Source: Symmachiella dynata
Lineage (GTDB): Bacteria > Planctomycetota > Planctomycetia > Planctomycetales > Planctomycetaceae
Direction: 5' to 3'
Assembly: GCF_007747995.1 (NCBI RefSeq)
Contig: NZ_CP036276.1
Span: forward strand, 7,368,001-7,432,000
DNA: 64,000 nt
Shown here: positions 1 through 64,000 of the stretch, piece after piece
How the letters are laid out: each line of letters starts with the position of its first letter
How positions within the stretch are numbered: the stretch's first letter is position 1
Notes under the pieces: model-generated
The model's database searches: none
Seen by the model: only the letters and a program-made list of their open reading frames with translations
Told to the model about the DNA's origin: nothing
Program-made: the position numbers and the translations under genes

Positions 1-75
1 TGCCGCCCTCATCCCGGTCTGATAGCGTGGACAGAGTCAAACCTTTTGCCCGCAACTCATTTAGGCGTACTCGGC

Positions 76-972
76 ATGACGCAGCAGGCTGTCCTCGCCA
101 AATTCGACTCGCTGAACGTCTGGAAGAAAGGCGATCAACGGGCTCCGCATAAGCCGCTGCTTGTGCTCTACGCACTGGCCCGATGGCAACAGGGCGAACC
201 GAACATCTCCTTCGAAACCGCGGCACCAGTGCTCACGGAGTTGCTCCAGGAATTCGGCCCAGATCGCAAGACCTACCACCCTGAATTACCGTTCTTCCAT
301 CTGCAGAGCGACGGCGTTTGGAAGATGACGATGGACGGGGAACCGATCCCCCGAAAGGGAGCGCAGAATTTCACGCGCGGTGAACTCCTGAAACACCACT
401 CGATTGGTTGCTTCTCGGACGACGTGCAGGCAGCGCTCAAACGGAATCCCGAACTGGCCGTAGAGATCGCCACAACAATTCTGGAAGGGCACTTCCCGGA
501 GTCGTACCATCCGGAAATCCTCGCCGCCGTCGGCTTCGACGCCGAATCTCGATCCATCTCCAAACGTCGACCGCGCGACCCCCGGTTCCGCGACCGCATT
601 TTGACGGCCTACGAGTATCGATGCGCGATCTGCGGGTTCGACGTGCGTCTGGGCTCACAATCGATTGCCTTGGAAGCAGCACACATCAAGTGGCATCAGG
701 CGGGCGGACCAGACATGGAAATGAACGGTATCGCACTCTGCGCCCTGCACCACAAAGTCTTCGATCTCGGCGCGTTCACTATCAATCGCGAGTTGATGAT
801 CGTCGTTTCGGAAAGGGCCAACGGATCAACGGGGCTGGAGGAGAACCTGCTACGCTTCCACGGCAGCGATCTGCGGGCGCCCCAGCGACCGGAGTTTGTG
901 CCGCGCGGGGAGTTTACGGAATGGCATGGCAAAGAAGTGTTCAAGGGGAGGCCACGGTGGCTTCAGGCGTGA
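76..972 (+). CDS. HNH endonuclease, phosphorothioated-DNA-dependent restriction type
   Basis: Predicted 298-aa type IV-like restriction enzyme that would cut DNA carrying sulfur in the backbone. The N-terminal half has the segment VWKKGDQRAPHKPLLVLYAL and a YHPELPF stretch that I associate with the sulfur-binding domain of ScoMcrA-like enzymes. The C-terminal half is a clear HNH nuclease: CAICG, then AAHIKWH, then a conserved N (MNGIAL) and CALHHKVFD. No dnd phosphorothioation genes are visible, so it appears to act alone against foreign modified DNA. I start at ATG 76; an in-frame TTG at 46 would add ten residues, and neither start has a strong ribosome binding site. It converges on the next gene. 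The nuclease fold is certain; the sulfur specificity rests on family resemblance. Confidence 0.8.
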   Translation: MTQQAVLAKFDSLNVWKKGDQRAPHKPLLVLYALARWQQGEPNISFETAAPVLTELLQEFGPDRKTYHPELPFFHLQSDGVWKMTMDGEPIPRKGAQNFTRGELLKHHSIGCFSDDVQAALKRNPELAVEIATTILEGHFPESYHPEILAAVGFDAESRSISKRRPRDPRFRDRILTAYEYRCAICGFDVRLGSQSIALEAAHIKWHQAGGPDMEMNGIALCALHHKVFDLGAFTINRELMIVVSERANGSTGLEENLLRFHGSDLRAPQRPEFVPRGEFTEWHGKEVFKGRPRWLQA

Positions 973-1105
973 TCTCCACATCACGCAATCCGCGCAGAAC
1001 GATGTGACCGAAGCAGGTTGCACCTCGACTACCAGCTGCAAATGACGGTTCGTCCTTACGCACGGACGACAACTGAAAACGGGCCTTGACTCAACCTCAT
1101 CGCGT

Positions 1106-2965
1106 CTACATCTGTAAGTTCTGAATAGTTCTTCCTTTTGGCAACCGAGTTTTCTTAATCTCCGAAACATCTTTATCAAAACTCACTTGCAGACGGCCCT
1201 TTGGGATGTTCCAGAATTCTCCTAGCTTGCTTTTGAAATTTTCGACTCCGACCGGACGATACGAAAGCTCCCAAGCGGGGTCAGCGGCGTCCTCCTTCGA
1301 CGGAATCGTTTGCTCAACTCCGTTACACGTAATACTCGTTATCACGGCAGGGTCTTCGGCAAGGTCGAGTACAATCTTCGCTTCCAGGCGTTCCGGTGAC
1401 GCGTTGGGGAGCACGCCGAGCCGGTTACGGTGCGGTTCGAGTGCGGCGCGAATAAACGTTATGCTGTTTGTGAACTTGCCAATCTTTTCGATCGAGAAGA
1501 GATTTGCGAGGTGTTTTTTCTTGAGCTTGATATCCCTAAAGGCCCCTTCGTGATCGAAATATGCCTCGTAGAACATTCCGTTAAGGACATGCACAGCCCA
1601 TCCATCCGGGATTTTCGCAAGCTGTCGACGAAGATCATTCATCACCTCCGTCGCACGGTTCTCGTTGCCTTCGGCGCATTGATAAATGTTGCGACCGAGC
1701 ACAAACGCCTCGTCCACCGTTCGCTCAGTCCACTTCAGCTTTGTGAAGATTTCTTCGATCGCGGGACTTTGCTTGTACCAACTGTATGAACGAAGGGCGA
1801 GGATAATCTCTGTTACCGGGCTATCGGTCGGCATAGGAAAATCCACATCCGCGAGGCTAGAATCGGCATAGCCAAATGCTTTCAGGTCCGCGGGTGGCCG
1901 CTCCGGCCGTCTTTCCGCGGCTCGGCGTTCTTGTTCGCGCTTGTCAAGCTGCTCTTGCTCCCGAAGCCGAGGCTGTTGCAGGAGCGACATTGCCGAGACT
2001 CGCACGTGGCTAAATGGTGTCACCAGCGGCTGGGCGTTTATGGTTCGCAACTCGACATCTGCGGACCAGAAGGCTTGTTGAAATCCTTGGCTCACCAGCT
2101 CTGTGCGTTCGATGAAGGCAAGAGGCTGCGCAATCTGAAGGGCCGCCACAAACTGGTCAGATGTGAACTGGGTTAGCCGCTCTCCCATCTCGTGGCGTAA
2201 GCGGGGGATCGTGTCGAACCGCAGGAGTTTGTGCAACATTTCCATGACGAGAGGGAATCCGGCGCGCACGTATCCGTCGGACAGCTTCAATATCTCATGC
2301 TCGTTATTGAAGAGGTGGGCATTTATATGATCCAGAAGCTCGGATAGCCGGTCCTCGCTAATTGTCGACACTCGCACTTCCACTTCGTCTTCGACATTCG
2401 GTGGTAGGCATGGCTCAGACAGGAAAAACAGGTTTCGATTGAAGGCAGTGGCTAGTCGCGAAATGTAATGGCGGAGTTCGAACTTGAGGCTGCGGCGCGG
2501 CAATTCGTGTAGTACCCCAAAGAAGACAGACAGTAAACCAGTGCTGCCTCGTTTTCGCTCGGTCTTGAGCCTGGCAACGATCGGCTCCAATTGCTGGACC
2601 GCATCCCCTACGATGACATGGAGGCTACCGCCCGCGGCCTCGATTAGGGGTTTTGTATGCCTGTTTGCCAACTCTGCTGCTGCATTATCGTACTCTAGCA
2701 GAATTGCGCGGCGGATCGACGTGCCCTTGACTATCGCGAGGAGATCCGAGCCATCGGCGCCGCCGACACTTAGGGCTGTGAAATCCTTGAGCAGTTCGTC
2801 GGTCAGGCTCTTAGTGCCTTTGAGGCGGTCGATCACAAATTGCGCCTTCCGCAATCCCTCGCGCTGGAAGCTGTCGGTGTATTCCAGGGCAGCCTTATCC
2901 TCGTCGTGATCGGTTTCGTACACCCGCCGCAGTATTTCCTCGATGCGCTCGTTCCAATTAATCAT
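1106..2965 (-). CDS. Hypothetical protein, 619 aa, island-encoded
   Basis: I do not recognise this protein. It has no signal peptide or membrane segment. The first 250 residues are mostly helical, with a run GGADGSDLLAIVKGT and a basic stretch KTERKRGSTGLLSVFFGVLHE cut here for length. Residues around 345-375 form a charged Glu/Arg/Gln-rich linker, followed by a Pro-rich hinge (RRPERPPAD) and a second globular half with SYSWYKQSPAIEEIF. I start at ATG 2965 (MINWNERIEEILRR); the reading frame stays open upstream to 3085, but that extension has an odd Arg/Ala composition. It is convergent with the HNH gene and sits inside the integrase-linked island, so a cargo or defence role is possible but not shown. 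Confidence 0.7.
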   Translation of the reverse strand: MINWNERIEEILRRVYETDHDEDKAALEYTDSFQREGLRKAQFVIDRLKGTKSLTDELLKDFTALSVGGADGSDLLAIVKGTSIRRAILLEYDNAAAELANRHTKPLIEAAGGSLHVIVGDAVQQLEPIVARLKTERKRGSTGLLSVFFGVLHELPRRSLKFELRHYISRLATAFNRNLFFLSEPCLPPNVEDEVEVRVSTISEDRLSELLDHINAHLFNNEHEILKLSDGYVRAGFPLVMEMLHKLLRFDTIPRLRHEMGERLTQFTSDQFVAALQIAQPLAFIERTELVSQGFQQAFWSADVELRTINAQPLVTPFSHVRVSAMSLLQQPRLREQEQLDKREQERRAAERRPERPPADLKAFGYADSSLADVDFPMPTDSPVTEIILALRSYSWYKQSPAIEEIFTKLKWTERTVDEAFVLGRNIYQCAEGNENRATEVMNDLRRQLAKIPDGWAVHVLNGMFYEAYFDHEGAFRDIKLKKKHLANLFSIEKIGKFTNSITFIRAALEPHRNRLGVLPNASPERLEAKIVLDLAEDPAVITSITCNGVEQTIPSKEDAADPAWELSYRPVGVENFKSKLGEFWNIPKGRLQVSFDKDVSEIKKTRLPKGRTIQNLQM

Positions 2966-3784
2966 CGACGAATCTCGCTTGAGGTTTCCGAGGCGGAACC
3001 GAGCAAACACGAGCAATTCAGTGCGGCAAGCACTGCCAATAACTGCCCATCCATTGCCGCTCGCGCTCGCCCTTCGTTTACGCACAGCTTGCGACGCTGC
3101 TTAAATTACTCGTGACTGGAGTATGAGATCAAGTGACGTCCATATGCAATTCGATGGTCGATTACTCCCTTGAAAGAGTTTCTTCTGCCTCTCTCTATTC
3201 ATTCTCCAGTACAGAACTAAACACTAACGCAACGTGAATGCGATGCCACTGCAATATGGTTGAGGCCGCAAGATTTGAATTTGAAAACCTAACTTCTAGC
3301 GGCAATAGCTCGCTCCGGTCACCCCAATCGGGAGGATTGGACTTCCGAGGTAAGTTGCGGAGGATGTTTCCAAGATAAGTTGCTGAGGTTGGTCAAACCG
3401 ACGCGATTTTAACTCTTATGCTTCTCCGGTACCAAGAAAATTCACGCAGTTGGGCAGTCAATGTGAAAACAACCACTTTCCGCCAAAGCGCATAGGAGGG
3501 CGTGTCCTGTGCGTCCAACGACGCGTCCCCACACTGCTTCGGTCCGACAACCGCTGCACTTCCCGACCGTCAGTAACGTGTCGGCCGAATATCCCGGCTA
3601 GGCATTCTGCCCGCGCCCCCTCAGTGCGTTCCATTGCGACCATCCAGTACACACACTCGTTCCTTGCCCATCTTGACACTGATTTCCGGGCCCGGTTGGA
3701 GGGGGAGATAGTAGGAGTCCCAGCGCGACCACCGGGGGGAGTTGGTTCGATTTCCGGTCGGATCGGCAATCGACTTTTCGACGA
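2966..3784. other. Gene-poor stretch inside the island
   Basis: No convincing gene. Short open frames on both strands have biased, Arg/Ser-rich translations and no ribosome binding sites. The only structure I see is a pair of 21-bp imperfect direct repeats near 3343-3388. Base composition is lower in G+C around 3120-3300 than in the flanking genes, in keeping with foreign DNA. Confidence 0.5.
3343..3388. repeat. Two 21-bp imperfect direct repeats
   Basis: The units TTCCGAGGTAAGTTGCGGAGG (3343-3363 but one base over the display limit is avoided here by noting its core GGTAAGTTGC) and a second copy at 3368-3388 with core GATAAGTTGC match at 18 of 21 positions, spaced 25 bp start to start. Such a pair could be a binding site for a recombination or regulatory protein, or a remnant of a mobile element. 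No gene overlaps it. Confidence 0.5.
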
Positions 3785-4417
3785 TCAGCCTTCGTCCTCT
3801 CTCATCTCGTCGAGCAGTCGCTCCACCTCCACAATGGCCATGCGCTCGTGCCGCCACACCAGAGCCTCATCATCACCCGAAGCGGTGGCCTTAGCTGCCA
3901 CGTCCACGTACTTGGCATACGAGCGGATGCTGGTCTCCAACCAACCGAGTGCAGCCCACGAGGGGGCAGGAGACAAAGCCCGGGCCAGATGAACCAGGGT
4001 CGCACCCGATGATCGCTCCTCGACGATCCGCAGCCTATTCGCCTGCACCCATGCTACTTCAGCAGCAAGCGAAGCGTTGGCAGGCAGCTCCGGCCATGCG
4101 TCTGGAATGGCCGACAGTCCTTGGATCTGGCCAGCATCAGAATGGGAAATCTTCCCATTTTGGATCGGTGGGTACATACGGTGGAGTTCGCCGTAAACCC
4201 ATTGCTGCCTTGAGGCTTTGTCGGGAAACCGCTTCTTGGACATCCTCATCATCTCGTCGCGTTCAAGCTCGATTTGCCCATACCATCGTCCCTCACGCTG
4301 AAGCCTCCGCGTCACGGTCAGCGGATCAACCTCGCGCGTGTGAGTCGCCCCCGCCGTGGAAACACCAGGGGACTGCGCCGCCCTCTCTACTTGATCCGCC
4401 GTGCCTGATCCGTCCAT
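3785..4417 (-). CDS. Hypothetical protein, 210 aa, linked to the integrase
   Basis: Unrecognised soluble protein with no signal peptide. The first 50 residues are low complexity; the middle has a basic helix (MRMSKKRFPDKASRQQWVYG) and the C-terminal half is helical and acidic, ending LLDEMREDEG. The start ATG at 4417 is preceded by AGGGG seven bases upstream, a good ribosome binding site. It lies 101 bp downstream of the integrase on the same strand, with a perfect 9-bp-arm hairpin (TGCGGCCGC/GTGGCCGCA type) between them. Position and size suggest an accessory gene of the mobile element, for example a helper or regulator, but nothing in the sequence proves this. Confidence 0.65.
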   Translation of the reverse strand: MDGSGTADQVERAAQSPGVSTAGATHTREVDPLTVTRRLQREGRWYGQIELERDEMMRMSKKRFPDKASRQQWVYGELHRMYPPIQNGKISHSDAGQIQGLSAIPDAWPELPANASLAAEVAWVQANRLRIVEERSSGATLVHLARALSPAPSWAALGWLETSIRSYAKYVDVAAKATASGDDEALVWRHERMAIVEVERLLDEMREDEG

Positions 4418-4518
4418 GATTTACCCCTTGCGCCTGTGCCCATCGTGCGGCCGCTCTGAGTGGCCGCATCGCACTATTTTACGACGAGATATGCACAAGC
4501 CAATGCCGCTTTTTCGTA

Positions 4519-5796
4519 TCAGCCCACCTCCCGCATAATCTCCACCGCTTTCTGCAGATCCCGTTCGGCATAGACTTGCGTGACGTCAGCTGATGCGTGT
4601 CCCAGGATGACTTGGGCGGCTTCCAGCCCGTACCGTTTCCGGATCTCTGTTCCGGCGGAGTGGCGTAAGCGGTTCGGACTCCACCGATGGTCTGATTGCC
4701 ACTGGTTGAGTTCGGCTCGCTGCTTGTCCGTCAGCCGCTCTTGCGACTGCTTAACGCTTTCACCGTCGCGGCGGCGGAGTGGTTCGGGTGCCGGGAAGGC
4801 TAGATCACACGCCCGGTGGATCGCTCGCCGGTAGCTTCCGGTGGTGTACTGATCACCCGCGGTTCGCTTCGGTTTCCGCTTGCGGTTTGTGCCGGGCCGG
4901 TTGCCGCACGACAACGACGTCCTGCGGTTCGCGTGCTGTTCCGCGCGGCGACTCTTCTCCGAATCCACAGGGCGGAAACAATGCGTTTCTTTCTCACGCA
5001 ACAGATACGGTCGCAAGATGTCCTGCCCTTTCGGACCGATGGGGATGAGTCGTTCCTGCCCGTGATGTTCGGTTTTGTGAGTGTGTGGTCGGTAGATCCA
5101 GACGTCCGCTGACATATCAATGTCGCAGGGGCGCAGATTGCAAACGTCCTGCGGACGACAACCAGTGATCCGCTGAAAACGGATCATATCCGCCACCACG
5201 GGTGTCAGATGGGGCAATGTGGCCTGCACGGTCGCATCGTCCACGGGTAGCACCCGATCCGGTTCACGGGCTTCTGAACGGCCTTTCCGCAAGCCGGAAA
5301 CGGCCATCAGCCCGTGATACATATCGGGGCGGACGAGTTCGTTTTCAACCGCCCATTTGAAGCATCGGCGAATTCGACCGATCGACTTGTTGATGTATCC
5401 ACGGCTCCAGCCGTTGTCGATCATTCGCTGCCGAACGGCCTTCAATGCCAGCGGCCCGAAGTCGTTGGCGTTTGTCCGGCCGTACAACTCCCGGACGATC
5501 TTCAGAGCTTCCTTGATGCAACCGTATTCACGAGTGACCTCGCCGTTTTTACGGTAGTACCGCTCGGCGAATTTCCGGTAAGCATTGATGATCTCGACGA
5601 CCGTGCTCTCGATTTCGCTGCGGAGTTGCCGACCATTGGCCAGGAACTCAGCGATGAGGCGGTCATACTCGGCTCTGCTGGCTGCAGAGTTCCACTTCCC
5701 AAGATAGATGTCCTGACCGTTGATCGTGACGACAGCCTGCCCAGTGGGCTTGTGGCGACGGTAGGAAGGGACGCGAAGCGTGGAAGATTTCGGCAT
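4519..5796 (-). CDS. Tyrosine recombinase (site-specific integrase)
   Basis: 425-aa phage-type integrase. The N-terminal ~60 residues (YRRHKPTGQAVVTINGQ, YLGKW) look like an arm-binding domain, followed by a core-binding helical domain and the catalytic domain. The active site can be read as Arg in TGCRPQDV, the box NRLRHSAGT, LGHASADVT and the nucleophile Tyr in VTQVYAERD. The usual first His of the H-x-L-R-H box is Asn here, which I have the impression is common in planctomycete integrases. ATG 5796 is preceded by GGAGG nine bases upstream, so I prefer it to the longer frame beginning at 5862. The gene points away from the tRNA-Met 3' end 120 bp upstream, its probable target. Confidence 0.92.
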   Translation of the reverse strand: MPKSSTLRVPSYRRHKPTGQAVVTINGQDIYLGKWNSAASRAEYDRLIAEFLANGRQLRSEIESTVVEIINAYRKFAERYYRKNGEVTREYGCIKEALKIVRELYGRTNANDFGPLALKAVRQRMIDNGWSRGYINKSIGRIRRCFKWAVENELVRPDMYHGLMAVSGLRKGRSEAREPDRVLPVDDATVQATLPHLTPVVADMIRFQRITGCRPQDVCNLRPCDIDMSADVWIYRPHTHKTEHHGQERLIPIGPKGQDILRPYLLREKETHCFRPVDSEKSRRAEQHANRRTSLSCGNRPGTNRKRKPKRTAGDQYTTGSYRRAIHRACDLAFPAPEPLRRRDGESVKQSQERLTDKQRAELNQWQSDHRWSPNRLRHSAGTEIRKRYGLEAAQVILGHASADVTQVYAERDLQKAVEIMREVG

Positions 5797-5819
5797 GGGA
5801 TGCAACCTCCATTTCACCG

Positions 5820-5840
5820 AATCCGGTAGACTACCGGATT
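5820..5840. promoter_or_regulatory. Palindrome upstream of the integrase
   Basis: Nine-base arms AATCCGGTA and TACCGGATT flank a GAC spacer with perfect complementarity. It lies 24 bp upstream of the integrase start and 77 bp from the tRNA 3' end. The position fits an operator for integrase expression or an arm-type recombinase site; which of these is not decided by sequence. Confidence 0.5.
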
Positions 5841-5916
5841 TCGTTGAAACTTCAGGCCGCACTGCCGACCGCCGGCAGGTAACACAAGTGCTTGTTTCGG
5901 CGGTACTTAGAAAAAA

Positions 5917-5990
<74 letters not shown>

Positions 5991-6132
5991 TCATTGGGCG
6001 ATTCCGGCGGGTGTATGCTTTGTCACCGGATCGACTTCTATAATAGCAGAGAATCACTAAACGTCGAGGGTCTCGACCGCGATTCTCACACTCTTATCGG
6101 CAAATTTCTTGAAAACCTCCAGTTTTCCTGTC

Positions 6133-7524
6133 TCAAAACTCCGCATTCTTGGGCGTTCGTGGGAATGGGATTACGTCGCGGATGTTGGCCATGCCGGTCA
6201 ACAATAGCAAGGTCCGCTCCAATCCCAGTCCGAATCCACTGTGCGGGACGCTGCCGTAACGACGTAAATCCAGATACCACCAATAATCTTCGGGCTCCAA
6301 ACCGCACTCCGCCATGCGGTCGGTCAGCACGTCCAGGCGCTCCTCACGTTGGCTGCCGCCGATGATTTCTCCTACGCGCGGGACCAGGACGTCCATCGCC
6401 CGGACCGTTTTTCCATCCTCATTACACCGCATATAAAACGGCTTGATGCTTCGTGGGTAGTCGTACAGAATCACCGGTTGTTTGAAGTGCTGCTCGGTCA
6501 AAAAACGTTCGTGCTCCGATTGCAGGTCGATTCCCCACGAGACCGGGTATTCAAACTCTTGTCCGCTTGCCAGCAGAATCTCCACGGCTTCGGTATACGG
6601 TAAGCGGATGAAGTCGTTGTCGATGATGTTGCGGAGCGTTTCCAAAATGGTTTTTTCGATCCGTAGATTGAAAAACTCCATATCCTCCGGACAGGCAGCC
6701 AGCACATCGGCAAGTATTGTACGGATAAACGACTCTGCTAAGTCCATGTTGTCGTTCAACTCATAGAACGGCATCTCTGGTTCGACCATCCAAAATTCTG
6801 CGAGATGCCGCGTTGTGTTTGAGTTTTCTGCTCGAAACGTGGGGCCGAAGGTATAACAGTCGCCGACGGAACTGGCGAATGTTTCTGCTTCGAGTTGTCC
6901 GCTGACGGTCAGTGATGCTTGCTTGCCGAAGAAGTCTTGGCCGTAATCGATCTCTGTTTTCACTTGCGCCAACTTGGCGAGGTCGAGCGTCGTCACCTGA
7001 AACATGGTGCCGGCTCCCTCGCAGTCACTGGTGGTGATGACCGGCGTGTGGATGTATAAAAATCCCCGTGACTGAAAGAAGTTGTGTATGGCGGCGCATA
7101 GGGCATTGCGCACACGGGCAATCGCTCCAAAGGTATTGGTCCGCGGACGCAGGTGCGCGATTTCGCGGAGGAACTCAAAACTGTGCCGCTTCTTTTGCAG
7201 AGGATAGGTTTGTGCGTCGGCCGTGCCTAACACCGTCAGCTCCGCCGCATGCAGTTCGATACTCTGCCCTTTACCGGGTGACTCCTTGAGTATGCCGGAG
7301 ACGCGCACGCTGGCTCCGGTGGTGATCGCCTTGATGCTTTCGGCGAATCCCGGGACCGAGTCATCGACAATCACCTGCAGGCCGGTCATCGAACTGCCGT
7401 CGTTGAGTTCTAAAAACGCGAAGGCTTGTTTGGACTCGCGTTTGGTGCGGACCCAGCCGGCCACCTCAACTTGCTGCTCCGGTTGGCCGTCTTTGATGAG
7501 TTTAGCGATTTTCGAAAGGGTCAT
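6133..7524 (-). CDS. asnS: Asparagine-tRNA ligase
   Basis: Cytoplasmic class IIb aminoacyl-tRNA synthetase that charges tRNA-Asn. The 463 residues are the usual length. An N-terminal OB-fold anticodon-binding domain ([20 protein letters not shown]) is followed by the class II core with motif 2 ([21 protein letters not shown]) shortened here to its key residues FRAEN and EFWM, and motif 3 [15 protein letters not shown]. The C-terminal [16 protein letters not shown] is typical of AsnRS. The start ATG 7524 has GAGG six bases upstream. It is divergent from the LRR lipoprotein gene and just outside the island border. Confidence 0.97.
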
Positions 7525-7936
7525 CCTGAGCCTCGTCGGGGGAAATACTTAAACTGAGAACACGATTTGCACTTCTGTGCTGCGGGAACCGTCCACAGCA
7601 CGCGTCCCTGCCTGTCATCGTGAAAATCATAGCTGGGTGCCCGAATTCCGAGAAGTCCGGTTAGAAAAACCAGGCAGAGAGCGGAAATTGTACTACTCCG
7701 AGGCAAAGAATCTTGTTCTGTCGCGTGCAACATCCGTTTCGTCGGGTTAAAATAAAAAACCCCGACTTTTCCCTCCCGCGCTTTGGCGATTCTCAACGTA
7801 TTCCCTCAATAGACCGCGGGTGCCTCGTGACGGCCGGGAAAATCCGTATCAACACGTTCCGTTGTGACGCATACTGCCCGCAGTACGGCATCACGTCCGG
7901 AACGGCAATTTGAAATCTGCCCGGAGAGATACTGGA
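7525..7936. other. Divergent promoter region of asnS and the LRR gene
   Basis: About 410 bp between two divergent genes. It must carry both promoters, but I see no clear -35/-10 pair, riboswitch or hairpin. Short open frames here are not convincing. Confidence 0.4.
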
Positions 7937-9187
7937 ATGAACGTTCGGTTCGGTTTGAGTACGATTTTGTGTTTGGCCTGTTTGACCGGCTGCCCCAATA
8001 CGGAGGGGGATAAGCCTGCTCCCGACAAGGCCGCGCAAACCGAAACGCCTGCACCTCCTTCCCCACCAGAAGTGAAACCCGATGATCCCCAAGTCGTGGC
8101 CGCACTGGAAAAACTGGGAGCCCAACTGACCAAGAACGATGCTGGCAACGTCACAGCAGTCAGCTTGGAATCGCTTGAGTATACCACGGACGATCTGGCC
8201 GCTTTGAGCGGACTGCCCTCTCTGGTGGACCTCGATCTCGCAAAAACCGAGCCCGGGGATGAGGGTCTGGCCAAAGTCGCGGAACTCGAACAACTCAAGA
8301 TTCTTCGCTTGCGCCGTTGCGGCATGAGTGATGCGGGCCTTCAGCACTTGGCTGTACTCGAGAACCTTGAGCAACTCCACCTACTGTATAACTCGTCGAA
8401 TATCACTGATGCAGGAATGGAACCGATCGGAAAACTGTCCAATCTTCAACTCTTGGACTTGCGGGGTTGCACGCTGATTGGTGATGCCGGATTGGAGCAT
8501 TTGAAGTCGCTGAAAAACTTGAAGAACCTCAAAATCCGTTCCTTCGGTGTTTATGACGCTGGTGTCGAACACCTGCAAGGCATGACGAAACTCAAGGCAT
8601 TGGCGCTGGAAGATACGAAACTCAGCGATGCGGGAATGAAATACCTCAAGGATTTGACGAATGTCGTCGACCTCAACTTATTTCGCACGCAAGTCTCCGA
8701 CGAGGGACTGCAGTATCTGTCTGGCATGAAAAATCTGAAGAACCTCAAACTGCGCGACACCTCGGTCGAAGGCCCCGGCTTGGAGCATTTGCAGGACGCA
8801 ACAGGCCTCACCATCTTGGATTTGAGTGAAACGATTGTCGGCGACGATGGCCTGCAATACCTGGCCCCCTTCACCAATCTTGAAGACTTAAACCTGTGGT
8901 ACGACGACGTTAGCGACGAGGGACTCGTCCATTTGATGCCGTTGACCAAACTGAAAAAGCTCAACCTAGAAAAGACCATGGTTTCGGACATCGGTGCCGA
9001 ACAGCTCGCCAAATTCACAAACCTAGAGTCGCTCAACATGCGGGAAACCAAGCTAACCGACACCGGCTTGGAAAAACTGCAAGGACTGACGCAGCTGACT
9101 GCTCTGGATGTGGGCGGGACGGAAGTGACCGATGAGGGTGTCGAGAAACTGCAGGCAGCGTTGCCAAACTGTCAGGTCAAACGTTAG
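7937..9187 (+). CDS. Leucine-rich-repeat lipoprotein
   Basis: 416-aa predicted lipoprotein. The N-terminus MNVRFGLSTILCLACLTGC has a hydrophobic core and an LTGC lipobox, followed by a Pro/Ala/Glu-rich linker and about twelve 24-residue leucine-rich repeats of the form LxxLxLxxTxVxDxGLxxLxx (for example DLNLFRTQVSDEGLQYLSG). Such internalin-like/ribonuclease-inhibitor-like repeats usually bind proteins, and the family is widespread in planctomycetes, with unknown ligands. ATG 7937 is preceded by GGAGAG, so I prefer it to TTG 7910. A short AGCCTA/TAGGCT hairpin overlaps the stop but lacks a T-run. Confidence 0.88.
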   Translation: MNVRFGLSTILCLACLTGCPNTEGDKPAPDKAAQTETPAPPSPPEVKPDDPQVVAALEKLGAQLTKNDAGNVTAVSLESLEYTTDDLAALSGLPSLVDLDLAKTEPGDEGLAKVAELEQLKILRLRRCGMSDAGLQHLAVLENLEQLHLLYNSSNITDAGMEPIGKLSNLQLLDLRGCTLIGDAGLEHLKSLKNLKNLKIRSFGVYDAGVEHLQGMTKLKALALEDTKLSDAGMKYLKDLTNVVDLNLFRTQVSDEGLQYLSGMKNLKNLKLRDTSVEGPGLEHLQDATGLTILDLSETIVGDDGLQYLAPFTNLEDLNLWYDDVSDEGLVHLMPLTKLKKLNLEKTMVSDIGAEQLAKFTNLESLNMRETKLTDTGLEKLQGLTQLTALDVGGTEVTDEGVEKLQAALPNCQVKR

Positions 9188-9333
9188 CCTATTTATAGGC
9201 TGAGATTGAATCGTTGTGAGTGGTACGGATTTTCCCGCCGAGTCGTTTTGTTTCGGGTATTTCCGTCATAAATAGTAACCGGCCGGCGTCATCGCCCGCC
9301 ATATTGTAAATTCTTTAGTTAAGGAACCGGTCG

Positions 9334-10650
9334 ATGAGTCAAGATACGACACGCCGTGATTTCATTCAAACGACGACGGCACTGGGAGCCGCTTGGTGGG
9401 TCAGTGGTGGCCCGAAAGCATTCGCCAAAGAACCTTCGCCGCTGGAACGCGTCCGTTATGCCTGCATTGGTGTCGGCGGTAAAGGTAAAAGCGACTCTGC
9501 CGATGCCGGTCAGCACGGCGACGTGGTTGCGATCTGCGACATCGACGAAAACAACCTCAACAAAGCCTCGAAAAAGTTCAAAAAGGCCGAGAAGTTCGTC
9601 GACTACCGCGAAATGCTCGACACGATGGGCGACAAAATCGATGCGGTCACGGTCAGCACGCCGGACCACTCCCACGCGCCGGCCAGCGCTATGGCGATGA
9701 AAATGGGCAAAGCCTGTTTCACGCAAAAACCGCTGACGCACAGCGTCTACGAAGCGCGTCGCTTGGCCGAAATCGCCAAGGAATCCGGCGTTCCCACAAT
9801 GATGGGCAACCAAGGAACGGCCAAATCCGGTCTGCGGAAAGCTGCTGCGATTATTAAAGAAGGTGGATTGGGCACGATCAAAGAAGTGCACATCTTCACC
9901 AACCGGCCTGTCTGGAAACAAGGGGGCGAACGCCCTGCGACAGCAACTGTGCCGAAGGAAGTCCACTGGGATCTCTGGCTCGGACCGGCACCGGAACGTC
10001 CCTATGCCCCTGGCTACCATCCCTTCGCTTGGCGGGGTTGGTGGGATTTCGGAACCGGAGCGTTGGGCGACATGGCTTGCCATACGGTCAACATGCCCTT
10101 CATGGGCTTGGACCTGCGGAATCCGACCTCCATCGTTGCGGAATCGTCCGGTCACAACCGCGACAGCTACCCGCAACAATCGAAGATCGTGTTCCAATTC
10201 CCGGCCAATGAAGCCCGTCCGGCGTTGCCTTTGATCTGGTACGACGGTGGCTACAAACCGGACGTTGCCTTGCTGTTGGGCGAGGACTTCAAGCACGATA
10301 GCGGTTCCATTATTGTCGGTGAAAACGGCACGCTGTATTCCTACGGCGATTACGGCGACAACTGGATGTTGCTGCCAACCGGCGAAGTCAGCGAACCGAA
10401 TGTCGAGTTCGAAGAATCGCCCGGTCACTTCACCGAATACCATCAGGCGATCACCGGCGAACGCAAAGAAGCCACGTCGAACTTCGTCAATTACGCCGGA
10501 CCGTTGACCGAGACGATTTTGCTCGGCAACTTGGCGGTTTGGGCCGATGGCAAGAAAATCGAATGGGATTCCAAAAACCTCAAAGCGACCAACGCTCCTG
10601 AAGTTGCTGGAATCATCAGGAACCATTACCGGGACGGCTACACGCTGTAA
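9334..10650 (+). CDS. Tat-exported Gfo/Idh/MocA-family oxidoreductase
   Basis: 438-aa predicted NAD(P)-dependent sugar or inositol dehydrogenase relative. A twin-arginine signal (TRRDFIQTTTALGAAWW) ends near residue 30, so it should be exported folded with its cofactor. The Rossmann domain shows GVGGKGK and CDIDENN; the sequence STPDHSHAPAS and TQKPLTHS correspond to the cofactor/substrate loop in which most relatives have EKP, so Glu is replaced by Gln while Lys is kept. The C-terminal half holds WDLWLGPAPERPY and the HxxxW-type region WWDFGTGALGDMACH. AAGGAA seven bases upstream supports the start, and a strong terminator follows. The true substrate is unknown. Confidence 0.9.
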   Translation: MSQDTTRRDFIQTTTALGAAWWVSGGPKAFAKEPSPLERVRYACIGVGGKGKSDSADAGQHGDVVAICDIDENNLNKASKKFKKAEKFVDYREMLDTMGDKIDAVTVSTPDHSHAPASAMAMKMGKACFTQKPLTHSVYEARRLAEIAKESGVPTMMGNQGTAKSGLRKAAAIIKEGGLGTIKEVHIFTNRPVWKQGGERPATATVPKEVHWDLWLGPAPERPYAPGYHPFAWRGWWDFGTGALGDMACHTVNMPFMGLDLRNPTSIVAESSGHNRDSYPQQSKIVFQFPANEARPALPLIWYDGGYKPDVALLLGEDFKHDSGSIIVGENGTLYSYGDYGDNWMLLPTGEVSEPNVEFEESPGHFTEYHQAITGERKEATSNFVNYAGPLTETILLGNLAVWADGKKIEWDSKNLKATNAPEVAGIIRNHYRDGYTL

Positions 10651-10676
10651 CCCGTTCAATCAGCAGAACTTTTGAC

Positions 10677-10722
10677 AATCACCGCGAGATAGGCCCTCTG
10701 CCAATCTCGCGGTGATTTTTTT
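10677..10722 (+). terminator. Rho-independent terminator after the oxidoreductase
   Basis: Arms AATCACCGCGAGAT and ATCTCGCGGTGATT form a perfect 14-bp stem around a 13-nt loop and run into seven T residues. It lies 26 bp past the stop codon of the upstream gene. Confidence 0.93.
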
Positions 10723-10936
10723 ATCGCGCCAAAATCGCCAAGACACCCGGCCAAATCGGAAAACTGTGGGAGAATTGGCTGATTACCACGGCTGGATTCT
10801 GCCGCGTGCGGCGCTTTGTCGAAATTATCTTCTGGAAGCATCGCCCCTGGCTGCCTATGATAGGAGCGTGGCCTGACCGCGGAGCATGAGGGTCGAATAC
10901 AGCAGATTTGAATTTCGTTTTGAGCAAGGGTGTTCG

Positions 10937-11653
10937 ATGCGTCAGTGTCATAGCTGCGGACATTTGTTGTCAGTGCATTCGCCGGTCTGCGTCTCCTGCC
11001 ACGCGCCGGTGACCACCCACGATGCCGAGACGGCTCCCAGCGACCTAGAATCGCATGAGGAGACCCGGAATACCTCAACGGGAAATCTGGTCGCTGTCGC
11101 GCGGTTTTCCAATTCTGCGGAGGCGGGTTATTTCGCCGACGACCTGGAACACTCTGCCCAGATCGAGTCGCGGCTGATCATCCAAGAACAGTTTGACGCC
11201 CTGACCGGACGCTGGCGGCACGACTATGTGTTACAGGTCGACGAGTCACAGGCCGAGAACGCCACAGCCTATCTGAACGCCCGCGTAAGTGATAGCCCCG
11301 AGGACGAGTACGAAAGAATCGATCCACTCACCGCTCTGCCCAGTACGATGCCCGCCACCGGCTTGAACTGGATTCCCATCTTGCTCACAACGTTGGCTGC
11401 CGGTTCGATGGCCTATTGGGGTGTGAAAAAAATCGAGGAACGTCCGCAGCCTCCCGCTCTGGGCAACCAACACCCACAGCGCGTGGATGACCTGTGGAAA
11501 GCAGTCGTCAATGCCGACGGTCCTTGGATTCAGCAAATCGGCAACGGCCCCGGCATCCGCGTCATGCGAGCCGACGCGAACGGCCGGATCGTGATCCAAG
11601 AAGACCGCGATGGCGACCGCCAAATCGACCACGAATTCCGCCTACGACGCTGA
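10937..11653 (+). CDS. Membrane-anchored zinc-ribbon protein
   Basis: 238-aa protein with an N-terminal zinc ribbon (MRQCHSCGHLL, then CVSCHAPV), a middle domain of about 70 residues (VAVARFSNSAEAGYFADDLE ... YVLQVDESQAENATAYL) that resembles the DUF2007 type of signal-transducing domain, a single transmembrane helix (WIPILLTTLAAGSMAYWGV) and a C-terminal domain with calcium-site-like DGDRQIDHEFR. ATG 10937 has AAGGG seven bases upstream; an earlier ATG at 10886 lacks this. Function is unknown. It converges on the FAD monooxygenase gene with a 35-bp gap. Confidence 0.82.
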   Translation: MRQCHSCGHLLSVHSPVCVSCHAPVTTHDAETAPSDLESHEETRNTSTGNLVAVARFSNSAEAGYFADDLEHSAQIESRLIIQEQFDALTGRWRHDYVLQVDESQAENATAYLNARVSDSPEDEYERIDPLTALPSTMPATGLNWIPILLTTLAAGSMAYWGVKKIEERPQPPALGNQHPQRVDDLWKAVVNADGPWIQQIGNGPGIRVMRADANGRIVIQEDRDGDRQIDHEFRLRR

Positions 11654-11688
11654 CGCCAATCAGTCCCATTGAACCGACCGGTCTGCGA

Positions 11689-12939
11689 TCATTGTTTCAA
11701 CTGGGACCGTTTGACGCCAAAGGCGATTAGGCGGACGGGAAGGTTGCGGATGATCGGGAGTTTCAAGAACCAGGGCGTATGGAAGGTTTGCGAATCGTCT
11801 AAACCGGCTTGAACGATTCGCTTCTGGATGACTTCCTGAAATCGCTGGATGACCTTTGTGGGGAATTCGCGATGCTTTCGCACCAAGTCCAGATCTGCGG
11901 TGGTCACGTTGCCTTTGAGTAGCGGCTCGGAGAGTACGTTGGCCGTTTCGATCGCATCTTGCACGGCATAGTTAATCCCCACGCCGCCGACGGGGGACAT
12001 CACGTGCGCCGCATCGCCAATCAACAACAGGCCCGGCTTGGACCATTGTGTTAATCGGCTGGCTTCGACGTTCAGCGGCGTGATCTGTTTCCAATCGGTG
12101 ATGGTCTCCAAGCGGTCGACCAACTCGGGAGCGAGTGCGGCCATCGACTCGCGGAATTTTTCTAGCCCCTGTTCGCGGACATCATGGAATGAACCTTTGA
12201 TGATCAGATAACCCAACTGCCAATGGTCCCCCCGTTCGAGCATGACCAGCATGTGTCCGTTGTTGATGCGAAACGTGAGGTCCACGCCGTCATCCGGATT
12301 GCGTGGCATGCGGAACCAAAGCACGTCCATCGGCGGCGCTGTTTTGACCGGTGTCAGCCCGGCCAGTTTGCGGAGCTTGGAAAACCGGCCGTCGCAGGCA
12401 ACCGTCACCGGAGCGCGACATTCTTCGGAACCCTCGGCGGTGCGATACTTGACCCCCACGCAGAGACCGTCTTCGTGAATCAGTTCTTGAACATTGGCCC
12501 CCATGATGAGTTTGAAGTTCGGATACTTCGCTGCTTCGTCGGCCAAGAACTTCAGAAACTCGCTTTGCGGCATGAGCACAATGAAAGGAAAGCGAGACTT
12601 CAAACCATTGAAGTCGGCAAAGGTGATTGTTTCCGACGGTGTCTGCATGCTGACCGTTCGCAACTTGGTGTGCGGCAATTCCAGCAATGCATCGGCCAGT
12701 CCCAACTGGTCCATCAATTCCATCGTCGAGGGATGCAGAGTGTCACCGCGAAAGTCACGATCGAAATCTTGATGAGCTTCGAGCAACGTGACGGCAACAC
12801 CACGTCGCGCTAACAAGAACGACAACACCACCCCCGCCGGTCCCCCACCGACGACACAGCACTGGCAGTTTGAGTCCGTGGAACCAGAGGAGTCCGCAAG
12901 AGTCGGGGAAGGGGATACCGCCATGTATGCACCGTCCAA
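11689..12939 (-). CDS. FAD-dependent monooxygenase (PheA/TfdB family)
   Basis: 416-aa flavoprotein of the FAD-binding-3 group that hydroxylates or otherwise oxidises aromatic or polyketide-like substrates using NAD(P)H. The dinucleotide fold CCVVGGGPAGVVLSFLLARRG with its Glu-ending second strand (LLEAHQDFDRDFRG), the mid motif ACDGRFSKLRKLAG and the flavin-binding GDAAHVMSPVGGVGINYAVQDA are all present. The short N-terminal extension (about 25 residues) is low complexity and could be trimmed by a later start. No partner gene identifies the substrate; it is divergent from ispE. Confidence 0.9.
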   Translation of the reverse strand: MDGAYMAVSPSPTLADSSGSTDSNCQCCVVGGGPAGVVLSFLLARRGVAVTLLEAHQDFDRDFRGDTLHPSTMELMDQLGLADALLELPHTKLRTVSMQTPSETITFADFNGLKSRFPFIVLMPQSEFLKFLADEAAKYPNFKLIMGANVQELIHEDGLCVGVKYRTAEGSEECRAPVTVACDGRFSKLRKLAGLTPVKTAPPMDVLWFRMPRNPDDGVDLTFRINNGHMLVMLERGDHWQLGYLIIKGSFHDVREQGLEKFRESMAALAPELVDRLETITDWKQITPLNVEASRLTQWSKPGLLLIGDAAHVMSPVGGVGINYAVQDAIETANVLSEPLLKGNVTTADLDLVRKHREFPTKVIQRFQEVIQKRIVQAGLDDSQTFHTPWFLKLPIIRNLPVRLIAFGVKRSQLKQ

Positions 12940-13393
12940 TTTGAGTCGCGATAGAAATGCATCATCCGGCGACCGATGCGCCGTCAGGCTGGATCGTAAG
13001 GACTCGACGCGATTTTGACCAGCGGTGTTTATACGCCAACTTAGCTAGAAGCTGCGACGCGAAATGGAAAACTCAGGCCGCACAATTGTTGTTTCAGTGA
13101 CTGGGGGGTTAGGCAGGCTGCATGTCATTGAGCATGTCCGGCGGGTTGGATATCTGTTTACTCTGAAGCGGATTCCGGGAACCGTCTTGACGGAAAACCG
13201 CGAAAACCTTAGCATTCTTGATATAAAGTCTACGGCGTATTGATAGGTAGCGACGGTCCCATCTTGTCCGTCGCGGTTTGAACCACTGTTGGAAACAGCT
13301 CTCATGATGAGAAGTATTCCCGGCGGGGCAGCCAGCGGGTTTCATTTCACATCAGGCAGCTCGCCCTATCGGATGGTTCATAGGACGTAATCC
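12940..13393. other. Divergent intergenic region upstream of ispE
   Basis: About 450 bp between the monooxygenase and ispE starts. It must hold both promoters. I see no gene, riboswitch or strong hairpin here. Confidence 0.4.
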
Positions 13394-14308
13394 ATGCTTT
13401 GCCATTTGGGCAACAATTCACTCACGGTGCATGCACCGGCCAAGGTGAATTTGTTTTTGAAGGTCTTGGGACGTCGAGCGGACGGATTTCACGAACTCGA
13501 AACATTGATGGTTCCTATTGGATTGTATGACACACTCCACTTGGAACCAGCATCTTTTGAACATATAGAGTTTTCGGTTTGGGGTCACGGGGCTGCCCGT
13601 GGCGGCAAATCAGTTGTTGATCAACAGAGTGAAATACCGGAGGGACGCACGAATCTTGTGGTTCGCGCAGCGGAGACGCTTCGTGAAGCGACAGGGACTT
13701 CGGCGGGAGCTCGCATCGTCTTGCACAAGCGGATTCCAGCCGCCGCCGGTTTGGCGGGAGGATCGTCTGACGCCGCTGCCGCATTATTAGGCCTCAATCA
13801 AATCTGGCGTTTGGGTTTGTCCCAAGCTCAGTTGCATGATCTGGCCGCGCGGCTTGGTAGCGACGTCCCCTTTTTCCTGTCATCGCGGGCTGCCATCTGT
13901 CGTGGACGAGGTGAAATCGTCGAACCAATCCGTTGGGCGACGCGTTTGTACTTTGTCATCGTCAGGCCGCACACGGGATTATCGACTGCTGAAGTTTTTA
14001 AACATTGCCGGCCGACGGGATCCAAGTGGTCAGCTGACGACTTGGCAATGACGTTGGCGAAGGGAGATTTAGGACTTGCGGGACGACAACTGCACAATTG
14101 CTTGTTGGAGCCTGCAGCGACGTTGAATCAAGACGTCGAACAGTTGAGGAGGACATTTGCCAGGCTGCCGGTCCTAGGACACATGATGTCAGGCAGCGGG
14201 ACGAGCTATTTTGGAATTTGTACCCAGAGGAAGCACGCCAGGACGGTGGCGGCTCGTCTCCATGCGACGCGTATCGGAAGCGTGTTCACCGTCGAAAGCC
14301 GGCCCTAG
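13394..14308 (+). CDS. ispE: 4-diphosphocytidyl-2-C-methyl-D-erythritol kinase
   Basis: Phosphorylates CDP-methylerythritol at the 2-hydroxyl in the MEP route to isopentenyl diphosphate. The 304 residues show the GHMP-kinase signature: [21 protein letters not shown] at the N-terminus, the ATP loop [20 protein letters not shown] and GSDVPFFL, and a C-terminal [10 protein letters not shown]. The first eight residues before [10 protein letters not shown] are variable, so a slightly later start is possible; AGGACG lies upstream of the ATG chosen. It is followed 14 bp later by spoVG, the same neighbourhood as in Bacillus, where ispE and spoVG are close. Confidence 0.96.
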
Positions 14309-14322
14309 GAGATGGAAGGAGA

Positions 14323-15000
14323 ATGGCCGTGGAAATTACCGAAGTGCGGATTAAGTTGATGGACGATCCGCAAGAGCGACTGCAGGCCTTTTGTTCAATC
14401 ACATTCGACTCCTGTTTTGTCATTCGTGACTTGAAAATCATCGAAGGCGCGAAAGGTTCATTCGTGGCGATGCCCAGCCGCAAATTGACCGATCACTGCC
14501 CCCAATGTAACACCAAGAATCATTTGCGAGCACTGTTCTGCAACCAGTGCGGCGCCAAATTGCAGGAAGACCGCGCCTGCAAGGACGATGACGGCCGTGC
14601 CAAACTGTACGCCGACATCGCCCACCCCATCAATTCCCGTTGCCGGGAAATGATCCAAACCTGTGTGCTCGAGGCGTTCAGCGAAGAAATGGTGCGGGCC
14701 AATCAACCGGACTATATCTGCCGTTACGACGACTACGGCGAGGATGCCTTTGCCGCTTTGGCCGAAGACGCCGAAGCCACGCCTCCTCAACGGACTCAAC
14801 CACAACCGGAAACACCTGCGCAATCGGAACCAGCCGCTGAGTCGGCTGAAACGAGTCGGGTACGTCGCATCGAGTCGGGGTCACAGTTGCCCGGTTCGCC
14901 GCATCAAACCCCCGCCACATCGCCCAGCACGGCGAAGGCATCCATGACTCAGTCGGCTTCAAGTAATCAAAACGAAACCTTTGGCGACGGTATCCTCTAA
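14323..15000 (+). CDS. spoVG: SpoVG-family regulator with inserted zinc ribbon and PQ-rich tail
   Basis: 225-aa member of the SpoVG family of small nucleic-acid-binding regulators. The N-terminal strand pattern [43 protein letters not shown] and the late block [17 protein letters not shown] match SpoVG. Between these a zinc ribbon, CPQCNTKNH ... FCNQCG, is inserted where Bacillus SpoVG has only a short loop. After about residue 135 the protein turns into a Glu/Pro/Gln/Ser/Thr-rich tail, probably disordered. GGAAGGAGA just upstream of ATG 14323 fixes the start; the longer frame from 14098 overlaps ispE. It is probably cotranscribed with ispE. Confidence 0.92.
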
Positions 15001-15106
15001 TCGCCGGCTATGCGATTGTTGTGCTTGGGCCTTGCGATATGGCTCCGTCCTGACCGCCGGTGGTTATATTGACCGCGCATATTTGGGGGGTGGTGGGTCA
15101 AGCGCC

Positions 15107-16648
15107 CTACAGTTGGTGGATCCGTTGCGCTAACTCTTTGAAATCCACCGAACGGCTGGTGTCGACTTCGATGACTTGAGCCGCTTCGTCAACGCCTAGC
15201 ATCTCGCGCTGCTTTAGTTGTCGCTCTAGGATGGATAGGCCGGCTTCGGAGACGTCTTTTCCTGCTGCTGCCCGCGCTGCGACCCGCTGTCGCAAAACTT
15301 CTTCCGGGGCGGTAATATCCAAGATCACCAGCGCCGCACCCAATTCATCGGCAAGGTCGCGAAATTCTTCGCGCCGCTGGCGACTTAAAAATGTGGCATC
15401 GGCAATTGCTGTGAATCCCCCGTTGATGGCTGCACGCACCCCGTCGCACATTTGTCGATACGTCGCGGCGGTTGCTTCGCTGGAATAACGGATGTCGGCT
15501 AATTTGTCATCGGGGTATGTTCGTTTACGTTCTACATCGGAGCGCAACCGCACTGCCGGGAGCATCTGCAACAATTCCTGCGACACCGTGCTCTTGCCCG
15601 AACCTGACAGACCATGTGTGAGCACGATCCGTGGCGGCGGCTTTTGCAGGGATTGCTCAGCCAAGTCGAGATAACTTTGACACAACTGGTCATCAGTGGT
15701 CCGTGCTTCGGCATCTGCTTCCTGCGCCAAACGAAGGCCGGCCACCTTGGCACGGACGGTGGCCCTATAGAGTAGGTAATACCGCAGGACCTCAAGTCCC
15801 GCATAATCACCGGTCTGTTCCAGGTAGGCATTGAGGAAACGATAGGCGAGATCCTGGCGGTCACGGTCCTCAAGATCCATGACCGTAAAAGCGATCTCGC
15901 TCATCACATCGATCCACCGCAATCCAGCGTTGAACTCGATGCAATCGAAGAGCACAACGTTGTCATCCAGTACAATCATGTTGCCCAGATGCAGATCTCC
16001 GTGGCATTCACGAATCATACCCGTGGATTTGCGCCGTCGGAAAATCGCGCCGCGACTATGAATTTCTCGCTCCGCTGCCTTGTGCATCAACTCGACTTGT
16101 TCAGTCCGCTGTGGATATACGGACGATGCCGGGATGTGGCGAAAATTCTCAGCGACCGGTTCCCACACCGCTTGTGGTCCCCCGTATTCGTCATCCGCAG
16201 TTGCGACATCCGTCGTGCGATGAAACTCGGCCACCTCGACCGCCAGCGCGTCGATGTGCTGCGGCAGCAATTCTCCGCACTGGAGCATCTTGTCAAAGAG
16301 CGCGTCTTGCGAAAACCGTTTCATTTTGACGGCGTATTCGATGGCTGTCCCAGTCCCGAATAGCCGCGGCTTGGAGGTTTCGTCCAAGATGGCCGGCACG
16401 ATTTCTAAATAGATTTGTGGTGCCAATCGTCCATTGAGTCGCATCTCCTCGCGGCAACAATTCAGCCGCTTTTCCAGTGTAGAAAAGTCGACAAACCCAA
16501 AATCGACTGGCTTTTTGATCTTGTAAGCAAACTCACCCGCTAGCAGGACCCAAGAGATATGCGTTTCAATCAACTCCACCGCATCGACTGGATGGTCGTA
16601 TGCCGATGGCTGTTGTAGGTCTTCGATCAAATGGGCTGGGTCGTACAT
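15107..16648 (-). CDS. Fused aminoglycoside-phosphotransferase-like and P-loop kinase protein
   Basis: 513-aa two-domain protein. Residues 1-320 resemble the APH/kinase fold: KIKKPVDFGFVDFST near the N-terminus and the catalytic loop CHGDLHLGNMIVLDD with VVLFDCIEF as the Mg-binding Asp. Residues 340-513 are a zeta-toxin/gluconate-kinase-like P-loop domain with Walker A THGLSGSGKSTVS and a lid VAARAAAGKDVSEA. The pair is a known fusion in proteobacteria and planctomycetes, usually annotated as AAA family ATPase; its substrate is not established. It is convergent with spoVG across a 106-bp gap. Confidence 0.85.
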   Translation of the reverse strand: MYDPAHLIEDLQQPSAYDHPVDAVELIETHISWVLLAGEFAYKIKKPVDFGFVDFSTLEKRLNCCREEMRLNGRLAPQIYLEIVPAILDETSKPRLFGTGTAIEYAVKMKRFSQDALFDKMLQCGELLPQHIDALAVEVAEFHRTTDVATADDEYGGPQAVWEPVAENFRHIPASSVYPQRTEQVELMHKAAEREIHSRGAIFRRRKSTGMIRECHGDLHLGNMIVLDDNVVLFDCIEFNAGLRWIDVMSEIAFTVMDLEDRDRQDLAYRFLNAYLEQTGDYAGLEVLRYYLLYRATVRAKVAGLRLAQEADAEARTTDDQLCQSYLDLAEQSLQKPPPRIVLTHGLSGSGKSTVSQELLQMLPAVRLRSDVERKRTYPDDKLADIRYSSEATAATYRQMCDGVRAAINGGFTAIADATFLSRQRREEFRDLADELGAALVILDITAPEEVLRQRVAARAAAGKDVSEAGLSILERQLKQREMLGVDEAAQVIEVDTSRSVDFKELAQRIHQL

Positions 16649-16974
16649 AATAGACGGGGAGGCTTGCGGCTTGAGGTGACAGGCTTGAGGAACACGGGGT
16701 GTACGGTGCAGTAGGGCTCAAAAGGGGGTCCCTAGTATGGTATACTGTTAACGAGACTGTCGAAACGGAAACGTCTCCATCGCCCTGGTTCCCAAACTCC
16801 GGTTTGGGAACCCAATTTCTCGAAGCTCTGCTTCGAGTCCAGTGGCAATGAGCTGCCGAATCTCAACGGAACTGATTCACGAGCGAAGCGGAGCTTCGCA
16901 AAAATAGCGTTCCCAAACTGGAGTTTGGGAACGAGAGTTACTCCACGAACACTCCTCATGTTGGACAACTGAAC
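16649..16974. other. Intergenic region filled by a palindromic element
   Basis: Between the divergent APH/kinase fusion and DUF1501 genes. Apart from the palindromic repeat listed separately it shows no gene. Confidence 0.5.
16788..16933. repeat. Composite palindromic repeat upstream of the DUF1501 gene
   Basis: Two outer palindromes, GTTCCCAAAC-TCCG-GTTTGGGAAC (16788-16811) and CGTTCCCAAACT-GG with its complement (16908-16933), flank two inner hairpins with stems TCGAAG/CTTCGA and GCGAAG/CTTCGC. The left half is the near-complement of the right half over about 50 bp, so the whole can fold as one long snapback structure. It is non-coding and looks like a small dispersed, non-autonomous repeat. 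Confidence 0.85.
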
Positions 16975-18399
16975 GTGTTGCGCTTGACCACCGATGAGCA
17001 GGGATTGTGGCCCTCGACGAGCCGCCGCGAATTGTTGCGGATTTGCGGACTCGGTGGGCTGATGTGGCCGTTTGTCGGCGCCGCGCCGCTTCAGGCGAAG
17101 TCGACGCAACAGCTCTCCGGTTTCGGGCGGGCTAAGTCGGTGATTGTGGTCTATGCCAATGGCGGGCAAAGCCAACTGGAAACCTGGGACCCCAAACCCG
17201 AAGCTCCTGCGGCCATTCGCGGCGATTTCGCAGCCATCCCCACAGCTGTTCCCGGCACGTTGGTTTCCGAACACTTTCCACGACTGGCCAAGTTGTCCGA
17301 CCGTTACGCGATCATTCGCAGCATGTCGCACGATGATCTCGACCACGGTTCAGCAACCTACCTGGCGCTGACGGGCCGATTTCATACGCGCAAATCCTCC
17401 AACCCTCTACCCGCACCGACCGATGCTCCCACACACGGTTCGATACTGGCGCGGGTACGGCCCACGTCTCAGTTTCCGTATTCCGCTGTGCACATCAACG
17501 GACCCGCGTTTGTCCCCTTGATTGCTGGACCGGGACAATCGGGTGGGTTTTTGGGGCGGGATTACGATCCGCTCGTGTTGGGCGACGTGCACGAGAAAGC
17601 GGTCGGCTTGCCCGGGCTTTCGCAGCAACCGAGCTTGCCCACGGTACGCCTCGATGCACGGAAGACCTTGCTGGAGAGTATCGACGGTTTTACCAAACAA
17701 CTCGATCGCGGTCAGCCCATTGGGGATGTCGGCGGATTGTACGAACAGGCGTATCGCATGCTTGCCTCGCCGAACTGCCGCGACGCGTTTGACCTCACGC
17801 AAGAAACCGACGCCTTGCGTGATCGCTACGGCCGCAATCGCGCGGGACAAGCCTGCTTGCTCGCCCGCCGTTTGGTCGAAGCCGAGGTCCCTTGGGTCAC
17901 CGTCTTTTTTAATCAGAACGCGCGGGGACAAGACGACGCGCCCAACGATACCGACCTCTACGGTTGGGATACGCACAACGATATCTTCGTGGCAATGAAA
18001 AACTACCTGATGCCCCGTTTCGATTTAGGATTTTCGGCGTTGCTCGAGGACTTAGAAAACCGCGACCTGTTGGACACTACGTTAGTGGTCTGCATGGGAG
18101 AATTCGGCCGCGCGCCGCGGATTGCCTTCGAAAAAGGTTTCGCGGGAGAGACACCCGGGCGGAAACATTGGGGGGCGGTCTATTCCATCGTCATGGCTGG
18201 AGCGGGAATTCAACCGGGCATGGTTTACGGAGCCTCCGACAAGATTGCGGCATTCCCCACGGTGGACAAAACCGATCCCGCGGACGTGACCGCCACAATG
18301 TTCGCCGCCTTGGGCATCGACCCGGCGTCACATTATCAGGACGGGCTGGGCCGCCCTTATGCGATCAGCGAAGGCCAACCGCTGGCCGGGCTGTATTGA
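16975..18399 (+). CDS. DUF1501 domain protein, Tat-exported
   Basis: 474-aa member of the DUF1501 family, a sulfatase/alkaline-phosphatase-like fold very abundant in planctomycetes with no assigned reaction. A Tat signal SRRELLRICGLGGLMW lies near residue 17. Family hallmarks are VIVVYANGGQSQLETWDPKP, YAIIRSMSHDDLDHGSA, YGWDTHNDIF and CMGEFGRAPRI. The start is GTG 16975; the nearby ATG at 16958 is followed by a stop. Members usually sit next to a DUF1549/DUF1553 protein, but none is present here. A palindromic repeat lies directly upstream. Confidence 0.9.
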   Translation: MLRLTTDEQGLWPSTSRRELLRICGLGGLMWPFVGAAPLQAKSTQQLSGFGRAKSVIVVYANGGQSQLETWDPKPEAPAAIRGDFAAIPTAVPGTLVSEHFPRLAKLSDRYAIIRSMSHDDLDHGSATYLALTGRFHTRKSSNPLPAPTDAPTHGSILARVRPTSQFPYSAVHINGPAFVPLIAGPGQSGGFLGRDYDPLVLGDVHEKAVGLPGLSQQPSLPTVRLDARKTLLESIDGFTKQLDRGQPIGDVGGLYEQAYRMLASPNCRDAFDLTQETDALRDRYGRNRAGQACLLARRLVEAEVPWVTVFFNQNARGQDDAPNDTDLYGWDTHNDIFVAMKNYLMPRFDLGFSALLEDLENRDLLDTTLVVCMGEFGRAPRIAFEKGFAGETPGRKHWGAVYSIVMAGAGIQPGMVYGASDKIAAFPTVDKTDPADVTATMFAALGIDPASHYQDGLGRPYAISEGQPLAGLY

Positions 18400-18612
18400 A
18401 TCGCGGCTGCGGCAAACTGGAATTGGCAGCCATGCCAGGGCTCTCGCCGAGGTCAAATATGAAAAACGGGCGAACTTTTGGATTCCTTCGCTTGTCCGGA
18501 TAGCATATTCTCAGGCCAGAATCAGCCTGCCGTCGATTTTCAATTGCGTTCAACCAAAACCGTACGTGCGTTCCACGTTTGTCGATTCAATCGCTCGTTG
18601 AAGGGAATCGTG

Positions 18613-20316
18613 ATGAAGAAATTTGCTTGCATTTCATTGTTGGTGGTAGCACTGGCAAGCTGCGGATGGACCGCCGGAAATTGGTTCTCCACAGCCACGG
18701 GGCAAGAGGCAGTCGCCAAACGACCGACACCCAAGTTACCGACCGATCAACCGCAACTCTTCGAAGGCATGGGCTCGCATCGTCGCACGATCACGACCAA
18801 ATCGCCCGAAGCCCAAAAATATTTCAACCAAGCGCTCACGTGGATGTATGCCTTCAACCACGACGAGGCCATCCGCTCGTTTCGGCGTGCTGCGGAATTG
18901 GATGACCAGTGCGCGATGGCGTGGTGGGGGATCGCCTTTTGCGAAGGGCCGAACTACAACGACGAAATCATGACCGAAGAGCGTTCCGCCGCCGCTTGGG
19001 ACGCACTACAACAGGCACAGGCCCGCATCGAAAACACGACTCCCGTCGAGCGCGCACTCATCGAGGCACTCGGCCACCGTTACGCCAAACCGTGGCCGGA
19101 AGATCGATCCGGGTTGGAACAGGCGTATGCCGATGCGATGGCCAAGGTCTGGGAAACCTATCCCGACGACGCTGATGTCGGCACGCTTTATGCCGAAGCA
19201 TTGATGGTTCAAAAACCGTGGCAGTTATATGCACTCGATCAAACACCGGCCGAAGGGACCGACAAGATCATCGCCACGCTTGAACGTGTGATGGAAATAG
19301 AACCCGACCATCCTGGTGCCAATCACTATTATATTCACGCCGTCGAGCCGAGCAAAAATCCTTACCGCGCGCTCCCCGCTGCCAAGCGGCTTAGTGATCT
19401 CGTCCCTGCCAGCGGACATCTGTTGCACATGCCGTCGCACATTCATGTGAAGACCGGATTTTGGGACGAAGCGATCGTGCAAAATCAAAAGGCGCTCCGC
19501 TCCGACACCAAATACCGCGCACGCTCCGCAAACCATGCGATGCAACACACCTACATGGTGCACAACGCCCACATGCTGGCCTTCACCTCGATGATGACCG
19601 GCCGCGAAAAACAGGCGCTGGCCGCTGCCCGGGCGACGTGGGACAATGTTCCCCCGGAAGTGCTAGAAGCAGTCGGCCCGATCATCGATTTGTGGATGTG
19701 TTCGGTGTATGACGTGCAAAAACGATTCGGCCGCTGGGACGCGATTCTGGCCGAGCCGCCACCGCCGGAATATCTTCCTCTCACCACAGCCATCTGGCGG
19801 GCGCATCGCGCGGTCGCCTACGCAGCCAAAAAAGATTTCCCCGCCGCTGCCCGCGAACAGGCCGAGTTCCGCAAAGCCAAAGCGGCAATTCCTGCAGAGC
19901 ACATGGCATTCGGCGATCCGGCACACACGATTCTGGAAGTCAGTGAATACTTCATTGCCGCCGAAATCTCGCTGCAACAAGGGGACTGGAAAACATCGGC
20001 CGAACTTCTCGAACAAGCGGCAGTCGTCGAGGATCGATTGAACTACGGCGAACCACCCCAATGGCTGCAGCCGGTTCGTCACACGCTGGGAGCGGTCTAC
20101 CTGTCCGACAAACGATATGCCGATGCCGAACGCGTCTACCGCGAAGACCTAGCCAAATGGCCCCGCAACGGTTGGTCGCTGTACGGCCTCAGCCGTGCGC
20201 TGGAGCTGCAAGGCAAAACCGAAGAAGCCAACGGCTACCGACAACTCTACCGCGGCGTCTGGGCCCAGGCCGATGAACCGCTCGGAACGAGTTGCAAATG
20301 TATTCCCAAGCTCTGA
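18613..20316 (+). CDS. TPR-containing lipoprotein or secreted protein
   Basis: 567-aa protein with a signal peptide (MKKFACISLLVVALASCGW; LASC is a plausible lipobox). The segment YFNQALTWMYAFNHDEAIRSFRRAAELD is a tetratricopeptide repeat, and further helical repeats run to the C-terminus (for example YADAERVYREDLAKWPRNGWSLYGL). A His/Tyr-rich central part (PGANHYYIHAVEPS, HLLHMPSHIHVKTG) is typical of a planctomycete and proteobacterial family with this TPR architecture. AAGGG eight bases before ATG 18613 decides the start. Function unknown, probably protein-protein contacts in the periplasm. Confidence 0.87.
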   Translation: MKKFACISLLVVALASCGWTAGNWFSTATGQEAVAKRPTPKLPTDQPQLFEGMGSHRRTITTKSPEAQKYFNQALTWMYAFNHDEAIRSFRRAAELDDQCAMAWWGIAFCEGPNYNDEIMTEERSAAAWDALQQAQARIENTTPVERALIEALGHRYAKPWPEDRSGLEQAYADAMAKVWETYPDDADVGTLYAEALMVQKPWQLYALDQTPAEGTDKIIATLERVMEIEPDHPGANHYYIHAVEPSKNPYRALPAAKRLSDLVPASGHLLHMPSHIHVKTGFWDEAIVQNQKALRSDTKYRARSANHAMQHTYMVHNAHMLAFTSMMTGREKQALAAARATWDNVPPEVLEAVGPIIDLWMCSVYDVQKRFGRWDAILAEPPPPEYLPLTTAIWRAHRAVAYAAKKDFPAAAREQAEFRKAKAAIPAEHMAFGDPAHTILEVSEYFIAAEISLQQGDWKTSAELLEQAAVVEDRLNYGEPPQWLQPVRHTLGAVYLSDKRYADAERVYREDLAKWPRNGWSLYGLSRALELQGKTEEANGYRQLYRGVWAQADEPLGTSCKCIPKL

Positions 20317-20323
20317 ACAATCC

Positions 20324-20400
20324 GTAGGTCATGCTGTGCATGACAGTGCTCTAGAAAATGTAAATCCATCACGATTCGTCATGCACAGCATGACCTACTA
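20324..20400. repeat. Paired palindromic repeat, GTAGGTCATGC type
   Basis: GTAGGTCATGCTGTGCATGAC at the left and its complement at the right (20379-20399) enclose about 35 bp. Each arm is itself partly palindromic (GTCATGC/GCATGAC). The outer GTAGGTCA.GC matches the repeat at 22911-23002, so both belong to one dispersed family. Confidence 0.85.
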
Positions 20401-20435
20401 CTAAATATCGACCGGCTCAGCGCCAACCCTACGAT

Positions 20436-20534
20436 CTGGGTGGCTGGGGACGGACAAAGTCCGCCCCCAGTTTAAAAGGCGGAAGGATGTCAAACGACCT
20501 GGGGGCGAGCGAATGCTCGTCCCTAGCCACCCAG
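20436..20534. repeat. Inverted repeat between the TPR gene and dapF
   Basis: CTGGGTGGCTGGGGACG (20436-20452) pairs with CGTCCCTAGCCACCCAG (20518-20534) at 16 of 17 positions, with further partial pairing inside (GTCCGCCCCCAG, CTGGGGGCGAGC). It lies between convergent genes and has no T-run, so it is more likely a dispersed repeat than a terminator. Confidence 0.75.
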
Positions 20535-20577
20535 AGTCTGACATTTATTGTTAACCAATGGCGTAAGCCGCCAAGCG

Positions 20578-21414
20578 TTACGCCACGGGCCACTTGCCGT
20601 GAAAGACTTCAACCGCTTCGCCCGTCATGAAGACCTCGTCGGTCTCGGACCATTCCAGCTCTAAATCGCCACCCAACAGATGGCACAACACGCGCCGTTC
20701 CGTGAGGCCGGCCAAAACGCCCGCCAACAATGACGCGCACGCTCCGGTGCCGCAAGCTTGGGTTTCTCCCGATCCGCGTTCCCAGACGCGCATGTTGATT
20801 TCGCTCGGCGAAACGACCTGGATAAATTCAGCGTTCACGCGATTGGGGAACGCCGGGTGGTTCTCGATGTCCGGTCCGACGCCGTGGACCCATTCGTCGC
20901 TCAGTTCATCGATGAACGTAATACAGTGCGGATTGCCCATCGACACACAGGTGACCATCAAGTCGCGACCGGCGACGTGCAACGGAACGTTCACCGGCGG
21001 ATCACCGGCAAGCGTGGTGGGGATCTCGCTGCTTTTGAGAATCGGACGGCCCATATTCACGCGGACGCGATTTGCGATGCCACCACTGACCTCCAACTTC
21101 AAATCCAAGACCCCGTTGCCGGTCTCGATCTTCAGATTTTCTTGGGCGCAAATGCCGTGGTCGTAGACGTACTTGGCGACACAGCGGATGCCGTTGCCGC
21201 ACATTTCCGATTCGCTGCCATCGGCATTGAACATCCGCATGCGGGCATCGGCTTGCTCCGACGGGCAAATTAGGATCAAACCATCGGCGCCGATTCCCTT
21301 GTGCCGATCACTCATGGCGATCGCCGTGGCAGCAATATCAGCCGGCGGCTGCTCGTCAAAACAATTCACGTAGACGTAGTCATTCCCCGCCCCGTGCATC
21401 TTAGTAAATCGCAT
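20578..21414 (-). CDS. dapF: Diaminopimelate epimerase
   Basis: Cofactor-free epimerase converting LL- to meso-diaminopimelate for peptidoglycan and lysine. The 278 residues are standard. Both catalytic cysteines are present, in [13 protein letters not shown] and in [14 protein letters not shown], along with the substrate motif [12 protein letters not shown]. The start ATG 21414 lies only about 24 bp from the left end of the IS110 element, so its promoter must now lie within or be read through the insertion. With dapL in this window it completes the aminotransferase variant of the pathway. Confidence 0.97.
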
Positions 21415-21452
21415 AATCTCGTCGCTTCAATCAGTCGTAGATGGGGATGAAA

Positions 21453-21519
21453 GCTCGTTGCTGTGATACAACCAAGTTTGATTTCACGCAACAATTTGGT
21501 CCTATCAGGAGCAACGAGC
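21453..21519 (+). promoter_or_regulatory. Hairpin covering the transposase leader
   Basis: GCTCGTTGCT (21453-21462) and AGCAACGAGC (21510-21519) can form a perfect 10-bp stem, with an inner CCAAGTTTG/CAATTTGG pairing. The right arm ends at the base before the ATG and overlaps the ribosome binding site AGGAG. Transcripts reading in from outside would hide the start, a device known from other insertion sequences. Confidence 0.6.
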
Positions 21520-22533
21520 ATGTCCAGTTTATCGTTTTTTGTCGGACTCGACTACCACCAGTCGTTCATTCAGGTCTGCGTGTTGGATCGCGAGGGCAAT
21601 GTGTTGGCTAACCTCAAATCGCCGAACAGTGCGGAGCATGTCGCCTTACTGGTGCGCGGGGTGGTTCCCAAATCCGCACGGGTCTTCGTCGCCCTCGAAG
21701 CTTGTACCGGAGCAGCCAACTTTGCTGAAGAATTGGTCCGCCACACGGGTTGGTCCGTCGATCTGGCCCATGCCGGCTACGTCGCCAAACTCAAACAAAG
21801 CCCCGACAAAACCGATTTCAGCGACGCGCGTTTGTTGGCAGACCTGGAACGTGTGGGGTACCTTCCGCGGGTCTGGATGCCACCGGAGTCGTTGCGGGAT
21901 CTGCGGAGGCTGGTGCGGTATCGTCAACAGTTGGCCGCCGCGCGGCGAAACGTCAAGTTGCGGATCACGGCTCTGCTTCGCGAGGAACGTATCGTCGCAG
22001 AGCAACGCCGCTGGACCAAAGCGTGGCAGCACTGGCTGGCCGGGCTAGACGAAATCTCGCCTCAGATGCGGTGGGTGATGGACCAGCATCTAGAGGCGCT
22101 GCAGCGATTGGAACGGGAGATCCGCGCAGCCGAAGCACGTCTCTGCGCGGCGACCTGCGATGATGCGATCGTCCAAAAACTGTTGGAGATCAAAGGTGTG
22201 GGCTTGGTGACGGCTGTGACGTTGCGTGCGGAAATCGGCCGGTTCGACCGCTTTCGTACGGGGAAACAGTTGGCTCGTTTTTGCGGCATGACTCCGCGAA
22301 ATGCCTCCAGCGGAAACCGCCAGGCGGACGCCGGTTTGATCAAGGCGGGGAATCCGGAATTGCGGCGTGTGATCATCGAGACCGCCCATCGCCTGGGCCG
22401 TTACGACCTGCGTCTGTCGAAGATGAACACGCGTTTGCGTCGACGCGGCAAGCCGGGCAGCGTGGTGGCGGCGGCGATCGGCAACCGTTGGATGCGTTGG
22501 TTGTACCATCAAATGAAAACCATTTCCGTTTAA
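21520..22533 (+). CDS. IS110-family transposase (DEDD recombinase)
   Basis: 337-aa transposase. The N-terminal RuvC-like DEDD domain begins FVGLDYHQSFIQVCVLDREGN with the first Asp, and the second acidic cluster lies in KTDFSDARLLADL. The C-terminal transposase-20 domain has LLEIKGVGLVTAVTLRAEIG and FCGMTPRNASSGNRQADAG, where the SSG region contains the likely serine nucleophile. ATG 21520 has AGGAG eight bases upstream. The gene looks intact. Enzymes of this family act with an element-encoded guide RNA; see the adjacent 3' region. Confidence 0.95.
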   Translation: MSSLSFFVGLDYHQSFIQVCVLDREGNVLANLKSPNSAEHVALLVRGVVPKSARVFVALEACTGAANFAEELVRHTGWSVDLAHAGYVAKLKQSPDKTDFSDARLLADLERVGYLPRVWMPPESLRDLRRLVRYRQQLAAARRNVKLRITALLREERIVAEQRRWTKAWQHWLAGLDEISPQMRWVMDQHLEALQRLEREIRAAEARLCAATCDDAIVQKLLEIKGVGLVTAVTLRAEIGRFDRFRTGKQLARFCGMTPRNASSGNRQADAGLIKAGNPELRRVIIETAHRLGRYDLRLSKMNTRLRRRGKPGSVVAAAIGNRWMRWLYHQMKTISV

Positions 22534-22910
22534 GAAAGCGTTCGCCATGTCCAGACCTCAACTCCAGCTCAACAAACGAGGGTCGCCACGCCCGCCACGC
22601 CGTCCTCTCGACCTCCTGGTTGTGCAGGCCGAGACGACGGCGAGACGAACGAGGCTCATCGAACGTATAATGAAAAAGTGAATGCAAGTGACGATTGTTG
22701 ATGATGATTGCTAACCCGTGCTGATGCTGACTTGCTCGAGCCTGACCTGGGCCGGCGGCCGCCGTGTCGCTACGCTCGTCCTGTAGATGGGGCTGTCACA
22801 TCACCTCGAAGCCACCCACTTGGGCTGGGAGAATTCCCTTGCTCGGATAGAAGAATGGGGACGCACGTCATCACAGCATCGCCACTTGACAAGCAACGAA
22901 CTTTCATAGA
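22534..22910 (+). ncRNA. Candidate guide (bridge/seek) RNA region of the IS110 element
   Basis: The 377-bp 3' end of the element has no credible gene. It contains GAGCCTGACCT (22738-22748), the exact complement of the target-repeat arm AGGTCAGGCTC; the arm actually hit matches over nine bases. It also carries GTAGATGGGG (22783-22792), identical to the left element-target junction, and ATAGAAGAATGGGG (22847-22860), one inserted base away from the predicted circular junction ATAGAAGATGGGG. GC-rich hairpins (GCCGTC/GACGGC, GGCCGGCGGCC) occur between. These are the sort of guide segments expected of IS110/IS1111 RNAs; exact ends are not known. Confidence 0.55.
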
Positions 22911-23002
22911 AGGTCAGGCAGCCGCCTGACGCAATTGTGGGTAGTCGTTCCGATGTGTGGGACGCGTTTGGGTTGTGCCGTCAGGCGGGAGCCTGACCTA
23001 CG
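22911..23002. repeat. Paired palindromic repeat interrupted by the IS110 element
   Basis: AGGTCAGGCAGCCGCCTGAC (22911-22930) and GTCAGGCGGGAGCCTGACCT (22980-22999) face each other. The right arm continues ACG; the matching CGT of the left arm is on the far side of the insertion sequence at 21436-21438. Same family as the repeat at 20324-20400. Confidence 0.85.
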
Positions 23003-23008
23003 GTCTTG

Positions 23009-24028
23009 TTACGTTTGGGTGTCGTTTAGACCGCGGAAGATGGCTCGCCGTAGCGGGTTGTCCCGGGGGGTGAATTCTTCCCCCTCTTCGGGTGGCAATT
23101 CCAAGGCGGTCGCCATCATATGATACTTGGCATCGATGTCATCCGCATAGTGCACCAGCAGCGATTCCGGCGTGTGCGGCGCGATCGGCGAACCCCATTC
23201 GGGCAGGTTTTGATGCGCGATGATAATGTGTTCCAACCGCAGTAATGTTTCAGCATCCAGTTCATCAATGGCACTGGCGTATTCCCGCACGATATCGCGG
23301 CCCAACAAAATATGCCCGACCAAACGTCCCTCGGCAGTATAGGCGAATCCTTGCGGTTGGGATTCCAACTCGCGGAGCTTGCCGATGTCATGCAAAATCC
23401 CACCGGCGACGACCAGCGACTTGGAGAGCGGCGGCTCGGTCTCGGGATAGTAGGCAAGATATTTGTCCGCCAAAAACAGACAGGTCCGCGTGACGGAGAG
23501 GACGTGTTCTAAAAACCCGCCGCGAAAGGCGTGGTGATTGCGAACAGCAGCGGCTGAGTCTTTGACCTGTGCTTCATTGTCCATTAAGAGATTCACAACG
23601 AGTTGCTTAAGCGGTGCGTCGGTGATGTGCTCGTCTACAATTTCCAGCAATTCGGCAAACATCTCCTGCGGATCGAATCGCGTTGTGACGAAAAAATCAG
23701 CAGGATCAAAACCGTCGTCGGCATCGTCGTCGGTGACTTCGCGGATTTGCAACAGATCAATTTGCGGGCCGTATTGGTTTTCTTCGTAGCGGCAGCGGAT
23801 CTTATAAAAACCACCCGCCTGCCAAGACGACTCGCAATCAGCGAACCAGCGCGTGTCGTTCCAAATCATGGCGGTCGCCTTGCGCGCCGCATCACGAAAG
23901 CTAACACGGAAATAAGGCTTGCCGTCTCGCGTTTTGGCGCGATCCTTGGCGGCCAGCACGACAAAACAATCCGCCTGTTGGCCCGGTTCGGCGTCGCTGA
24001 GCGGTGTGATCGGTGGTGGGTCTGACAT
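23009..24028 (-). CDS. OB-fold/HD-domain 3'-5' exoribonuclease, YhaM-like
   Basis: 339-aa protein with an N-terminal OB-type nucleic-acid-binding domain (FVVLAAKDRAKTRDGKPYFRVSF, TAMIWND) and a C-terminal HD metal-dependent phosphohydrolase domain: FLEHVLSVTRTC, GGILHDIGKLREL and VHYADDIDAKYHMM. This order is that of YhaM, which shortens RNA and single-stranded DNA ends. ATG 24028 is preceded by GAGGG about ten bases upstream; a TTG at 24073 is less likely. It reads toward dapF, from which the IS110 element and palindromic repeat now separate it. Confidence 0.88.
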   Translation of the reverse strand: MSDPPPITPLSDAEPGQQADCFVVLAAKDRAKTRDGKPYFRVSFRDAARKATAMIWNDTRWFADCESSWQAGGFYKIRCRYEENQYGPQIDLLQIREVTDDDADDGFDPADFFVTTRFDPQEMFAELLEIVDEHITDAPLKQLVVNLLMDNEAQVKDSAAAVRNHHAFRGGFLEHVLSVTRTCLFLADKYLAYYPETEPPLSKSLVVAGGILHDIGKLRELESQPQGFAYTAEGRLVGHILLGRDIVREYASAIDELDAETLLRLEHIIIAHQNLPEWGSPIAPHTPESLLVHYADDIDAKYHMMATALELPPEEGEEFTPRDNPLRRAIFRGLNDTQT

Positions 24029-24371
24029 GGAAACGGTCCCTCGCGCGGGGGAATTCGAGATCGTTTTCGACAATGCAGCGGATCGTTTACTTTACCCACG
24101 GTCAACAGGTCATGCAAATTTAGAAAAGTCCTGTTGGGAAGACAGGGCATTATCCACATGGGTTCACAGCAAGGTTATTCGCCGCAACCTCCTTCCACAC
24201 AAGACATTACAGAGACGCACCAGCTGTGATTTCCCCGCAAGATTATGCTCGGCTTTTTCCGTTCGCCGGACATTGCTATAATGAATCGCAGCACCAAACG
24301 CGTTGGATGGTGTGTCCATTCGGTCGTGATCGATTGTTGAAAATCGAAATCAAAACGGAGCCTACAGAGTC
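24029..24371. other. Divergent promoter region
   Basis: About 340 bp between the YhaM-like gene and the Fe-S carrier gene. The one clear signal is the extended -10 promoter at 24274; nothing else stands out. Confidence 0.5.
24274..24282 (+). promoter_or_regulatory. Extended -10 promoter for the Fe-S carrier gene
   Basis: TGCTATAAT is a perfect extended -10 (TGnTATAAT) element 90 bp before the start codon. The -35 position, 17 bp upstream, reads TTTTTC and is weak, as is common with an extended -10. It predicts a sigma-70-type promoter with an untranslated leader of about 80 nt. Confidence 0.6.
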
Positions 24372-24704
24372 ATGTCAGTCATCATTAGCGAAAAAGCCGC
24401 CAGTGAAATCCAGCGGGTCATTTCCGATCAAAAACACCCGGACAACACGGTTTTACGAATCGGTGTCGCCGGCGGCGGGTGTAGCGGATATCAGTACAGC
24501 TTGGGATTCGACACGAATTCTGACGCTGCCAAAGACCACATTACCGAACAACACGGTGTAACTGTTGCCGTCGACAAACGGAGCGACTTGTTCCTTGATG
24601 GCACCACGGTCGACTTCTATGAAGGCCTGGACAAACGCGGATTTACGTTCGACAACCCCAACGCCGTTAAGAGTTGCGGTTGCGGAAGCAGCTTCTCCGC
24701 CTAA
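24372..24704 (+). CDS. A-type iron-sulfur carrier protein (IscA/ErpA family)
   Basis: 110-aa carrier that hands Fe-S clusters to target enzymes. The three conserved cysteines are present: one in [15 protein letters not shown] and two in the C-terminal [10 protein letters not shown]. Length and fold pattern (FDNPNAV) are typical. No other isc or suf gene is near, so which subgroup (IscA, SufA, ErpA) it belongs to cannot be told. A strong terminator follows. Confidence 0.94.
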
Positions 24705-24764
24705 GCGGACTAGACAGCTGAACGATCCGGGCAGTGAAACGCATCTGCCAGCGAAGTGAATACA

Positions 24765-24808
24765 ACAGGCCGCGCGACATGATGCTTGTCGCTGCGGCCT
24801 GTTTTTTT
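24765..24808 (+). terminator. Rho-independent terminator after the Fe-S carrier gene
   Basis: ACAGGCCGCGCGACA and TGTCGCTGCGGCCTGT form a nearly perfect stem of about 15 bp around ATGATGCT, then run into seven T residues. The T-run overlaps the end of the convergent hflX stop codon at 24807. Confidence 0.92.
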
Positions 24809-26177
24809 ATTGCGCGGTGAATTCGTTTTCTTCAATCGCGATCGGCTCGTCAATCGAAAAACCATTCGCGTCGGCAGGCGGGGCGTATCCATTGAGCAGG
24901 GCGACATTCGTATCGTCCCCTTCGACACCGTGCAAAAACCGACGTGGGATACGGCAACTGACCGTCACACGTGATTCTTGAGAATAGTCGGTTTCGGTGA
25001 CATCGGCATGGGCTGCGAGATAGGCCAGTAGCCGTCCGTTGCCGACATAGGTTTCGACTTCCGCATCGAGATACCCGTCTCCCAATCGCTCGGCGACCCG
25101 TTCCGCTAACGCCGCCAGGCCGGTTCCCTCGGCCGCGCTGACGGAGATTGCCTCCGGATGCGCCAACCGCAGAACATCGTACACCGACCGGTCGTGGATG
25201 GCGTCGATCTTATTGAGAACGAGGATCGCTTCCGAGCCATCAACGCCGATTTCCTTGAGAACTTCGTTGACGGTGGCGATGTGTTGTTCGGCATCGACGT
25301 GGGTGCCATCCACAACGTGCAATAACAAATCGGCGTTGCGGACCTCTTCCAATGTCGATTTGAACGAGGCGACCAGATTGTGCGGTAAATCGCGGATGAA
25401 TCCGACGGTATCGCTGAGCAGCACGTCCCCGCAATGCGGTACGTTCCACCGCCGCGTCCGCGTATCGAGCGTGGCAAACAGTTGATCGGCGACCAGCACG
25501 CCCGCACCGGTCACGGTGTTCATCAGCGTGCTTTTTCCGGCGTTGGTGTAGCCCACCAGTGAGACGGTCATCTGATCATCCCGTGCGGAGACCATGCGTG
25601 CCCGGCGTTTTTCGACGACTTTCAGCTTGCGCTTCAATTCCGAAACCCGTTTGTCGATCAACCGGCGGTCGGTTTCGAGTTGCTGTTCACCCGGCCCCTT
25701 GCTACCAATCCCCCCTTCGATCCGCGACAAGTGAGTCCACATCCGCTTCAGTCGGGTCCGCTGATACAGCAATTGCGCCAACTCGACTTGCAGTTTGGCT
25801 TCGTAGGTCCGCGCGTGCGTATTGAAGATGTCGAGAATCAGTTCGCTACGATCCACGATGACCACATCAAGCGCGGATTCCAGATTGCGTCCCTGCGCCG
25901 GGGTGAGATTGTTGTCGAAGATCACCAACTCGGCATCTTGCATTTTGACGAGCATTTCCAGCTCCTCAACTTTGCCTTTGCCGAGATAGGTCTTCAGGTC
26001 GGGACGCTTGCGATGCTGCGTCAGCGTGCCCACGACCTCGACACCTGCGGTTTTCACCAACCCCTTCAGCTCGTCCAGTGGATGAAGTTCGCTCGCTTCT
26101 TGCTCGGGAAGCACCACGGCGACCAGCACCGCTCGCCGTTGCTGGACGCTCAATTCCTCGCGTTTAGGATCTGCCAA
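24807..26177 (-). CDS. hflX: GTPase HflX
   Basis: 456-aa ribosome-associated GTPase that splits stalled or heat-damaged ribosomes. The N-terminal HflX domain (VVLPEQEASELHPLDELKGLVKTAG ... LVIFDNNLTPAQGRNLE) is followed by a basic helical hairpin with GGIGSKGPGE and the G domain: G1 GYTNAGKSTLMN, G3 DTVGFIRDLP and G4 NKID. A C-terminal domain of about 80 residues completes the family length. It ends in the terminator of the convergent Fe-S carrier gene. Confidence 0.96.
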   Translation of the reverse strand: MADPKREELSVQQRRAVLVAVVLPEQEASELHPLDELKGLVKTAGVEVVGTLTQHRKRPDLKTYLGKGKVEELEMLVKMQDAELVIFDNNLTPAQGRNLESALDVVIVDRSELILDIFNTHARTYEAKLQVELAQLLYQRTRLKRMWTHLSRIEGGIGSKGPGEQQLETDRRLIDKRVSELKRKLKVVEKRRARMVSARDDQMTVSLVGYTNAGKSTLMNTVTGAGVLVADQLFATLDTRTRRWNVPHCGDVLLSDTVGFIRDLPHNLVASFKSTLEEVRNADLLLHVVDGTHVDAEQHIATVNEVLKEIGVDGSEAILVLNKIDAIHDRSVYDVLRLAHPEAISVSAAEGTGLAALAERVAERLGDGYLDAEVETYVGNGRLLAYLAAHADVTETDYSQESRVTVSCRIPRRFLHGVEGDDTNVALLNGYAPPADANGFSIDEPIAIEENEFTAQ

Positions 26178-27120
26178 GTGAAGTTGCCGCCTTTCAATTT
26201 GAAATACGTGGTCAAGATTCGTCGCTGACGAGAATCCATTTCAAAACCTGATTGCATTTGTTTCGCAAATTGGCACTCCCGTGACAGCGGGACGCGTCAG
26301 AAGGTTTCGAATTGTCTTGCAGTGGTATTTTAGGTCGCCGCCTGTGTGCAATCAAGAAGGGAATCTTCTCTTCACTGTCAGGACACCTGCTGCGCGAAGT
26401 GGTTCGCCGCGCAGAATCAAGCGGTGACTGAGAGAAAATTCGGCGAGGGCAGCCAGAATTGCAGGCCAATCGGAGAGTGAGTGGCCACAAAGAAAGGCGA
26501 GAGGCCGAAAGGAGGCGGGGGGTCCTTTCGGCCTGTGGGGGACGTGATCGGGGGGTGTGATGTGGGGTGTGATAAGCCCGACTCCTCGGGCTGGTGTGAC
26601 AATAATTTGCCGATTTTTCATTTTCCGAGCTGAGCTGTTACGGTTTTTAAACGACATTGTTCGCCGGGGCGGACAAACGTCGGTGATCAAGGGATGATCG
26701 GGCCTAGCGTAACGGCCTGCACTCGTTAACTCTCTCCACCGCTCAAAATGATAGAAACCAGCTTATAGACTCTGTGTGAACACTTGAGAGTGTTTCCCGT
26801 CGTGTTCTGAAGGGGACTAATGCAGTTGCCGTGCCGGTTTGCCGAGAACATTCCTGGCAGCTGCGTTTGAGATATTTGGAGATCGGACCAGGACAGCACT
26901 TACGTCAATTCATTTTTTTTGAATCGCTTTCTCAAGTTGTGTTGCCAGCGACAATCCATGTAAGAATTTCACCGCGATGGTAAATTTCTCCCTGCCCGAT
27001 GATGACTCTCTGGGGTGAAAATCGGGAACTTGGGTGGTGCGAAGGCATCGAACGGGAAATAATAGAAGTGAGGCCTGTTCAGAGGGCATAATGGACGTTG
27101 TAAATTGAGAGGGGCGTGAG
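26178..27120. other. Long intergenic region upstream of the PAS kinase
   Basis: Over 900 bp between divergent genes. It has a dispersed inverted repeat at 26237-26314 and a G-rich tract near 26510-26570. Short open frames are present but have no ribosome binding site or recognisable domain. The kinase promoter should lie here; I cannot point to it. Confidence 0.45.
26237..26314. repeat. Dispersed 78-bp inverted repeat, copy 1
   Basis: Left arm TTTCAAAACCTGATTGCATT and right arm GACGCGTCAGAAGGTTTCGAA pair over their ends (TTCAAAACCT against AGGTTTCGAA, nine of ten). The arms and spacing match those of a second copy at 35723-35800, so this is a repeated element rather than a chance hairpin. 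Confidence 0.65.
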
Positions 27121-29934
27121 ATGTCACAAGCTTTTGAGACCGGCGCGGATGCGACTGCCGAATTGCGCGCGCGGATCGAGGAGCTTGAAAAAGAGACCGC
27201 GCAACTCAAGCAAAGTCGCGATGCTATCGCTGAACGAGAACAGCGATATGAATCGATCGTCAACAACCAAACCGAGATCATTTGCCGCATCGACGAGTCG
27301 TTGTCACTGACATTCGTCAATCGCATGTTCTGCGAATACTTCAACGAATCCGAGGAACAGTTGCTGGGCCGCGACTATGTGGTGTTTCTCGAGCCGGCGC
27401 TGCGGGACAGGGCCCGCGCTAAGATGAAATCCTTGTTCCAGAAACCGGAAGTCACGTCGCACGTTTGCGAGGTTGTGCGGACGGAGGGGCAATCGGGATG
27501 GCAGCACGGCTTTGTGACACCCGTCATGAATGCCGACGATTCGGTGTACGAACTGCAAGTCGTCGCCCGGGTCCGTTCCAGCCGCGAACAGGCCGAATAC
27601 GAGATAAAAAATACGGAGATCGTCAACGGCCAACTGGCCAAGATCATGAAGGATGGACTGATCGTCGTCGATCCTCAAGGAATTGTCCGTTCGGTGAATG
27701 AGCAGCTCTGCCAAATCGGCGGCACTAAGATGGACGAAGTGATTGGCCGGTCGATGTGGGATATTGTGGGAGCGGAAAACCATGAGATTCTTGCCGAACA
27801 GTTCGCCAAACGTAGCATCGGCGGAGCCTCCCAATATGAGATGACCTGGACCAGCGGGACAGGCCGGCATGTCTCGGCAATCTTTTCCCCCACGCCGCTG
27901 TTTGACGCACAAGGCAGGTTCGACGGTTCGCTGTCGGTGGTGACCGACATCACTGCACGGCGGGAAACGGAAATTCAGCTTCGCGAAAGCGAAAGGTTGT
28001 TGGCCGCTTCGCAAAAGATCGCCCGTGTGGGAAGTTTTGAATGGAAACGGGGTGAAAAAACCGTAACCTGGTCGGCAGAGCTGTATCGCATGCATGGTCG
28101 GTCACCGGAAACATTCGTGCCGACCAAGGAATCGTTTCTAGAAACCGTGCATCCCGATGACCGTGTTGCCGTACGAGATCGACTGCGACAAATTTTCCGA
28201 GGGGTGCCTAGTACTCCGCACGAATATCGGATCATTCGCGCCGACGGTGAAGTGCGGTGGTTGGAATCGACCCGCTGGCTGCTCAAGGACGACAAAGGCA
28301 AGGCGCGGGGCATGATCGGCACGTCACGCGACATCACTTCGCAAAAACGCGCGAAGATGATTCTGGAGGAACGGGAATCGATCCTTCGCAGCTTCTATGA
28401 GAGCGGATTGATGTTGATGGGAGTCGTCGAGTTGGACGGCGACGACATTCGTTGGATCTCCGAAAACGAGGCCACGGCCCAGCACCTGGGAACTACTCCC
28501 GAGGCAATGAGAAACAAAACCGCTCGCGAAATTGGCATCAGTCCGGCCGAGAGCGCGCTGTGGGTCTCCAAGTATCAAGAAGCAGAGCAGACCGGCGAGA
28601 CAGTCCGTTTCGAATATATGCGGCCGGATGACCCCAGCCAGCGTTGGTTGTCGGGAACGGTCAAAATGATCGGTAAGTCGCCGGAAAAACGGCCCCGGTT
28701 TTCTTACATTTATGATGACATCACAGACCGCAAACGGGTCGAAGCCAAAATCCAAGCCGCGCACGACGCGCTAGAACAACGCGTGCAAGAACGGACGGCC
28801 GAACTGGTCGACGCGAACCGGCAGTTACGTTTTCACGCTCAATTGCTCGATAGCGTACGCGAGTCGGTCGTAGCAACCGATCTGGACGGCCGGATTGTCT
28901 ATTGGGGCAAGGGAGCGGAAAACCTTTACGGTTATCAATCCGATGAAGTGGTGGGCAAGCCGATTACGCAAGTTGCCCGATCGGATGGTTCGCAAGGGGA
29001 ACTTCGGCGAATGGCGCAGGTTCGCGAAATGGGATCCTGGCATGGCGAGTTTCGCCAGCATCGTACCGACGACACCAAGTTCTGGGCCGAAACGGTGATT
29101 TCCCTCGTCAATGACCCCAACGGGAACCCGACTGGTTTTATTGCCATCGATCGCGACATCACGGTGCGGCGCCGCGCTGAAGAACGAACGCGGCAACTGC
29201 ACGCCGATTTGGCGCATGTGCTTCGGCTGGGGACGATGGGCGAGATGGCTTCAGGTCTGGCACACGAAATCAATCAACCGCTGGGGACGATTGCCAACAA
29301 CGCGCATGCGGTCGCCCGCAGTCTACGCAACGGAACGCTGCCCAACGACGAAGTGTTGGAGATCATCGAGGAGATTGCCGCCGAAGCCATGCGTGCCGGA
29401 GAGATCCTGCACAGTCTGCACCGGTTTGCCTCTAAAGCCGAACCCAATCGGACAGCCGTCGACCTGCGCGACCTCGTCCACGAAGTCACCCGCTTGTTCG
29501 ATTCCGACATCCGGCGGCATGGAATTGTCTTACGGCTCGATTTGGAAGAGAATTTGCCGGAAGTGTATGTCGAACGCATTCAGATTCAGCAGGTCGTCGT
29601 CAACTTGGTTCGCAACGCCTTTGATGCGTTGTTGGAAGATCGCCGCAGTGAACGGGAAGTGATCGTGCGTGCCCGTGCGGTGGAAACCGGTGTTCTTGTG
29701 AGCATCGCTGACAACGGCAAGAATTTGTCTCCCGACCTATACGCGAAGATCTTTTCGCCTTATTTTACAACCAAAAAAAACGGCATGGGGATGGGATTGA
29801 GTATTTGTCGTTCGATCGTCGGTTCACACGGCAGCCAATTACGCGCGTCGCCCAATGTGGATTGCGGTCTGACATTTACATTCACCCTGCCTTACAACGC
29901 CACAGAATCGGCTCCGGACAAATCGGGGGTATAG
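27121..29934 (+). CDS. Sensor histidine kinase with five PAS domains, FixL-like
   Basis: 937-aa soluble kinase without membrane segments. After a coiled coil (residues 10-45) come about five PAS units: FVNRMFCEYFNESEEQLLG, VRSVNEQLCQIGGTKMDEVIG, FEWKRGEKTVTWSAELYRMHG with a PAC-like end, a divergent unit near 400-530, and DLDGRIVYWGKGAENLYGYQ. A second coiled coil precedes that last unit. The dimerisation domain has the FixL-type box AHEINQPLGTIANN with phospho-acceptor His715. The ATP lid reads VVNLVRNAFDAL, DNGKN (normally DxGxG) and GMGMGLSICRSIV. No haem or flavin ligand can be assigned. It is followed by its response regulator. Confidence 0.93.
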   Translation: MSQAFETGADATAELRARIEELEKETAQLKQSRDAIAEREQRYESIVNNQTEIICRIDESLSLTFVNRMFCEYFNESEEQLLGRDYVVFLEPALRDRARAKMKSLFQKPEVTSHVCEVVRTEGQSGWQHGFVTPVMNADDSVYELQVVARVRSSREQAEYEIKNTEIVNGQLAKIMKDGLIVVDPQGIVRSVNEQLCQIGGTKMDEVIGRSMWDIVGAENHEILAEQFAKRSIGGASQYEMTWTSGTGRHVSAIFSPTPLFDAQGRFDGSLSVVTDITARRETEIQLRESERLLAASQKIARVGSFEWKRGEKTVTWSAELYRMHGRSPETFVPTKESFLETVHPDDRVAVRDRLRQIFRGVPSTPHEYRIIRADGEVRWLESTRWLLKDDKGKARGMIGTSRDITSQKRAKMILEERESILRSFYESGLMLMGVVELDGDDIRWISENEATAQHLGTTPEAMRNKTAREIGISPAESALWVSKYQEAEQTGETVRFEYMRPDDPSQRWLSGTVKMIGKSPEKRPRFSYIYDDITDRKRVEAKIQAAHDALEQRVQERTAELVDANRQLRFHAQLLDSVRESVVATDLDGRIVYWGKGAENLYGYQSDEVVGKPITQVARSDGSQGELRRMAQVREMGSWHGEFRQHRTDDTKFWAETVISLVNDPNGNPTGFIAIDRDITVRRRAEERTRQLHADLAHVLRLGTMGEMASGLAHEINQPLGTIANNAHAVARSLRNGTLPNDEVLEIIEEIAAEAMRAGEILHSLHRFASKAEPNRTAVDLRDLVHEVTRLFDSDIRRHGIVLRLDLEENLPEVYVERIQIQQVVVNLVRNAFDALLEDRRSEREVIVRARAVETGVLVSIADNGKNLSPDLYAKIFSPYFTTKKNGMGMGLSICRSIVGSHGSQLRASPNVDCGLTFTFTLPYNATESAPDKSGV

Positions 29935-29988
29935 CATGTCGACCAAATTCAATCCGGCATGTTGTTCACTTCCAATCGAGGAAATATC

Positions 29989-30606
29989 TTGAATACTACC
30001 AGCATCAAGCCGACCGTGTTTGTCGTCGATGACGAACCAGGCATGCGCAAATCGCTGGACCGACTCCTGCGGTCCGCCGGTCTTCAGGCAGAATGTTTCG
30101 GCAACGCAGAAACGTTCTTACGCGAATACGACCCCGGCCGTCCAGGTTGCTTGATTCTCGATGTCTGCATGGATCACATGACGGGACTGGAACTGCAGAA
30201 AGAACTCAACGCGCGGCGTATCTTGCTGCCGACCATCGTAATTTCTGGATACGCCGATGTTCCCAATGTGGTCAAGGCGGTCAAAGGGGGCGCGGTCGAT
30301 TTCCTGGAAAAGCCGTTCAACGACGAGTTGTTGCTGGAACGCGTGCAACAAGCAATTCGGCTGGATCAGCGGCAACGCATGGAGGCAGTCCGCGCGTCAG
30401 CGACCGAAGCACGGTTGCGATCGTTGACGCCGCGAGAAACTCAGGTGATGGAGCTACTCGTCGCTGGCCGCCGCACAAAACAAATCGCGTACGACCTCAA
30501 CATCAGCCCCAAAACGGCCGACATTCACCGCGCGCATGTGCTGGAAAAAATGAAGGTCGATACTGTCGTCGATCTCGTGCGACTGGTGCACGATCTACCC
30601 GATTGA
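29989..30606 (+). CDS. FixJ-family response regulator
   Basis: 205-aa transcription factor, presumably phosphorylated by the PAS kinase just upstream. The receiver domain begins TVFVVDDEPGMRKSLDRLL, with phospho-acceptor Asp58 in CLILDVCMD, switch residue Ser in IVISGYADVP and Lys in FLEKPFNDE. The C-terminal LuxR-type helix-turn-helix is LTPRETQVMELLVAGRRTKQ followed by LNISPKTADIHR. TTG 29989 has GAGGA six bases upstream and fits the family N-terminus; ATG 29959 is an alternative with no ribosome binding site. Confidence 0.94.
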   Translation: MNTTSIKPTVFVVDDEPGMRKSLDRLLRSAGLQAECFGNAETFLREYDPGRPGCLILDVCMDHMTGLELQKELNARRILLPTIVISGYADVPNVVKAVKGGAVDFLEKPFNDELLLERVQQAIRLDQRQRMEAVRASATEARLRSLTPRETQVMELLVAGRRTKQIAYDLNISPKTADIHRAHVLEKMKVDTVVDLVRLVHDLPD

Positions 30607-30621
30607 TACGCAACCGCCGCA

Positions 30622-31854
30622 TCAGCCCACCACGCGTTGAAACCGTTCGACTGCCTGTTCGATGTTTTCGCGGCTGTTAAACGCGCTGAGGCGGAAGTAG
30701 CCTTCGCCGGCGGCACCAAATCCGCTGCCGGGCGTGCCAACCAGATGTCCTTTGGACAGCAGTTGGTCGAAGAAGTCCCAGCTTCCCGCCCCGCCGGGAG
30801 TCTTCAGCCAGACGTAAGGCGCATTCACCCCACCGTACACCGTGATCCCCGCGGACTCCAGACCTTCACGAATCAACCCAGCATTGGTGAGGTAAAACTG
30901 AATCAGCTCATTGATCTGTTGTTGGCCTTCCGGCGTAAAGACCGCTTCGGCCGCGCGCTGAATCGGATAGGAAACCCCGTTGAACTTGGTGCAGTGTCGG
31001 CGATTCCACAACGGATGAATCGGCTGGTCTTCGCCGGTGGATGTTTTTCCGGTCAGTTCCTTGGGAATGACCGTGTACGCACAGCGCGTCCCCGTAAATC
31101 CGGCGTTCTTACTGAAGCTACGAAACTCGATGGCCACGTCGCGAGCCCCTTCGATCTCATAGATCGAATGCGGAATCTCCGGATCGGTGATGTAGGCTTC
31201 GTAGGCAGCATCAAAAAAGATGATCGCATCGTGCGCGCGGGCATAATCGACCCATTGCTTGAGCGTCTCTCGCGAAGCGACCGTCCCTGTGGGATTGTTG
31301 GGATAACACAGGTAGATCAAATCCACCGGCTCATCCGGTAGACTCGGCACGAAATCGTTCTCCGCGGTAACGGGCACGTACACCAATCCCTCATAACGGC
31401 CATCCTTGCCAGCGGCGCCGGTCCGCCCCGCCATCACATTGGTGTCGACATACACCGGATAGACCGGATCCATCACGGCGACGGTGTTGTCCGCGCCAAA
31501 GATGTCCAGGATATTTCCGGTATCACATTTAGAACCGTCGGAAATGAAGACTTCATCAGCGGCGATTTCCACACCGCGCGGTTTGAATGCGTGTTCAACG
31601 ATCGCCGTGCGGAGGAACTCATAACCCTGCTCCGGCCCATACCCGCGGAACGAATCCCGCACCGACATATCATCGACCGCCTTATGCATCGCCGCCACAC
31701 ATGCCGCCGGCAGCGGTTCGGTCACATCACCAATGCCCAGACGAATCACATTGGCATCGGGATTCTCCTGCGTGAATGCCGAGACGCGACGTCCAATTTC
31801 AGGAAAGAGGTATCCAGCAGCGAGCTTGGAATAATTTTCGTTAATCGTAGCCAT
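30622..31854 (-). CDS. dapL: LL-diaminopimelate aminotransferase
   Basis: 410-aa PLP enzyme that turns tetrahydrodipicolinate into LL-diaminopimelate in one step, bypassing the succinylase or acetylase routes. Diagnostic features are [54 protein letters not shown] and the Schiff-base lysine in [18 protein letters not shown] 31854 gives the standard N-terminus ([11 protein letters not shown]). It stands convergent to the FixJ gene and 114 bp downstream of trpB on the same strand. Together with dapF it accounts for meso-diaminopimelate synthesis. Confidence 0.96.
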
Positions 31855-31968
31855 GGAATCTGATGTTTCAATATGAGTCGAATAGTGGATGTTATAAATA
31901 AAAACGTGACCGGAAGGGCGAGGCTCCAACCAAGCCGTGCCGAATAGAAAGTTGCATCGCGACGCATC

Positions 31969-33183
31969 CTACAGGTCTTTGCCCATCAACTGTGCGACTT
32001 CGTAGACGTCCTTGTCGCCGCGACCCGAGAGGCAGACGACGACAACGTCATCCGGCTTGCGCGCACCGGCTGTTTTGATGACCTGCGCGATGGCATGCGA
32101 GCTTTCCAGCGCCGGGAGAATGCCCTCCAAGCGGGCCAACGTGCCGAAGGCGTCCAGAGCTTCATCGTCACTGACAGGGCCGTATTGTACGCGCCCTGTG
32201 TCTTTCCAATAACTATGCTCGGGACCGACGCCGGGATAATCCAGTCCGGCGGAAATGGAATGCACGTCGTCGGTTTGTCCATCCGCATCTTGCAACACAT
32301 AGCTGTAACTGCCGTGCAACACCCCTTTTTCACCGTAGCTGAGTGTCGAGGCATGATCGCCGGGATTGGGTCCGCGACCTCCCGGTTCCACGCCGGTGAG
32401 TTTTACGTCACGATCTTCTACAAACGGATAAAACATGCCCGCCGAGTTGGAACCGCCTCCCACGCAGGCGATCACCTCATCAGGCAGTCGGCCGATTTGT
32501 TCGAGGCATTGCTGTTTGGTTTCGCGACCAATGACCGATTGAAAATCGCGGACCATGCGGGGAAACGGGTGCGGACCGACAACCGAACCTAAGATGTAAT
32601 GCGTGTCCGCCACACTAGCCATCCAGTCCCGCATCGCTTCGTTAATGGCATCGCGGAGTGTGCGCGATCCGCTGCACACCGGACGGACCTCGGTCCCCAT
32701 CGTTTGCATATTGAACACGTTCAATTTTTGTCGCCGCACATCCTCCTCGCCCATGTAGACCACGCAAGGCAGACCGAACAGCGCACACGCTGTGGCGGTG
32801 GCGACACCATGTTGGCCGGCGCCGGTTTCGGCAATCACCCGCGTCTTGCCCATCCGCTTTGTGAGCAACACCTGGCCGAGCGTATTGTTGATTTTGTGAG
32901 CACCGGTGTGATTCAAATCCTCGCGTTTGAGGAAAATCCGCGCGCCGCCGCAATGCTCGGTCAACCGCCGAGCAAAATACAGCGGATTGGGCCGTCCGAC
33001 GAAGTGCCGCAACAGGTCATCCAATTCGGCCTTGAAGGACGCATCACTGATGGCCGATTCGTATTCCTGTTCGAGCTGCTCCAGAGCCTGCATCAACGTT
33101 TCTGGGACAAATCGCCGGCCAAATTCGCCAAATCGCCCCTGGGCATCGGGAACATTAGCGGTGGCAGGTGTTGACGTGGTCAT
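31969..33183 (-). CDS. trpB: Tryptophan synthase beta chain
   Basis: 404-aa PLP enzyme condensing indole with serine. The PLP lysine lies in [13 protein letters not shown], the catalytic Glu region in [14 protein letters not shown], and the phosphate-binding loop in [26 protein letters not shown] and [12 protein letters not shown] are the classical TrpB1 N-terminal signatures. trpA is not adjacent in this window; the next gene downstream is dapL. Confidence 0.97.
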
Positions 33184-33555
33184 TGAATTGCTTTCGAGAG
33201 TTCGTCACAACGGGGAGAGCGGGATCGTAACGCCGCTCGTACATGTGATCGTAGAAGATGACTCCAATTTAGCAAACCGGTTCGCCAACTGCCAGATTGC
33301 CGATCGCAATCATTGGACCATGCGACTCTTTGGAAAAATCAACAGTCAAGGCATTTGAGGAAATCCACAGCTTTCTCGAAGTCACGAACTCAGAACGGTC
33401 GCCACGTGTCATAAATCAGAGAACCACCCAGATAGTTCCCGCCACTGCTGGCTGGTTTGGCTGGCCATTGATTGATAAAATTTCGCCTGTTGGCCGTAAT
33501 GCTCACGCAAGAACCGGCCCATTTCCGGCGTCCCAACACAACGACGCCCAATTCC
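33184..33555. other. Intergenic region between trpB and tRNA-Arg
   Basis: About 370 bp. It must hold the trpB promoter. I see no trp leader peptide, T-box or strong attenuator hairpin, and no gene. Confidence 0.4.
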
Positions 33556-33629
33556 GCACCCGTAGCTCAGCTGGATAGAGCGACGGTTTCCTAAACCGTA
33601 GGCCGTGGGTTCGAGTCCCGCCGGGTGTA
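33556..33629 (+). tRNA. tRNA-Arg (CCU anticodon)
   Basis: A 74-nt cloverleaf folds by eye: acceptor GCACCCG with CGGGTGT (one G·U), D stem GCTC/GAGC, anticodon stem ACGGT/ACCGT with loop TTCCTAA, T arm GTGGG TTCGAGT CCCGC, discriminator A. CCA is not encoded. The CCU anticodon reads AGG arginine codons. Confidence 0.96.
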
Positions 33630-34015
33630 CTTTGTTGATCGGGGCAGGCTTTGCGCTGTCGATCAACTCTAGCAAAGGGCGGTTTCTGGGTGCGTTGGTG
33701 GTGCGGCCGCTTGCTTTGCGGCTGCTTGTGGAATCGCTGGGGCATTTTCTTGTCTCGTCTGATGAGTTGACCAGCGTTCTTATCCCAAATCATAACCGCT
33801 CACCGCGCGTATGGTCCGGGTTATTTTGCCTGGATAAACCTTAACGCTTCTGTCGATACTACCGAGGGACTTACGGCAGTAGTTGCCGGGGTCATTGCGC
33901 TAATGCTTGAACGACGGTTGGCGGTTGCTCAAACGTGCAGATTGAACGCACCGCGCTGGTCATGGCGATTCGAGATTGCAGGGTTGCCAACGAATTTATC
34001 AGGGTGGCGGGTGAT
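33630..34015. other. Intergenic region after tRNA-Arg
   Basis: About 385 bp up to the outer membrane efflux gene. Open frames here are extensions of the tRNA or lack start signals. No integrase or direct repeat of the tRNA 3' end is visible. Confidence 0.4.
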
Positions 34016-35701
34016 ATGAGCACGCAGCACAAGCCGAAAAAGATGCCGCGGAATCGTCACCCGGACCTTCCCTCGCTGACTACTGATAAAGTTCAGAAAT
34101 CGGGCAAGCGCGTCCACGTCGGCCGGACCTTGCGATTGGCGTTGCTCTGCCTGTGCTGCGGTTGTACTCCCTTGGGAGAATACATCAGCAATGGTTTTGA
34201 GGTGGGACCGGACTACAAGCGGCCGCCGGCACCGGTTGCCACGCATTGGATCGACGCCCATGATGAGCGCGTCAGCAGCGACGCCACAGACGATAGCGCC
34301 TGGTGGACAGTGTTCAACGATCCGGTCCTCAATGGGCTGATCCAGACCGCTTACGAGCAGAACTTGACCGTCCGCGAGGCGGGTTTTCGAGTGCTTCGTT
34401 CACGGGCTCGCCTGGGAATCGCGATCGGGGAATTCTTCCCGCAAACGCAGGTGATGGAGGGGAGCTATCAACGCGAGGGGGTCAGCCTGGGTGTCGCTAA
34501 CCGCTTCGCAACACCCGAGCGTTGGTTCAGCCAATGGAATTACGGTTTCGGGTTGGCGTGGGAACTCGATTTCTGGGGCCGTTTTCGCCGAGCGATCGAA
34601 GCCTCTGAAAGTGTGCTCGATGCCTCCGTGGAACATTACGATGCGGCAATCGTGACCTTAGTCGGCGATGTGGCAACCAGCTACGTGCAGATTCGCACGA
34701 TTCAAGAACAAATCGCCCTGGCTGAGCAATCATTGAAATTGCAAAAACAGAGTTTGGAAATCGCCACCGCCAAATACGAAGGGGGCGAGACGACCGAAGT
34801 TGACGTCTATCAGGGGCAAAGCGACGTCTCAAGCACCGAAGCATTAATCGAACAGTTGCAGATCGACCTGCGTCAAGCGACCAACCAGTTGTGTATACTG
34901 ATGGGCATGCCGCCGACCGATCTCTCTGAGATGCTGGGTGAAGGTCCCATCCCAACCGCGCCCGAACAAGTCGTGGTGGGAATCCCCGCCGACTTGATCC
35001 ATCGTCGCCCGGACGTCCGTCGTGCCGAGCGATTGACAGCGGCACAATCCGAAGAGATCGGGATTGCCGAAACCGACTTCTATCCGCAAATCAGCCTCAA
35101 CGGCACATTGGGCTGGTCCGCAGAGCATGTCGGGGATGCCTTGGACCGCGAGGCGTTTTTAGGATCGATCGGACCATCGTTCCAATGGGCCATCCTTAAT
35201 TATGGTCGCATCGCAAACAATGTCCGCGTCCAAGATGCCCGCTTCCAGGAATTGATTGCCAACTACCAAAATACGGTTCTCAATGCCGGTGTCGAAGTCG
35301 AGAATGGTCTGGTTTCGTTTCTCCGCTCAAAGAATCAGGCCGAAGATGCGGCTCGGGCCGTCAGAGCCGAAACCGCCGCCTTTCATGAAGCATTCGCACA
35401 GTACAAAGGTGGCTTAACGGATTATAACCGCGTCGTTGTAATCCAAGAGAGACTGGTCACTCGGCAACAATCGTTGGCCGATGCGCAAGGCGCAATCGCT
35501 CAGGGCCTGATCCAGGTTTATCGTTCGCTGGGTGGGGGATGGCAGATTCGATTGCAATCGGAAGCTGAGTTTATGATGCCGATTGAAACGGCCGTCCCGG
35601 CAGTCCCCCCTGCCCCAGCCCCCGTCGACGATGACGTAACAGGGGACGAACTCCCGTCACTTGAAGAACCTGGACTGGTTGTGATTCCGCAAAGTGAATA
35701 A
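34016..35701 (+). CDS. TolC/NodT-family outer membrane efflux protein
   Basis: 561-aa outer membrane channel of tripartite efflux pumps. A basic N-terminus leads into a hydrophobic segment ending LCLCCGCTPLGEY, a plausible lipoprotein signal as in NodT/OprM. The signature VGPDYKRPPAPV directly after it is typical of this group. Two outer-membrane-efflux-protein repeats follow, with AWELDFWGRFRRAIEAS and LIHRRPDVRRAERL. The C-terminal 50 residues are Pro/Ala/Asp-rich. ATG 34016 is chosen because the longer frame from 33935 has no signal peptide at its start. The matching pump genes are convergent downstream. Confidence 0.93.
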   Translation: MSTQHKPKKMPRNRHPDLPSLTTDKVQKSGKRVHVGRTLRLALLCLCCGCTPLGEYISNGFEVGPDYKRPPAPVATHWIDAHDERVSSDATDDSAWWTVFNDPVLNGLIQTAYEQNLTVREAGFRVLRSRARLGIAIGEFFPQTQVMEGSYQREGVSLGVANRFATPERWFSQWNYGFGLAWELDFWGRFRRAIEASESVLDASVEHYDAAIVTLVGDVATSYVQIRTIQEQIALAEQSLKLQKQSLEIATAKYEGGETTEVDVYQGQSDVSSTEALIEQLQIDLRQATNQLCILMGMPPTDLSEMLGEGPIPTAPEQVVVGIPADLIHRRPDVRRAERLTAAQSEEIGIAETDFYPQISLNGTLGWSAEHVGDALDREAFLGSIGPSFQWAILNYGRIANNVRVQDARFQELIANYQNTVLNAGVEVENGLVSFLRSKNQAEDAARAVRAETAAFHEAFAQYKGGLTDYNRVVVIQERLVTRQQSLADAQGAIAQGLIQVYRSLGGGWQIRLQSEAEFMMPIETAVPAVPPAPAPVDDDVTGDELPSLEEPGLVVIPQSE

Positions 35702-35722
35702 CCCTCCGCTCTGCTTAGAACC

Positions 35723-35800
35723 AGTTTCAAAACCCGGTTGCGCTTGTTCCAGACGCTTACATTTTAGTGTCGGTGAGATGCGTCAGAGGGTTTTGAAACT
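35723..35800. repeat. Dispersed 78-bp inverted repeat, copy 2
   Basis: AGTTTCAAAACCC (35723-35735) and GGGTTTTGAAACT (35788-35800) are perfect complements. The inner sequence shares GGTTGCGCTTGTT and GATGCGTCAGA with the copy at 26237-26314. It may also act as a terminator for the efflux gene, although it has no T-run. Confidence 0.7.
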
Positions 35801-35818
35801 ACTGATAGGAGTCGTCCC

Positions 35819-36223
35819 ATGGGACGTTGGATCCGGATATCCTCGGTGACCCTCAGCTTGATGCTGATCGCCACGGCGTGCGCTGACGCCGGTCGTTGGT
35901 TTCACTTCGACATCAGCCATGCGTCGCGCCGACCCACCTGCCAACCTTGCCAGAGCGCGATGGGCGGCTGTTGTGACGACTATTGCTCCAAGCCACTCCC
36001 CTGCATTTCGCCAAATTGCCGCGGTTGTGTCGACGACTATTGCGGCAAGCCGCTGCCTTGTATCTCCTGCACCAGACCGGGCTGCGTGGACGACTACTGC
36101 CCCAAACCTTGCCCACGATTCATACGTCCCTTGTGTCTGCCGTGGTATCAATGCGGTCCGGGGGAGCGTTGTTATGGCGGTCAAGGCATCGTGCCCGGTT
36201 GTGACGCGAACTCGCTTAAGTGA
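35819..36223 (+). CDS. Secreted cysteine-rich repeat protein
   Basis: 134-aa protein with a signal peptide (WIRISSVTLSLMLIATACADA). The mature part carries 18 cysteines, arranged around a tandem motif repeated three times: CCDDYCSKPLPCIS, CVDDYCGKPLPCIS and CVDDYCPKPCPRF. TAGGAG seven bases before the ATG supports translation. I do not recognise the family. The Cys and Asp-Asp-Tyr spacing suggests a disulfide-rich or metal-binding fold. It follows the TolC-like gene in the same direction and converges with the RND pump gene, whose stop is seven bases inside its 3' end. Confidence 0.82.
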   Translation: MGRWIRISSVTLSLMLIATACADAGRWFHFDISHASRRPTCQPCQSAMGGCCDDYCSKPLPCISPNCRGCVDDYCGKPLPCISCTRPGCVDDYCPKPCPRFIRPLCLPWYQCGPGERCYGGQGIVPGCDANSLK

Positions 36224-39200
36224 CTGAATCCGACGCGGGAGGCGGACTGTCCGGTTGAGCATCGTTCTCGGCGGATTTCGTGGGCGGCGGGGATTTTCGT
36301 TCGGCAAACCAACTGATGACGTAATAAAACACCGGCGTTAAAAAGACACCGAAGAACGTCACGCCGATCATGCCGCTGAAGACCGCCGTCCCCAGGGACC
36401 GCCGCATTTCCCACCCGGCACCCGTCGCGATCATCAAAGGCAGCACGCCGAACACGAAGGCGAACGACGTCATCAGAATCGGACGCAGTCGCAATTTGCA
36501 GGCTAGCAATGTCGCTTCACGTCGACCGAGTCCTTCGGCGCGTTGATCGACGGCGTACTCCACGATCAGAATCGCATTCTTAGCGGCCATCGCAATTAAG
36601 ACGATGAAACCGATCTGGGCAAAAATGTCGACCGGTTTGTGCGCAATCCACACTAATCCAGCCACCGAACTGAGCAAGCACATCGGCACGACAAGCACGA
36701 TCCCCACCGGCAACGACCAACTTTCATAAAGTGCCACCAGCACCAAAAACACCAACACCAGCGAGAGCGCAAAGATCAGGCTTCCAGTATTCGAAGCGGT
36801 GACGGATTGGTAGGCGATTCCCGTCCATGCATAGCCAAAGCCTCCCGGCAAATTGTCGGGCGCGCAAATTTGCTCCATCTTGGCCATCGCTTGGCCGGCG
36901 CTCTCACCAGGTCCGGGTCCGAAAATTAAGGAGGACGAATTGACGTCGTTATAGCGCATCACGAACGTCGGCCCATTGACATAGTGGACGTTGATCAATG
37001 CGCCCAACGGAACCATGTCCCCTTGCGAATTGCGGACCTGTAGCAGTTTGAGGTTCTCAGGATTCGTGCGAAACTTTCCCTCAGCTTCGACATTCACCTG
37101 CCAAATGCGGCCGAAGCGGTTGAATTGGTTGACGTACATCGAGCCCATGTTGGCGCTGAGCGTCTCATTCACATCTTGCAGTTTCACGCCCATTTGCATG
37201 ACGGCTTCGCGGTCGATGTCGACAGCCAATTGCGGGGAGTCGGCTTTAAACGTCGAGAGCATCATGCCGATTTCGGGCTGCGCATGGGCTTGTGAGACGA
37301 TCGATTCGGTGACATCTTGCAGCTCCTGCAAACCTTGTCCCGTCCGGTCTTCAATTTGAATCTGCAGCCCGCCCGCTCCGCCCAATCCCGGGACCGGCGG
37401 AGCGCCCAGAACCCTTGCCTGACAATTGATGACCTCTTTGTGATACCGCTCGTTCAAGGCCTTAATGATTCCCATGGCCTGCGTGTCGGGCGTGGTGCGA
37501 TCTTTGAACTCGTCGAGAATCACAAAAATGGTGCCCCAGTTCGAGGCATCGCACGCCAGGACGACGGAAAATCCCGAGACTGACATCGCTGATTCGACGC
37601 CAGGAGTGTCCAGCGCAATTTCTTCCAGCTTTTTCATCGCGGCTTCTGTCCGCTGCACCGAAGCCGAATCGGGCAGCACGACATTCACCAGCACGTATCC
37701 TTGATCCTGCGCCGGGATAAAGCCTTTCGGAGCGGTCTTCAGCCCATAACCGGTCAGCCCCAACAACCCCGCATAGATGATGAGCACGATGATGCACAGC
37801 CGCAACGACAATCCCACGAGACGCGTGTAGCCATTCGTGAATAGGTCAAAGACTTTATTAAACGCCCCAAAAATGACCGCCAAAATGCGATTCAACAATG
37901 GGCCGATCAACCAGCCGACCACGGCTCCGGGTAAAAACAGAGCGGCGGACACTGCCCAGCGCATGTATTCGTCGTCGGTCGGCGGCACGAAATCAGCAGC
38001 CCAGTTTTGCAGGAGATAGTAACTCAACACGCCGAACAAGACAGCAATGCCGGCGCGCGGCAAGGCTTCTCGTTCGACTGCGTTTTCCCCACCATGCGGT
38101 TTGATCCAAGCGACAGCGCGAGCCGGAGCCATCGTGAGCGCGTTGGTCGCCGAGAAGAGCGCAGCGGTAGCGATTGTCAACGCGAATTGCCGATAAAACT
38201 CGCCGACGAGTCCGGGGACAAAGGCGGTCGGAATGAAAACCGAGGCCAAGACCAAACTGATGCCGAACACTGGGCCGGTGATTTCAGCCATCGCCTTCAG
38301 CGTCGCTTCCCGCGCCGGCAGACCTTCTCCCATCCACCGTTCGATATTTTCGACGACGACAATCGAGTCGTCCACCACAATCCCCACGGCCAACACCAAC
38401 CCGAACAGCGAGAGATTGTTCAACGAGAAGCCAAGCATTTTCATGACCATGAAGGTGCCGATCAACGCGACAACAATATCGATCATCGGCAGCAGCATGG
38501 CCCGCCAATCTTGCAGAAACACCAAGATCACCACGATCACCAGCCCGGCAGCGATATAAATCGTGTTGATCACGTCATTGACCGAATCACGAATAAAGGG
38601 GGTCGTGTCATAGGCGATGACGTAATCGACGCCTTGTGGGAATTGCGCCTTCAATTCCTCCATCTTGGCTTTGACGGCATCGCCGGTGGCCAATGCGTTG
38701 GCTGTGGGAGTCGTGTAGACCCCCAAGGCGACCGACGGGTACTGCACCAGTTTTTCATCTTTCCGAACGGTCAGCGTGCAACTGAGGTCCGAATTTTGTG
38801 AACCCAATTCCACGCGGGCGACATCCCTCAAATAGACCAACTTTCCGCCGGTGCCGACTTTGACGACGATCTTTTCAAACTGCTCCACGGTGCTCAAGCG
38901 GCCCACAGTGTTGAGCACCAATTGAAATTCCTGCCCGGGCGGAACCGGTTCCTGGCCGATATTTCCCGCCGCAACATCGACGTTTTGTTGGCGGATTGCA
39001 TCGACCACATCGCCGGCAGTCATATCGAGTGCGGCAAGTTTTTGCGGTTCGAGCCAGGCCCGCATGCTATAGGAGCGTTCCCCCAAAAACTTCGCCATCC
39101 CGACACCCGGCACGCGGGAGATCGGGTCAAAGACATTGATCTGCGCGTAGTTGCTGAGATAGAGCGAATCGTAGCGGTCGTCCGGTGAAATCAGATTGAT

Positions 39201-39617
39201 CGCCAATAGCATATTGGCCGATTTCAACTTGACGCTCACCCCCTGCTCTTGCACGCTGACCGGCAGTTGCGCCAGCGCCAACTGGACGCGCGTCTGCACC
39301 AGCATCAGCGCCGTATTGACGTCGGTTCCGACCTCGAAGCTGACAATCAGGTTGTATTGTCCGTTGTTGGTGGAGGTGGAGGACATATAGATCATGCCTT
39401 CCACGCCGTTCACCTGCGCTTCGATCGGTTCGGCGACCGAATCGGCAACGGTCTGCGCATTTCCGCCGGGATAAACCGCTATCACCTGAATGGTGGGAGG
39501 CACAATCGGCGGGTACTGCGCCGTGGGCAATGTCTGATAGCAGACCCCACCGGCAATCACGATGATAATCGAGAGCACCCAGGCGAAGTTGGGACGATCA
39601 ATAAAAAAACGGGACAT
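36216..39617 (-). CDS. RND-family multidrug efflux transporter (HAE1/AcrB type)
   Basis: 1133-aa inner membrane proton/drug antiporter. The N-terminus MSRFFIDRPNFAWVLSIIIV, the porter-domain AQYPPIVPPTIQVIAVYPG, the proton-relay pair in VGIVVDDSIVVVENIE of TM4 and the C-terminal AAKNAILIVEYAVDQRA identify the HAE1 group. It is about 80 residues longer than AcrB; most of the surplus, about 62 residues, lies between TM6 and TM7 (near residues 500-630) and contains two extra hydrophobic stretches. The C-terminal tail is Pro/Ser-rich. The adaptor gene lies 165 bp upstream on the same strand. Confidence 0.95.
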   Translation of the reverse strand: MSRFFIDRPNFAWVLSIIIVIAGGVCYQTLPTAQYPPIVPPTIQVIAVYPGGNAQTVADSVAEPIEAQVNGVEGMIYMSSTSTNNGQYNLIVSFEVGTDVNTALMLVQTRVQLALAQLPVSVQEQGVSVKLKSANMLLAINLISPDDRYDSLYLSNYAQINVFDPISRVPGVGMAKFLGERSYSMRAWLEPQKLAALDMTAGDVVDAIRQQNVDVAAGNIGQEPVPPGQEFQLVLNTVGRLSTVEQFEKIVVKVGTGGKLVYLRDVARVELGSQNSDLSCTLTVRKDEKLVQYPSVALGVYTTPTANALATGDAVKAKMEELKAQFPQGVDYVIAYDTTPFIRDSVNDVINTIYIAAGLVIVVILVFLQDWRAMLLPMIDIVVALIGTFMVMKMLGFSLNNLSLFGLVLAVGIVVDDSIVVVENIERWMGEGLPAREATLKAMAEITGPVFGISLVLASVFIPTAFVPGLVGEFYRQFALTIATAALFSATNALTMAPARAVAWIKPHGGENAVEREALPRAGIAVLFGVLSYYLLQNWAADFVPPTDDEYMRWAVSAALFLPGAVVGWLIGPLLNRILAVIFGAFNKVFDLFTNGYTRLVGLSLRLCIIVLIIYAGLLGLTGYGLKTAPKGFIPAQDQGYVLVNVVLPDSASVQRTEAAMKKLEEIALDTPGVESAMSVSGFSVVLACDASNWGTIFVILDEFKDRTTPDTQAMGIIKALNERYHKEVINCQARVLGAPPVPGLGGAGGLQIQIEDRTGQGLQELQDVTESIVSQAHAQPEIGMMLSTFKADSPQLAVDIDREAVMQMGVKLQDVNETLSANMGSMYVNQFNRFGRIWQVNVEAEGKFRTNPENLKLLQVRNSQGDMVPLGALINVHYVNGPTFVMRYNDVNSSSLIFGPGPGESAGQAMAKMEQICAPDNLPGGFGYAWTGIAYQSVTASNTGSLIFALSLVLVFLVLVALYESWSLPVGIVLVVPMCLLSSVAGLVWIAHKPVDIFAQIGFIVLIAMAAKNAILIVEYAVDQRAEGLGRREATLLACKLRLRPILMTSFAFVFGVLPLMIATGAGWEMRRSLGTAVFSGMIGVTFFGVFLTPVFYYVISWFAERKSPPPTKSAENDAQPDSPPPASDSVT

Positions 39618-39782
39618 ATTTATTTAAACCCCGGCAAAGCGGCAGGGACGCAGTTTGTGGAGATTCGAGTGCCGGCGGCACGTTTGCGTGGTTCTGTTGT
39701 AGGCGTCCCCGTTCTTTGTACGCGGGCACGAACGCCGCTAAAACCCGCTATTGCTCAAATTGCATTCGATTGCCGTTGGCCG

Positions 39783-41048
39783 TTATTTGTCGCTCGACTG
39801 TGTCTTCGCCGCTTGGGGAACCGATTGGGGAGTGCGTAAGAGGGTCAACATATCGACGGTTTGTGGATCCACTTTGATACCCGGCTTGGCGCGGAGCAAA
39901 CCTTCGACAATGACTTGATCCGTGGGTTTGAGAACCTCCACTTGCTTCTGGACGACTTGACCATCAGGACCAGTATCGGAGACGGTCCGATAAGGTTTGA
40001 TCGCCCGCAATCCGTTGTGCATTTGCCCAACATCAACAATGCGGTATTCCACTTCCTGCTTTTCATTCACCACGAGCACGTAGCGTTGCCCCTGATTCGT
40101 GCCGATGGCCGCATCGGTCACAAGCAACGCTTCATGAGGCGGCGACGTAGGAATGCGGATCCGTGTGAACAACCCGGAAACGAGTCGCTCATCCTCATTC
40201 TTAAAAACGGCGCGTAACTGAATCGATCCGGTACTGGCGTCGAGTTGATTGCCGATAAAATCGACGAAGCCATCGAGTGAAAATTCGGTATCTGCCCCGA
40301 CGGCCATCTGCACGGGAATTTTTCCGGAGCGGGCTGATTTCAGTTTGCCATCGGTAACCAACTGCTCGTAGCGTTCCGCCGTGTTTTGATCGACGTTGAA
40401 ATAGGCCCAAATCGGCTTGACCGAAACCACGTTGACCAACGTAGTGACGTTTTCCGTGACCAGATTCCCCTCGTCAACCATGTGCCGCCCCAACCGCCCA
40501 TCAATGGGAGAGGTGACCTTGCACCAATCAAAATAGAGTTGTGCCAAGGCAAGATTGGCTTTGGATTTGTCGACCGACGCTTGCGATTCATCACGAGCGC
40601 CGAGCCGGCGGGTCAGTTCCTGTTCGCTGATCGCCCCTTTATTTTTCTTTTGGACGGACAGACCAATGTCGTATTCCGCCTGACTTTCAATCAGGCTGGC
40701 CTTGGAAAACTCTAGGCTGGCTTTCGCTTGTGCGAGCTGTGCCGCATAGGTCCGGTCGTCGATCTCAAACAGGACGTCCCCCTTTTTAACGACGTCGCCA
40801 TCCTTGAAATTGATCTTTGTCAGATAACCGGAAACGCGGGGATTGATGTCGACCGACTGCACGGCTGCCGTGCGCGCGGTGAATATCTCGTAGTCGGTCA
40901 CTTGTCGCTCAAGTGGCGAGCTCACCCGCACCACAGGCGGCGCTGCAGGTTTAACCTCAGGCTTTGTTGGAGAACATCCACCCAGCGCAAGAAAAAGAGA
41001 CAGGGGTACATGCAAGCGTAGTTGACGACCGGTCCCCAGTAGTCTCAT
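39783..41048 (-). CDS. RND efflux adaptor (periplasmic membrane-fusion protein)
   Basis: 421-aa lipoprotein linking the inner membrane pump to the outer membrane channel. The signal HVPLSLFLALGGCSPTKP contains the lipobox LGGC. The barrel-sandwich halves read RVSGYLTKINFKDGDVVKKG and VTSPIDGRLGRHMVDEGNLV, separated by a coiled-coil hairpin (AQAKASLEFSKASLIESQAEYD abbreviated to its ends). ATG 41048, preceded by AAGG, gives a signal peptide at the start; the frame stays open to 41420 without one. First gene of the pump pair. Confidence 0.94.
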   Translation of the reverse strand: MRLLGTGRQLRLHVPLSLFLALGGCSPTKPEVKPAAPPVVRVSSPLERQVTDYEIFTARTAAVQSVDINPRVSGYLTKINFKDGDVVKKGDVLFEIDDRTYAAQLAQAKASLEFSKASLIESQAEYDIGLSVQKKNKGAISEQELTRRLGARDESQASVDKSKANLALAQLYFDWCKVTSPIDGRLGRHMVDEGNLVTENVTTLVNVVSVKPIWAYFNVDQNTAERYEQLVTDGKLKSARSGKIPVQMAVGADTEFSLDGFVDFIGNQLDASTGSIQLRAVFKNEDERLVSGLFTRIRIPTSPPHEALLVTDAAIGTNQGQRYVLVVNEKQEVEYRIVDVGQMHNGLRAIKPYRTVSDTGPDGQVVQKQVEVLKPTDQVIVEGLLRAKPGIKVDPQTVDMLTLLRTPQSVPQAAKTQSSDK

Positions 41049-41547
41049 CGCATCGCCTTTTCGAGCCAAAAAGAATCCAGACGTTTCGCAGTTTGAGATC
41101 ACCCCACAATTGGTTGGTGATAGTAAAAGACGTTGTAACAAACTTATTCTACTCACGCGACAATTGCTGCTGAGATTTTTGTGAATAAACCCTGGAACAG
41201 ACGACGGGTTGCCACTTTCGATAGTTGTAGGCTGCGAATGCGAGCATGCCGCTGCAGCAGAGCGCCCGAATAAGCTTAGTATTCCTTCTATTTTGACTCG
41301 CGGACACATGATGCTTTCAGGTTGTCGCGTTGAACCAAGTCTGTCGACCAGACTCGTTTTATGTACGAGCTTTGTTCGTTGAAATAGGCAGAACGACTTA
41401 GTGTACAAACCCATTGACACACATATCCCGCCAGCAATTTGGTTTTGACACTCCCGCAGGACTTCTCTATATTTGCTTGCAGAAGCAGTTTCGTTTTCCG
41501 TCCGGGAAACGGTTGGAAAAATGAAAATACGTGAGGATTAGGTTTCG
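41049..41547. other. Intergenic region upstream of the efflux adaptor
   Basis: About 500 bp between divergent genes. I see no regulator gene, operator palindrome or RNA. The open frames on the minus strand are upstream extensions of the adaptor frame or unconvincing. Confidence 0.4.
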
Positions 41548-41922
41548 ATGCTAGGCAGTGCGGGAAACACGACTCGGCTACCATTGCCGCGGTTTCTGAC
41601 CGTCTGGGTCTGTCTGGGCGTATTCACATTTTTGCCTTTTTCGCAGCTATTCACCGTTCCGTTTTTCCAGCTATTTTCGGCGACAAACGCGGAATCGGCT
41701 GAAAGGGAATGCCCCTGTCAAAGCGATGGGGAAGCGGCTGCTGAAGAATTGCTCGCTTATTCTGCAACAAGGCGCCGCGCAGACAACCGCTACTGTCATG
41801 CCGTCGGTCGCCCGCCTCAGACCTCAAAACGGCTCTGCTTGGCGGCCTCACATGCAGGACGACGTCCAGGAATTAATGGCCATCAGCTTTCCAATGGCTG
41901 TAGTGCGCCGTTACGGATTTAG
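41548..41922 (+). CDS. Small hypothetical protein with hydrophobic N-terminal segment
   Basis: 124-aa open frame. Residues 15-44 are hydrophobic (FLTVWVCLGVFTFLPFSQLF), then an acidic part with ERECPCQSDGEAAAEELLAYSATRRR, and a C-terminus GHQLSNGCSAPLRI. GAGGA lies upstream of the ATG. I have an unverified impression of similar short planctomycete proteins that combine a CPC motif, an EEL...RRR stretch and a GHxLxNG...APL ending. It precedes the SulP-carbonic anhydrase gene by about 300 bp. No function can be given, and it might not be translated. Confidence 0.5.
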   Translation: MLGSAGNTTRLPLPRFLTVWVCLGVFTFLPFSQLFTVPFFQLFSATNAESAERECPCQSDGEAAAEELLAYSATRRRADNRYCHAVGRPPQTSKRLCLAASHAGRRPGINGHQLSNGCSAPLRI

Positions 41923-42219
41923 GCAGCGCGCTTACAACACGCACAACGTTGATGTCTTCTTGCGCGCCAACCGACTCGACAATACAGCCTCCAGTGATTC
42001 GCTCAGCACGGCAAAAATTGTGTTGTAATCCCAGCAAAAATTGCACCTGCGCTTCGCGGCTTGCAATATGAGCCAAACTCATCAGACGCTAACATCAACC
42101 CTGGACCGTCACCATTTCGTCCCGACCCGTGGACGAAATTCGGCTGCCTGGAATGGGTTCTTGATAGGCTTATCGATGATTGCCGCATTCTTCACCGAGA
42201 TTCTTGGAACATACGACTC

Positions 42220-44463
42220 ATGACGGAACAACTCTCTAAAAAATCCGGAACGCTTGTGAACGACCTCACCGCGAGTGTGGTCGTGTTTATCGTCGCCTTA
42301 CCATTGTGCCTGGGAATCGCGCTGGCCTCCGAGGCTCCGCTTTTTTCCGGCGTTCTCTCCGGAATCATCGGCGGAATCGTCGTTGGTTTTCTGAGTCGCT
42401 CGCATACCAGCGTCAGCGGTCCCGCAGCCGGCCTGACGGCAATTGTCGCAGCCCAAATCGCAGTGCTGGGATCCTTCGAAGCATTCCTGTTGGCTGTGAT
42501 GATTGCCGGAGCGATGCAAGTTGCGGCCGGTCTGGCGCGCGCTGGCTCCATTGCCATGTTTGTACCAAACAGCGTGATTAAAGGCCTGCTCACAGCCATC
42601 GGCATCATCTTGATCCTCAAACAGTTTCCACACGTCTTGGGCCACGACGATGATGTCGAAGGAGAAATGTCCTTCACACAACCGGACCAAGAGAATACGT
42701 TTACCGAGCTGTTGTCGGTGTTCCAAGGCCAGTGGCATCTTGGTGCGGCATCGATCGGGATACTCTCCGTCGCCATATTGGTTGCCTGGAGCCGGATCAA
42801 ATTCCTCAAAAACTCGCCCGTGCCGGCCCCGTTGATCGTCGTGCTGGTCGGTCTTGGACTCGGACAACTGTTCCGGGGTTGGGGAGCAGGTTGGCTGATT
42901 GGCAGTACGCATCTGGTACAGGTCCCCGTGGCTGAAAGCTTGAGCGAATTTAGTAGCTTCCTGACACATCCAGATTTCTCTGCCTGGTCAAATCCGCAGA
43001 TCTATATCGCGGCGGTGACTATCGCGATCGTCGCCTCGCTGGAAACCGTCCTCAATCTCGAAGCCACCGATCGTCTCGATCCCCAACAGAGACAATCCCC
43101 GCCCAGTCGAGAATTGATCGCCCAAGGTGTGGGCAATATGACGACCGGCTTGATCGGGGGAATTCCCATGACCTCGGTCATCGTCCGCAGCTCGGTGAAT
43201 ATCAACTCCGGTGGAAAAACCAAACTCTCGGCGATTATCCACGGCTGTCTGCTGCTGGCTAGTGTGAGTCTGGCGCCTCAGGTCTTGAACCAAATTCCAC
43301 TGTCTTGCCTGGCGGCCATCCTACTCGTGACAGGTTTCAAATTGGCAAGCCCGGAGCTATTCCGGCAAATGTACAAGGAAGGCAAATATCAGTTCACGCC
43401 GTTTTTAATTACAGTGCTGGCCATCGTATTCACAGACTTGCTCGTGGGAATTCTCATCGGCTTAGGAGTCAGCCTGAGTTTCATCCTCTACAGCAACGTC
43501 AAACGTCCCTTGCGCCGCGTTGTTGAAAATCATGTCGGCGGCGAGGTGCTGCGGATTGAGCTCTCAAATCAAGTCAGTTTCTTAAACCGGGCCTCACTGG
43601 TTCAGGCGCTCGACGGAATTCCGCAAGGAGGCAGCGTACTGATCGATGCCCGCAATTCGAGTTACATCGATCCGGATGTATTGGGATTGCTGCACGATTT
43701 TAAAAATACGTCCGCACCTGCGCGAGGGATCAGTGTCAGCCTGTTAGGATTTCGGAATCGATACTTTCTCGAGGATGAGATTCAATACATTGACTACTCC
43801 ACGCACGAACTCCAGGAACGCCTGACCGCCGATCAGGTCTTGGAAATGCTGATTGCCGGGAACGAGCGGTTCCGGTCCGGAAACACCTTAACGCGGCATA
43901 CGATTCGCCAGATCAATGCAACGGCGACCGCTCAGCACCCATTGGCGGTCGTCGTGAGTTGCATGGATTCTCGTGCACCGGTGGAGATGATTTTCGACGT
44001 TGGCGTGGGTGATGTGTTTGTCGTGCGCGTGGCCGGCAACGTCATCAGCCCCGAAGTCTTGGCGAGCATTGAATACGGGTGTGTCATCGCGCGTGCTCCG
44101 TTGGTGTTAGTGATGGGCCACACCAACTGCGGCGCGGTTACTGCGACGGTGGATGCCATCTGCGGCCTCTCATTCAATGACGCTGGCTGTAGTCATCTCA
44201 AGTATATTGTCGACGAGGTATCGCCTTCCATCGACGGCCTGTCCCACTTCAATGCCGAACAAGCGTCCGAAGAAGACAAGATCGCGTTCGTCAATCAAGT
44301 CAGTGAGCGGAATGTGCAACACTCGGTAGATGCGATCTTACAGCGTAGTCCGGCCATCAGCGAACAAGTCCGCAACGGTCAGGCAGCAGTGGTCGGTGCA
44401 ATGTACGATGTCAACACCGGCCAACTGCACTGCCAAGACGTTAACGAAACGGCCAAGGCATAA
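42220..44463 (+). CDS. SulP anion transporter fused to beta-carbonic anhydrase
   Basis: 747-aa inner membrane protein. Residues 1-420 are the SulP/SLC26 transporter (LTASVVVFIVALPLCLGIALA, SGPAAGLTAIVAAQIA, GGIPMTSVIVRSSVNINSG) with ten or more membrane helices. Residues 440-550 are a STAS-like domain (VSFLNRASLVQALDGIP, SVLIDARNSSYIDPDV). The C-terminal part is a beta-carbonic anhydrase whose zinc ligands Cys581, His634 and Cys637 and the Asp583-Arg585 dyad are all present (SCMDSRAPVEM, GHTNCGAV). The fusion suggests bicarbonate transport coupled to CO2 hydration. ATG 42220 avoids a non-membrane N-terminal extension. Confidence 0.93.
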   Translation: MTEQLSKKSGTLVNDLTASVVVFIVALPLCLGIALASEAPLFSGVLSGIIGGIVVGFLSRSHTSVSGPAAGLTAIVAAQIAVLGSFEAFLLAVMIAGAMQVAAGLARAGSIAMFVPNSVIKGLLTAIGIILILKQFPHVLGHDDDVEGEMSFTQPDQENTFTELLSVFQGQWHLGAASIGILSVAILVAWSRIKFLKNSPVPAPLIVVLVGLGLGQLFRGWGAGWLIGSTHLVQVPVAESLSEFSSFLTHPDFSAWSNPQIYIAAVTIAIVASLETVLNLEATDRLDPQQRQSPPSRELIAQGVGNMTTGLIGGIPMTSVIVRSSVNINSGGKTKLSAIIHGCLLLASVSLAPQVLNQIPLSCLAAILLVTGFKLASPELFRQMYKEGKYQFTPFLITVLAIVFTDLLVGILIGLGVSLSFILYSNVKRPLRRVVENHVGGEVLRIELSNQVSFLNRASLVQALDGIPQGGSVLIDARNSSYIDPDVLGLLHDFKNTSAPARGISVSLLGFRNRYFLEDEIQYIDYSTHELQERLTADQVLEMLIAGNERFRSGNTLTRHTIRQINATATAQHPLAVVVSCMDSRAPVEMIFDVGVGDVFVVRVAGNVISPEVLASIEYGCVIARAPLVLVMGHTNCGAVTATVDAICGLSFNDAGCSHLKYIVDEVSPSIDGLSHFNAEQASEEDKIAFVNQVSERNVQHSVDAILQRSPAISEQVRNGQAAVVGAMYDVNTGQLHCQDVNETAKA

Positions 44464-44604
44464 CTGCTGATTGGTGAAACACAACGTCCAGGGCACCCTC
44501 GTTGATGCGCGAGACGAGGGTTGCCTGCCTGGAGGTTGACCGGGTAAGATCGGCGTCGAAATACGTCGTTCCCTCTATCTATTGGCCGCCAGAAAGTCAT
44601 CCCC

Positions 44605-45048
44605 GTGGGCATTCCGATCTTGATCGCCGGAGGTGGATTGATCACGCTGGGGCTGATATTGATCCGTCACCATGGCGTGGTGTGGATCCGCCAGCAATCA
44701 GAACCGAACATTTCGGATAAGGATTTGGAGTTTTTTCGCAGGCAACATCGCCGACGCATACAAACTTCAGGGATTTTGACGTTAATTGGGCTGGTCATGC
44801 TGGTCGGCGACATTGTGGTCGCTAATCGAAAAGATCTCCTCACATTCGTGATTTGGCTCACCCTCCTCTTGCTGTTGGTTATTTGGGTCCTGTTATTGGC
44901 TATGGGAGATTGGTGGGCCATTCGCACGCACACTCAATCTGCCCTCGCCGAGGTACAAGTCCAGCAACTGGCCCTGGAACGCAAGGCGGAGCATTTGCGC
45001 AAGGAGTTTCGCGGCGAAGAGAACGGGCACAGCGACTCGACTGGCTGA
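44605..45048 (+). CDS. Small membrane protein, 147 aa
   Basis: Unrecognised protein with about three transmembrane helices: residues 2-20 (GIPILIAGGGLITLGLILI), 53-72 and 78-100 (FVIWLTLLLLLVIWVLLLAM). The C-terminal 45 residues form an amphipathic, charged coiled-coil-like helix (QQLALERKAEHLRKEFRG). Start is GTG 44605 without a strong ribosome binding site. It lies between the SulP-carbonic anhydrase and ClC genes, all in one direction, which hints at a shared membrane role. Confidence 0.72.
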   Translation: MGIPILIAGGGLITLGLILIRHHGVVWIRQQSEPNISDKDLEFFRRQHRRRIQTSGILTLIGLVMLVGDIVVANRKDLLTFVIWLTLLLLLVIWVLLLAMGDWWAIRTHTQSALAEVQVQQLALERKAEHLRKEFRGEENGHSDSTG

Positions 45049-45209
45049 CGGTGGCGAAATCGGGAGCTAATCACGGTTTGGGGGTATTCTGCCGTGCATT
45101 TGGGGGTTCTGCCGTGCAATGGATAAGCGCGCGAGAATCGCATAGAATGCCGATTCGGCTCTCTCACCCGCGCATTTTCTTTCGCACCACCCGGTCGGTT
45201 ATTTTGTCC

Positions 45210-47063
45210 ATGGAATACGTACGACGGTTTGACAATCTCCTCAAGGCCTTTGACCTCAAGTCGACAGGAAAATGGTTCTTTCTCTCGGGTTTGATTGGCA
45301 TTGTCGCCGGTTTGGGAGCGATTGCCTTTCAGTTCCTCAGCCAGTTGGTGCTCTCCCTGGCGCTCAACGGCGTTGCCGGATACATGCCGTTAGAACCGGT
45401 CGGTGAGTACACTTTTTTGCCACATACCCACACGGAGTTTTCACCTTGGCATCTGCTACTGGTAATGGCTGGAGGGGGACTTGTCTCCGGTTGGCTGGTC
45501 TTCAAATTTGCTCCAGAGGCTGCCGGCCACGGGACCGATGGGGTCATTGAGGCGTTCCACGAAAAACGAGGGGTTATTCGAACCCGCGTCCCTTTCATCA
45601 AAACCGTCGCATCAGCCGTCACGTTGGGGACCGGTGGATCAGGCGGTCGAGAAGGGCCGATTGCCCAAATCGGTGCAGGCTTTGGATCGTATTTGGCCAC
45701 GCGGTTAAAACTTTCTGATCGTGACCGGCGAATCATGGTAGCGGCGGGCATGGGAGCCGGCGTCGGTGCGATCTTTCGCGCTCCGTTGGCCGGCGCTTTG
45801 TTCGCTGGAGAAATCCTCTATAAAGATGCCGAAATCGAATCGGACGTTATCGTTCCGGCGGCCATCTCTTCCATCATCGGCTACAGCGTCTACAGCCTGT
45901 CGCTGCCGCCTGATTATCGCTTCACGCCGTTATTTGGACGAGACTTACAGTTTGAAGTTGGTTCCACGCTGGAACTCATTCCCTATGCGCTGTTGGCGAT
46001 CATTCTGTCCTTTGTCGCGGTTTTATATATCAAGGTGTTTTACGGCACCCATAAAATTTTCGATCGCCTTCCAATCCCAGTCATGCTGCGCCCTGCGCTG
46101 GGAGCTTTGCTGGCCGGCCTGATCGGATTAGGAATCTTCTACGGATTCGACGGCGATGTGCGGGCGCTCGCCGTGCTCTCCACAGGTTACGGTGCGATTC
46201 AACACGCGGTTGCGTCCCAGACGACAATGGCCATCCCACTCCTATTAGCAATTGCCTTCGGGAAAATCGTGACCACCTCCTGCACGATCAGTTCCGGTGG
46301 ATCGGGGGGTGTCTTTGGTCCCTCGATGGTCATCGGCGGCTCGATTGGATCGGCAGTCGGACAATTCTTTCATGAATACTCACCCGACATTGTTCACCAC
46401 CCGCAGGCGTATACGATCGTCGGCATGGCCGGGTTCTTTGCCGGAGCTGCGCATGCGCCGATCTCCACAATCATTATGGTCTCGGAGATGACCGGCAATT
46501 ATCAATTGCTGTTGCCGGCCATGTGGGTCTCTACGCTCTGCTTTCTGTTTTGCCGCCGCTGGACCTTGTATCAAAAACAGGCCCCCAGCCGGATGGAATC
46601 CCCCGCGCACCGCGGCGATTTTATTGTCGACGTGCTCGAAGGCATTCACGTCAGTGATGTGTTTGTCCCAGGTCGCCCGGTGACCTGTGTCCCTGAATCG
46701 ATGACCCTCGACCAAATCGTGCACCTGTTGGCTGAAACGCACGAATCGTATTTTCCCGTCGTCAATGAGCAAGACCGGGTCGTAGGTATCTTCTCCGCCC
46801 GCGATGTGCGGACGTATCTCTACGACGAGACCATCTGGAACCTGGCAATCGCCGAGGACATCATGACGACCAAAATCGTCAGCGTGAAACCGAACGACGA
46901 TCTGAACACCGCCTTGCAGCGATTTACTTCGGTAAATCTCGACGAACTCCCGGTCTTCGACGCCGAAGAGCCGGGTAAACTGCTGGGGATGTTGCGCCGC
47001 AAGGAAACCATCGCGTTCTATAACCGGCAGTTGCTCCGAAGAAAACAAGGGGAAGTGGCTTAA
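45210..47063 (+). CDS. ClC-family chloride channel/antiporter with CBS pair
   Basis: 617-aa membrane protein. Selectivity-filter motifs are present: GTGGSGGREGPIAQIGAG (with the gating Glu of GREGP) and SSGGSGGVFGPSMVIGG. The C-terminal part has two CBS domains (residues ~480-605; DVFVPGRPVTCVPESMTLDQ and DIMTTKIVSVKPNDDLNTAL), which bind adenine nucleotides in relatives. ATG 45210 (MEYVRRFDNL) is my choice; ATG 45147 would add 21 residues, and neither has a clear ribosome binding site. Chloride or other anion exchange beside a SulP transporter fits pH or anion homeostasis. Confidence 0.92.
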   Translation: MEYVRRFDNLLKAFDLKSTGKWFFLSGLIGIVAGLGAIAFQFLSQLVLSLALNGVAGYMPLEPVGEYTFLPHTHTEFSPWHLLLVMAGGGLVSGWLVFKFAPEAAGHGTDGVIEAFHEKRGVIRTRVPFIKTVASAVTLGTGGSGGREGPIAQIGAGFGSYLATRLKLSDRDRRIMVAAGMGAGVGAIFRAPLAGALFAGEILYKDAEIESDVIVPAAISSIIGYSVYSLSLPPDYRFTPLFGRDLQFEVGSTLELIPYALLAIILSFVAVLYIKVFYGTHKIFDRLPIPVMLRPALGALLAGLIGLGIFYGFDGDVRALAVLSTGYGAIQHAVASQTTMAIPLLLAIAFGKIVTTSCTISSGGSGGVFGPSMVIGGSIGSAVGQFFHEYSPDIVHHPQAYTIVGMAGFFAGAAHAPISTIIMVSEMTGNYQLLLPAMWVSTLCFLFCRRWTLYQKQAPSRMESPAHRGDFIVDVLEGIHVSDVFVPGRPVTCVPESMTLDQIVHLLAETHESYFPVVNEQDRVVGIFSARDVRTYLYDETIWNLAIAEDIMTTKIVSVKPNDDLNTALQRFTSVNLDELPVFDAEEPGKLLGMLRRKETIAFYNRQLLRRKQGEVA

Positions 47064-47112
47064 AATCGCTGTGCCCCACCTTACGTAAGTCTTTCACAGT
47101 AGGAGCGAAACC

Positions 47113-48492
47113 ATGGCCCACAATTCCCTCAACCGTCGCCGTTTCCTGCAACATACCTCCGCCTGGGCGGGCATCGCCGTCTGGACGGGGCTGGCCGGCC
47201 GCGCATCAGGTTTTGAAAGCGCAAACGCGCGTCCGCGAATCGCCGCTGTCGGCACCGGGAGCCGTTGGGACCATCGCGCGACCGGATTGGACGGCACGTA
47301 CGGTTCGGGCAAACAGTTCCCCAAGTATGGCGACATTGTCGCCGTCTGCGATGCCGACACCGACCGCCGCGAACGCGCAGCAGGTCTCGTTAAGGAGTGG
47401 AACGGAGCCGCGCCGGATGTCGTCGCCGATTACCGGGCGATTATTGATCGCGACGATATCGACATTGTCCATATCTCCACGCCCGACCACTGGCATGCAA
47501 AAATCGCTATCGAAGCGATGCTCTCCGGCAAGGACGTCTATTGCGAAAAGCCGATGACACTGACCATCGACGAAGGCCGGCAAATGTGCGACGTCTGCCG
47601 CCGCACGGGCCAAATTGTGCAAGTCGGCACACAACAACGCAGCGACGAAAAGTTCCTCAAAGCCATCGCCATCATTCGTGATGGACGGATCGGAGAACTC
47701 AAACAGGTCACCTGCAGCATCGGCGGCGGCCCCACGAGCCCAGAAATTCCCGCAGTCGATGCACCAAAACAGCTCGACTGGAATCAATGGCTCGGCCCCG
47801 CTCCTGAGGTCGCCTACCGTAGCTTAGCCGGTCCCAATGGCGAAACCCAAAGCTGGTCGCGGTCCCATTACGAATTTCGTTGGTGGTACGAGTACTCCGG
47901 CGGCAAGCTGACCGACTGGGGCGCGCACCACGTCGACATCGCCACCTGGGCCATGGACAAAACCAAGACGGGTCCCATCTCCATTGATCCGGTGATGGTC
48001 AAACATCCCGTGCCGTTCAAGGATGGATATCCGACCGCCGACAATCAGTACAACACCGCCACGGAGTTTTTGATCAAAGCCGCTTACGCCGACGGCATGG
48101 AGTTGACCATCCGGCACGATTTGGACAACGGCATCTTATTCGAAGGAACCGAAGGCCGTATTTTCATCAATCGCGGCCGACTGGCCGGCAAACCGGTCGA
48201 AGACCTCGCCACCAACCCACTGCCCGAAGGGGCACTGGAACAGGTCTACAAAGGCCGCCCGCTGACCGACCACTTCCGCAACTTCTTCGAAGCAGTCGCC
48301 GATCGTAAACAACCCGTCTCCGACGTCTTCAGCCATCACCGCGGCCTAACAACCTGCCATCTCGCGGGAATCGCCGCCCGACTGGGACGCAAAATCCAAT
48401 GGGACCCGCGAGCCGAAAAAGTCCTCAACGACAAACAAGCACAAAGTTTCGTCAGCCGCGACAAACGCCCCGGCTTTGAGATTGAAACATAG
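47113..48492 (+). CDS. Tat-exported Gfo/Idh/MocA-family oxidoreductase (second copy)
   Basis: 459-aa relative of the protein at 9334. The Tat signal is NRRRFLQHTSAWAGIAVW. The Rossmann core shows RIAAVGTGSRWDHRA and VCDADTDRRERA; the cofactor loop is STPDHWHAKIA and the canonical CEKPMTL is intact, unlike in the first copy. LDWNQWLGPAPEVAYRS and FRWWYEYSGGKLTDWGAHHVD complete the planctomycete subfamily. AGGAG seven bases upstream supports the start. The substrate, probably a sugar or cyclitol, is unknown. Confidence 0.92.
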   Translation: MAHNSLNRRRFLQHTSAWAGIAVWTGLAGRASGFESANARPRIAAVGTGSRWDHRATGLDGTYGSGKQFPKYGDIVAVCDADTDRRERAAGLVKEWNGAAPDVVADYRAIIDRDDIDIVHISTPDHWHAKIAIEAMLSGKDVYCEKPMTLTIDEGRQMCDVCRRTGQIVQVGTQQRSDEKFLKAIAIIRDGRIGELKQVTCSIGGGPTSPEIPAVDAPKQLDWNQWLGPAPEVAYRSLAGPNGETQSWSRSHYEFRWWYEYSGGKLTDWGAHHVDIATWAMDKTKTGPISIDPVMVKHPVPFKDGYPTADNQYNTATEFLIKAAYADGMELTIRHDLDNGILFEGTEGRIFINRGRLAGKPVEDLATNPLPEGALEQVYKGRPLTDHFRNFFEAVADRKQPVSDVFSHHRGLTTCHLAGIAARLGRKIQWDPRAEKVLNDKQAQSFVSRDKRPGFEIET

Positions 48493-48514
48493 CAGCCACG
48501 GCCGACGCTGGGTC

Positions 48515-48778
48515 AGTCCCGTTCACGGGACTTGTCACGCGGATGCGTGTCATAGCCCCGTCGTTTACGACGGGGTGTAGGTTCATGACGCCCACGAATT
48601 TGACCCCCGTTTTACGGGGGTTCTCGCCGTCAAGGCTTTAGCCATCACTCGCCAGGCTCAAGCCGACCAACGAGAAGCCTCGTAAACAAGGCTCAAGCTC
48701 CAAACAAATTTCCCCCTACGACCCCGCCGTAAACGACGGGGCTAATACCGCTACGCGGGGCGCCCGGTGAACCGGGCT
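48515..48778. repeat. Cluster of five short tetraloop palindromes
   Basis: AGTCCCG-TTCA-CGGGACT (48515-48532), CCCCGTCG-TTTA-CGACGGGG (48557-48576), CCCCCGT-TTT-ACGGGGG (48604-48620), CCCCGCCG-TAAA-CGACGGGG with one mismatch (48723-48742) and GCCCGG-TGAA-CCGGGC (48763-48778). All have short GC-rich stems and 3-4-base A/T-rich loops, as if several decayed copies of related hairpin repeats lie side by side. Confidence 0.8.
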
Positions 48779-48846
48779 TTGCGCTTCCCGCAGTGCCATT
48801 GCAATCATCGAGTCTGTGGTGTGCAAATTAGCCGTCGAGTTATGCG

Positions 48847-48951
48847 AGAGTCTCCCAACTGAGATGCACGCGGGTCTCCCGCCGAGTTGCACTCGGGTCT
48901 CCCGATTGAGTTGCACTCGGGTCTCCCGATTGAGTTGTGCGCGGGTCTCCC
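48847..48951. repeat. 24-bp tandem repeat, about five units
   Basis: The core GGGTCTCCCGATTGAGTTGCA recurs with period 23-24 bp; the anchor GTCTCCC is seen near 48849, 48874, 48897, 48921 and 48945, and an outlier near 48977. The two central units are almost identical; the outer ones are diverged. It is non-coding. Confidence 0.8.
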
Positions 48952-49057
48952 GACCCCGCACTTGGCCTGACCGCAGGTCTCCCACCGCAGGCTCAAAGAG
49001 TTACAGACCAGTCGCGCTCGCCCCCCCCGGCAGAGCCAAAGCTTGAGAACCGTAAAG

Positions 49058-51028
49058 TCATTCGTCATCCCCCTCAACAACCGCAGCCGGCGGTTTTTCG
49101 CCGAACATCTCGAACAAAAATCGCGACGGTAATGTCGTCCGGGGTTTGCCCCATTTGGTGCGGCGGGCGGCGCGGCTGAGGGTGAGGTGATCGCAGGCGC
49201 GGGTGATGCCCACGTATGCCAAACGCCGCTCTTCTTCGATGTTGGCTTCGGTCCCCTCCACCGACCGTTTGTGCGGTAAAATCCCTTCTTCTAATCCGAC
49301 CAGATACACGCGGGGAAACTCCAATCCCTTGGCACTGTGCAACGTCATCAGCTTGACGGCGTCTTTGGAAACTTGCGACTCTTTGTCACTCTCCACATCG
49401 CGGCCATTGAGCGCTGTCTCTTCCAGAAACTCCTGCAGCGAGGGCTTGTCCGCTTGTCCTTCATACTGCTCGACTGCTTCGACCAACTCCTCAAGCATGG
49501 CCATCCGCATCGAGCGTTGCGTCGGTTCTTTATACAGCCGTTCGATTTCGCGTTCGTAGTCGATATCATCGATCAGTTGCCGCACGCATTCTCCCAGACC
49601 GTGCGAGTTGGACTGGAAGCGGCGACGGTTGCGATCCATCAATCCTCGAAACGCATCAATGGCCTGCGCCGCCTTGTGCGGTAACTCTCCCGCTGAATCG
49701 GCGGCGGGAAGCACATCCCACAGGCTACTGCCTGCCTTCACGGCGCGGGCGACTAATTTTTCGACGGTCCCGGCGCCGATGCCCCGCGTCGGTGTGTTGA
49801 TGATCCGCCGCAATGAAATTTCGTCGGTCGGTTGCGAAAGGACTTTTAAGTAGGACAACAAATCACGAATCTCGCGACGATCAAAAAACGATTGCGTCCC
49901 CAACAGCAAATAAGGCATTTGTCGTCGTCGCAATTCTGTTTCGAACAGTCGCGGTTGTTCGTTGGTGCGGAACAGGATCGCAAAGTCCCCTGCCGGGACG
50001 TTCATCTCGTTGATGATGTATTGAATCTCCTGGACCGTCTGTTCAGCTTCACCCACCTCGGAATCATATTTTTGAAATCGCACCGGATGCGGCGATTGCT
50101 TGTGTGCCACGAGCGTTTTTTTGTGTCGTCCGCGATTGTGCTGAACCAACTCATTGGCCAGCGCGATGATCTTGTCCGTACAACGATAGTTGTCTTCCAG
50201 CCGAATCACCTTGGCGCCGGGAAACGTGTGGTGAAAACCGAGGATATGTTTGACCTCGGCTCCCCGCCAACCATAAATGGATTGATCGTCGTCCCCCACC
50301 ACGCACAGATTGCGATGTTCGCGGACCAGTGCTTCGACCAAATCGAATTGGATGCCGTTCGTGTCTTGATACTCGTCGATCTGCACATGCGTAAACCGCT
50401 CGCGCTGCCGCTTTAAGGTCTCCGGGTGTTCGCGAAACAGTTGACGCGTTAACAGCAGCAGGTCATCGAAATCCACCCCGCCGGCGGCGCGGAGATTTTG
50501 CTGATAGCGGCGAAAAGCCATCGCTGCCAAGAATTCCTTGTCGTTTTCCGCAACCTCGCCGGCATCATCGGCGGCCACCCCGGCCGATTTCCATTGGCTG
50601 ATTTGTGATATCAAATCGCCCGGTTTGAGCGCTTGATCGCCCACGCGAATATGCCGCAGCGCCGAACGCGCCGCCGATTCCTGATCGCTGCGATCAAAAA
50701 TGGTAAACGTCTTGGGATAGCCCAGCGCTTCAATTTCTTCGCGGAGTATCCGTACGCACAGCGAGTGAAATGTGGAGATCACCGGTTTCTGCCGGACCTT
50801 GCCGCCCAGCAAAATTTTGGTCCGCGCCAGCATTTCCCGCGCGGCTTTGTTGGTGAACGTCACCGAAAGAATTTGTTTGGGCGGCGTCCCTTTACGAATC
50901 AACTGCACCATGCGGTGCGTGATGACGCGGGTTTTTCCGGTTCCGGCGCCGGCCAGCACAAGGAGCGGACCAGAAAGCGTGGTCACTGCTTCCCGCTGGG
51001 CGGGATTCAAGTTCGCGAGAGAATGCAT
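49058..51028 (-). CDS. UvrD/Rep-family ATP-dependent DNA helicase
   Basis: 656-aa superfamily 1 3'-5' helicase. Motifs run in order: LNPAQREAV (Q motif), Walker A VLAGAGTGKTRVITHR, Ia FTNKAAREM, II VDEYQDTN, III GDDDQSIYGWRGA, IV RLEDNYRC, V TLHSAKGLEFPRVYLVG and VI YVGITRACDHLTLSRA. The length fits Rep/PcrA/UvrD proteins with a short C-terminal tail. Which of these it replaces is not clear. It follows the kinase gene by 102 bp on the same strand. Confidence 0.95.
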   Translation of the reverse strand: MHSLANLNPAQREAVTTLSGPLLVLAGAGTGKTRVITHRMVQLIRKGTPPKQILSVTFTNKAAREMLARTKILLGGKVRQKPVISTFHSLCVRILREEIEALGYPKTFTIFDRSDQESAARSALRHIRVGDQALKPGDLISQISQWKSAGVAADDAGEVAENDKEFLAAMAFRRYQQNLRAAGGVDFDDLLLLTRQLFREHPETLKRQRERFTHVQIDEYQDTNGIQFDLVEALVREHRNLCVVGDDDQSIYGWRGAEVKHILGFHHTFPGAKVIRLEDNYRCTDKIIALANELVQHNRGRHKKTLVAHKQSPHPVRFQKYDSEVGEAEQTVQEIQYIINEMNVPAGDFAILFRTNEQPRLFETELRRRQMPYLLLGTQSFFDRREIRDLLSYLKVLSQPTDEISLRRIINTPTRGIGAGTVEKLVARAVKAGSSLWDVLPAADSAGELPHKAAQAIDAFRGLMDRNRRRFQSNSHGLGECVRQLIDDIDYEREIERLYKEPTQRSMRMAMLEELVEAVEQYEGQADKPSLQEFLEETALNGRDVESDKESQVSKDAVKLMTLHSAKGLEFPRVYLVGLEEGILPHKRSVEGTEANIEEERRLAYVGITRACDHLTLSRAARRTKWGKPRTTLPSRFLFEMFGEKPPAAVVEGDDE

Positions 51029-51130
51029 AAGAAGACAGGGGGGAGAGACAATCCGTTGACGTTGGGAAGTTCCAGTCGGCGACTTTATTGGTTTGGGGGC
51101 GCCGGCACCACAATCAAGACTCAGCCGGCG

Positions 51131-52126
51131 TTACTCGTATTCGTACTCCCATTCCCCATCGTCGTCATCTTCATACTCGTACTCATATTCGTCGTCATCG
51201 CCTACCGCTTCGTCATCGACGTATTCATACTCGGACTCGGGTTCCAAGCGTTCCTGGGCTCCGCGCAGTCGGTGCAACATCGCTCCCACCGAATCCCAAC
51301 GATCTTCCGGTTTTGCCGCGAGTCCCGTCATGATTGTCGAGGCCACTTGGTCGTCGATGTCGGGCACCAGTTCACGGATGTCGATCGGTGCTTGATTGAT
51401 GTGCTGCACAATCATATCCAGCGTCAATGTCGGATCCACACCATGCGGCAACTGTTTGGTATACATTTCATAGCAGGTCACGGCATACGAATAGACATCG
51501 ATCCGCTGGTCAGTCGGCATCCGCTTGATCAATTCCGGCGCCATATAACTAGCGGTACCGGTGCGATTGCCGGGAGCGCGAAATGGCGGTGTGTTGGGAA
51601 CCACCAGGCCAAAGTCGATCAGTTTGATGGAATTCTGCCGGTCGACCAGTATGTTGCGGGGACACAAATCGCGGTGGATCCAACCTTGTTTGTGAAAATA
51701 GTCCAACCCTTCCCCGATTTGAACGATGAATGTCAAACGGTGCGATTGCATCAATTCGTTCTGCAGAGCAACAGGCAACGTCAGGCTCACACCGTTGACG
51801 TATTCCATCACCAAATACTGTTCGTTGTTGGTGGTGATGCCGTGCTCTAAAGTGCGAACGATGTGCGGGTGTCGCAATTTCATAGCGACTTCCCCTTCGC
51901 AGGGCTTGGCCAACCCTTCAAACCGCGCTTCGAGTCGCGCCGTTTTTTCTAAGTCCAAGATTTTCAACGCCACCACGCGGCCGCTCAATTTGTCCTTAGC
52001 CCGCCAAACTTCCGACATGCTCCCTTGTCCCAGCTTACGCTCCTTGATGAAGCGTGCGTCAATATTGACCTTCTTCAATCGCGCCCGTTTGATTAGCGGA
52101 ACAAGGATTTTTTTGATGAGCAGCAT
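51131..52126 (-). CDS. Eukaryotic-type protein kinase with Glu/Tyr-rich acidic tail
   Basis: 331-aa Hanks-type kinase without a transmembrane helix. The glycine loop is LGQGSMSEVWRA (third Gly is Ser), the ATP lysine is in VVALKILDL, the catalytic loop is HRDLCPRNIL and the metal Asp is in LIDFGLV; the APE motif is YMAPEL. The usual Lys of HRDLKxxN is Cys. The last 35 residues are acidic and contain seven tyrosines in EYEY, EYEYEYE and EYEYE runs. The tail is encoded by a GAG/TAC-TAT repeat-like stretch. Substrate unknown; neighbours are accD and the helicase. Confidence 0.92.
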   Translation of the reverse strand: MLLIKKILVPLIKRARLKKVNIDARFIKERKLGQGSMSEVWRAKDKLSGRVVALKILDLEKTARLEARFEGLAKPCEGEVAMKLRHPHIVRTLEHGITTNNEQYLVMEYVNGVSLTLPVALQNELMQSHRLTFIVQIGEGLDYFHKQGWIHRDLCPRNILVDRQNSIKLIDFGLVVPNTPPFRAPGNRTGTASYMAPELIKRMPTDQRIDVYSYAVTCYEMYTKQLPHGVDPTLTLDMIVQHINQAPIDIRELVPDIDDQVASTIMTGLAAKPEDRWDSVGAMLHRLRGAQERLEPESEYEYVDDEAVGDDDEYEYEYEDDDDGEWEYEYE

Positions 52127-52315
52127 GTTGCGTGGCTCGTTTCAACAAAGGCAACGACCGGGGATGTTTGCAAAGCCGTGATGTGTGGAATCCGGACTCT
52201 CCAGTATACCGCTGCCTAGAGGGCGCGGCTACCTCGGATCGTGAGACTTAGAAACGACACCCAGGACCAGGAAAGCAATACGCCCCTCAAGCCTGATGCC
52301 GCAAAGCCGCCAGCC

Positions 52316-53227
52316 TCATTTCCCGCAATAGTCAATGACGCGGGTGATTTCACTGCGCAAATCCGCACGGGCCACGATACGGTCAACAAAACCATGTTCC
52401 AACATGAACTCGCTGGTTTGAAATCCCGGGGGCAGCGGGACTTTGACAGTGGCCTCCACGACCCGGGGCCCGGCGAAACCGATCAATGCTTTTGGTTCGG
52501 CAAAATTGACATCCCCCAACGATGCGAAACTGGCCGCCACGCCCCCCATCGTGGGATTGGTCATCACCGAAATAAACAGTCCCCCCGCTTCGTGAAATCG
52601 CGCCAACGCAGCTGAGACTTTGCCCATTTGCATCAACGATAAGATTCCCTCATGCATCCGCGCGCCGCCGCCAGAGCCGCTGACAATGACCAGTGACAGT
52701 TCACGCTCGGTCGCCAGTTCGATGGTCCGGGTCAATTTCTCACCAACCACAGAGCCCATGCTTCCCATGATGAACGCCGAATCGGTGATACCCAACGCCA
52801 GCGGTCGGCCACGCATGTAACCCCGCCCGACAACACAGGCTTCCGATAAGCCGGTCCGGGCTTGCTCGGCCTTTAGTCGTTCCGCATACGGTTTGCGGTC
52901 CGCAAAACCCAGCGGGTCCATGGGTCGCAATTCCGCGAACCATTCTTCAAAGCTGCCTTCGTCCAACAGTTGACGAATCCGCTCTGCGGTCGGCACGTAA
53001 AAATGATAGTCGCATTCCGGGCAGACGCCCATCCGGCTATCGACCGTTTTGCGATACACGGTGGCGCTGCAACCTTCGCATTGCAACCACAGCCCTTCGG
53101 GCACTCCCCGCTTTGGGCGGTGGGAATGTCCGTTCCGGCCGGTTTCATCCGGTTCGGGGACGGAACTCATCGGTTTGCGTTTCCTAGCTGCGACGATGTT
53201 TGTTTGATCGTCGTTCATGTGATCCAT
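52316..53227 (-). CDS. accD: Acetyl-CoA carboxylase carboxyltransferase, beta subunit
   Basis: 303-aa subunit that, with AccA, moves the carboxyl group from biotin to acetyl-CoA in the first step of fatty acid synthesis. The N-terminal four-cysteine zinc ribbon is [11 protein letters not shown] and [12 protein letters not shown]. The crotonase-like core shows [18 protein letters not shown] and [16 protein letters not shown]. The first ~30 residues are variable and a start at 53218 is also possible. accA is not in the window. It follows the histidine-phosphatase-like gene by 63 bp. Confidence 0.97.
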
Positions 53228-53290
53228 GCTCTATTCAAAACGGACAATTCCGCCCCTCTATGAATACTTAACAGAGGGCTGGTCCAACTA

Positions 53291-53926
53291 TCAATTGCTT
53301 GTCTTCGCACGCGCAGGCTTGGCCGGTGTTCCTTGGCCATTCTCGAGCGGTGCTTCCGATTTTCCGTTTGTCTCCAAAATCTCCCAATGGCAATCATCCC
53401 GACAACTGTCACTGGGCTCGACAGTATGAAGTTTGCCTCCGCACACATGCCAGCGAATCATCGATGCCAACGGTTCCGGGGCAATGATAGCAAAATTGAC
53501 GTCGCGCTTCAGAATCTTGTCAATCGCCTTACCCACGCGGACCATGGCATCGGTAAACTCCTCGCCCTCGGGCGGACAGATCGTCTCGGGGGATTCCTGC
53601 CATTGCTTAAAGACTTTGGGATGCTTGCGGCGAATATCGTCGACGACCATGCCCTGCCACAAGCCTTGATTCAAATTCGCGAGGCTGTCCAGTTCCTTAA
53701 CCGGCACACCCAAATCTGCGCTGAGGCTCTCGGCCGTTTCGCGCGCAGGTTCACACGGCGCAGAATAAATCCGCTTTAGCGGGATATCGCGCAAGTCCTC
53801 GGCAAGCCGGCTCACTTGAACTTGCCCTTGTTGATTGAGGGGAATATTCAAGGTGCCTTGAATACGGTTTTGCTGGTCGAAATCAGTACAGCCGGGACGA
53901 ATCAGCACGGCTTGGGATTTTGACAT
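53291..53926 (-). CDS. Histidine-phosphatase-fold protein lacking catalytic residues
   Basis: 211-aa protein with the phosphoglycerate mutase fold. The opening motif is LIRPGCTDF where active enzymes have L-x-R-H-G-E-T, so the phosphorylated His is Pro. The second His motif (normally HG) is IAPEPLA, and the catalytic Glu of GxWEG is Gln (GLWQGM). The phosphate-pocket Arg residues (LIRPG; ARETAE) remain. This points to a pseudo-enzyme, perhaps a binding or regulatory protein. It lies 19 bp after rpe and 63 bp before accD, so it is probably cotranscribed with them. Confidence 0.9.
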   Translation of the reverse strand: MSKSQAVLIRPGCTDFDQQNRIQGTLNIPLNQQGQVQVSRLAEDLRDIPLKRIYSAPCEPARETAESLSADLGVPVKELDSLANLNQGLWQGMVVDDIRRKHPKVFKQWQESPETICPPEGEEFTDAMVRVGKAIDKILKRDVNFAIIAPEPLASMIRWHVCGGKLHTVEPSDSCRDDCHWEILETNGKSEAPLENGQGTPAKPARAKTSN

Positions 53927-53945
53927 GGAACGAACGTTTCACTCC

Positions 53946-54650
53946 TCAAAGGGACGCTGATGCGGCTTGTGACGCAGCATCAAAAAGTTGAGTCGCGGCT
54001 TCGCGATAATCACTGGCATCAAAAATCGAACTTCCTGCAACAAAGAGTTTGGCCCCCGCCTGGGCGGTCGATCCAATCGTATCCGGGCCAATTCCTCCAT
54101 CCACCGACAACAACGTCTCGGTAGAAATCATCGATGACAGTTCCCGCAATTTGTCCAGTGCCGACGGCATGAATTTCTGGCCGCCAAACCCCGGTTCCAC
54201 GCTCATCACCAGCACCAAGTCACAGGACTCCAGAGCGGGTGCGATTTTTTCAACAGGCGTACCCGGATTCAGCGCCAAACCGGCAGCGACGCCCGCATCC
54301 CGAATCCGCTGCAACAACGCAACCGGTTCCGGAACCGCTTCAATATGAATCGTGATGGAGTCGCAACCGGCAGCAATATAGTCATCCAAATACCGCTCCG
54401 GGTCGGAAATCATTAAATGGGCATCGAATGGCAACTCAGTCAATTCGCGCAGCCGCTTTATGACCATCGGGCCATAAGACAGGTTGGGAACGAAATGCCC
54501 ATCCATTACATCCAAATGCAACAATGGGACATTCGCCGACTCCAACAGCTCCACCTCGCGGTGCAGGTTGCCAAAGTCACATTTCAACATCGACGGCGCA
54601 ATCAGCGGGGCGCTTTTGAGCAAGTTGAGAAAGGTAGTTCTGCGAGTCAT
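53946..54650 (-). CDS. rpe: Ribulose-phosphate 3-epimerase
   Basis: 234-aa TIM-barrel enzyme of the pentose phosphate pathway interconverting ribulose-5-phosphate and xylulose-5-phosphate. Metal-binding and catalytic motifs are IAPSMLKCDFGNL, LHLDVMDGHFVPNLSYGP, DAHLMISDPERY, MSVEPGFGGQKF and VDGGIGPDTI. ATG 54650 is preferred over the TTG at 54659. First gene of a run that continues with the phosphatase-fold gene and accD. Confidence 0.97.
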   Translation of the reverse strand: MTRRTTFLNLLKSAPLIAPSMLKCDFGNLHREVELLESANVPLLHLDVMDGHFVPNLSYGPMVIKRLRELTELPFDAHLMISDPERYLDDYIAAGCDSITIHIEAVPEPVALLQRIRDAGVAAGLALNPGTPVEKIAPALESCDLVLVMSVEPGFGGQKFMPSALDKLRELSSMISTETLLSVDGGIGPDTIGSTAQAGAKLFVAGSSIFDASDYREAATQLFDAASQAASASL

Positions 54651-55197
54651 ATCAATCAATTATTCGATCAATCCGTGGGATCATCAAGCTCTGCGTCAAG
54701 CAATCGGGTCAGAGCGAATTCTGGGGCAATTACGCGGTCGGGCACAGACGGTGCAAACCGGTCCTCATCAACAGGAGGTTTCGAGTTGGATGCGACTCAA
54801 GTCATTGGCCGCCGCATGGACACCCAGAAGTTCCCGTTTTGTCGGCATCTTCTCGCAACGTGTCTACGGCGTGACGGATAGTGTCTCTCCTAGCCAGAAA
54901 CTTGAAATCCAGGAGAGAGTCTGCCTCCAGATATGTAATGAAAATGCTGTCGCGATTTTCCGCCACTTGAACGCGGACCAACCGCACCGACCAGCAGGAC
55001 TTCAGAATCGGGTATTCTGACTGTTGTTACGCCTGACGTCCAGCGAAATCGCCAATCCGCACCCGCCGACCAACGAAAAACCCGCGTAACCGACTCATAT
55101 AAAAAGACTTGCGACACGAAGGAGTTTTGCATCTCATCCTCCGTGCCGCAAGAAATTCGGCGAAACCCGCGGCAAATCGCAGCCGCGGACGTTTCGA
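54651..55197. other. Intergenic region between gap and rpe
   Basis: About 545 bp. It contains the gap terminator at its right end and must hold the rpe promoter. No gene with a recognisable domain or ribosome binding site is seen. Confidence 0.4.
55101..55152 (-). terminator. Rho-independent terminator after gap
   Basis: On the minus strand CTTGCGGCACGGAGGA pairs with its partner (55108-55123) at 14 of 16 positions around a 13-nt loop, then runs into five T residues (A-run 55101-55105 on the plus strand). It lies 45 bp past the gap stop codon. Confidence 0.75.
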
Positions 55198-56220
55198 CTA
55201 CAGTTTCGCAATCTTGGCAATCAGGTCCGAAGTCCGGCAAGAGTAGCCAGTCTCGTTGTCGTACCAGGACAGCACCTTGACCATGTTTCCGCCCAATTCG
55301 GTCGTCCAGCTTGCATCAAAAATGCTGCTGTGACGGTTGCCGACGATGTCGCTGGAGACGATGGGATCGGTGTTGTATTCCATGATCCCTTTCAGCGGGC
55401 CTTCGGCAGCAGCTTTCATGGCCGCGTTGATGTCCTCTTTAGAGGCTTTTTTGTCCAACGTGGCAACCAAGTCGGTCACACTTCCGGCCGGCACAGGCAC
55501 CCGCAGGCTCAGGCCGGTCAATTTGCCCTTCATCGCCGGCAGCACAATGCCGACTGCTTTGGCGGCACCGGTGGTCGTGGGAATGATATTGATCGCCGCC
55601 GCACGTGCCCGCAACGGGTCGGCGTGCAACTGATCCGAAACGCGTTGGTCGTTGGTATAAGCGTGCACGGTCGTCATCAGACCTTCGGAAACGCCGAAGT
55701 TTTCGTGCAGCACCTTGACCATCGGGGCCAAGCAGTTCGTCGTGCAACTGGCGTTCGAGACGCAGTCATGTTCCGACGAAAGTTGATCGTCGTTCACACC
55801 AAGCACGCAGGTCAAATCCGGCGCGTCTTTGCACGGCGCGGAAATGATCACCTTGCGGGCACCAGCTTCCAGATGGCTATCGAAACCTGGTTTTTCAGCC
55901 GTTTGGCGATTGGTGAAAAATCCGGTCGATTCCAAGGCGACTTCGACACCTTCTTTTTTCCACGGCAAATTCCGCGGATCCCGTTCGCTGCAAATCAGCA
56001 CTTTGTTGCCGTTGACGATCAGCGACTGCCCGTCGCACTCAACCGTGCCGGGGAATCGGCCTTGCACGCTGTCGTATTTCAGCAACCAGGCCAATTTTTG
56101 CGGATCGCCCAGATCGTTGATCGCGACGACATCGAATTCCTCGGGCCGTGAAGCCAACTCACGAAACACAATCCGCCCGATCCGACCAAAACCGTTAATT
56201 CCAACTTTTACTGCAGCCAC
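55198..56220 (-). CDS. gap: Glyceraldehyde-3-phosphate dehydrogenase, type I
   Basis: 340-aa glycolytic enzyme forming 1,3-bisphosphoglycerate. The NAD fold begins [18 protein letters not shown]; the catalytic Cys159 lies in [12 protein letters not shown], and the partner His in [10 protein letters not shown]. The cofactor-selecting residue after the second strand is Asp (INDLGD), favouring NAD over NADP. It is monocistronic by its terminator and the long upstream gap. Confidence 0.97.
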
Positions 56221-57022
56221 GACGGCCTCTCTTTCTGATAGAACTCTATTTCCGTTAAATTGCTGAAACCAACCGGCGCGTCATGCGCGAATTTGCGATG
56301 TCTCACCGATGCCGCAGCGGTCAGTCCGCCCGGCGACGAGCCTCGCTGAGGGTCCCGGCCATTCTCATGGACCAGTACCCGCACAGCTGAGTCTCAGCGT
56401 AAAAAATTCAAGACACTTCCATTTCATTATTCTCCCCCATCCCAGAGGGAGATTTTGCGCGCTCGCCCCCTTGCACGCTTTGCACAAGGACCGAGAAGTC
56501 ATCATTGGGGAAGATCGCTGGCCGTCCGGCCCTCGTCTTATTCCGAGAATCGCGGGCGCTTTTCATTGATCCGCGACTTCACCGCAGTCACGGCGTTTCC
56601 GAATTGTCGCACACCCAGGGCGATCATCACCGCAGCTGTGCAAAATCGGTGCCCGTAATCCGCCGTCTCAGGGTTCCGGCGGCAGGGTGAGATTATACTG
56701 GTGCCGGAAATCATCGACAAGGAAGCGGCGTGACTGGCCGGCGATATCCCGCGACTCGCATGCAACGACCCGAAACCGCGGTACGTAACCCCTTACCAGA
56801 ATAACCGTTACGTCTCTCCCGGCCCGTTAAGCCTGGGCTCTTTTCGCGCACAAAATGCCTCTGAACGCCCTCGACACCAGACTCGACAGCGATCTTTGGC
56901 AATGGCGGCGATTGATCCACCACCACGTCTATGCCATGACTTTGGTGTCTACTTGTTTAGCAATTGCCTCTTTGGAGTTGCCAAAACGGTTTCGTGATCG
57001 CGTAGGAGAACACAGCTACCGT
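56221..57022. other. Intergenic region upstream of gap
   Basis: About 800 bp between the gap start and the esterase 3' end. It should carry the gap promoter. I find no coding frame I trust, no tRNA and no strong inverted repeat; G+C is ordinary. Confidence 0.45.
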
Positions 57023-58120
57023 TCATTTCCCGGCCCCGTTTGCCGCAGCTGTGGGCACGTCTTCCGGGGCCTCGCCGGTTGTTACCGGGATCTGCACGGC
57101 TGGGGCGCGGTTGCCTGCTTCATCAACCAAACTCGCTTTGGGATTCTGGCCAAAAGCGTAGATCAGCCGCGCCGGCAATCGCACGACGCGCTCGGGGATG
57201 AGCGTGACGGTCGTCTTACCCGGCGTCGCCATCGTGCAACGCACCGTCCCCTCTTCGTCGATCAACGCAAAGTCCGCTGCGTCGCAACCGGCCAGTTCTT
57301 CCACCTCGGCGAAGTGCGCCACAATCGATTTGCGATCCTCGGCGATAACCGCAGCATCCAAGACGGGACCGGGCCAGGCGATGTCGGTTTTTCCAAAGCG
57401 GTGACGCAACAGCGCGCGGCCGATCTCGCCGCCCAGTTCGCGATAACCGGCATTGTCCAAATGCACCGTATCTTTGAGCGTACGGCCCAGCGCGGGAACG
57501 AGTATCGCCCGCGGGTCGTCGGCCACGTATTGCCGCTGCGCTTCACGGAGCGTCATAAATCCGCTGTTTCCCGGTTTCGTCGCGGGACCAAGTTGCACGA
57601 CGACGACCAGCATTTCCGGATTGTCCGCCGCTTTTCTTACGCGGGCAAAGTGTTCCTGCAATTCCTTCACATACTGGGCCCCCGAGGTTCCGGGAGCGGA
57701 ATTGTTTTCGCCCTGGTACCACAGAAACACGCCCGCCCCTTGGCCGGCGCGTTTGATGCAGGGCATCAAGCCGACATACCCTGGCTTGCCGGGATGCCAA
57801 AACGAAATCGGTTTGCCGCCATTGGCGTATCCCAACATCGTAATGTCCCCCGCAAGCGGCGCGACCGCCTGTGCGGTGGCGACCCACGGTCCCGTTCCAG
57901 TCGTTCCCATACCGGGCAACGGATCTTGGGCGACGACAAATTCGCCAGTCTTGGGGTCAAACATGGTCACCCGCTCATCCGGGGCCGGTCCGGGAAGTTT
58001 CGCGCGTCCACAGGCATTCGACTGGCCTGAGAGGATCCACAGCTGCGGGTTATCGTCCGCATTGGCTTTTACTGAAATCAAAACGGATGTCAAACAAAGA
58101 AGATAGCGCAGTCGATGCAC
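57023..58120 (-). CDS. SGNH-hydrolase (sialate O-acetylesterase-like), secreted
   Basis: 365-aa predicted esterase with a signal peptide (LRYLLCLTSVLISVKANA). The block I nucleophile motif is LWILSGQSNACGRA, followed by GYANGGKPISFW and LWYQGENNS, all typical of the SASA/DUF303 carbohydrate esterases; the catalytic His is in DTVHLDNAGYREL. Such enzymes remove acetyl groups from sugars in polysaccharides. It lies 37 bp downstream of the adenosyltransferase gene. Confidence 0.88.
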   Translation of the reverse strand: MHRLRYLLCLTSVLISVKANADDNPQLWILSGQSNACGRAKLPGPAPDERVTMFDPKTGEFVVAQDPLPGMGTTGTGPWVATAQAVAPLAGDITMLGYANGGKPISFWHPGKPGYVGLMPCIKRAGQGAGVFLWYQGENNSAPGTSGAQYVKELQEHFARVRKAADNPEMLVVVVQLGPATKPGNSGFMTLREAQRQYVADDPRAILVPALGRTLKDTVHLDNAGYRELGGEIGRALLRHRFGKTDIAWPGPVLDAAVIAEDRKSIVAHFAEVEELAGCDAADFALIDEEGTVRCTMATPGKTTVTLIPERVVRLPARLIYAFGQNPKASLVDEAGNRAPAVQIPVTTGEAPEDVPTAAANGAGK

Positions 58121-58157
58121 GATTTGCTCCAGGAATGTTATTCACGAAAAGGATGGA

Positions 58158-58730
58158 CTACCGTTCGCCGCCGGGGACCCACAGGACGTCATTGTTGCCG
58201 GCGTCATTGCAGTACCGGGCCCAAACAAACAGCAAGTCGGAGAGCCGATTGAGGTAGGCGAGCGAATGCTCGTTGATCGTCTCGGCTGCGGCCAAATGAC
58301 AGACACCGATTTCGACGCGGCGACAAACAGCGCGGGCATTATGCAAATGCGCCGCCGCTGGGGATCCGCCGGGGAGAACAAAACTGGTCAGTGGCTCTAG
58401 CGATTCGTTGGATTCGTCGATCCAGGTTTCCAACCGCGCCACCTGTTCAGACGTCACACGCAGCGGGGGATGTTCGGGAGGCGTATCGGTTTCGGGCACA
58501 CACAAATCGGCACCGAGATCGAACAGGTCGTTTTGAATGGTCGCGATCCGCGGCGTGATTGCTGCGGGGAGTTCGACGTTGGCAGCGGTCACTCCCAGCA
58601 GCGTGTTGAGTTCATCGACGCCGCCATAGGCGGCAATCCGCGCATCGGTTTTGGGGACTCGGCGTCCATCCCCCAGTCCCGTTTCGCCTCCGTCGCCGCT
58701 GCGGGTGTAAATGCGATTGAGAAAAACCAT
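58158..58730 (-). CDS. ATP:cob(I)alamin adenosyltransferase, PduO type
   Basis: 190-aa enzyme that attaches adenosyl to reduced cobalamin to make coenzyme B12. Diagnostic motifs are IYTRSGDGGETGLGDGRRVPK at the N-terminus, the mid motif LPGGSPAAAHLHNARAVCRRVE and the late LNRLSDLLFVWAR. No cobalamin riboswitch or B12-dependent enzyme is visible next to it. It is followed closely by the secreted esterase on the same strand. Confidence 0.95.
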   Translation of the reverse strand: MVFLNRIYTRSGDGGETGLGDGRRVPKTDARIAAYGGVDELNTLLGVTAANVELPAAITPRIATIQNDLFDLGADLCVPETDTPPEHPPLRVTSEQVARLETWIDESNESLEPLTSFVLPGGSPAAAHLHNARAVCRRVEIGVCHLAAAETINEHSLAYLNRLSDLLFVWARYCNDAGNNDVLWVPGGER

Positions 58731-59080
58731 GCGTTGTACTACTAACGTTTAAAACCTATGCGACAGTTGCTGGATCTGAGTTGACCTAAAAAAGTTAAAC
58801 CACGAAAGAAGCGAAAAACACGAAATCAAGAGCAGCCAGTGCGACATTCAGTATTTCGTCATTCCGGATCGGGGTGCTACTGGCGGCACGTCCGCCAGTG
58901 CGTACGAGGACCGACCTTCCTGGACAGGGAAAACCCAACCTGATACGGCACTGGCGGGCAAGCCGCCAGTGGCACCCTCGTTCTTTAATTTGGTGATGCA
59001 GCCGGTTGCTTTTCGTGTCTTTCGTCTTTTTCGTGGTTCAATTTTTCCGTGGAAGGCGGTTCGAGGGTGCGTTGAAACGA
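58731..59080. other. Intergenic region made of nested inverted repeats
   Basis: 350 bp between two genes on the same strand. Most of it is the nested repeat at 58796-59042; no gene is seen. Confidence 0.5.
58796..59042. repeat. Nested inverted repeats
   Basis: Outer arms are AACCACGAAAGAAGCGAAAA-type sequence (58798-58830) and its imperfect complement TTCGTGTCTTTCGTCTTTTT then CGTGGTT (59013-59042). Inside lie GGGTGCTACTGGCGG (58872-58886) and CCGCCAGTGGCACCC (58963-58977), which pair at 14 of 15 positions, and each inner arm has its own small palindrome (TGGCGG/CCGCCA). The whole looks like a non-autonomous repeat nested in another. Confidence 0.75.
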
Positions 59081-61837
59081 TTACTCTTCAGTTGGGTCCT
59101 TGTCGGTCTTTGGCTCTGCCGATCCCATGCCGGCGACTTTGCGGAACTCGGGGACTTCGTGGAGTGTTTTTAAGTCGGGATCTTCGCGCATCCAGCCGAG
59201 GTCTCCGAATCCTTGTTTGACGGACTTCTTCAAGTCGGCGATGGCTTTGCCGGTGTATTCTTTGATTTTCGCCTTGCGCTCGTCGGTCGATTCCTGCGCC
59301 TTGAGATGTTCGGCAGCCCGCGAGTAAACGCAGGCGGCGTTGTAGGAGAAGATGGCTTCGTCCTCGTAACGGGCGCGGTTTTCTTCGAGCCGTTTGACCG
59401 CTGCTGCCGTATCGTCGCCGTCCATCACCATCACTACACAGGCGCCGGTCAGCGCTTGAGAATTCCAGCGGTCCAACTCCAAGGCTTTATCAAAATCAGG
59501 CCGCGCCTCGGCGAATTTTTCTCGGCGGATATTTAAGTTGCCGCGAAAAATGTAACCGTCGGGCATTTTGGGATCGGCTTTAATGGCTTCGACGAATTGA
59601 GCCAGCGCTTCGTCGAGTTTATTCGCCTTTTCCAATTCGTGTCCCTGTCTGAGGAATTGATAGGCGGAGGAGCGTTCATAAATCTGTTGCAAAGCGTTGC
59701 GAGCGTAACGGCGTTTTTGCGGATCGCCCTCATCGCGCGCCTCTTCCAGCGCCGTACGTGCCTGCGGTGTGGCCAGTTGTGCCAGGACATTGCAAACCGC
59801 GCTCAACGTGCTGCTGTTGCTCGTTTTTTTCAAGGCGTCCGTCAATACATCGACCGATTCAGGACTCCCATCCTGCTGCAAGACCTGTGCCGCGGCTTGC
59901 GCCACGGATTGGTTTTCATTGATCAACGACGCGGTGGCAAGTTTACGAAATTCCGGTGCATGTAACGTCAGCAACGCTTTGAGGACCTCGCCCTTTTCGT
60001 GCGATTTCATTCCCTCGAAGTGTTCAACAAAAAACGTGGCAACATCCTTATCGCCAATCATCGTCAACGTACGAATCATGGCTTGTTTGTTGGACTGCTT
60101 AGAGAAATGCTTAAGCAGCAATGGAGCGGCCCGTTTGTCTTTCACGCGATTTAATAAATTGAGCGTGACGTTCAAGGTACTGGGATCGATTGACTCTTCT
60201 TCCAGGAGTTGCAGGGCGTATTCGATTGCAATCTGTTCGCTATCATGATCAGTCCGCGCGGCCAGAATGGTGTAGGCTTTACTCCGCAGCGCCATGTCGC
60301 CGGCGGAGAGCGCGTCCTTGAGGACCTCCAGCAACTTGGGGTGTCCCACCTGTGTTAGCGCTTGCAGCGCCTCTTGGTTCAAACCCTCGCGGGGGTCCTT
60401 AACGAATTCATAGATCGCTTCGGACCAAATCGGCCGCGGATGTGCTGCCAAGATCCTCACGATGTTCTTTTGCGATGCGGGAGGCTCGTTTTTCAGAATC
60501 GCCAGCAGTGCGTCATGCGCGGCGGAATAGCGAGATCCAGCCAAGGACTCGATCGCGGTGCTGGCCAACGGTTCGTTGTTCTTTTTCACATAGAACACCA
60601 ATTTCTCCACAGCTGCCGGATCCCCGAAATGCCCCAGCGCCGTCAGTGCTGCGCGTTGCAATTGCGGGACTGACGAGTCGGCATACTCCAGGATGATCGG
60701 CAGTTTATCTTCGCCCAACCGACCGCCGCCGCTGGCCAGTGCGGCGACTCGCGAGAGCAGATGGCCTTGTTCAATGTTTGTCAAAATCTCATCACGCGGC
60801 AAGGATTGATAAGCCGATGCCAGCGCCGCCTGCACCGCTTCGTCGGCTGTTTTATGCACGCGACGCGTAGTCCCACGGCCTGACCGATACCGCGAACTGT
60901 GCGAGTTATTACTCTGAGGCAGGTCGCTGAGATGGAATTCGCGCATGGTGGCGGGAATGGGCGGGAATTGTTCGCTGGTTGCGCCGTTGACGCCCAACGA
61001 ACTCGCGTTTTGAATAATCCAAGACATCAACTGCTGATCGGGCTGCGCCGCCCCTTCGGACCACCGCAAGACGACCCGCACCACCTGTTGTGTCGCCAGC
61101 TGATCCAGGTCATCCATCATGCTGCCGATGTTGATCGTATTCAGCTTGCCGTTGATCGTGGCCAATCCCAACGACCCCCGCGGACCGATCCGCTCGATTT
61201 CCATTCCCAACGCCTCTTTCTGCGAAGCGTTGACGTCGAATTCGACCGCCTTATCGTTGATTTGCACTTTGAGTGTCATGTCGGGGACATGCGTGCCGTC
61301 GTCCAATTTATCGAAGACCACCCATGTGCTTTGCATCCCCCCGGGGGAGAGTTTCAACTGTTTCGACGGTTGCATGTTGCGCAACTGCTGGTACTGATTG
61401 TCGATCTGTACCGATTGATTGAACAGCTGTTTGGGAATTTCCTCCAGCTTGATCGAGGTGCCGTCCGCCACCAGTTCGATTTGTTCGCGTTGGATCTCGA
61501 TCGCCTCGGGCGTGAGATTGACGAGATTCAGCTTGGCGACAAAAAACCGCGCGTGTCGACTATTGGCACTGCGGTTGTAGTACCGCCCCAAATAGCAGGA
61601 CTCCAACATCATCACGACGCGCTGTTGGCTTTTATCTTCTGGAATCCTGGGACGCTGATTTTTTTTCAGCGTGTCCAATTCCTGTTCGAGCTTGAGCAAC
61701 CGCTGGCGAAGTTCGTTGAGCAGCGGCGCATCGGCCGTCGGCTGGCTCTCTTGTGCCATCGCCACGGTGGAAACACAGATCACGCACAGCGAGCAAAGCA
61801 ATAGTCCGGCGAGCAGGCGGCCGTCGATCCTCTTCAT
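59081..61837 (-). CDS. Secreted HEAT-repeat and TPR protein
   Basis: 918-aa protein with a signal peptide (LLAGLLLCSLCVICVSTVAMA) and a coiled coil (LLNELRQRLLKLEQELDTLKK abbreviated). Residues 70-310 form a beta-rich domain of unknown type. Residues ~340-720 are HEAT/armadillo-like repeats (for example QLQRAALTALGHFGDPAAVEKL and SKAYTILAARTDHDSEQ). Residues ~730-830 contain TPR units (KLDEALAQFVEAIKADPKM, FAEARPDFDKALELDRWN). It probably acts as a periplasmic scaffold; no enzymatic motif is seen. It is separated from the downstream adenosyltransferase by repeats. Confidence 0.85.
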   Translation of the reverse strand: MKRIDGRLLAGLLLCSLCVICVSTVAMAQESQPTADAPLLNELRQRLLKLEQELDTLKKNQRPRIPEDKSQQRVVMMLESCYLGRYYNRSANSRHARFFVAKLNLVNLTPEAIEIQREQIELVADGTSIKLEEIPKQLFNQSVQIDNQYQQLRNMQPSKQLKLSPGGMQSTWVVFDKLDDGTHVPDMTLKVQINDKAVEFDVNASQKEALGMEIERIGPRGSLGLATINGKLNTINIGSMMDDLDQLATQQVVRVVLRWSEGAAQPDQQLMSWIIQNASSLGVNGATSEQFPPIPATMREFHLSDLPQSNNSHSSRYRSGRGTTRRVHKTADEAVQAALASAYQSLPRDEILTNIEQGHLLSRVAALASGGGRLGEDKLPIILEYADSSVPQLQRAALTALGHFGDPAAVEKLVFYVKKNNEPLASTAIESLAGSRYSAAHDALLAILKNEPPASQKNIVRILAAHPRPIWSEAIYEFVKDPREGLNQEALQALTQVGHPKLLEVLKDALSAGDMALRSKAYTILAARTDHDSEQIAIEYALQLLEEESIDPSTLNVTLNLLNRVKDKRAAPLLLKHFSKQSNKQAMIRTLTMIGDKDVATFFVEHFEGMKSHEKGEVLKALLTLHAPEFRKLATASLINENQSVAQAAAQVLQQDGSPESVDVLTDALKKTSNSSTLSAVCNVLAQLATPQARTALEEARDEGDPQKRRYARNALQQIYERSSAYQFLRQGHELEKANKLDEALAQFVEAIKADPKMPDGYIFRGNLNIRREKFAEARPDFDKALELDRWNSQALTGACVVMVMDGDDTAAAVKRLEENRARYEDEAIFSYNAACVYSRAAEHLKAQESTDERKAKIKEYTGKAIADLKKSVKQGFGDLGWMREDPDLKTLHEVPEFRKVAGMGSAEPKTDKDPTEE

Positions 61838-61994
61838 GACCCAGGGTCCTTGTAACAGGTCCTAGTGGAAATCGTATGAGCAGCTTTTGGGTGGGAGATG
61901 CGACTGTGTTTGTCGCACCCCCCTGGAGACATTCACTATCGTGACCGTTCTTGTGAGGAATGACTACCCCGAAATCCCCCACGGGTTGCGCTAC

Positions 61995-62948
61995 TTAGGC
62001 GTACACGCGTCCCAATTCGATATTGATCCACGTCTGAATCTTTTCACCGGGCGGCAAGACCAACCAACCGGTGTCATGTCCCGCTTCTTCGAGATTGACC
62101 GCGTCGGTGACACAGGTATACGGTTCGAGACAAACACTGCGGCCGGTGGGGGGTGTATAGACGACCAGTTCGCGAAAAATCGAATCGGTTTTTTGTGAGA
62201 TCTGTAATCCCGCTTTTTCGTCCATAGCCAACGTTTCAATGTGACCGTTTTGCGGCTCAACACCGGTCAGTACGTCGTCCAAGGGGCGATCTCCCAAGCG
62301 ACGTCCTTCGCGCAGGTCGACATGCTCATCGACGGGGACTTTTTTCCCCGTGGGCAGACAGTTGATCAATTCCCACGACTCGGCCGCGGGTGCCTGGACG
62401 AGGCAATCGGTCGCTCCGCTGTCACCGGCCAGTGGCATGCGAAAATAGGCGTGCGTGCCGAATCCCCAGGGCAGCGGATCCTGACTGGGGTTGGTAATCG
62501 TGATTTGGCAACCCAACGTCGATCCGGCAACTTCGTAGCGGAGTTCCAAAATGAAATCGGTCGGCCAATGTGGTAGGCGGTCCGGCGCATCGACGCTCAG
62601 TTGGAATTCGCCGACGACGAAATTCGTGCCCGACGATGTGACTCGCCACGGACGGTCCAATACGAAACCATGGATCGCATTCCCATCGCCATCGAGTTCG
62701 GTGAGTTGAAAATCCTGATCGTTCCAACGATAGCGGCCTTCACGGATTCGATTGGGAAACGGGAACAGAATGGGAATCCCGTTCCCACTGGCCCGCCCGC
62801 CGCCGGCAGAAAAATCGGGTTCCGCGTCGAGCACTTCAATCAGTTCGCCGTCGACCGGAGCCTGGAAGGAATAACAATTGAAACCGAACTCAGCCAGAAT
62901 CTTGGCTTCTGCGCCGGAGTTTGGATCACGAATCACAATGGGTTCCAT
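61995..62948 (-). CDS. Aldose 1-epimerase family protein
   Basis: 317-aa mutarotase-fold protein. Substrate-binding and catalytic signatures are GIPILFPFPNRIREGRY, NAIHGFVLDRPW (first His), FGTHAYFRMP (second His) and the late CLEPYTCVTDAVN with the catalytic Glu. It interconverts anomers of hexoses or hexose phosphates; the exact sugar is not evident. The start ATG 62948 matches the family length. It is followed at some distance by the HEAT/TPR gene. Confidence 0.92.
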   Translation of the reverse strand: MEPIVIRDPNSGAEAKILAEFGFNCYSFQAPVDGELIEVLDAEPDFSAGGGRASGNGIPILFPFPNRIREGRYRWNDQDFQLTELDGDGNAIHGFVLDRPWRVTSSGTNFVVGEFQLSVDAPDRLPHWPTDFILELRYEVAGSTLGCQITITNPSQDPLPWGFGTHAYFRMPLAGDSGATDCLVQAPAAESWELINCLPTGKKVPVDEHVDLREGRRLGDRPLDDVLTGVEPQNGHIETLAMDEKAGLQISQKTDSIFRELVVYTPPTGRSVCLEPYTCVTDAVNLEEAGHDTGWLVLPPGEKIQTWINIELGRVYA

Positions 62949-63187
62949 GGGCCACTTTCGTCAGTTGATAGCAGTTGTCTGAATACGGCAGCGGGGTTCG
63001 GCGGAGTTCAAGCCAGTGCACAAATCACTGAGTCGCCGCCCATCCCACCACACGTAAGAGGTCCCGGCACTCATGCCGGTAGTATTGAAAAAAATATTAA
63101 GTTGTGTTCGGTTACGTGAGCACGAATCCTCGGGGGCTTCGTTGAGGGAACAGCCATCGGCCACATGACCGACAGGCGGCGATCCCG

Positions 63188-63754
63188 CTAATTCAATTCG
63201 GGGTTTCCGTTGCTGGCGGGGACTACACCCGATTGACGACCGGCAATCTCAACCAATTTTTCCCAGAGTTCATACGGATCGTCTTGCAACACATGCTCGG
63301 CTGTGGCTGGTACGGTCAACCAATCGCCGCGCGCCAATTCCCCCTGTAGTTGATAGGGCGCCCACCCCGCGCACCCGCGAAAAATCCGAAACTTGATGTC
63401 CTTGTCGCCATCGGCGATCCGCTGCACCACATCCTGAAAAGCATTGGCCGTACTGCCCACATACAATCCGGGGAGCAACGGTTGCTCATTGAATTCCACG
63501 TCTCCCGCATTGTGCAAAATAAACAGCGCCGATGGCTCGACCGGCCCGCCGGTGTAGACTAAGTCCTTAATGCCCGGCAGGTCGAAATGGTCCGTTAACG
63601 CCTCCTGCACGGAGGTTTTTGACGGTTGATTTAAAATCAGCCCCATCGACCCGTTTTCGCCATCCTCGACCATCAACACGACCGATTTGAAAAAATGCGG
63701 GTCCCGCAGTCCCTTCACAGCCATCAGAAAATGCGCGCGTAGCGATTTGGGCAT
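63188..63754 (-). CDS. YqgE/AlgH family protein
   Basis: 188-aa member of a widely conserved family with no agreed biochemical role. Diagnostic blocks are LMAVKGLRDPHFFKSVVLMVE, ENGSMGLILNQPS, VYTGGPVEPSALFILHN and FRGCAGWAPYQLQGELARGDW. ATG 63754 has GGAG five bases upstream, so I prefer it to an in-frame start at 63799. In proteobacteria the gene sits beside ruvX, which is not the case here. Confidence 0.95.
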   Translation of the reverse strand: MPKSLRAHFLMAVKGLRDPHFFKSVVLMVEDGENGSMGLILNQPSKTSVQEALTDHFDLPGIKDLVYTGGPVEPSALFILHNAGDVEFNEQPLLPGLYVGSTANAFQDVVQRIADGDKDIKFRIFRGCAGWAPYQLQGELARGDWLTVPATAEHVLQDDPYELWEKLVEIAGRQSGVVPASNGNPELN

Positions 63755-63941
63755 GATGCTCCTGACTGAGTGAAGATGAGGAAAGTTGGATGGGACCACT
63801 CAATTATAACCACGAATTCCCGCAAAATGTAAGCGCCGGGCAACCAAAGTTTTGCCCGGCCGGCCTTTCTCACCGACTGGTCACCTCGAGGATGTCCGAC
63901 AAGTCACTTGAGGTCGCTGGACATAAGTGCAGGAAGTGCCG

Positions 63942-64000
63942 CTATCCCGGCTCTTCAGCCGGTTTCCAGTCGCCCCAATGCTCCAAATAGTGCGCATAAG
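63942..64000 (-). CDS. Possible 3' end of a gene running off the right edge
   Basis: Read on the minus strand, the last 59 bases give YAHYLEHWGDWKPAEEPG followed by a stop, a sensible acidic protein C-terminus with no internal stop. Too little is present to identify it, and chance cannot be excluded. Confidence 0.35.
   Translation of the reverse strand, partial: YAHYLEHWGDWKPAEEPG

Follow-up and report, generated by a model that had tools for sequence, protein, structure and literature searches.

A small cysteine-rich gene of Symmachiella dynata, lying within a stretch of 64,000 nucleotides (contig NZ_CP036276.1, positions 7,368,001 to 7,432,000; hereafter the window), encodes an exported protein with three tandem repeats. 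Among its relatives the gene is linked not to one pump but to the gene of an outer-membrane factor (OMF), the trimer that forms the exit duct in tripartite exporters. On balance, we favor the reading that the product is a dedicated periplasmic accessory subunit of the planctomycete OMF, docking near the equatorial belt of the channel. The association with the OMF is well evidenced, and from it we infer contact between the two proteins.

Results

The open reading frame at 35819-36223 on the plus strand encodes 134 amino acids, and its translation agrees with the earlier description. Residues 1-24 (35819..35890, +) have the appearance of a Sec signal peptide cleaved between ADA and G, a site picked both by eye and by a simple rule in a script. 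The signal region includes IATAC; by eye, a canonical lipobox is absent, and the relative in genome G002 has no Cys at that place. The mature part comprises 110 residues with 18 Cys, as the first-pass annotation had counted (18 Cys in about 110 mature residues). Translation and a repeat position weight matrix (PWM) place three repeats on the plus strand: CCDDYCSKPLPC at 35969..36004, CVDDYCGKPLPC at 36026..36061, and CVDDYCPKPCPR at 36083..36118. The three copies of CVDDYCxKPLPC described earlier are thus present, although this consensus suits CCDDYCSKPLPC and CVDDYCGKPLPC better than CVDDYCPKPCPR. The C-terminal WYQC motif (36143..36154, +) recurs as WYxC in alignments of many relatives.

The open reading frame is a real, conserved gene. 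Homologues exist; within the genus, two further genomes carry copies with 91% and 60% identity to the window protein. The gene is under purifying selection, with a dN/dS of 0.133 against G001 (24.5 synonymous and 13.5 nonsynonymous differences); the ratio against G002 was not used because dS was saturated (3.86). The long antisense frame over the gene is interrupted by one stop in G001 and three in G002, and is therefore not conserved.

The first-pass annotation could not match the motif to a family, and the same result was obtained with wider searches. The single protein had no significant match in Pfam, NCBIfam, or the PDB, and at E<=1 none of 18 diverse members was matched by a Pfam or NCBIfam model. 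A PDB search with an 18-row profile reached a best E of 0.41, the family of the window protein was not matched in a viral collection, and, judged by titles and the openings of abstracts, none of the open-licence PubMed Central papers listed describes the Cys-repeat family. AlphaFold, given 18 sequences, returned a mean pLDDT of 47.7 and no usable fold. As judged by these comparisons, the family appears to be divergent and uncatalogued.

With a nine-member profile, relatives were found in 18 of 170 genomes and 11 of 58 genera of the family to which the window belongs (own genome included; 25 candidates scored per genome). In the class sample, matches occurred in 58 of 397 genomes (own genome included; 10 candidates scored per genome) and 45 of 185 genera; the matched genomes are spread over 14 families by family code, and one of them, G389, is a chance match. 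A scan of an 84,980-species collection matched 65 stretches, 19 of which encode relatives. Eighteen of these carry planctomycete record titles, and the open frame of the nineteenth (L053, titled 'bacterium') is shared with L054, which is recorded as Planctomycetota. In the samples searched, relatives were thus seen only in Planctomycetota, with Bythopirellula polymerisocia and Lacipirellula limnantheis among the cultured members. A phylum sample searched with profile A3 gave 3 of 392 genomes, all in the class of the window, which is a weak negative because only 10 candidates were scored per genome and the share of the sample belonging to that class was not shown.

Profile searches miss divergent members. 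When 52 OMFs lacking an adjoining profile match were inspected by reading, a divergent or reduced Cys gene lay downstream in 4 of one set of 12 (G063, G326, G288, and G417) and in 5 of another set of 40 (L183, L187, L188, L212, and L216). Single-repeat or strongly reduced relatives occur directly downstream of OMFs at L049, L133, L188, L212, and L216, the last three recognized by eye. We also note that L034 (G013:C163) and L091 (G297:C2) have identical Cys frames and an OMF branch length of 0, while their genomes are assigned to separate families; L034 lies on a 3.6-kb contig of G013 that is probably contamination.

The conserved partner in the window is an OMF of the NodT/OprM type at 33935..35701 on the plus strand, which matches TIGR01845 with 327.1 bits (cut-off 210.05) as well as PF02321, and ends upstream of the Cys gene. 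Its listed GTG start is probably too early, with a hydrophobic signal segment further in. Of 63 loci outside the window, 58 have an OMF gene in the same orientation no more than 1 kb upstream; L034 and L091 share one sequence, and the match at L036 and L120 is to a fragment of an OMF only. Of the five other loci, L047, L123, and L127 are genuine members with no OMF near them in the DNA examined; L097 is at a contig end, its RND gene convergent like that of the window; and L132 is the chance match. Among named loci, linkage was seen in 18 of 19, a set that overlaps the 63 in that several genomes are the same. At L063 (JAAYCB010000504.1), the Cys gene at 10001 immediately follows an MFP-RND pair; no OMF was found within the 13.4 kb, and it has perhaps been relocated. 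The earlier observation that the gene is in line with the outer membrane efflux gene therefore extends well beyond the window. The first-pass annotation had named a lack of homologues, or neighbors scattered at random, as what would speak against its reading; homologues exist, and their upstream neighbor is an OMF gene in 58 of 63 loci.

The gene accompanies only some OMFs. Among 21 OMFs (E<=1e-30) in 14 chosen genomes, nine of which were picked because the Cys gene is present, nine OMFs carry the gene and 12 do not, with exactly one gene-bearing OMF in each of nine genomes. A close OMF (E<=1e-110) was found in 53 of the 58 Cys-matched genomes versus 142 of 397 overall, with three candidates scored per genome. 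An OMF tree built with a quick method contains 118 rows, 66 with the gene and 52 without, the latter label being imperfect since the downstream DNA is sometimes short (200 nt at L196, for example). The gene was scored as present by reading for L169, L172, L173, L181, L183, L187, L188, L212, and L216. The tree excludes L036 (too short), L047, L097, L120, L123, L127, and L132 (no OMF row), L143, L152, and L154 (low score), and the duplicates L135-L142. On this tree, the gene label requires 15 changes versus 38.7 in shuffles, and none of 500 shuffles was as low. The label is clustered, yet the gene has been gained or lost many times. Because it is absent from 52 of 118 related OMFs, it is not essential to the OMF.

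It could be argued from this absence, and from the three solo copies, that the gene is a neighbor with no functional link to the OMF, retained by chance or transcriptional convenience. We consider this extremely unlikely given the linkage in 58 of 63 loci, the 14 family codes among matched genomes, and the clustering on the OMF tree. The separate idea that the OMF lacks a lipid anchor that its partner replaces was not supported: among OMFs with the gene, a simple pattern finds a lipobox in 39 of 59, and among those lacking it in 38 of 48; by eye, the majority of OMFs that fail the pattern also look lipobox-like.

The transporter genes near the Cys gene are far less constant. In the window, a convergent RND permease (36216..39617, -) exceeds the cut-off of TIGR00915 (1066.8 versus 940.35 bits), the model of the HAE1 or multidrug type, and stays below that of the metal-type model TIGR00914 (289.7 versus 701.45 bits). 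Positions 36216-36223 are common to this frame and the Cys gene, which bears out the eight-base overlap reported earlier. The periplasmic adaptor (MFP) of the pump is encoded at 39783..41420 on the minus strand (TIGR01730, 197.2 bits; cut-off 94.9); here as well, translation probably begins later than the listed GTG, and a hydrophobic signal segment lies further in. Further along the window, 42061-44463 encodes a SulP-type transporter with a fused carbonic anhydrase domain, both matching below curated cut-offs. The window was compared with four other loci examined with Pfam, which revealed an ABC-2 exporter with a HlyD adaptor at L107, HlyD-type adaptors at L102 and L108, and a divergent RND at L099. 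When the window RND was used as a tblastn query at L048, L110, L111, L112, and L115, no pump was matched. Since the neighboring transporters differ between loci, the constant partner is the channel and not a metal pump.

These data bear on the earlier suggestion that the protein binds metals handled by the pump. CusF serves the Cus system, and a comparable periplasmic metal-binding chaperone or thiol buffer would accord with the 18 Cys, the conserved Asp pairs, and the neighborhood of efflux genes; CusF-type chaperones are likewise small exported proteins encoded beside an efflux system. In contrast to them, the Cys protein has no Pfam match and its neighboring pump is not of the metal type (TIGR00914 below cut-off). 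Such variety among the transporters speaks against a function bound to a single substrate, for instance a metal. Within the repeats, moreover, the Cys after Tyr is kept in only 134 of 171 copies versus 171 for the aromatic position (Y/F/H) and 169 for K/R, and members L130 and L131 have just six and eight Cys. A metal or redox partner is thus not favored, and we rate it as quite unlikely.

The three-repeat design is a general property of the family. With a PWM threshold set at the 99th percentile of shuffled proteins, exactly three repeats were scored in 53 of 60 proteins, two in five, one in two (L049 and L133), and four in none; a third copy is listed below threshold in four of the five two-repeat proteins. 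The chance match L132 was omitted from this scoring, as were L047, L095, and L097, for which no start codon was picked. Neighboring repeats are 19 or 20 residues apart in 110 of 111 pairs; when each of the 60 proteins was shuffled once, no repeat reached the threshold used. Over the 171 extracted repeats, the first Asp/Asn is kept in 158 and the second Pro in 154, with the K/R noted above standing three places after the aromatic residue; all of these figures lean upward, as the extracting PWM was trained on copies with Tyr, Cys, and Lys.

The cysteines themselves are more variable. Normal-length proteins contain up to 25, whereas L130 and L131 retain the repeat spacing with six and eight. An even Cys parity was considered and rejected, as the mature parts of 57 proteins (cleavage by the simple rule) have even counts in 21 cases and odd counts in 36. 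These counts give no support to a knot formed by intramolecular disulfides alone. The disulfide-knit envelope protein proposed in the first-pass annotation is possible, but the Cys numbers show no bias toward even values.

A related possibility is that the product is a disulfide-linked envelope protein, rich in Cys and Pro, that ties the OMF to the proteinaceous planctomycete wall, with the repeats binding the wall instead of the OMF. Pfam contains a YTV model, and none of the 18 members matches that or any other Pfam model. Cys-rich YTV-domain proteins are reported from planctomycete cell-wall preparations (PMC8567305), and as Cys-rich exported envelope proteins of planctomycetes they resemble the product described here. 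The high Cys content and the richness of the repeats in Pro and Cys would also suit such an anchor. The Cys protein nonetheless differs from YTV proteins in its DDYCxKPxP repeat, its mature length of about 110 residues, and its linkage to an OMF gene, and the absence of a bias to even Cys numbers and the Cys-poor members L130 and L131 weigh against a disulfide-linked anchor. We view attachment to the wall as unlikely, if still deserving of some weight.

The N-terminal arm of the window OMF (GPDYKRPPAPV, 34205..34237, +) is weakly repeat-like in PWM scans and arm comparisons. In 84 of 113 OMFs, no segment matched the PWM better than the arm, which is thus the most repeat-like segment of most OMFs, though its raw scores are low, with a negative median. 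Column-shuffled PWMs equaled this result in 28 of 2000 trials, or 7 of 1000 with Cys scores zeroed; an HMM scan of the OMFs gave no support for arm mimicry. After leaving out 5 of 118 OMFs without a readable arm, a K/R in the arm was seen in 59 of 62 OMFs with the gene versus 21 of 51 without, and a true co-variation was rejected because it is absent in phylogenetically independent pairs (median p 0.69). A disulfide between the Cys protein and an arm Cys was not supported either, as arm Cys is not enriched, being present in 10 of 59 OMFs with the gene and 17 of 48 without. One could imagine a single chain whose three modules imitate the arm (GP[DN]YxKPxAP), one laid on each protomer to form a three-fold clamp, with one fused module per protomer in another lineage; we regard this arrangement as doubtful.

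An element similar to the repeat is fused to the OMF itself in one lineage. HMM scans for arm resemblance ranked the C-terminal tails of L198, L201, and L202, all of one clade, first. The top-scoring tail reached 4.5 under a longer HMM and 5.1 under a shorter one, compared with 3.9 and -1.0, respectively, for the top-scoring shuffle. In a PWM scan of 118 OMFs, two tails were highest at 19.4 and 15.8, against a maximum of 12.2 for 2360 shuffled OMFs; one of the four tail variants scored just 6.2, and an unrelated open frame in the window reached 13.8. The tail, CCxPxP...CD[DT][YF]xGKxPP...C with four conserved Cys, is present in 18 of 19 OMFs found by a search of 60 genomes of one family (code f15), 19 of which gave a match, and the nineteenth OMF, which is the most distant, lacks it. 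The 18 tailed OMFs are related and count as one evolutionary event. No separate Cys gene was found in the 141-1497 nt downstream of tailed OMFs, and none of the 58 class genomes matched by the Cys profile belongs to this family. L216, its sister among the OMFs on the tree (quick method, support 98), is accompanied by a free Cys gene with one repeat. The tail holds one CDDY element and a partial one, without Cys after Tyr, and convergence is therefore possible. A different four-Cys tail (HCFCHGCGMPC), without the DDY motif, is found at the OMF C-terminus of L213 (G430:C14).

The fused tail begins just past GGGW or GSGW. In OprM, the last helix closes with LGGGW at the equatorial 'buoy', where the folded part of the chain ends (PMC4790312); therefore, the tail should hang at the equatorial belt. 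In these f15 OMFs, which are of the NodT/OprM type, the CDDYxGK element is part of the channel at roughly one per protomer, in contrast to the window, where three elements are encoded by a separate gene. The fusion is at most suggestive of a physical complex between the Cys protein and the OMF.

Sec-secreted Cys-rich peptides that leave through TolC offer a precedent for regarding the protein as cargo, a disulfide-rich Sec-secreted peptide exported via the adjacent OMF. A signal peptide, small size, and high Cys content would agree with this. However, lipobox-like signal peptides occur in five relatives from one OMF clade (L045, L050, L051, L172, and L173; partly recognized by eye), which is unexpected for a released product, as is a repeat-like element fused to the channel. 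We think an export substrate highly improbable.

Discussion

We propose that the Cys protein is exported by the Sec pathway, in one lineage as a predicted lipoprotein. Its three modules of 19-20 residues, with the core D-D-Y-C-x-K-P-x-P, would then attach to the outside of the OMF, close to its equatorial belt. The conserved number of repeats matches a trimeric partner; possibly, and in our estimation probably, one module would lie on each protomer. Once docked, the protein may brace, orient, or help assemble the channel, whichever inner-membrane transporter is being served.

The closest parallel to this proposed role is YbjP, the DUF3828 lipoprotein associated with Escherichia coli TolC. YbjP bridges TolC protomers at the equatorial domain in a 3:3 complex (PMC13095208), has a linker that follows the N-terminal helix of TolC, and is dispensable for efflux under standard conditions (PMC13082787; commentary PMC13016604). 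It was reported only in 2025-2026 and is, to its finders' knowledge, the first partner on the lateral surface of TolC (PMC13082787). YbjP and the Cys protein would both be small exported OMF partners that occur with only some related OMFs, and the equatorial location described for YbjP (PMC13082787, PMC13095208) is the one that we tentatively assign to the Cys protein.

The two systems also differ in several respects. The Cys protein has no DUF3828 or other Pfam match (0/18 at E<=1) and consists of tandem Cys/Pro repeats rather than a globular domain. Its gene adjoins that of the OMF, whereas ybjP is not known to adjoin tolC. The planctomycete OMFs have their own lipobox-like N-terminus, in contrast to the YbjP system, and while YbjP has a lipoprotein signal, the window protein lacks a canonical lipobox Cys and only five relatives appear lipoprotein-like. 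Membership in either YbjP/DUF3828 or the YTV wall proteins was tried and set aside, as none of the 18 members has the corresponding Pfam domain. The Cys protein may thus be comparable to YbjP in its proposed role, but not in sequence.

If the proposed role is correct, a function-linked name could be given to a Cys-rich family whose tested members are unmatched in Pfam and NCBIfam. The three-repeat form fitting a trimer, together with the fused form, would offer a case open to testing in bacteria whose envelope is unusual. An unrelated and widespread family in another phylum would also suggest that accessory subunits of export channels arise repeatedly.
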